From a virus, in the IMG/VR virus record IMGVR_UViG_3300045918_000229, positions 1-22,174 of that record: a DNA stretch of 22,174 bases. One strand, 5' to 3'. Each line of letters opens with the position of its first letter. The stretch's first letter is position 1. This document shows positions 1-22,174 of the stretch, piece after piece. The notes beneath the pieces are model-generated. The model was not told the DNA's origin and did no database searches. It saw only the letters and a program-made list of their open reading frames with translations. Position numbers and translations under genes: made by a program.

Positions 1-1993
1 AAGATTGTTCTTCTGGAGTTTCACCTTTAGCTATTGCTTCTCTACGAGCTTGTTGTGAAGAGACACCTTGACCAATTGCAGCAATACCACCAACAGCTAA
101 TACAGCAGGTAACGCTAATCCTGATGCAGCAGCACCTAACCCCATACCAGTACGTGCCATTGTGCTAGATATTCTACCACCTATAGCACTAAATGCTGAT
201 GATCCTAATACAGCGGCAACTATACTTGCACCCACTTGAAATAATGCTGATACAATACCTACCGTACTATCATGAAATAATGGAGATAGATGTTGTTCTA
301 TTTGTAGAGCGGTACTCATTATTGAACTGTCAATATTACTTAATTGAGAATTTGTAATTCCTTGTTGAGCAATTTGTTCACGAATTGCCTTTTCTTGAGC
401 ATCTCCTATAGATCTACCTTCAGCAGCAATATTTGAATTGGTTTCGATTAGTTTTAGAACGGTTGGATCTTGAGCAGCCATTGTAACATTGGCAACATTT
501 TCACCAGATGCAAATCCACCAGCTTCCATCTTCTTAATAGCTTCAGTAATCTCTTTAGATTTTTCCATTAAGAATTTCTTTTCAGGATCTGTTTGAGCAA
601 TAGTAGGTTTGGCTATAAGTCTTGAGAATTCTGAACCACCACTAATTCCTAATGCACCCATCATCATTTGAGCTTTCGCACCAGCCTTATATCTACTGAC
701 AGCAGATTGACCTTTTAGCTCAGCTAATGCTTTTGAAGCAGCGATTGTAGATTCGTTTAACTTACCTAATGCAGCTTGATGTGTCATCTCAGCATAGATA
801 GTCTTCATCTTTTCTAAACGATCCTTCTTATCAAGTTTTAATAACTCATTCTTAATTGAAGGATCTGTCATGTAGTCATTTATGTAGCCTTGTATTTCAG
901 AGGCAGATTTACCAGTTATGACAGACATAACTTTCATTTCTCTTGCCATTTCGTCAGTAGCTTGTTGGAATGCTAATCCAGATGTTTGGATACCAGCAGC
1001 TCTTGAATTATTCATAATTTGTAGTAATACTTTATTACCTTCTGCAAATGAACCTGTTAAGTTAGCAAACTCTTTAGCTAAACTTGGAATAGTTTGACCA
1101 GCAGTATTCATGAATTGAGAACCTAAAAATCCTAAAGATTTGTTTAATACTGCTTGACGGTCTGTTAAATCAATAGTAGCATCTTCTTGTAATGCTAATG
1201 AGTTTAATACTTGACGGTTAGCAATATCAACAGCTTGCATATCTTTGGTAGTTAATCCGGTTGCATCTGCTAGTGAAGTCATAGAATTAACTAGACCTGG
1301 TATTACTGTAAATGCTTGTGAACTATGCGCAACAGCTGTTTTGATTTCTTCTAAACGATCAGTAGCAGCTTCTACAACACCAGCGAAACTTCTAAGAATT
1401 CCTCCGACACTAGATATTTCTTTAATATATGTTCTACCAGCATTTGCAATATTATCAACAATAACTGGTAGGTTTGATCGTTGCATTCTTTCAGCATCAC
1501 GAAAATGTTGTTCAGCTTGACTAGTTATAGAACCACTTAAACGGTTTAAATTACTTTGAATTGTAGCACTACCAGATGCAAAGCTTCTACCTAAGTCTTC
1601 AAGTTCTGAATCAACTGCTCCAGTTGTAGTTCGTATAGACTCTAATGCTGTATTATAAGCATCCATAGTGTCTTGTGTAACTCTTCCACTACTTGCAACA
1701 TCTTCTTGAGCTTTACGAGTCGCGGCTGCTAATTTTGCAAACGCTTCAGCTGTTTCATCAGCTTTCTTAATGTTCTTCTCTTGTCGTTTGGTATGAGCAC
1801 CAATGACTCTACCAGAATCATTATAAGCATTGGTTTGATTTGTAAGGGATTTTTTATAAGCATCTAAACTATCTTGGATTTCAGTAAATGTCTTACTACC
1901 GTTTGATAGATTCTTAACAAAGTTTTGCAGCGCTGGTGACATGTTAGCTAGTGAACGGTCAAGATCTGCTTGTTGCTGTGGGGTTAATGCCAT
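1..1993 (-). CDS. Probable tail tape-measure protein, N-terminal part (runs off the window)
   Basis: The frame is open from an ATG at 1993 to the window edge, giving at least 664 codons with no stop. The protein starts MALTPQQQADLDRSL. It is rich in Ala, Gln, Ser and Thr with long helical, coiled-coil-like stretches over roughly residues 1-550. Two Gly/Ala-rich hydrophobic segments follow, near residues 575-605 and 610-645. Long helix plus late hydrophobic patches is the usual make-up of tape-measure proteins, which fix tail length and pass into the cell envelope. The neighbouring divergent gene is a gp26-like tail assembly protein with a frameshift extension, the kind of gene normally found beside the tape measure. 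A TATAAATA late promoter lies upstream on the same strand; the ribosome site is weak (GGA). No homology search was possible, so another large helical virion protein is the alternative. The unusual point is that it is transcribed away from its presumed chaperone. Confidence 0.6.
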   Translation of the reverse strand, partial: MALTPQQQADLDRSLANMSPALQNFVKNLSNGSKTFTEIQDSLDAYKKSLTNQTNAYNDSGRVIGAHTKRQEKNIKKADETAEAFAKLAAATRKAQEDVASSGRVTQDTMDAYNTALESIRTTTGAVDSELEDLGRSFASGSATIQSNLNRLSGSITSQAEQHFRDAERMQRSNLPVIVDNIANAGRTYIKEISSVGGILRSFAGVVEAATDRLEEIKTAVAHSSQAFTVIPGLVNSMTSLADATGLTTKDMQAVDIANRQVLNSLALQEDATIDLTDRQAVLNKSLGFLGSQFMNTAGQTIPSLAKEFANLTGSFAEGNKVLLQIMNNSRAAGIQTSGLAFQQATDEMAREMKVMSVITGKSASEIQGYINDYMTDPSIKNELLKLDKKDRLEKMKTIYAEMTHQAALGKLNESTIAASKALAELKGQSAVSRYKAGAKAQMMMGALGISGGSEFSRLIAKPTIAQTDPEKKFLMEKSKEITEAIKKMEAGGFASGENVANVTMAAQDPTVLKLIETNSNIAAEGRSIGDAQEKAIREQIAQQGITNSQLSNIDSSIMSTALQIEQHLSPLFHDSTVGIVSALFQVGASIVAAVLGSSAFSAIGGRISSTMARTGMGLGAAASGLALPAVLAVGGIAAIGQGVSSQQARREAIAKGETPEEQS

Positions 1994-2027
1994 ATTATAT
2001 CCAAAGAGTTACTGTAATTTATATTTC

Positions 2028-2035
2028 TATTTATA
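2028..2035 (-). promoter_or_regulatory. T4-type late promoter for the tape-measure gene
   Basis: The minus strand reads TATAAATA exactly, the T4 late -10 element recognised by gp55-bound RNA polymerase. A second near-match, TATAAATT, lies just downstream on the same strand (2023-2016). Either would start a transcript within the short leader before the ATG at 1993. Confidence 0.75.
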
Positions 2036-2059
2036 TGAATTTAGCAGTAAATTTAATCA

Positions 2060-2067
2060 TATAAATA
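2060..2067 (+). promoter_or_regulatory. T4-type late promoter for the gp26-like gene
   Basis: Exact TATAAATA, 26 bases before the ATG at 2094. With the minus-strand element at 2028-2035 it forms a divergent late promoter pair. The element and the bases after it (TATAAATATCAGTAACT) recur almost unchanged on the other strand. Confidence 0.8.
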
Positions 2068-2093
2068 TCAGTAACTATTAATTGGAGTACAAA

Positions 2094-2873
2094 ATGCAAG
2101 AAAATCCACTTTTAAATAAATTAAGACTACCTGGTGAAACATTTAGACTACCATCACAAGGACTATTTTATACTGATGGTGAATTAGCACCTGATGTAAA
2201 AGATGGTGAAGTTCACATTTATCCAATGACAACTATTGATGAAATTGTTATACGTTCACCAGATAAATTATACTCAGGTGAAGCAATTACAGAAGTTTTT
2301 AATCGTTGTATACCACAAATCTTAAAACCGACTGAACTATTTACAAAGGATGTAGATTTCTTAATGGTATGTTTAAGACGATTGTCATATGGGGATAGTT
2401 TATCAGTTAACTATAAACATACTTGTGATAGTGCTAAAACACATGAATATCCTATCAGTATGGATGGATTTATTCGTCAATGTAAGCGTATTGATCCTAC
2501 AACTATTTCATCTAATTACTCAGTAACAATGGATAATGGACAAGTGGTATTGCTTAGACCCTTACGATATGGTGGTTATATTTCAATTATGCAGCAAAAT
2601 ACTAACGCTGATATTCAATCACCAGATGATATGTTAACTCAAATATTAAACACTTTAATTAATGTAATATACCAAGTTGATGATATTACTGATAAGTTTC
2701 AAATTATGGAATGGTTATCTAAGATACCTACTGGTTGGGGTAATAAACTATCAAAAGCAATCGATGGTATGGCTGATTGGGGTATTGATTTCACTATAAA
2801 GACTAAATGTACTGATTGTGATGAGACTGTATCGTTACCAATTCCAGCGAACCCTATAAGTTTTTTCATGTAA
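2094..2873 (+). CDS. 26: gp26-like baseplate hub / tail assembly chaperone
   Basis: A 259-residue protein resembling the T4 gp26 (T4_baseplate) family. Features seen are the N-terminal motif LPGETFRLPSQGLFY, the segment YPMTTIDEIVIRSPDKLYSG, and a C-terminal CTDC pair followed by a beta strand and Phe-Phe. T4 gp26 is a small hub assembly factor; relatives next to tape-measure genes act as tail assembly chaperones. The start is set at ATG 2094 because GGAG (2084-2087) stands 6 bases before it; an in-frame TTG at 2082 has no such site. A late promoter lies upstream. The last codons run over T TTT TTC immediately before ATG-TAA, and a stem-loop follows, so some ribosomes probably shift to the -1 frame (see the 2867-3097 entry). 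Family assignment is from remembered motifs, not a search. Confidence 0.75.
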   Translation: MQENPLLNKLRLPGETFRLPSQGLFYTDGELAPDVKDGEVHIYPMTTIDEIVIRSPDKLYSGEAITEVFNRCIPQILKPTELFTKDVDFLMVCLRRLSYGDSLSVNYKHTCDSAKTHEYPISMDGFIRQCKRIDPTTISSNYSVTMDNGQVVLLRPLRYGGYISIMQQNTNADIQSPDDMLTQILNTLINVIYQVDDITDKFQIMEWLSKIPTGWGNKLSKAIDGMADWGIDFTIKTKCTDCDETVSLPIPANPISFFM

Positions 2874-2908
2874 CGTTGAAGGGTGGTGACGCAAACGCCA
2901 TTCAACGT
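2861..2908 (+). promoter_or_regulatory. Programmed -1 ribosomal frameshift signal
   Basis: The heptamer T_TTT_TTC (2861-2867) is in the correct register (X_XXY_YYZ) for tandem -1 slippage. A 5-nt spacer (ATGTA) follows. Then comes a stem-loop: ACGTTGAA (2873-2880) pairs perfectly with TTCAACGT (2901-2908), continued after one G-A mismatch by GGTG (2882-2885) with CGCC (2896-2899), leaving a 10-nt loop. The zero-frame stop TAA (2871-2873) lies just after the slip site. All three canonical elements have normal spacing. Confidence 0.8.
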
Positions 2909-3097
2909 ATGATGAACCAGTTGCGAACTGAAGCAGAAAATATTATCGAAAGTATTATTGAATTATCCTGGTATATGAGAGGAGGTATTCAATATAAAGA
3001 TATGATGAATATGACACCTGCGGAACGATCTCTTGTTAGACACTTTATAGAAACACGATTAGAGAAAATTAAAGATAGTCCACATCCAGTATATTAG
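2867..3097 (+). CDS. -1 frame extension of the gp26-like protein (GT-like chaperone C-domain)
   Basis: This ORF is in the -1 frame of the preceding gene, open upstream to 2825, and has no credible start of its own. The first candidates are a TTG at 2876 and an ATG at 2909, neither with a Shine-Dalgarno site. Entered by slippage at 2861-2867, translation continues HVTLKGGDANAIQRMMNQLR and adds 76 residues to 258, a 334-residue fusion. The extension is helical and charged, with MTPAERSLVRHFIETRLE near the end. In lambda-like and many myovirus tails, a G protein and a frameshifted GT protein bind the tape measure and recruit tube subunits. The position beside a tape-measure gene fits that role. 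In the T4 hub cluster the comparable second protein would be gp51, but likeness to gp51 is not visible to me. Confidence 0.75.
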   Translation, partial: HVTLKGGDANAIQRMMNQLRTEAENIIESIIELSWYMRGGIQYKDMMNMTPAERSLVRHFIETRLEKIKDSPHPVY

Positions 3098-3116
3098 CAA
3101 TATTTTGTAAGTGCAT

Positions 3117-3124
3117 AATAAATA
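3117..3124 (+). promoter_or_regulatory. Late promoter variant AATAAATA
   Basis: AATAAATA differs from TATAAATA only at the first base and is followed by CAGTAA, as at the exact late promoter at 2060. It stands about 30 bases before the ATG at 3154, in the gap after the frameshift ORF. Confidence 0.5.
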
Positions 3125-3153
3125 CAGTAAAATATGTATTCAGGGAGTTATAC

Positions 3154-3783
3154 ATGAAACCAGAAAGATTATTAGAATTAGCTGGAGTTAAACCAGTTGA
3201 ACAAGAAGAACAGCTTGATGAAGTATTTAGACCGATTTCTCAAGGACTACGTAAATTAGCTGGTTTAGCTGATAGAATTATTCCTAGGAATAAGCCAGAT
3301 TCAAGATATGGTAGATCAGGGTTAGATGGTGCTGAAGCGTTACAAACTGCAAATAGACAACCATTGAATCTACCATCTAGAAATCCTGCAACTCAGGGTC
3401 CAGGCACTGGTGTGTTTACACCTAAAGATGCAGCTAATAGAGCAGATATTTCAAATTATGTTCGTAGTTGGGCAGCTTCTATTAATAATTCACCACCTCA
3501 ACAAAAAATTGCATTAGCAAAAGAAATTGTAAATTACTTACATGATCGTCAAGGTGATCCACATCTTCAAAATATCATTCCAGGTATTGAACATATTATT
3601 AAAAGAGCAGGTTTAAGAAATTTTGCTCCAGTTGCTATTCAAAAAATACGTAACGGTGAAATGTTTGAAGCATGGTTGTTTAATATTGTTAATACCTTAT
3701 TAGCAGAAAGTAATTTAAATTGGGCTGATATTGGATTAACTTATATTGTAGAAGGTGAGCAAGTTCAAGTAACTCGTTTGTAA
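3154..3783 (+). CDS. Unrecognised late protein, 209 residues
   Basis: The start ATG follows a strong ribosome site, AGGGAG (3142-3147), and a late promoter variant, so expression late in infection is likely. No family is recognised. The protein opens with a short helix MKPERLLELAGVKPVEQEEQ. An Arg-, Pro- and Gly-rich low-complexity stretch follows (about residues 40-95). A helical region then includes SWAASINNSPPQQKIALAKE. It ends in a mixed segment, WADIGLTYIVEGEQVQVTRL. No membrane segment or signal peptide is seen. The modular look and late control would suit a virion or head-core protein, but this is inference. Its 3' end overlaps the convergent helicase gene by 19 bases. Confidence 0.7.
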   Translation: MKPERLLELAGVKPVEQEEQLDEVFRPISQGLRKLAGLADRIIPRNKPDSRYGRSGLDGAEALQTANRQPLNLPSRNPATQGPGTGVFTPKDAANRADISNYVRSWAASINNSPPQQKIALAKEIVNYLHDRQGDPHLQNIIPGIEHIIKRAGLRNFAPVAIQKIRNGEMFEAWLFNIVNTLLAESNLNWADIGLTYIVEGEQVQVTRL

Positions 3784-6422
3784 GCTTCTTTCCACCATTT
3801 CGGAATCATATGGAAGTTTTGGGAATATAGAAATCCAAAACTTCCATCTAATATGTAGACAACACCATGATCAGTAGGTGTTCTTACGACACGACCACCA
3901 CCTTGTATTATGTCAATCAATGTTTGACGTGCATACCAGCTTCCAGACATCTCCATTCTTCGTTTAATCCATTGATCACCTAGATATGGAAATGGTACTT
4001 TAGCGAAGATTGCAAATCGAGCTATGTCATCCTTTAAATCCAATCCTTCTGTTATAGAGGGAGATATCAATATACCTGGTTTAGGTGAATTACAGAATGC
4101 CTTAATAACTGCATTACGATCATCACCACTGTTTGGATTATGATGATATAGATTATGTGATACACCTGCAAGTTCTTTGATCAACCATTCAGATACTGCA
4201 AAACTACTAGTATGAATAATTCCAGATTCCTCTTTATGATCCTCTAGTATTTTCTTTATAGATTTAATATAAGTGTTCCGATGTGGTTTATTTTCATCAT
4301 TTGACCAACTAGCATTCATCTTCATTTTAGCATCAAAATATACTGGCCTGTTTTCAACAGGAAATTCTGATTCCATAGATAAGAAGGCAGCTTCTTTTTG
4401 ATCTATACCTAGATCACTACAAAATCCATCTTTTGATAATATGGTAGAGGACATCAATAAAAATCGATCTGCTTTAGGTACTAGAACATTTTTAAATGAA
4501 AATGCACCATGTAATCTTTTAAATTGAAATTGTGTTTTGTCATGTACTAATACAAATGCGTTTATTATATGGTCAATAGGCCAACTGACAAGATCTTGTA
4601 CTTCATCATAATGAGCTGATACAGATTCAAATTCACGTAGTTTCTGGATGTCATTATTCGACAAGTTACGTCTTTCACTTATCTCTTCACATGTACGTTC
4701 AAGTGCTGCAACATATGTTGCTAGTGCAGGAATATATGTCTCTTTACACCAGTTATGTGCTTGTTCAATATTAGTATGTCGAGTGTATTTGATATCAATC
4801 TTTTTACATCTACCTTCATATATTGCAACAGCATCAAAATTAACTAGATGTTTTTCAGCTGTATGACATTCATCCATGATCATTAATTTACGAGGTTTAA
4901 ACGTAGATGTGAAACTAAACGAAAGCAAAGCGAGAGTGTAGTTTAATACTACGTTCGGATGGGAAGCTGCAAGCTTACGAGCTAACTTATGTGCACATGA
5001 ATCACCACAACCGGGTGCAACTAATGCACCAATATCACATGTTACTGATTTTGATGCACATGGATAATTAGACTTACCATATAATGGTATTACATGATTT
5101 TGTTTAAATTCAGTCTCATACTGAGCTTGTAATATTCTTTGAGGTGTTAATATAAAACTATCACCTCTATCATTACCTGCTAGATATCTAGAATATGTCA
5201 TTCCGATAAGTGATTTACCACTATTATGGGTAACTGTAAAATCCTCCAACAAATACAGATGATCCATATCTAATTCAAATCCATAGTAGTCTCCTATACC
5301 CGTAGATGTGACATTAAATTGAGTTCTTAAGGGATTTTTATTCTTAGATCTACTTTTGAATTTTTTTCTAGGTAGTCTTGTTGGTAGTTCATGTAAATCC
5401 CCTATTATACTAACATTATAATAGGTTGTTGAGTATCTTTTATTTACGAATGAAGTTATAAATGCTGCAAAACCTAGACTTCTACTTATAAATGCTATAT
5501 CATTAGCTAGTTGTATTGATTTACTAGTTATAGTTGCACTCATATTGGTCTCTTGACATACATGACCATCTGTATCTATTATACCTGCAAGTATCTCTAA
5601 TCTATCAATAATAGAAGAAGTTTTATACTCTATAGGTATGAATTTATTACCTGATCTAGTATCATTTAAGTTGTATTGTTTAATTTTCTGCATCACAGGA
5701 TTGATAGCTCTGGTACTTATATCACCACCTCTAGATCCTGTGGTGAGAAAATATGATAAGTTTCTACATTTTAACATTAGATTTTCACTTAACGCATATT
5801 GTTGTAGTTCATTAACTATTTCTATATCAGTGGTACATACGCTAGGAGTACCACTTAAATGTCCATCACCCAAAAATAATCCCATAATATATGGGGGTAT
5901 TTGTAATATATTATGTATATTACTAAATGTAATTCGATTAGATCTGTATAGTTTATGAGTATATTTAAAAGTTTTTGATTTATTAATATAGTCGTTTACA
6001 GATATATTAATAATTTCATTACCCGTACTAGATGGGGTATATTTACCTAATTTAGTACGGACTAAGGATAGTATATGATGTCCATTGACTTGAAATGTAT
6101 TACCTTTTAATGGTTCAATATTAAACATATTATCTTTGCCTGAGAATAGGTTTAATACAGTTCTAGGTAAACTATCAGGACCCATTAGTATATCACCTAC
6201 AACTATATCTTCTACTAACTTTAAAGTTCCATCATACATTAGTATATTAGTACCCGGACTATGACAACCTACAGGTGCTTCCAATATTATATATTTGGCA
6301 TCTTGTTTTTCCATCCATAGCAACGAATCCTCTTGAACTCGACGAATTTGTTTTTCTGGATGTGGCCAATAATCTAATATTGATTTCTTAGTAGATTCGA
6401 TCTTTAGAATTTCTGATGACAT
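3765..6422 (-). CDS. DinG/XPD-type Fe-S helicase interrupted by an intein
   Basis: The 885-residue precursor combines a superfamily 2 helicase with a 348-residue intein (residues 53-400); the spliced helicase would be 537 residues. Walker A is rebuilt as APVG/SGKS (residues 49-52 and 401-404). Four cysteines at 455, 462, 472 and 476 are placed like the Fe-S cluster ligands of XPD/DinG/Rad3 helicases. The DEAD-box position reads DECH (517-520), and motif VI reads QGGGRVVRTP (about 840-849). Such enzymes unwind DNA 5' to 3'; a role in phage replication, repair or recombination is likely. The ATG at 6422 has a weak ribosome site. Two sigma70-type promoters lie within about 100 bases upstream, so early expression is likely. 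It converges on and slightly overlaps the gene at 3154-3783. UvsW-like identity was considered, but the Fe-S cysteines and DECH favour DinG/XPD. Confidence 0.88.
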   Translation of the reverse strand: MSSEILKIESTKKSILDYWPHPEKQIRRVQEDSLLWMEKQDAKYIILEAPVGCHSPGTNILMYDGTLKLVEDIVVGDILMGPDSLPRTVLNLFSGKDNMFNIEPLKGNTFQVNGHHILSLVRTKLGKYTPSSTGNEIINISVNDYINKSKTFKYTHKLYRSNRITFSNIHNILQIPPYIMGLFLGDGHLSGTPSVCTTDIEIVNELQQYALSENLMLKCRNLSYFLTTGSRGGDISTRAINPVMQKIKQYNLNDTRSGNKFIPIEYKTSSIIDRLEILAGIIDTDGHVCQETNMSATITSKSIQLANDIAFISRSLGFAAFITSFVNKRYSTTYYNVSIIGDLHELPTRLPRKKFKSRSKNKNPLRTQFNVTSTGIGDYYGFELDMDHLYLLEDFTVTHNSGKSLIGMTYSRYLAGNDRGDSFILTPQRILQAQYETEFKQNHVIPLYGKSNYPCASKSVTCDIGALVAPGCGDSCAHKLARKLAASHPNVVLNYTLALLSFSFTSTFKPRKLMIMDECHTAEKHLVNFDAVAIYEGRCKKIDIKYTRHTNIEQAHNWCKETYIPALATYVAALERTCEEISERRNLSNNDIQKLREFESVSAHYDEVQDLVSWPIDHIINAFVLVHDKTQFQFKRLHGAFSFKNVLVPKADRFLLMSSTILSKDGFCSDLGIDQKEAAFLSMESEFPVENRPVYFDAKMKMNASWSNDENKPHRNTYIKSIKKILEDHKEESGIIHTSSFAVSEWLIKELAGVSHNLYHHNPNSGDDRNAVIKAFCNSPKPGILISPSITEGLDLKDDIARFAIFAKVPFPYLGDQWIKRRMEMSGSWYARQTLIDIIQGGGRVVRTPTDHGVVYILDGSFGFLYSQNFHMIPKWWKEAYKRVT
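5223..6266 (-). mobile_element. LAGLIDADG intein in the helicase Walker A loop
   Basis: The intein starts at Cys53 with block A CHSPGTNILMYDG...VEDIVVGDILMGPD. It has a block-B-like segment VNGHHIL and two LAGLIDADG-type endonuclease motifs, YIMGLFLGDGHL (about 178-189) and ILAGIIDTDGHV (about 276-287). It ends with YYGFELDMDHLYLLEDF followed by TVTHN, then Ser401 as the first C-extein residue. The nucleophile Cys, the terminal His-Asn and the Ser are all present, so splicing looks intact, and both endonuclease motifs keep their acidic residues. It sits exactly inside the P-loop, so the helicase cannot bind ATP until splicing occurs. The coding frame is continuous on both sides. Confidence 0.92.
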
Positions 6423-6451
6423 GTTTGATTTCTTATAAGTAGTTTGGTGTT

Positions 6452-6480
6452 ATTATAGCTGATTTTGCGCTTTTTCTCAA
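6452..6480 (-). promoter_or_regulatory. Sigma70-type promoter for the helicase gene
   Basis: On the minus strand, TTGAGA (6480-6475), a 17-base spacer, then TATAAT (6457-6452). That is five of six -35 bases, a perfect -10 and ideal spacing. It lies about 30 bases before the helicase ATG, which points to recognition by unmodified host RNA polymerase early in infection. Confidence 0.75.
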
Positions 6481-6484
6481 GCCC

Positions 6485-6502
6485 ATAATAATGCATTATT
6501 AT
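6485..6502. repeat. 18-bp perfect palindrome between tandem promoters
   Basis: ATAATAATGCATTATTAT is a perfect palindrome lying between the -10 of the upstream promoter and the -35 of the downstream one. The position would suit an operator, but no binding protein is known here and such AT-rich symmetry can arise by chance. Confidence 0.4.
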
Positions 6503-6526
6503 ACCACATAATTATGCTTACAGCAA
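6498..6526 (-). promoter_or_regulatory. Second, upstream sigma70-type promoter
   Basis: On the minus strand, TTGCTG (6526-6521), 17 bases, then TATAAT (6503-6498). The -10 is perfect and the -35 matches at three of six positions. It sits in tandem 46 bases upstream of the stronger promoter. Its -10 overlaps an 18-bp palindrome (6485-6502). Confidence 0.5.
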
Positions 6527-6580
6527 AAAACAGACCATCGTCTTTCACCTCTTCGAGGTTCGGCCGAAGGCTCTGTTTTT
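6525..6580. terminator. Bidirectional hairpin terminator
   Basis: AAAAACAGA.CC on the left pairs with GG(c)TCTGTTTTT on the right, about 11 bp with one bulged base. The interior holds ACCTC-ttc-GAGGT (6547-6559) and the palindrome TTCGGCCGAA (6559-6568). Both strands end in a run of T after the stem (six on minus, five on plus). On the minus strand it would stop transcripts from the recombination block before the helicase promoters. Confidence 0.55.
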
Positions 6581-6738
6581 ATTTCACTTTATTAACTACT
6601 TCTTTCTTAAACAGTTCCCAAAGACAGCTCCCCCCTTTGGCGAGAGAGAAATCTCTCGCCAGGGTCCCGGGGGATATTTAAGACCCTAGTAGTCCACTAC
6701 CATTGATATACGTTTTTACTTAGAACATATGAAAACTG

Positions 6739-6781
6739 TAAAATTAATTAAGAAAATATAAAACTTTCTTAATTAACTTTA
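6739..6781. repeat. Long AT-rich hairpin
   Basis: TTAATTAAGAAA (6744-6755) pairs perfectly with TTTCTTAATTAA (6765-6776) around a 9-base loop. After one A-C mismatch, TAAA (6739-6742) pairs with TTTA (6778-6781), giving 16 bp in all. No T run follows on either strand, so it is not a simple terminator. Confidence 0.6.
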
Positions 6782-6820
6782 TCGCTTTGTAATATATGGG
6801 ATTTCTCAACATAATATTAC

Positions 6821-6913
6821 AGGGTCCTGAGAAGTTATACCAGTATGATATAACTAAGGCAACCGCTTGATATATGATTCGTTACTTCATATAGAGCAAG
6901 GTTAGCAGACCCT
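6821..6913 (+). repeat. Branched-stem unit closed by AGGGTC/GACCCT
   Basis: AGGGTC (6821-6826) pairs with GACCCT (6908-6913). Inside are two hairpins with 9-base loops: AGTTATA/TATAACT (6833-6839 with 6849-6855), and TATATGA/TCATATA (6871-6877 with 6887-6893), the latter extended by CTTG/CAAG (6866-6869 with 6897-6900). Together they form a three-way-junction fold of 93 bases. It has no tRNA T-loop or CCA end. Confidence 0.45.
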
Positions 6914-6980
6914 AAATTTTTATTTTACAACGTAACTGGGAGTTAGTGTATATTAATATTTTCTAAAAATCAACTACTTT

Positions 6981-7136
6981 TTAATTTATTTTTGAAACTT
7001 TATGTTTGACTATGTTAAGAGACTCTTTGATATGTGAGCTTGATCTACGCAATAGTGCGAGTTCCTGTGATAATTGTGATACGATCTTTTCTAATTTAAG
7101 GACACGATCTTTTAATACTTTATCATCTTGTTGCAT
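6981..7136 (-). CDS. Small coiled-coil protein, 51 residues
   Basis: An ATG at 7136 follows a good ribosome site, AAGAGG (7150-7145), 8 bases upstream, and the frame runs 51 codons to TAA. The product starts MQQDDKVLKDRVLKLEKIVS. It has regularly spaced Leu, Ile and Val (VLKDRVLKLEKIVSQLSQELALLRR), as in a short coiled coil, then a basic, Ser-rich tail. An AATAAATA late-promoter-like element lies 24 bases above the start, overlapping the stop of the RuvC gene. Family and function are not recognised; a small oligomerising accessory protein is all that can be said. Confidence 0.6.
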   Translation of the reverse strand: MQQDDKVLKDRVLKLEKIVSQLSQELALLRRSSSHIKESLNIVKHKVSKIN

Positions 7137-7159
7137 TTTTAATACCTCTTTAAGTACTA

Positions 7160-7167
7160 TATTTATT
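7160..7167 (-). promoter_or_regulatory. Late promoter variant AATAAATA
   Basis: The minus strand reads AATAAATA followed by TAGTAC, close to the AATAAATACAGTAA at 3117. It lies just upstream of the small coiled-coil gene and overlaps the stop codon of the RuvC-like gene. Confidence 0.4.
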
Positions 7168-7651
7168 AAAATTGAATCGATGTTTGATACATTTTAGCAA
7201 TCCAATACGCATCAGCTAAATCTGCTAAACCGGTTGTCTTTTTATATCCAGCATCAAGAAAATTCTTTCTAACTTCTTCTGGTAAAGAACTAATCATTAA
7301 TGTTTTATCTGCTTTACCACCAGCAGCGAATTTCTTAACAGCTGTAGGGGATACGATACGTACATCATGAGTTCCTACATATTGCATTACACACATGATG
7401 ACTGCTTGTAATCCTGCAAGGTCACGTGTGGCACTACCCATCATACCAAATGCTAAACCTTCTAATGAAGTAAACTTAACATCATTAGAATTAGCAACTG
7501 TTAGTAATTGGTGAGCAATATACCAACAACGTCTAAATAAATCTTCATCTTTATTAGTTTTAATAATGTCAAACTTATCTAATGTACCATCATAGTTTAA
7601 TATCACCCATGCCGTCTTGGTAAGCGACTGATCCATTCCCATAATCTTCAC
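7166..7651 (-). CDS. RuvC-like Holliday junction resolvase
   Basis: A 161-residue RNase H-fold nuclease of the RuvC type. The expected acidic residues are present: Asp7 in MGMDQSLTKT, Glu64 in SLEGLAFG, and Asp144/Asp147 in GLADLADAYWIA. SPTAVKKFAAGGKADKT (residues 101-117) matches the basic segment before the last helix. Such enzymes cut four-way junctions; in a T4-like phage it would resolve recombination and replication branches before packaging, the job T4 gives to the unrelated gp49. The chosen start is GTG 7651, 9 bases after a GGAGG site; an in-frame ATG at 7642 is the alternative. That ribosome site is buried in a hairpin directly after gene 46, so expression is probably controlled. 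Confidence 0.87.
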   Translation of the reverse strand: MKIMGMDQSLTKTAWVILNYDGTLDKFDIIKTNKDEDLFRRCWYIAHQLLTVANSNDVKFTSLEGLAFGMMGSATRDLAGLQAVIMCVMQYVGTHDVRIVSPTAVKKFAAGGKADKTLMISSLPEEVRKNFLDAGYKKTTGLADLADAYWIAKMYQTSIQF

Positions 7652-7684
7652 AAAAAAATACCTCCGGTTTTAATGGAGGTATTT
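7652..7684 (-). terminator. Terminator-like hairpin that buries the RuvC ribosome site
   Basis: On the minus strand AAATACCTCC (7684-7675), a 9-base loop, then GGAGGTATTT (7665-7656), a perfect 10-bp stem in a run of seven T (7658-7652). It follows the gene 46 stop by 25 bases. The GGAGG of the 3' arm is the only Shine-Dalgarno candidate for the next gene, whose GTG comes right after the T run. Folding would therefore both stop transcription and hide the ribosome site. Confidence 0.75.
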
Positions 7685-7708
7685 AAGGGTCTGAAAATCA
7701 GGTTAAAT

Positions 7709-10033
7709 TTAACTTTTTAGCTGACTGAAACCATTCTGGAATTGAATAGTAAGTTTCTTATCAAACATATTCTCGACTTCGTCTCGATGAGTGATAATAA
7801 ACAATGCTATATTATTTTCTTCAGCTTGTCGTTTTAATGCTTTAAACGCAGCTTGTATACCGACAGTATCTAAACCGTCATCTAATGCTTCATCCAGTAA
7901 ACATATATTAACATAGTTCTTTGCATTTTGCAACACATCTCTAAACGCAAATGATAATGCTAAATTAACACGAGCTTGTTGACCGTGGCTAAGGTTACCA
8001 TAACCTATTGAATTACCAAATTGTGATATCTCAGCTGATAACTCGTTAGTGAATTCAACAGTATGTTTTAACCCTAATTCGTTAGCATGATACGCAAATC
8101 TTGCATTTAAATATGGTATCTTAGTATTCAATAAATTCTTTCTAATAAAACTATCACGCTTAGTTAATAACTTCTGTAAGAATTTTTGATGCTCTTGAAT
8201 ATTAACTAATTCGTTAATATCCTTCATATCAATTGGATCTAATTGAATAGCTTCAAGTTCTTCTAACGCTTCAAGATGAGGGTTTACTGCAACCTTAGCT
8301 TTCTCTAATGCTTCTATGTTAGATTCATTACCACGTTGTAGTTTATTCAGTACTTGAATATCAGTAAACATTAACTCCTCTGCTAATGCTTTTGCAGTAA
8401 CACTATCCTCTAACACTATTTCTTCAAGCTCAGCTACAATATCATTCCAATGTGCTAAAGTATCAGTATGAGGATTAACATCATTTTGTAAAGTTGTTAA
8501 ACGTTCGGTTAACGTTTCAATATCTTTACTGATTTCCATTAACGCTTTAATTGAAGAAGTCTTAAGTGCACTACTTATTGCTGTACGTTGTTTTTGCAAC
8601 TCAGTAATGTTACGAGTTAATGTTGGTATAACACCATCATTATATTCATTAAACTTAACTTCAAGAGTTGATAATACTTCATTCTCTTCTGCAATCGCTT
8701 CCTGAGACTCTTTAATACGAGCTTCATTTTCAGCAATCTTGGTCTTAGTATCAACAAATGGTTGACTGCAATAAGGACAAGTATTATCTTTTAAATGTTC
8801 AATCTCACCATTTGATTTTGAGATGATTTGTTCACAAGCTGTAATAGTCTTTTTACTAGTAACTACTTCTTTACTAATATCAGCAGCAACTTGCTTTGCT
8901 TTTAATAATGCAGTATTAGCTTCAGATATCTCAATATCTAATGCAGCTTGTTTTTCATGACCAGCATACTCTGCATCAACATCAATACTGTTAGCTTCAT
9001 CTAACTTCCGTTCAGTTGTTAGGATATCTCTAGTGTTAGTATTAGACCAGTCTTTAATCTTTTGATCTGCTGACTCAACATTCGCAACTGCTTTAGTTAA
9101 CTCTTTCTTAGTATTCACTAAATTGTTAGCGAACTCATAATACTTTTGAATCTTTTGACCTTCAACTTCATAATCAACTGGAACAATCTCTGCAACTACT
9201 TGTTCTAATCTACTAATCTCAAGATCATGATTAGTATTCCAACTCTCAATACGGGTTTTAGCTGATACTAATTGTTGGTTATGACGTTCACGTTCACCTT
9301 CTAATAGATCATACTTTTGCTTTGCTTTAGATAACGCTTCATCAGTTGCTTTCATCTGAATCTTTAACGCTTCTGCTTTCTCTGTCAACCGAGTCATGTC
9401 AAACAATTTCTCAATAATTTCAACTTGACCAACTTCACTTGAGGTTGATCGTAGTTTTAAATCAAAAAATGATCTGGATGAATATGAAATAGTTATGATA
9501 TAAATGAACATATCATAAGGAATACCGATAATTTGTTCAAGTAGCTTATTAGTAGCATCAACACTAGCTGGTGTAATATCTTTAAACCCTAAGGTATTCA
9601 TTACATCATCTTGAGCATCATATTGACTGTGCATTGCAGTCATAGCATCAAGTAATACATCATTGGATACTTCAATTGCTCGCGCTTCATATAAATGAAC
9701 ACCATTACCACCCTTACCCTTTCGGATACGCTTAGTAATATATGTACCAGTAATAGTACTAAAAGCTCCCATCACCTCCATGTTCTTCTTGTTGACGTTA
9801 TTGATAATACCGTCTTTTGAATCAACATTAGATATTAAATCATCATAACATGCGTATGTTAAACCATTGATAATACTAGTCTTACCACAACCATTTGAAG
9901 TTTTACCATTACGAGTATCATCAAGATTCTCACCAGTGATAGAAGTTAAGCCAGGTTGATCAAGGTTAATAATAGTTTGAACATCACCCCAACCTAAGAA
10001 ATTTCGTAAACTTAAATATCTAAAACGAATCAT
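7709..10033 (-). CDS. 46: gp46-like Rad50/SbcC-type ATPase subunit of the recombination nuclease
   Basis: The 774-residue protein has the SMC/Rad50 layout. The N-terminal P-loop lies in NGKTSNGCGKTSI (residues 42-54). Long heptad-rich coiled coil follows (about 210-400 and 430-610), hinged by a zinc hook CPYC at 419-422. The C-terminal half carries the ABC signature LSHGQQARVNLALS (681-694), Walker B CLLDEA (711-716) and the H-loop ITHR (747-750). With gp47 it forms the Mre11-Rad50-like complex that resects DNA ends for phage recombination-dependent replication. Its ATG overlaps the gp47 stop in an ATGA arrangement, indicating coupled translation. Its length is greater than T4 gp46 (about 560), mostly in the coiled coil. 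Confidence 0.94.
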   Translation of the reverse strand: MIRFRYLSLRNFLGWGDVQTIINLDQPGLTSITGENLDDTRNGKTSNGCGKTSIINGLTYACYDDLISNVDSKDGIINNVNKKNMEVMGAFSTITGTYITKRIRKGKGGNGVHLYEARAIEVSNDVLLDAMTAMHSQYDAQDDVMNTLGFKDITPASVDATNKLLEQIIGIPYDMFIYIITISYSSRSFFDLKLRSTSSEVGQVEIIEKLFDMTRLTEKAEALKIQMKATDEALSKAKQKYDLLEGERERHNQQLVSAKTRIESWNTNHDLEISRLEQVVAEIVPVDYEVEGQKIQKYYEFANNLVNTKKELTKAVANVESADQKIKDWSNTNTRDILTTERKLDEANSIDVDAEYAGHEKQAALDIEISEANTALLKAKQVAADISKEVVTSKKTITACEQIISKSNGEIEHLKDNTCPYCSQPFVDTKTKIAENEARIKESQEAIAEENEVLSTLEVKFNEYNDGVIPTLTRNITELQKQRTAISSALKTSSIKALMEISKDIETLTERLTTLQNDVNPHTDTLAHWNDIVAELEEIVLEDSVTAKALAEELMFTDIQVLNKLQRGNESNIEALEKAKVAVNPHLEALEELEAIQLDPIDMKDINELVNIQEHQKFLQKLLTKRDSFIRKNLLNTKIPYLNARFAYHANELGLKHTVEFTNELSAEISQFGNSIGYGNLSHGQQARVNLALSFAFRDVLQNAKNYVNICLLDEALDDGLDTVGIQAAFKALKRQAEENNIALFIITHRDEVENMFDKKLTIQFQNGFSQLKS

Positions 10034-11097
10034 ATCACTAACCCTTGGTATATATGTACCAGCATATCATTTGAAATCTTCTTAACCTTAATATTTTCAA
10101 GCATGTATACAACTGCTTCATCTAAACTATATGCTTTATTTTCATCTAAAGCAACTTCATCAATTTCAGTATCAGTAACAGCAGCCAAAACATCTTTTGT
10201 TTCAGTTAAATTGATCTCACGAATATTAAAATCAATGGTAACTGATTGTTTTATTTTCATACTATCTTCATATGAGATAGTAATATCAACGATACAATCA
10301 ACTCTGGTTTTATCTGAAGGTTTAAATGTACCAGCTTCTTGAAGATCTAATATTTCAGATAATTTAAGTTTTAAATACTTTGGACAATCCTCCCAATTTT
10401 TATATTGGAGTTTATCAGTATCATAGGTATAGATAGCCATACCACGTTCATTATCACCAGCATCACCATAGTCCATAGGAAATGCGTTACCAATATAATA
10501 TACGTTGTTATTATTCTGACGCTTGTGAAAATGTCCTGAGAATATTCGAGAAGGTCCTTCAAAATCTGTATGTACTGCACCATGAGTAGCAGGTGTACCA
10601 TAACCTGTAACAGCGAAACCTTTAAATTCAAAGTGTCCCCACCAGGTAGCACAATCTGTGAACTTCTTTAAACCATGGAATTCTGATTCGAATATAAATG
10701 GGCATAGTAATGCACCATCACCTAAATTTGGAATGATTGTAGGTTTATCAATCATTGTGAAGTTACTAAATTCTTGAAACGGTACAATTGAATGTATATC
10801 TCTAGAATGACGATAGTATAGATCGTGATTACCAACTACAAAGAAAACTGGTAATCCTAAATCGTTTAACATTTTAGCACCACGATAAGAATAATCTAAA
10901 GTGCTTAAGTTAATAGCGCTACGGTTTTCATTCCAATCACCTAAGAATGCAATTGAATCAATTTCAGGATCTTTTTTAACTTCATCACAGAACCATGTAA
11001 TAAAATCCAAACAATCTTGATTATGTTGATCTGAATTAGACTGACGACCGAAATGTATATCGGTAAACGCAGCAGTCTTGTTTAAGTTTTTTGCCAT
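10030..11097 (-). CDS. 47: gp47-like Mre11/SbcD-type nuclease
   Basis: A 355-residue metallophosphoesterase with the metal-binding motifs in order: DIHFG (Asp13, His15), GDWNENR (Asp54), GNHD (89-92) and GHFH (188-191). T4 gp47 is about the same length. It is the nuclease partner of gp46 in DNA end resection during recombination-dependent replication. The ATG shares one base with the TAA of the upstream homing endonuclease gene (TAATG), and its own stop overlaps the gp46 ATG. The leader shows only a weak ribosome site (AAAGAGA), so coupling to upstream translation may matter. The homing gene has taken the place that in an uninterrupted phage would be the gp55-gp47 junction. Confidence 0.94.
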   Translation of the reverse strand: MAKNLNKTAAFTDIHFGRQSNSDQHNQDCLDFITWFCDEVKKDPEIDSIAFLGDWNENRSAINLSTLDYSYRGAKMLNDLGLPVFFVVGNHDLYYRHSRDIHSIVPFQEFSNFTMIDKPTIIPNLGDGALLCPFIFESEFHGLKKFTDCATWWGHFEFKGFAVTGYGTPATHGAVHTDFEGPSRIFSGHFHKRQNNNNVYYIGNAFPMDYGDAGDNERGMAIYTYDTDKLQYKNWEDCPKYLKLKLSEILDLQEAGTFKPSDKTRVDCIVDITISYEDSMKIKQSVTIDFNIREINLTETKDVLAAVTDTEIDEVALDENKAYSLDEAVVYMLENIKVKKISNDMLVHIYQGLVI

Positions 11098-12755
11098 TAT
11101 ATTATCTCTTTAGTGTAAATAAATTTTGCATGCCCACAATCCCAAATTCTATAATATCCGTTTAACTTCATATTATCCCATTCTGTTAATTTAGTATCAA
11201 AAAAATCTAAAATTTTTGGTAATTTGTGTTTCTGGAATCGCTGTCTGTTCATTAACTGTACATTGTTAGGTTTAAAATAAAAATAACTAGGTCTAGTATA
11301 TTCACATTCAACCATACCTAACGTTGTATATAATTTACCAGTTCCCCACCGTAAATCACAATACGATATTACTGAGACTGGATTATACATATCTTTAAAA
11401 AATTTAAATATTTTACTAGCACCACCAACTACTGTATAATTAGATATAGTTGCATATCTAAGTAATTCATATTCAATACTCTTATTAAACCTAGATTTAC
11501 CAAATGACATACAAGCAACTAAAGTATTATCAGAATCAATTAATCCAACTTGTATTAAAGAATTACAATTACCCTGTATATGATTATCATTAAAGAAAAT
11601 AGAACTAACACTATTTGAAATCTCAATAATACTACATTTTCGAGCATATATCCTATTACTCTTTTGTAATACATTTAATATTCTAGACTTTACAATATTC
11701 TTTTTACAATTCCACTCAGTATCAAATACTTGAATTAGTCTAATACCAAGTTCTTTACACTTAGAATATTTGGTAATATGATATTTTCGATCTTTCCCAT
11801 TATTTTCCGAATGCCAATAAACTCCATTATATTCAATTGCAAGGTTTAATGCAGGTAAGTATATATCTAATTCGTGTGGAGATATAATATTACGTGATCT
11901 GAGCTGAATTTCACCATTATAATTATCTTTAATAAATTGATATAATTCTTTTTCACCATCAGACTGATTAAACAGTAAAGTCTCAATATTAAATCGTTTA
12001 AATCGTTCTGACACCGTACATATACTAACTCCTAACGTATTAGCAATATCTGCTTGAGTATTCAATTCAGTATAATGTTTATCTATCAACCAACTTGAAT
12101 TATTTAAATTTTCTAAATTTTCAATAGAAATATGAGTTTGCTTTGGATGATCTCTATTATACTTTATGTTATTAGCAATTTTAACTTGCTGCTTATATTC
12201 ATCCGTACAGGAATATCTAACTGAACCGTATAAGTTAAAAAAAGATTCATTTATTCGTTGCTTACCAATATCACTACCGGTAAAAGTTTCTGCACCAAAC
12301 TTATTAAAATTTGATAATTTAGTCTTATTTCGAACTGCAGGTAATTGTTGAGTACAAGTAATACTATCACCATATCGAGTTTTTAAAGTTTGTTTAAATC
12401 TTTCTTTACCCACGACACTTTCTGCAGGTGTTTTCGTTCCAAAATTTAATATATTAGTTTGTTGTATTTTTAAAATCTTCTCCGGACTACAAGCACTACA
12501 CTTAGTTGAACAAAACTGTTTATATCCACTACTAGGTCCACCGAATATAACTGGAACAGTATTACACTGCTTACATAACATCACTGTTGTAATATCATTT
12601 ACAATACAATATATTCTCTCTTTTATCTTTGCAGTTTTAGGTAAAAAATTTGTAGCTACTAAAATACTAGCATACAGTTCTGGGTATGATGCCTTTCTAA
12701 TAGGATCAGTACATTCAAATATCTGTTGTTTAATATTAGCTATTGGTAAATTCAT
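11097..12755 (-). CDS. Free-standing Vsr-type (EDxHD) homing endonuclease
   Basis: The 552-residue protein has several DNA-binding modules. A zinc-finger-like set of cysteines lies at 61, 64, 82, 86 and 89. Short repeats with an FG/YG core follow (NFGTKTPAES, RYGDSITCTQ, KFGAETFTGS, LYGSVRYSCT; residues 104-184), as in DUF723-like repeats. A helix-turn-helix lies at TQADIANTLGVSICTVSERF (233-252). The nuclease core is Vsr-like: ELDIYLPALNLAIEYNGVYW (295-314), His315, then a Lys/His-rich helix and LIQVFDTEW (340-348). A C-terminal domain (about 380-545) includes FFNDNHIQGNCNS and DLRWGTGKLY. Such enzymes cut an allele lacking them and spread their own gene. The start ATG lies inside the end of gene 55 and the stop touches the gp47 ATG, so insertion was seamless. 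It is more AT-rich than its neighbours. Confidence 0.85.
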   Translation of the reverse strand: MNLPIANIKQQIFECTDPIRKASYPELYASILVATNFLPKTAKIKERIYCIVNDITTVMLCKQCNTVPVIFGGPSSGYKQFCSTKCSACSPEKILKIQQTNILNFGTKTPAESVVGKERFKQTLKTRYGDSITCTQQLPAVRNKTKLSNFNKFGAETFTGSDIGKQRINESFFNLYGSVRYSCTDEYKQQVKIANNIKYNRDHPKQTHISIENLENLNNSSWLIDKHYTELNTQADIANTLGVSICTVSERFKRFNIETLLFNQSDGEKELYQFIKDNYNGEIQLRSRNIISPHELDIYLPALNLAIEYNGVYWHSENNGKDRKYHITKYSKCKELGIRLIQVFDTEWNCKKNIVKSRILNVLQKSNRIYARKCSIIEISNSVSSIFFNDNHIQGNCNSLIQVGLIDSDNTLVACMSFGKSRFNKSIEYELLRYATISNYTVVGGASKIFKFFKDMYNPVSVISYCDLRWGTGKLYTTLGMVECEYTRPSYFYFKPNNVQLMNRQRFQKHKLPKILDFFDTKLTEWDNMKLNGYYRIWDCGHAKFIYTKEII

Positions 12756-13233
12756 TAATATCTGTAGTCTCTATCTCAATGGATGCTAATGGATCCCAAT
12801 CAGCAGTAGTTGTTGGTAAATGTGAACCTTCATAATGATCAGCATGATATTCACTATCATACCCATCCTGAAAGCTAAAAGATGGTGATAATCCACTATC
12901 AACTAATAAAACATCTCGCAAATCTCTATGACGTTTCTCACTATTTAGATACTGAATGAAACTATGATATACACATTGAGTGTAAAATGCAAATGCATTT
13001 TGACTTTTCTCTGGGTTAAATGATGTCCAAGTTTTCACTAACATTAACATCGCATAAGCTTTCATATCAGTTAAGTATGAATAATTAACCCAATTTAATT
13101 TCTTACCATATCTGTCAGTTAGCAACATTAACATTCTCGCTAATTTATCAGACATTACACCTGTTTCAAGACTTGCTATAGTTTCGGCTAACAAATCTTT
13201 ATTACGCAAATAAACAGTCTTCTTCTTTTCCAT
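12736..13233 (-). CDS. 55: gp55-like late transcription sigma factor
   Basis: A 165-residue protein aligned by eye with T4 gp55: YLRNKDLLAETIASL, then MLMLLTDRYGKKLNWVNYSY, then MLVKTWTSFNPEKSQNAFAFYTQCVYHSFIQYLNSEKRHRDL, the sigma region 2-like core that binds RNA polymerase and the TATAAATA late promoter. The start is ATG 13233 because GGAG (13242-13239) lies 5 bases before it. An upstream in-frame ATG at 13269 would add an Asn-rich 12-residue tail but has no ribosome site. In T4, the C-terminus of gp55 binds the sliding clamp; here it ends in an acidic-hydrophobic ETTDINEFTNS. The last 20 bases are shared with the homing endonuclease start, so the tail may have been shaped by that insertion. 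A sigma70-type promoter lies upstream. Confidence 0.88.
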   Translation of the reverse strand: MEKKKTVYLRNKDLLAETIASLETGVMSDKLARMLMLLTDRYGKKLNWVNYSYLTDMKAYAMLMLVKTWTSFNPEKSQNAFAFYTQCVYHSFIQYLNSEKRHRDLRDVLLVDSGLSPSFSFQDGYDSEYHADHYEGSHLPTTTADWDPLASIEIETTDINEFTNS

Positions 13234-13277
13234 GCTAACTCCGTTATTTTTATTGTTGTTATTTTCCATTACTATAT

Positions 13278-13306
13278 TTGTATTATTACAGAATATAGAT
13301 TATAAT
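13278..13306 (+). promoter_or_regulatory. Possible plus-strand sigma70-type promoter
   Basis: TTGTAT (13278-13283), 17 bases, TATAAT (13301-13306). The -10 is perfect and the -35 is four of six. It faces the baseplate genes and mirrors the gene 55 promoter, but late genes should not need it, so it may be a by-product of the palindrome. Confidence 0.3.
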
Positions 13307-13324
13307 CTTATTATAATCTATATT
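13292..13324. repeat. 33-bp palindrome (15-bp arms, 3-base centre)
   Basis: AATATAGATTATAAT (13292-13306) and ATTATAATCTATATT (13310-13324) are perfect inverted copies around CTT. TATAAT occurs once on each strand inside the arms. It lies in the gap between gene 55 (minus) and the baseplate cassette (plus), as an operator or a DNA/RNA hairpin would. Confidence 0.65.
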
Positions 13325-13338
13325 TTAACAAATATCAA
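13310..13338 (-). promoter_or_regulatory. Sigma70-type promoter for gene 55 and the recombination genes
   Basis: On the minus strand TTGATA (13338-13333), 17 bases, TATAAT (13315-13310): five of six, perfect spacing, six of six. It would drive gene 55 and probably the homing gene, 47 and 46 before the late phase. The -10 is in the right arm of the palindrome. Confidence 0.7.
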
Positions 13339-13343
13339 CTTAT

Positions 13344-13351
13344 GATAAATA
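13344..13351 (+). promoter_or_regulatory. Late promoter variant GATAAATA
   Basis: GATAAATA, one base from consensus, 34 bases before the ATG at 13386. It is the best late promoter candidate for the baseplate cassette. Confidence 0.5.
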
Positions 13352-13385
13352 TTACATATATTTCTCCATAAGGTACTTTAACTAT

Positions 13386-14054
13386 ATGAATCCAACCTCG
13401 AATAAATTTAAAGCTCAGTTAGTTAATTCAACTGATCCTACAGATCGTGTGATATTTGAAATCTCTCCAGATATCAGTGAAAGTCGGAGTGTTGATTATA
13501 AAAATATAACACCACTTCACATGCCTGGTGTTATACTGGCTTATGCAGGTACAGCTCCTAGAACATTTCAAATATCTAGTTCTAAATTAGTGTCTGATAC
13601 TCAAAATTTAGCCTTAAAAAATATTCAAATATTACAACAGCTACGTACTTGGTGTTTGCCAAGATTTGGTGAACGTAATATAATTGACAGTGGAAACCAG
13701 GAAGTTACAGCTGCAATTCAACGAACGGATCAGACAGATAAAAAATCTACTCAACCAGAAAGTGTTAAAGTTAATAGTACAAATAGATTAGGTTCACCTC
13801 CACCAATATTATACTTCTCTGCATATTCAGATCCCACTAAAAGTGGATTGCAAAATATAACACGTATACCTACTGTTATTGAAAGCTTAGCGTTTAACTA
13901 TACAAACGAAGTTGACTATATTTTTACACCTAGTGGAATACCATTTCCAATAATTATGAGTGTTGACATCACTCTACGTGAAACTCATTCTCCTAGAGAA
14001 TATGAAAATTTCAGTTTAAGTGATTTCCGTAATGGTAATCTAGGAGGTTTCTAA
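13386..14054 (+). CDS. Baseplate tail-tube cap/initiator, gp48/gp54-like
   Basis: A 222-residue protein. Recognisable segments are PRTFQISSSKLVSDTQ (residues 58-73), a helical stretch ending in LRTWCLPRFG, LGSPPPILYFSAYS, the strand pair PTVIESLAFNYTNEVDYIFT, and the end ETHSPREYENFSLSDFRNGN. This pattern is that of the T4-superfamily baseplate proteins that cap the hub and start tube growth (gp48 and gp54). In related phages the gene stands, as here, directly before gp53. The choice between gp48 and gp54 cannot be made by eye. The ribosome site (TAAGG, 12 bases before the ATG) is weak. Its TAA overlaps the next ATG (TAATG). Confidence 0.7.
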   Translation: MNPTSNKFKAQLVNSTDPTDRVIFEISPDISESRSVDYKNITPLHMPGVILAYAGTAPRTFQISSSKLVSDTQNLALKNIQILQQLRTWCLPRFGERNIIDSGNQEVTAAIQRTDQTDKKSTQPESVKVNSTNRLGSPPPILYFSAYSDPTKSGLQNITRIPTVIESLAFNYTNEVDYIFTPSGIPFPIIMSVDITLRETHSPREYENFSLSDFRNGNLGGF

Positions 14055-14392
14055 TGAAACGTAATACATCATCAGCAACATCAAATACTAGATTCACTGT
14101 AGGTGGTTCTGTTGAAATGAATGGTAGATACTTAGGTTGGTGGGAACGTACTCCATTGACATTTGCATCTGATGATATTCTTGTTACTCTTAATCCTAGA
14201 TATGACCAGAGACCTGACCTGTTGGCATTTGATATATACGGTAAAGAAACGTACGCATGGCTTGTACTTCAATATAATAACATTATTGATGTTGTTGAAG
14301 AATTTACAACTGGTACTTCAATTCGTTTACCATCACAAAAAAGATTACAAGCAATCTTAGTAACTAATAACAGTAGCAATATAGGTGTATAA
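14054..14392 (+). CDS. 53: Baseplate wedge protein gp53-like
   Basis: A 112-residue protein carrying the gp53 core: NPRYDQRPDLLAFDIYGKET, then YAWLVLQYNNIIDVVEEFTT, then GTSIRLPS (about residues 47-94). T4 gp53 (about 196 residues) is a LysM-like clamp joining wedges to the hub; this copy keeps only the core. The ATG overlaps the stop of the previous gene, and the stop TAA abuts the next ATG. GGAGG at the end of the upstream gene (14042-14046) serves as ribosome site. Confidence 0.8.
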   Translation: MKRNTSSATSNTRFTVGGSVEMNGRYLGWWERTPLTFASDDILVTLNPRYDQRPDLLAFDIYGKETYAWLVLQYNNIIDVVEEFTTGTSIRLPSQKRLQAILVTNNSSNIGV

Positions 14393-16642
14393 ATGACGAC
14401 CCGTGTAGGTTTAAAAGAAGGACAATTAGCTAATCCTTTATCAAAATATCGTACATATGCGTATCACCATATCTTAATTGCGTGTGATAGTACTGAAACT
14501 GGTAAGTCCATAAACAAATCATTATCGTCTGCACCTGAAACATTTCTACCAATCTCAATTAAAGAAGGTGAATCGTTTGCACCCAATATTGCAGATAATG
14601 GTGGTGCTTATGTTGTATTGTGTAACGGATTAAATGGTGCAAGATTTAACATTAAAGAAGTAAAATGGGAAACTGTTCTTGCAGAAAATTATACGTTAGA
14701 AGATGCAACTACAGTAAAAACTTGTGGTGAACAAGGTACCATTACAATTCATGAACCAATTGGTGTTGGATTCTTTAATGCATTAGCGTTTACCTGTGAT
14801 GCCCTAAAAACAGATCCGTCTGGAGTTGCTTACTTATTAAAAACTATATTTATTGGTTATACTGATGACTCTGCTGGGTTTGAGTTCATATATGACATAA
14901 GACCTACATTTTTCTTTATGGAGGATATTAATGTTGAATTTGATATCAGTGGTTCATTATACGAGATAAGTGTTGTTGGTTTTGCAGATGGATATGCTAA
15001 GCTACCACAAATTAATAATATTGGTAGTGGTATAACTTTACAGATGACTAGCAGTGAAACTACATTATCAGATGCTATGAAGTTATTAGAAACAACCCTA
15101 AATGACACATATAAGAAATCAGTTCAAAAAGCAATTGATGCTGCTAAGTACAATGGTTGTGAAGAATTACAATTAGATAACTATCGTCAAATCATTTACA
15201 AGATTGAATTACCTGATGTATATCAGAATCCAAAATATAAGATCGATAATCAATTAGAAGCTATTACAACTAAAGGTAATAGTGATCCGATTTTTTGCTT
15301 TGGTGAGAAAGCTAATGTTGAAATTATTATGAATGATATTTTAACAGCATGTACAGCAGTTCAGAAAGAGTCAACTGGTACTGTACGGCCAGATGGATTA
15401 GTGACAAAATATTCACCATCAATCACATCAAATGTAACTTCAAACAAAGACAACATTATTGTAACATATAGTGTACATAGATTTAAAGAAGAAGGTAAAG
15501 CGTTTGATATACCACCTACTGTTATACAAACATTACCAGATTTAAAACATGACAATCTTCAAGTTATTATGATATTACCTAATGGTAATCAATTATTAGA
15601 AGATGGTTCTGTATTTAACCCTGTTGATCGTCAATTAACGAAAGCTACTCCAGGTAATAAAGATAAAGTTGCGGCAAGGTTACAACAAATACAGAATTCA
15701 ACAGCTGCAGTACAAGCGTTAAATGCTACCCCACCTGCACCAAAATATAATCAAGATACAAATGATAAGTTAGCAGCTTCTAATCAAACTATTAACTTTG
15801 AATATATCTTTACTGGTCATAACGTTGATATACAAGACTTTCAAATGCGAATGGATATTGGTATTGCATTCTTACAGACTTTGACTATTCAAGGAACAAT
15901 GACAAGTCAAGATGACACTATTAACAATAGTGTTGGTAGTGGTACTGGTCGTGGTGCTGCAGGTAGTGTAACTAAAATAAACAAACTGGATAAGATTAGA
16001 CCAAAATCTGTACTATTCTATAATCCACAGTCTCGTGATGTTTATGCAAGACATACCAAAAATGCTGAAGCTACATTATCATATCGAGCGCGGCTATCGA
16101 ATCATGCAGCATATCAAAATATTGAAGCTGTGTTAAACATAACAGGTAATCCTAATTTGATAGCTGGTACAGATCCTGTAACACAAACATTAGACGGGGG
16201 GACTCGTTGGAATAATGTACCACAGTATTGTACAGTAGATATAAAATATCCTGATGGTGATTTTCCAGATGGTGATTATAATTTTACTAACTTCTGGTAT
16301 ACCGGATTGTATCGTATATTACAAATTGAAAATATATTCTCAGATGGATTGTTTACTCAAAATTTAAAACTGATATCATTACCAGTTGAAAACCCATATG
16401 ATGCAAAAGCTGGTGATGCAAAAGATTGTTTCTCTGCACCAAATATTACAGCTGGTCCTAGAGCTGCAGCTGTAGCAACTACATCTAATATTAATATATC
16501 TAATAATACTGCAACAGTCTCTGGGAATACCTCACAAACTACTAATGATCAGACTAACTTCTTATTAGGTTCAGCATTAGATATTAGTAAGCAAACAATT
16601 TCACAAAGAATGAAGACTTTTAATAATACTGGATCTAATTAA
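14393..16642 (+). CDS. Large baseplate hub protein, gp27-like
   Basis: A 749-residue protein, about twice T4 gp27 (391). The N-terminal 220 residues are beta-rich (GFEFIYDIRPTFFFMEDINV, then an SLYEISVVGFADGY strand pair), like the tube-type barrels of hub proteins. The middle (about 280-500) has FEYIFTGHNVDIQDFQMRMD. The C-terminal part includes VLNITGNPNLIAG, FWYTGLYRILQIENIFSDG and FTQNLKLISLP, the end pattern of gp27/VgrG-type hub domains. A Ser/Thr/Asn-rich tail of about 70 residues follows. Its place directly before gp5 supports a hub role: three copies would carry the spike at the tip of the tube. AGGTG (14384-14388) lies 4 bases before the ATG. The identification rests on position and final-domain pattern. 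Confidence 0.7.
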   Translation: MTTRVGLKEGQLANPLSKYRTYAYHHILIACDSTETGKSINKSLSSAPETFLPISIKEGESFAPNIADNGGAYVVLCNGLNGARFNIKEVKWETVLAENYTLEDATTVKTCGEQGTITIHEPIGVGFFNALAFTCDALKTDPSGVAYLLKTIFIGYTDDSAGFEFIYDIRPTFFFMEDINVEFDISGSLYEISVVGFADGYAKLPQINNIGSGITLQMTSSETTLSDAMKLLETTLNDTYKKSVQKAIDAAKYNGCEELQLDNYRQIIYKIELPDVYQNPKYKIDNQLEAITTKGNSDPIFCFGEKANVEIIMNDILTACTAVQKESTGTVRPDGLVTKYSPSITSNVTSNKDNIIVTYSVHRFKEEGKAFDIPPTVIQTLPDLKHDNLQVIMILPNGNQLLEDGSVFNPVDRQLTKATPGNKDKVAARLQQIQNSTAAVQALNATPPAPKYNQDTNDKLAASNQTINFEYIFTGHNVDIQDFQMRMDIGIAFLQTLTIQGTMTSQDDTINNSVGSGTGRGAAGSVTKINKLDKIRPKSVLFYNPQSRDVYARHTKNAEATLSYRARLSNHAAYQNIEAVLNITGNPNLIAGTDPVTQTLDGGTRWNNVPQYCTVDIKYPDGDFPDGDYNFTNFWYTGLYRILQIENIFSDGLFTQNLKLISLPVENPYDAKAGDAKDCFSAPNITAGPRAAAVATTSNINISNNTATVSGNTSQTTNDQTNFLLGSALDISKQTISQRMKTFNNTGSN

Positions 16643-16643
16643 T

Positions 16644-18197
16644 ATGAGTAATAAGAAATTTGACGCAATTAGAAAACGTAGCAGTACTATTAGATCTTCT
16701 AATATTGTTACAGTTGGTGTAGTGGTTGATACTAATGATCCTCAACAAATGGGTCGTATTCGTGCAATGTGCCCGCAATTTGGTGATACAGATGATAAAT
16801 TAGTTGAACACATACCATGGGCGTTTTATAGCGCGCCAGCTGGTGGTATTTCTAACTCTGAAAAACGAGGTCCTAATGAAGATGCAACAGAAGGTCCAGT
16901 TGCATATGGATTCTGGAGTATACCGAATGTTGGTGATCGTGTTCTAGTTACTTGTATTGATGGTAATCCACAAATGCGAGCATGGATTGGATGTGTTCAT
17001 GGATTATTAATGACTCATACACTACCACACGGACGTTATATAAACGGTACAGAAGCTAATAAACAATACGGTATCGATGGGCAACCATCAGGACCGTTAT
17101 CTAGTACCGAAAAACCTATTAGACCTTTACATGGTAACCTTACTTCAAACTTCACTAAAACTGATAAAGGTTTAACTACTGGCACTCCAACTGCATTACC
17201 TAGAAATAATTATGAATGGGTAACTAGAGGTGCTGATTATTCTGTTGCTCGTGTTGATAGGGAATTATCAAAAGGTATCAACCCAATATCTAAAGTTGAT
17301 GATAATGATAAATCTTCAGATAAACTGCAAGGTTATGCTATTAGTAGATCTGAACCACACCTACAAAACTCAACAACAGATGGAAAAAACTTAGATTCAT
17401 CTGTCTACAGCTGGACTACCCCAGGCTTTCACTCCATATCAATGGATGATCGTCCAGAAAATTGTAGAGTTAAGATACGTACAACTGGTGGTCATCAAAT
17501 CATAATGGATGATACTAATGAACGTATCTACATTAATACTGCAGAAGGTAAGAGTTGGATCGAAATAGATCAACAAGGTAATATCGATATATTTTCAGAC
17601 CGTTCTATATCAATGCGTGCTAACAAAGATATCAATTTTACAGCTGGTGAATCAATAAGAATGTATGCTGGTCAAGGTGTTCATGTTCATAGTGATAATG
17701 ATATTCGTCTACACTCTAAACTAAACACTCATATTAAATCAGATCAAAATATTCGTGTTAGAGCATCTGGAGACTTACGAGCTGAGTCGCACACAGATAT
17801 GCATATTAAAGCTGGTGAACAAATTAGAATGTCCTCTGGATCTCATATGAATCTGTTATCTGGTGAAGTAATGAAGATGACTGGTGGTGATGATGTTAAT
17901 ATATTATCAGATGGTATGATTAAAATGACTGGTGGTCCTAAAATTCATTTAAACGGTCCTCCAGCAGCTTCTGCTCAAATGGCATTTAATGCTGAAGAAC
18001 AACCAGCATTCTTTACATCAAGAGTACCTGAACATGAACCATGGCCACGAGTTGTACACGTTACTAGAGATAAAGATAAAAAGGTTGTTGGTAAGAATGG
18101 TGCAAATTGGGATTCAGAATTTGAGTATAATGATCCTAACGTTGGTAAAGTTGAATGGAATAAAACTATACCTAGAAACAAAAAGTGGAAAAGATAA
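16644..18197 (+). CDS. 5: gp5-like central spike, without lysozyme domain
   Basis: The 517-residue protein opens with an OB-fold domain: VTVGVVVDTNDPQQMGRIRA (about 22-41) to NVGDRVLVTCIDGNPQMRAW (95-114). A linker follows, and then a beta-helix needle of about 125 residues (312-437) built from roughly eight-residue repeats such as NKDINFTAGESIRMYAG, DNDIRLHS, DQNIRVRASGDLRAES, EQIRMSSG and GMIKMTGG. T4 gp5 and VgrG share this plan, but the T4 protein also has a lysozyme between OB-fold and needle. No such domain or catalytic Glu context is seen here, so cell-wall digestion must come from elsewhere. A 75-residue tail with acidic and basic patches follows the needle; it could bind a tip protein. 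The ribosome site is weak (GGAT). Confidence 0.88.
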   Translation: MSNKKFDAIRKRSSTIRSSNIVTVGVVVDTNDPQQMGRIRAMCPQFGDTDDKLVEHIPWAFYSAPAGGISNSEKRGPNEDATEGPVAYGFWSIPNVGDRVLVTCIDGNPQMRAWIGCVHGLLMTHTLPHGRYINGTEANKQYGIDGQPSGPLSSTEKPIRPLHGNLTSNFTKTDKGLTTGTPTALPRNNYEWVTRGADYSVARVDRELSKGINPISKVDDNDKSSDKLQGYAISRSEPHLQNSTTDGKNLDSSVYSWTTPGFHSISMDDRPENCRVKIRTTGGHQIIMDDTNERIYINTAEGKSWIEIDQQGNIDIFSDRSISMRANKDINFTAGESIRMYAGQGVHVHSDNDIRLHSKLNTHIKSDQNIRVRASGDLRAESHTDMHIKAGEQIRMSSGSHMNLLSGEVMKMTGGDDVNILSDGMIKMTGGPKIHLNGPPAASAQMAFNAEEQPAFFTSRVPEHEPWPRVVHVTRDKDKKVVGKNGANWDSEFEYNDPNVGKVEWNKTIPRNKKWKR

Positions 18198-18200
18198 ATA
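18193..18200 (+). promoter_or_regulatory. Late promoter variant GATAAATA at the end of gene 5
   Basis: GATAAATA overlaps the TAA stop of the gp5-like gene and lies 28 bases before the ATG at 18228. It is the same variant as at 13344. Confidence 0.45.
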
Positions 18201-18227
18201 CATAACACTAATTATAGGAACAATATT

Positions 18228-18467
18228 ATGTTATTAGAAGAACTTAACTTACAACCAATGAAACGTTGGATAGCAACGTATTATGATGTTAAAACAAAAC
18301 AAGAACATACAGTTAAAGTTATGGCTAGATCGACCATGGAAGCGAAACGTTATGTTGAATATGGTGATACTGAAGCACCTGCAGGTTGTTTAGTTACAGA
18401 ATTAACTGACGTTGATACTGGTAAAACTATTCCAATGTCTCCAATGTTATTGAAGCAAGCATTTTAA
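18228..18467 (+). CDS. Small unrecognised protein, 79 residues
   Basis: The ATG follows AGGAA (18216-18220) by 7 bases, and a late-promoter variant lies just upstream. The protein reads as a small alpha/beta domain: WIATYYDVKTKQEHTVKVMA (two strands), RSTMEAKRYVEYG (helix), then CLVTELTDVDTGKTIPMSP. No signal peptide, membrane segment or known motif is seen. Position between the spike and gp25 suggests a role in baseplate assembly, but no family is recognised. Confidence 0.75.
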   Translation: MLLEELNLQPMKRWIATYYDVKTKQEHTVKVMARSTMEAKRYVEYGDTEAPAGCLVTELTDVDTGKTIPMSPMLLKQAF

Positions 18468-18475
18468 GGATTTAA

Positions 18476-18847
18476 ATGAAAGGTTTGTATCGAGGTTTTA
18501 ACTCTCATGAATTTTTGAATTCTAGAACTTTCCAATTAACTGATATTGAATTAGTTAAGTCGGATATCTTGAATCATATATTCACTAAAAAAGGTGAACG
18601 TCTCATGATGGCTAATTTTGGTACTATTATTCCAGAACTGGTGTTTGAACCACTTGATGATACAACTCTTAGCATATTAACAGATGAATTATTACGAGTG
18701 TTTAAATATGACCCTCGTGTTGAATTGTTAGAATATGCTATTACACCAGATTTTGATAATAATGCTGTTGTAACTAGAACTAAATTATTATATGTTGAAC
18801 TAAATGTCACTGGTGACTTTGAATTTAACATTGAATTTAGTTCATAA
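18476..18847 (+). CDS. 25: Baseplate wedge protein gp25-like (GPW/gp25 family)
   Basis: A 123-residue protein, close to T4 gp25 (132). The family core is seen in LVKSDILNHIFTKKGERLMM, then ANFGTIIPELVFEPLDD (about residues 22-58), then a helix DELLRVFKYDPRVELLEY and strands ending FEFNIEFSS. gp25 sits at the core of each wedge and contacts the sheath-starting ring and gp6. AAGGA (18466-18470) precedes the ATG by 5 bases. It is followed directly by gp6, as in contractile injection systems generally. Confidence 0.88.
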   Translation: MKGLYRGFNSHEFLNSRTFQLTDIELVKSDILNHIFTKKGERLMMANFGTIIPELVFEPLDDTTLSILTDELLRVFKYDPRVELLEYAITPDFDNNAVVTRTKLLYVELNVTGDFEFNIEFSS

Positions 18848-18850
18848 ATA
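18843..18850 (+). promoter_or_regulatory. Late promoter variant CATAAATA at the end of gene 25
   Basis: CATAAATA overlaps the TAA stop of the gp25-like gene and lies 26 bases before the gp6 ATG. Confidence 0.45.
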
Positions 18851-18876
18851 AAATATTAATTTAAAAGGATTTCTTA

Positions 18877-21800
18877 ATGTCGCGTACAGTTAGCAGAGCA
18901 GAAGCTTGGAGTTCAGTTTATGAAGCATTTCAAACTGTAAACTTCGCAAGTTATGATTATAATACAATCAAACAAAGTTTATTGGATTATATTAAATTAT
19001 ATTTCCCAGAAGCATTTAATGATTTTATAGAATCATCTGAATTTATTGCGATCTTAGAAATGTTCGCATACATGGGTGAGCAACTTGCTTACCGTGTTGA
19101 CATGAATACTCATGAGAATTTTTTAACAACAGCTCAACGAAAAGAATCTGTTTTACGTCTTGCTAAATTAATATCTTATTCACCGTCACGTAATATCCCA
19201 GCTAGGGGTTTGGTTAAATTAACTTCTATACAAACCTCTGAAGCTGTATTTGATTCATTAGGTAGAAATTTATCTAATAAAAAAATCGTATGGAATGATA
19301 TTAATAATACAAATTGGAAAGAACAATTTTTAATTGTTGTTAATAAAGTTATTCAACAAGAATTTGGTTCAGTTAAACCGTCAGAACGTGTTCAAGTTGG
19401 TGATATATTATTTGAATTATATTCATTAAATAATACCCCATTATCCTCAAATGGTCCAACTGTATTCTCATATTCAACCACAGTCTCTGGTACATCACTT
19501 GGAATGGAATTAGTTCCAGTTACTTTAGATCAATATGGTCCACTTGAAAAACGTCCAGAAGTAAACGTACCGTTTACACTATTATACGGTTCAGATGGTC
19601 TTGGTGATTCATCTAATACTACTGGGTTCTTTTGCTTTACTAAACAAGGAACTTTAAAACGTTTTGTGTCAACCTTTGATGGTGTTACTCCTAACCAAGT
19701 TCAAACCATCAACGACACTAACATTAACGATACTGATGTTTGGGTTAATAACGTAGACTCATCGTTACAAATTATTGACGATCTTACTAATCCTACTGCA
19801 CGTTCCGGTGAATGGGTTGAGGTAGACTTATCACATGCCCAAAATATAATATTCAATACTAATACCAATAGACACAAATATGAAATTGAAACCACTGCTA
19901 ATGATGGCATTAAATTAATATTTGGTGATGGTGAATTTGCGGATGTTCCATCTGGAGATTTCCATATATGGTATCGTACTTCTCAAAATGATAATATTGT
20001 TATACCACAAAATGCTATCTCTGAGAAAACAGCAACCTTTACATATCTAGATTCTAGTAATAATACACAAACTTGTGCGTTTACATTCTCTTCAATTGGA
20101 ACTATTCAAAATAATTCTAAATCAGAAGATATTGAACATATTAGAAGTGTAGCACCTTCCGTTTATTATACCCAAGATCGTATGGTTAATGGTCGTGACT
20201 ATAATACTTTTATGTTACAAGACCCTTCTATTATTAAATTACGTGCTGTTAACAGAACATTCTCAGGTGATTCAAAATACTTATACTGGCATGATCCGGC
20301 TGAGTACTATGAAAATGTTAAATTAGTTGGTGATGATTTAGTATTATACTACGATACTAAAACACCTGATAAAGGATTAACAACAGTTATTAATACTCCA
20401 ATTTCTGTTAATGAATTATTGATTGATTATATTCAACCATTATTAAGTTCAATGGACTTCTTTAATATTATTGGTGCAGCGCTGGAAGCGGCTGGACATC
20501 CTGCCTCTTCTATGCGTAAAATATTTAGATTGGATGAATTGACTGATATTGGTAATGAGTTAAATCTTATGAGTAGTTCTGCTACCATATACTATTCAAT
20601 AACTAATGATCATTGGACTATATCTCCATATCCATATACACCAACATACCCAGATTCAATTGCGATGATGATTGTAACTAAAACTATTGTTGGTAGTATA
20701 TTAGCTGGATGGACAATTCAACATGCTTCAGAACGATTAATCATCCAAAGTGAATCAACTAAATTCTGGAATACTAATACAACTTCTCGTGTTATAACAT
20801 ATGATTCATTAAACTCTAATATGGATACCATTCAACTGTTAAAAGCTAACACGAATGCATCAGGAACAGGTATATTATCAAGATTATACTCTATGGATGT
20901 ATTAGGTATTGAATTATTAGATCAAAATTTACCAAACGCTGGCTTAATAGATATTCATAGAATGTCTGTAACTGCTCACGATGTTAATGGTGACCATATT
21001 CCTGATCAGTTAACGTACCCTGAAATCTTCGATTATACTAAAACATATACATTAGTAGGTGGTGCTGATCAATTAATAACTCTTGAATCTGGTAAATATC
21101 TTGCTAATCTACCAACTGTTAGTAATGACATTACAGTATATCAATTAATTGGTGTAACCTGGACTGCTATTCCATACGGCACTACATTAGGATCTACTTG
21201 GAGTATTCCATTAACAGAAGGTAATGTTGCCACTAAAATTCAATTAAACGGTAACTGGGCTGCAAATGAAATCAAAATTGTAATGAATTCATATGTATAC
21301 TTCTACCGAACTTCTGTTATTGATCGTTGGATACCAATAAAATCTACAGTTGATAATGTAAACTTCTGGGTATTAGACCAAAACAACATAAACATCAACA
21401 CTCAGTTATACACCAGACATATTGGTCGTGATGAATTAAACTTTATGTGGTTCCATAGAACTGATCAGTTTAATTTGGTAGATCCGTCAGCTACAAATAT
21501 CATTGATTCATTTATTATAACGAAAGGTTATTATACAGCGGTTCAACAGTATCTTGCGGGATATTTAACTACAGCTCCAATTCCACCAACACCTAATGAA
21601 TTACTAACATCATATGCTAAATTGATCGATAATAAAATGATCTCTGATACTTTGATATTACATCCAGGTACCTTGAAATTATTATTTGGTCCTCATGCTT
21701 CTGCTGAATTGCAAGCAACATTTAAAGTAATTAGACCATCTAGTAATAAATCTTTAACTGATAATCAAGTTAAAGTTAAAATTGTAGATGTAGTTAAAAC

Positions 21801-22044
21801 CTTCTTTGATATAAACAAATGGGAGTTTGGAGAAACATTCTACTTCTCTGAATTAACTACTGTTATTCATGCTAATTTAGGTTCAGAAATTGATAGTGTT
21901 GTACTAGTACCATTATACGCTAACAACCAATTTGGTGATTTATATCAGATTGGTGCTGGTGAAGATGAAATACTATTTGCTGACATTACTATTGATCAAA
22001 TTGAATTCGTTAACTCATATACACCGTTAAATATTCGCCAGTAA
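18877..22044 (+). CDS. 6: Baseplate wedge protein gp6-like, extra long
   Basis: The N-terminal region is typical of gp6/J-type wedge proteins: FASYDYNTIKQSLLDYIKLY, FNDFIESSEFIAILEMFAYM, GEQLAYRVDMNTHENFLTTA, QRKESVLRLAKLISY (about residues 23-97). A middle beta region contains IKLIFGDGEFADVPSGDFHI (about 349-368). The segment SVYYTQDRMVNGRDYNTFML follows (about 431-450). In T4, gp6 dimers form the ring that ties the six wedges together and transmits the switch on contact. At 1055 residues it is well above T4 gp6 (660); most of the excess is in the beta-rich region after about residue 550. AAGGA (18865-18869) precedes the ATG by 7 bases. The stop is followed by a strong hairpin. Confidence 0.87.
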   Translation: MSRTVSRAEAWSSVYEAFQTVNFASYDYNTIKQSLLDYIKLYFPEAFNDFIESSEFIAILEMFAYMGEQLAYRVDMNTHENFLTTAQRKESVLRLAKLISYSPSRNIPARGLVKLTSIQTSEAVFDSLGRNLSNKKIVWNDINNTNWKEQFLIVVNKVIQQEFGSVKPSERVQVGDILFELYSLNNTPLSSNGPTVFSYSTTVSGTSLGMELVPVTLDQYGPLEKRPEVNVPFTLLYGSDGLGDSSNTTGFFCFTKQGTLKRFVSTFDGVTPNQVQTINDTNINDTDVWVNNVDSSLQIIDDLTNPTARSGEWVEVDLSHAQNIIFNTNTNRHKYEIETTANDGIKLIFGDGEFADVPSGDFHIWYRTSQNDNIVIPQNAISEKTATFTYLDSSNNTQTCAFTFSSIGTIQNNSKSEDIEHIRSVAPSVYYTQDRMVNGRDYNTFMLQDPSIIKLRAVNRTFSGDSKYLYWHDPAEYYENVKLVGDDLVLYYDTKTPDKGLTTVINTPISVNELLIDYIQPLLSSMDFFNIIGAALEAAGHPASSMRKIFRLDELTDIGNELNLMSSSATIYYSITNDHWTISPYPYTPTYPDSIAMMIVTKTIVGSILAGWTIQHASERLIIQSESTKFWNTNTTSRVITYDSLNSNMDTIQLLKANTNASGTGILSRLYSMDVLGIELLDQNLPNAGLIDIHRMSVTAHDVNGDHIPDQLTYPEIFDYTKTYTLVGGADQLITLESGKYLANLPTVSNDITVYQLIGVTWTAIPYGTTLGSTWSIPLTEGNVATKIQLNGNWAANEIKIVMNSYVYFYRTSVIDRWIPIKSTVDNVNFWVLDQNNININTQLYTRHIGRDELNFMWFHRTDQFNLVDPSATNIIDSFIITKGYYTAVQQYLAGYLTTAPIPPTPNELLTSYAKLIDNKMISDTLILHPGTLKLLFGPHASAELQATFKVIRPSSNKSLTDNQVKVKIVDVVKTFFDINKWEFGETFYFSELTTVIHANLGSEIDSVVLVPLYANNQFGDLYQIGAGEDEILFADITIDQIEFVNSYTPLNIRQ

Positions 22045-22049
22045 ACTCC

Positions 22050-22093
22050 CTGGTTTATTCATATGACTAAACTCATAAATATGAATAAACCAG
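22050..22093 (+). terminator. Perfect 15-bp hairpin after gp6, overlapping a late promoter
   Basis: CTGGTTTATTCATAT (22050-22064) pairs perfectly with ATATGAATAAACCAG (22079-22093) around a 14-base loop. It begins 6 bases after the gp6 stop, where a terminator or 3'-end processing hairpin is expected. Only TTT follows, so termination would be weak. Confidence 0.5.
22074..22081 (+). promoter_or_regulatory. Late promoter variant CATAAATA inside the hairpin
   Basis: CATAAATA lies 29 bases before the ATG at 22110, partly in the loop and partly in the right arm of the hairpin after gp6. It is the same variant as before gp6. Confidence 0.5.
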
Positions 22094-22109
22094 TTTGGAC
22101 AGGGATAAA

Positions 22110-22174
22110 ATGGCTAATAAATCAGACTACAATAAAATTCGCACCAACCTATTAAAATTTTTACCTGAAGTATA
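22110..22174 (+). CDS. Start of a further gene, cut by the window end
   Basis: The ATG follows AGGGA (22101-22105) and a late promoter variant. The visible part is MANKSDYNKIRTNLLKFLPE, with no stop before the window ends. Position after gp6 suggests another wedge or tail protein. Too little is visible to name it. Confidence 0.6.
   Translation, partial: MANKSDYNKIRTNLLKFLPEV

Follow-up and report, generated by a model that had tools for sequence, protein, structure and literature searches.

Does a gene of the T4 gp26/gp51 family make two tail assembly chaperones through a programmed −1 frameshift? This question is raised by a locus in an IMG/VR virus record of 22,174 bases, a 22 kb fragment that is called the window below (Table 1). 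A passage of a 2016 review (PMC5009743) describes the G-T frameshift of tail chaperones as widely conserved 'except T4'. In the window, a gp26-like gene (ORF A) is followed in the −1 frame by an open reading frame (ORF B), and the initial annotation had proposed that the two are joined by slippage on T_TTT_TTC. On the evidence of sequence comparison, we consider it very probable that the gene makes a short and a long chaperone by a −1 ribosomal slip near its end.

Table 1. Features of the chaperone locus in the window.
Feature	Position	Strand	Basis
Candidate tape-measure protein of the divergent neighbouring gene, 664 aa, incomplete at the window edge	2..1993	−	Matching gene position in relatives
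ORF A, putative short chaperone (TAC-N / gpG-like), 259 aa	2094..2873	+	PF12322, T4 gp26/gp51 family
Slippery heptamer T_TTT_TTC, −1 register	2861..2867	+	Read directly from the sequence
ORF B, −1 extension, 76 residues plus stop, predicted TAC-NC / gpGT-like fusion	2867..3097	+	Open across the junction; homologous in relatives
Zero-frame stop TAA of ORF A	2871..2873	+	Read from the sequence
Stem-loop of 12 pairs after a 5-nt spacer, putative stimulator	2873..2908	+	Folding energy against controls

Results

The locus is of the T4 gp26 type, as the initial annotation had claimed. The match of ORF A to PF12322 (E 1.2e-12) reaches 48.5 bits, above the curated Pfam cut-off of 24.5 bits, and in PHROGs the protein matches phrog_150 ('baseplate hub') at E 1.7e-14. 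The blastn comparison of phages with the locus gave no match, the PDB sequence search gave no match of note, and Rfam placed no family within the window; when phage proteins served as scan queries, that of XacN1 matched nothing and that of Atu_ph07 matched only itself. The AlphaFold2 model of ORF A has a pLDDT of 89, and its top PDB match is the HK97 tail assembly chaperone 2ob9, with a Foldseek E value of 0.55 that lies below usual significance. In VIA-align, the best matches of the model were YqbN (3klu), which we take to be a member of a tail assembly chaperone family, and the HK97 chaperone, with Z scores of 6.1 and 5.4 that are weak, the next being 3.1. Together with the gene arrangement, these fold matches support a gpG/gpGT-like role, and in combination with the homology they point to ORF A and its predicted fusion as a gpG/gpGT-type tail assembly chaperone pair.

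A tape-measure gene next to the chaperone gene had also been proposed, and this point is less firm than proposed. In the relatives pEa_SNUABM_47 and RaK2, the gene at the matching position is annotated as tape measure or compared with one. Neither Pfam nor PHROGs recognised the divergent neighbour in the window as a tape-measure protein; the gene is a plausible candidate. Just downstream of the locus, the 209-residue open reading frame at 3154-3783 (+ strand) matched nothing in Pfam or PHROGs, nor anything in the flanks of 28 related loci. Elsewhere in the window, a helicase gene (Helicase_C_2; 3765-6422, − strand) contains, close to the N-terminal end, a Hint domain together with a LAGLIDADG-type homing endonuclease, an insert that is probably an intein. 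A 552-residue DUF7487 protein (11097-12755, − strand), which may be a free-standing homing endonuclease, is encoded directly upstream of a metallophosphoesterase (gp47-like) gene and touches it.

The 3' codons of ORF A, AGT TTT TTC ATG TAA (2859-2873), place the heptamer in the exact X_XXY_YYZ register, with the zero-frame stop one codon past it. The proposed lengths were also exact: after a one-base slip, the predicted product would read NPISFF|HVTLKGG across the junction, and the −1 frame stays open to the TAG at 3095-3097, adding 76 residues to 258 (without Met). Among 48 de-duplicated genes of the family, the site is T_TTT_TTC in 37 and T_TTT_TTT in 8; with L035, in which T_TTT_TTC lies one codon earlier (GGT TTT TTC TTC), 46 of the 48 have T_TTT_TTY in register. 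The two others are Cygsa01 and the divergent relative L009, which has G_TTT_TTT (3915-3921) in the same place.

A conserved Phe-Phe pair alone is not a sufficient explanation for this site, because a T precedes the pair in 46 of the 48 genes, where synonymous usage predicts 50%, and the first Phe is TTT in 46 of 48, against 65% elsewhere. The preceding T is found over codons of eight amino acids (Ser, Ala, Thr, Asn, Asp, His, Arg and Tyr). In addition, the distance from the slip site to the end of ORF B is nearly constant (69-80 codons, mostly 76), while the zero-frame stop lies 10, 16, 19, 25, 37 or 40 nt past the heptamer start according to lineage, and 70 nt past it in L035, the most divergent. 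Therefore, it is the slip site and not the stop that selection keeps. As judged from these alignments, the combination of T_TTT_TTC with a −1 open reading frame is not due to chance.

Wherever the 3' end of a relative is complete, in named phages and metagenomic sequences alike, a related −1 open reading frame is present. In each of the 25 named single-copy phages examined it comes after the gene, in 22 of them with T_TTT_TTY, and the same arrangement is found in 21 of 21 metagenomic relatives and in further metagenomic loci with complete ends. Thirteen cultured jumbo phages share it (XacN1, CM1, PA5oct, RaK2, Atu_ph07, Phosso, pEa_SNUABM_47, 121Q, Munch, Vibrio 2.275.O, CBB, SCTP-2 and Hallingskeid), and a −1 open reading frame also follows T_TTT_TTY in the cyanophages DSL-LC02, P-SSM7 and S-RSM4, in Straboviridae outside the T4 branch (Ah1, LPCS28 and PC-Liy1), and in pf16, Bhz51 and OLIVR6. 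In SFP10 (Ackermannviridae), Vibrio D508 and Cygsa01, the related −1 frame is open and the junction is ATTTTCA or CTTTTCA (L078 near 2240, L077 near 2220 and L040 near 3305, respectively). As these three junctions lack six consecutive T, frameshifting there, if it occurs, would require a different P-site pairing.

ORF B had been proposed to add a downstream domain, and comparison of the relatives shows it to be coding. In 13 disjoint sequence pairs, substitutions at −1-frame codon positions 1, 2 and 3 number 203, 125 and 405, and dN/dS is about 0.1-0.25 in the closer pairs; by this pattern, ORF B is evolving as a protein in the −1 frame. Its conserved core is LxWYMRGGxxYxDxMNLSxxER, its product is predicted to form helices (pLDDT 78), and it weakly matches C-terminal positions 254-278 of phrog_150.

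The 5-base spacer and 12-bp stem-loop that had been described after the heptamer were recovered as 8 + 4 pairs, arranged as ACGTTGAA-G-GGTG(10 nt)CGCC-A-TTCAACGT, with a folding energy of −14.6 kcal/mol. The mean of 40 synonymous-codon controls encoding the same protein is −1.4 kcal/mol (z −5.5), none of them being as stable, and against dinucleotide shuffles of a 55-base stretch the z score is −3.1 (2 of 200). Because stems shift register between aligned relatives, energy tests with synonymous-codon controls replaced a strict count of covariation. For the best hairpin beginning 3-9 bases past the heptamer in 46 loci, stability exceeded that of synonymous-codon controls (mean z −1.7; t-test p 4e-5, a value that exaggerates independence because the loci are related). 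The window, several jumbo phages and most L013-like loci have a strong stem-loop; in roughly half of the loci it is weak or absent, for example L010-L017 except L013 and L015, and L064/L065. It is therefore not essential in all lineages and is best seen as an optional stimulator. Thus, of the signal expected at the 3' ends of relatives, the heptamer and its register held in 46 of 48 genes, and the stem-loop held overall but not universally.

T4 has two copies of the family, as has 44RR, whereas every searched phage with the −1 open reading frame, complete genomes included, has one full PF12322/phrog_150 gene. T4 gp26 covers profile positions 10-236 and stops where the slip site lies; T4 gp51 covers 3-281 and continues through that point in frame, and in T4 and 44RR the second copy (gp51) carries the C-terminal part in frame. 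In DSL-LC02, Ah1, Cygsa01, S-RSM4, P-SSM7 and pf16, the −1 open reading frame matches the missing end of the profile (211-230 to 276-281; E 1e-9 to 0.03). Compared directly, ORF B and the C-terminus of T4 gp51 match only weakly in sequence, the link being made mainly through intermediate phages. By these profile alignments, the two T4 proteins belong to one family, gp26 as its short form and gp51 as its long form. In the A-domain tree, the duplicated genes fall among the T4-like rows, and the tree does not separate one shared duplication from several for gp26 and gp51.

What is annotated as gp51 in P-SSM7, S-RSM4 and OLIVR6 is a piece of the −1 open reading frame read from an internal ATG; S-RSM4 and OLIVR6 have it under the name 'baseplate hub assembly catalyst'. 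These annotations lie inside the −1 extension of gp26 at L073:2301-2396, L074:2265-2399 and L079:2223-2363. The 'gp51' of some cyanophages and of OLIVR6 thus appears to be mis-annotated and not to represent a separate gene.

Discussion

Several other explanations of the junction have to be weighed against ribosomal slippage. ORF B might be a separate small gene with its own start, or be translated by re-initiation after the ORF A stop; public records annotate it in this manner (121Q 595, pEa_SNUABM_47 00244, Munch 275 and cyanophage g51), and in some loci (L006, L029 and L076) an ATG overlaps the stop. We nevertheless regard a separate gene as very improbable. The claim that the −1 frame has no usable start was upheld: in the window, no Shine-Dalgarno-like sequence occurs in the 15 bases upstream of the in-frame starts (TTG 2876, ATG 2909/2912 and later ones), no start codon stands at a conserved position before the ORF B core among the relatives compared, and the scanned stretch of PA5oct ORF B contains no ATG, GTG or TTG at all. 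Moreover, conservation of the −1 reading reaches the junction and extends beyond it, covering the first residues past the slip (RLRLL, YITLK), and a separate gene would have no need of an in-register T_TTT_TTY.

RNA polymerase could also slip on the T run and yield mRNAs of altered length, as the runs of 7-8 T in the closest relatives (L002-L008) might suggest. However, such slippage usually needs runs longer than six T, and in the window and most relatives the run stops at six T, where a C follows; this C is retained in 37 of the 48 genes despite breaking the run. As the register, spacing and stem-loop also match ribosomal slippage, we hold an origin in transcription to be highly unlikely. 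A homopolymer at a junction is, in addition, a classic site of error, and a sequencing error or a recent frameshift mutation could split one gene at such a place; the probability of this is negligible, because the junction is conserved, recurring in dozens of independently assembled genomes, cultured phages included, and ORF B is under purifying selection.

In the −1 ribosomal slippage that we favour, most ribosomes would read ORF A to its stop and produce TAC-N, the short chaperone, which would correspond to lambda gpG. A minority would move one base back on T_TTT_TTC, with both Phe tRNAs re-pairing with UUU, and the stem-loop 5 bases downstream would presumably aid this slip. The slipped ribosomes would bypass the stop and append the 76 residues of the predicted helical C-terminal part; the product would be TAC-NC, the counterpart of gpGT. 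On the lambda model, the short and long proteins may coat the tape-measure protein, the long form may recruit tail tube subunits, and both chaperones would be absent from the finished tail. The proposed G/GT tail-chaperone architecture is supported by the heptamer, its register, the coding nature of ORF B and the lack of a conserved start in relatives.

As T4 and 44RR have two copies and the phages with the −1 open reading frame have one, frameshifting and gene duplication appear to replace each other among these phages. It is likely that frameshifting is ancestral and near-universal in the T4 superfamily (here jumbo phages, cyanophages, Ackermannviridae and Straboviridae outside the T4 branch), that the T4/44RR branch duplicated the gene instead, and that the cyanophage 'gp51' is the −1 tail of gp26. 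T4 is the textbook exception to the tail-chaperone frameshift, as the consulted passage of the review has it (PMC5009743); its distant relatives would follow the rule, and in T4 and 44RR a duplicated gene would stand in for recoding. Duplication versus recoding therefore offers a natural experiment on why phages need the short and the long chaperone in a fixed ratio. The annotation also needs correction, since the annotated jumbo phage and cyanophage records examined give the −1 open reading frame as a separate hypothetical protein or as 'gp51', or omit it.

The recasting of gp26/gp51 as a G/GT-like pair, with gp51 as the long form, holds and is not new. Vladimirov, Gautam & Davidson (Virology 566:9-15, 2022) identified the chaperone (TAC) genes of T4-like phages, and their title proposes a mechanism other than frameshifting. 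As cited by PRFect, their work describes some T4-like phages with one short and one long gene, and the Adele paper (PMC12846349) refers to it when describing the slip signals of T4-like TAC genes as poly-T. From the review and these citing papers it follows that this kind of system was already known. The present analysis adds the breadth among jumbo phages, the stem-loop, the contrast between one and two copies and the mis-annotation of cyanophage gp51, parts of which may be contained in Vladimirov et al. (2022).

The window gene would share with lambda gpG/gpGT, and with the general TAC frameshift of long-tailed phages, a −1 slip near the 3' end of the chaperone gene that would give a short major and a long minor product. 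It differs from lambda, in which the slip site is G_GGA_AAG, in its PF12322 family, in its T_TTT_TTC site and in the downstream stem-loop of many members. T4 gp26 and gp51 belong to the same family as the window gene, with gp26 ending at the slip position, but T4 and 44RR encode the two forms as separate genes, whereas phages of the window type would use a frameshift. The TAC genes of Pakpunavirus and Vandenendeviridae, with an invariant GTTTTT, share the poly-T slip signal and the logic of the products; these are other phage families, and the portion of their description consulted (PMC12846349) mentions no stem-loop. Compared with these systems, the window gene is, by its sequence features, very probably a conserved and under-annotated case of the known TAC frameshift.
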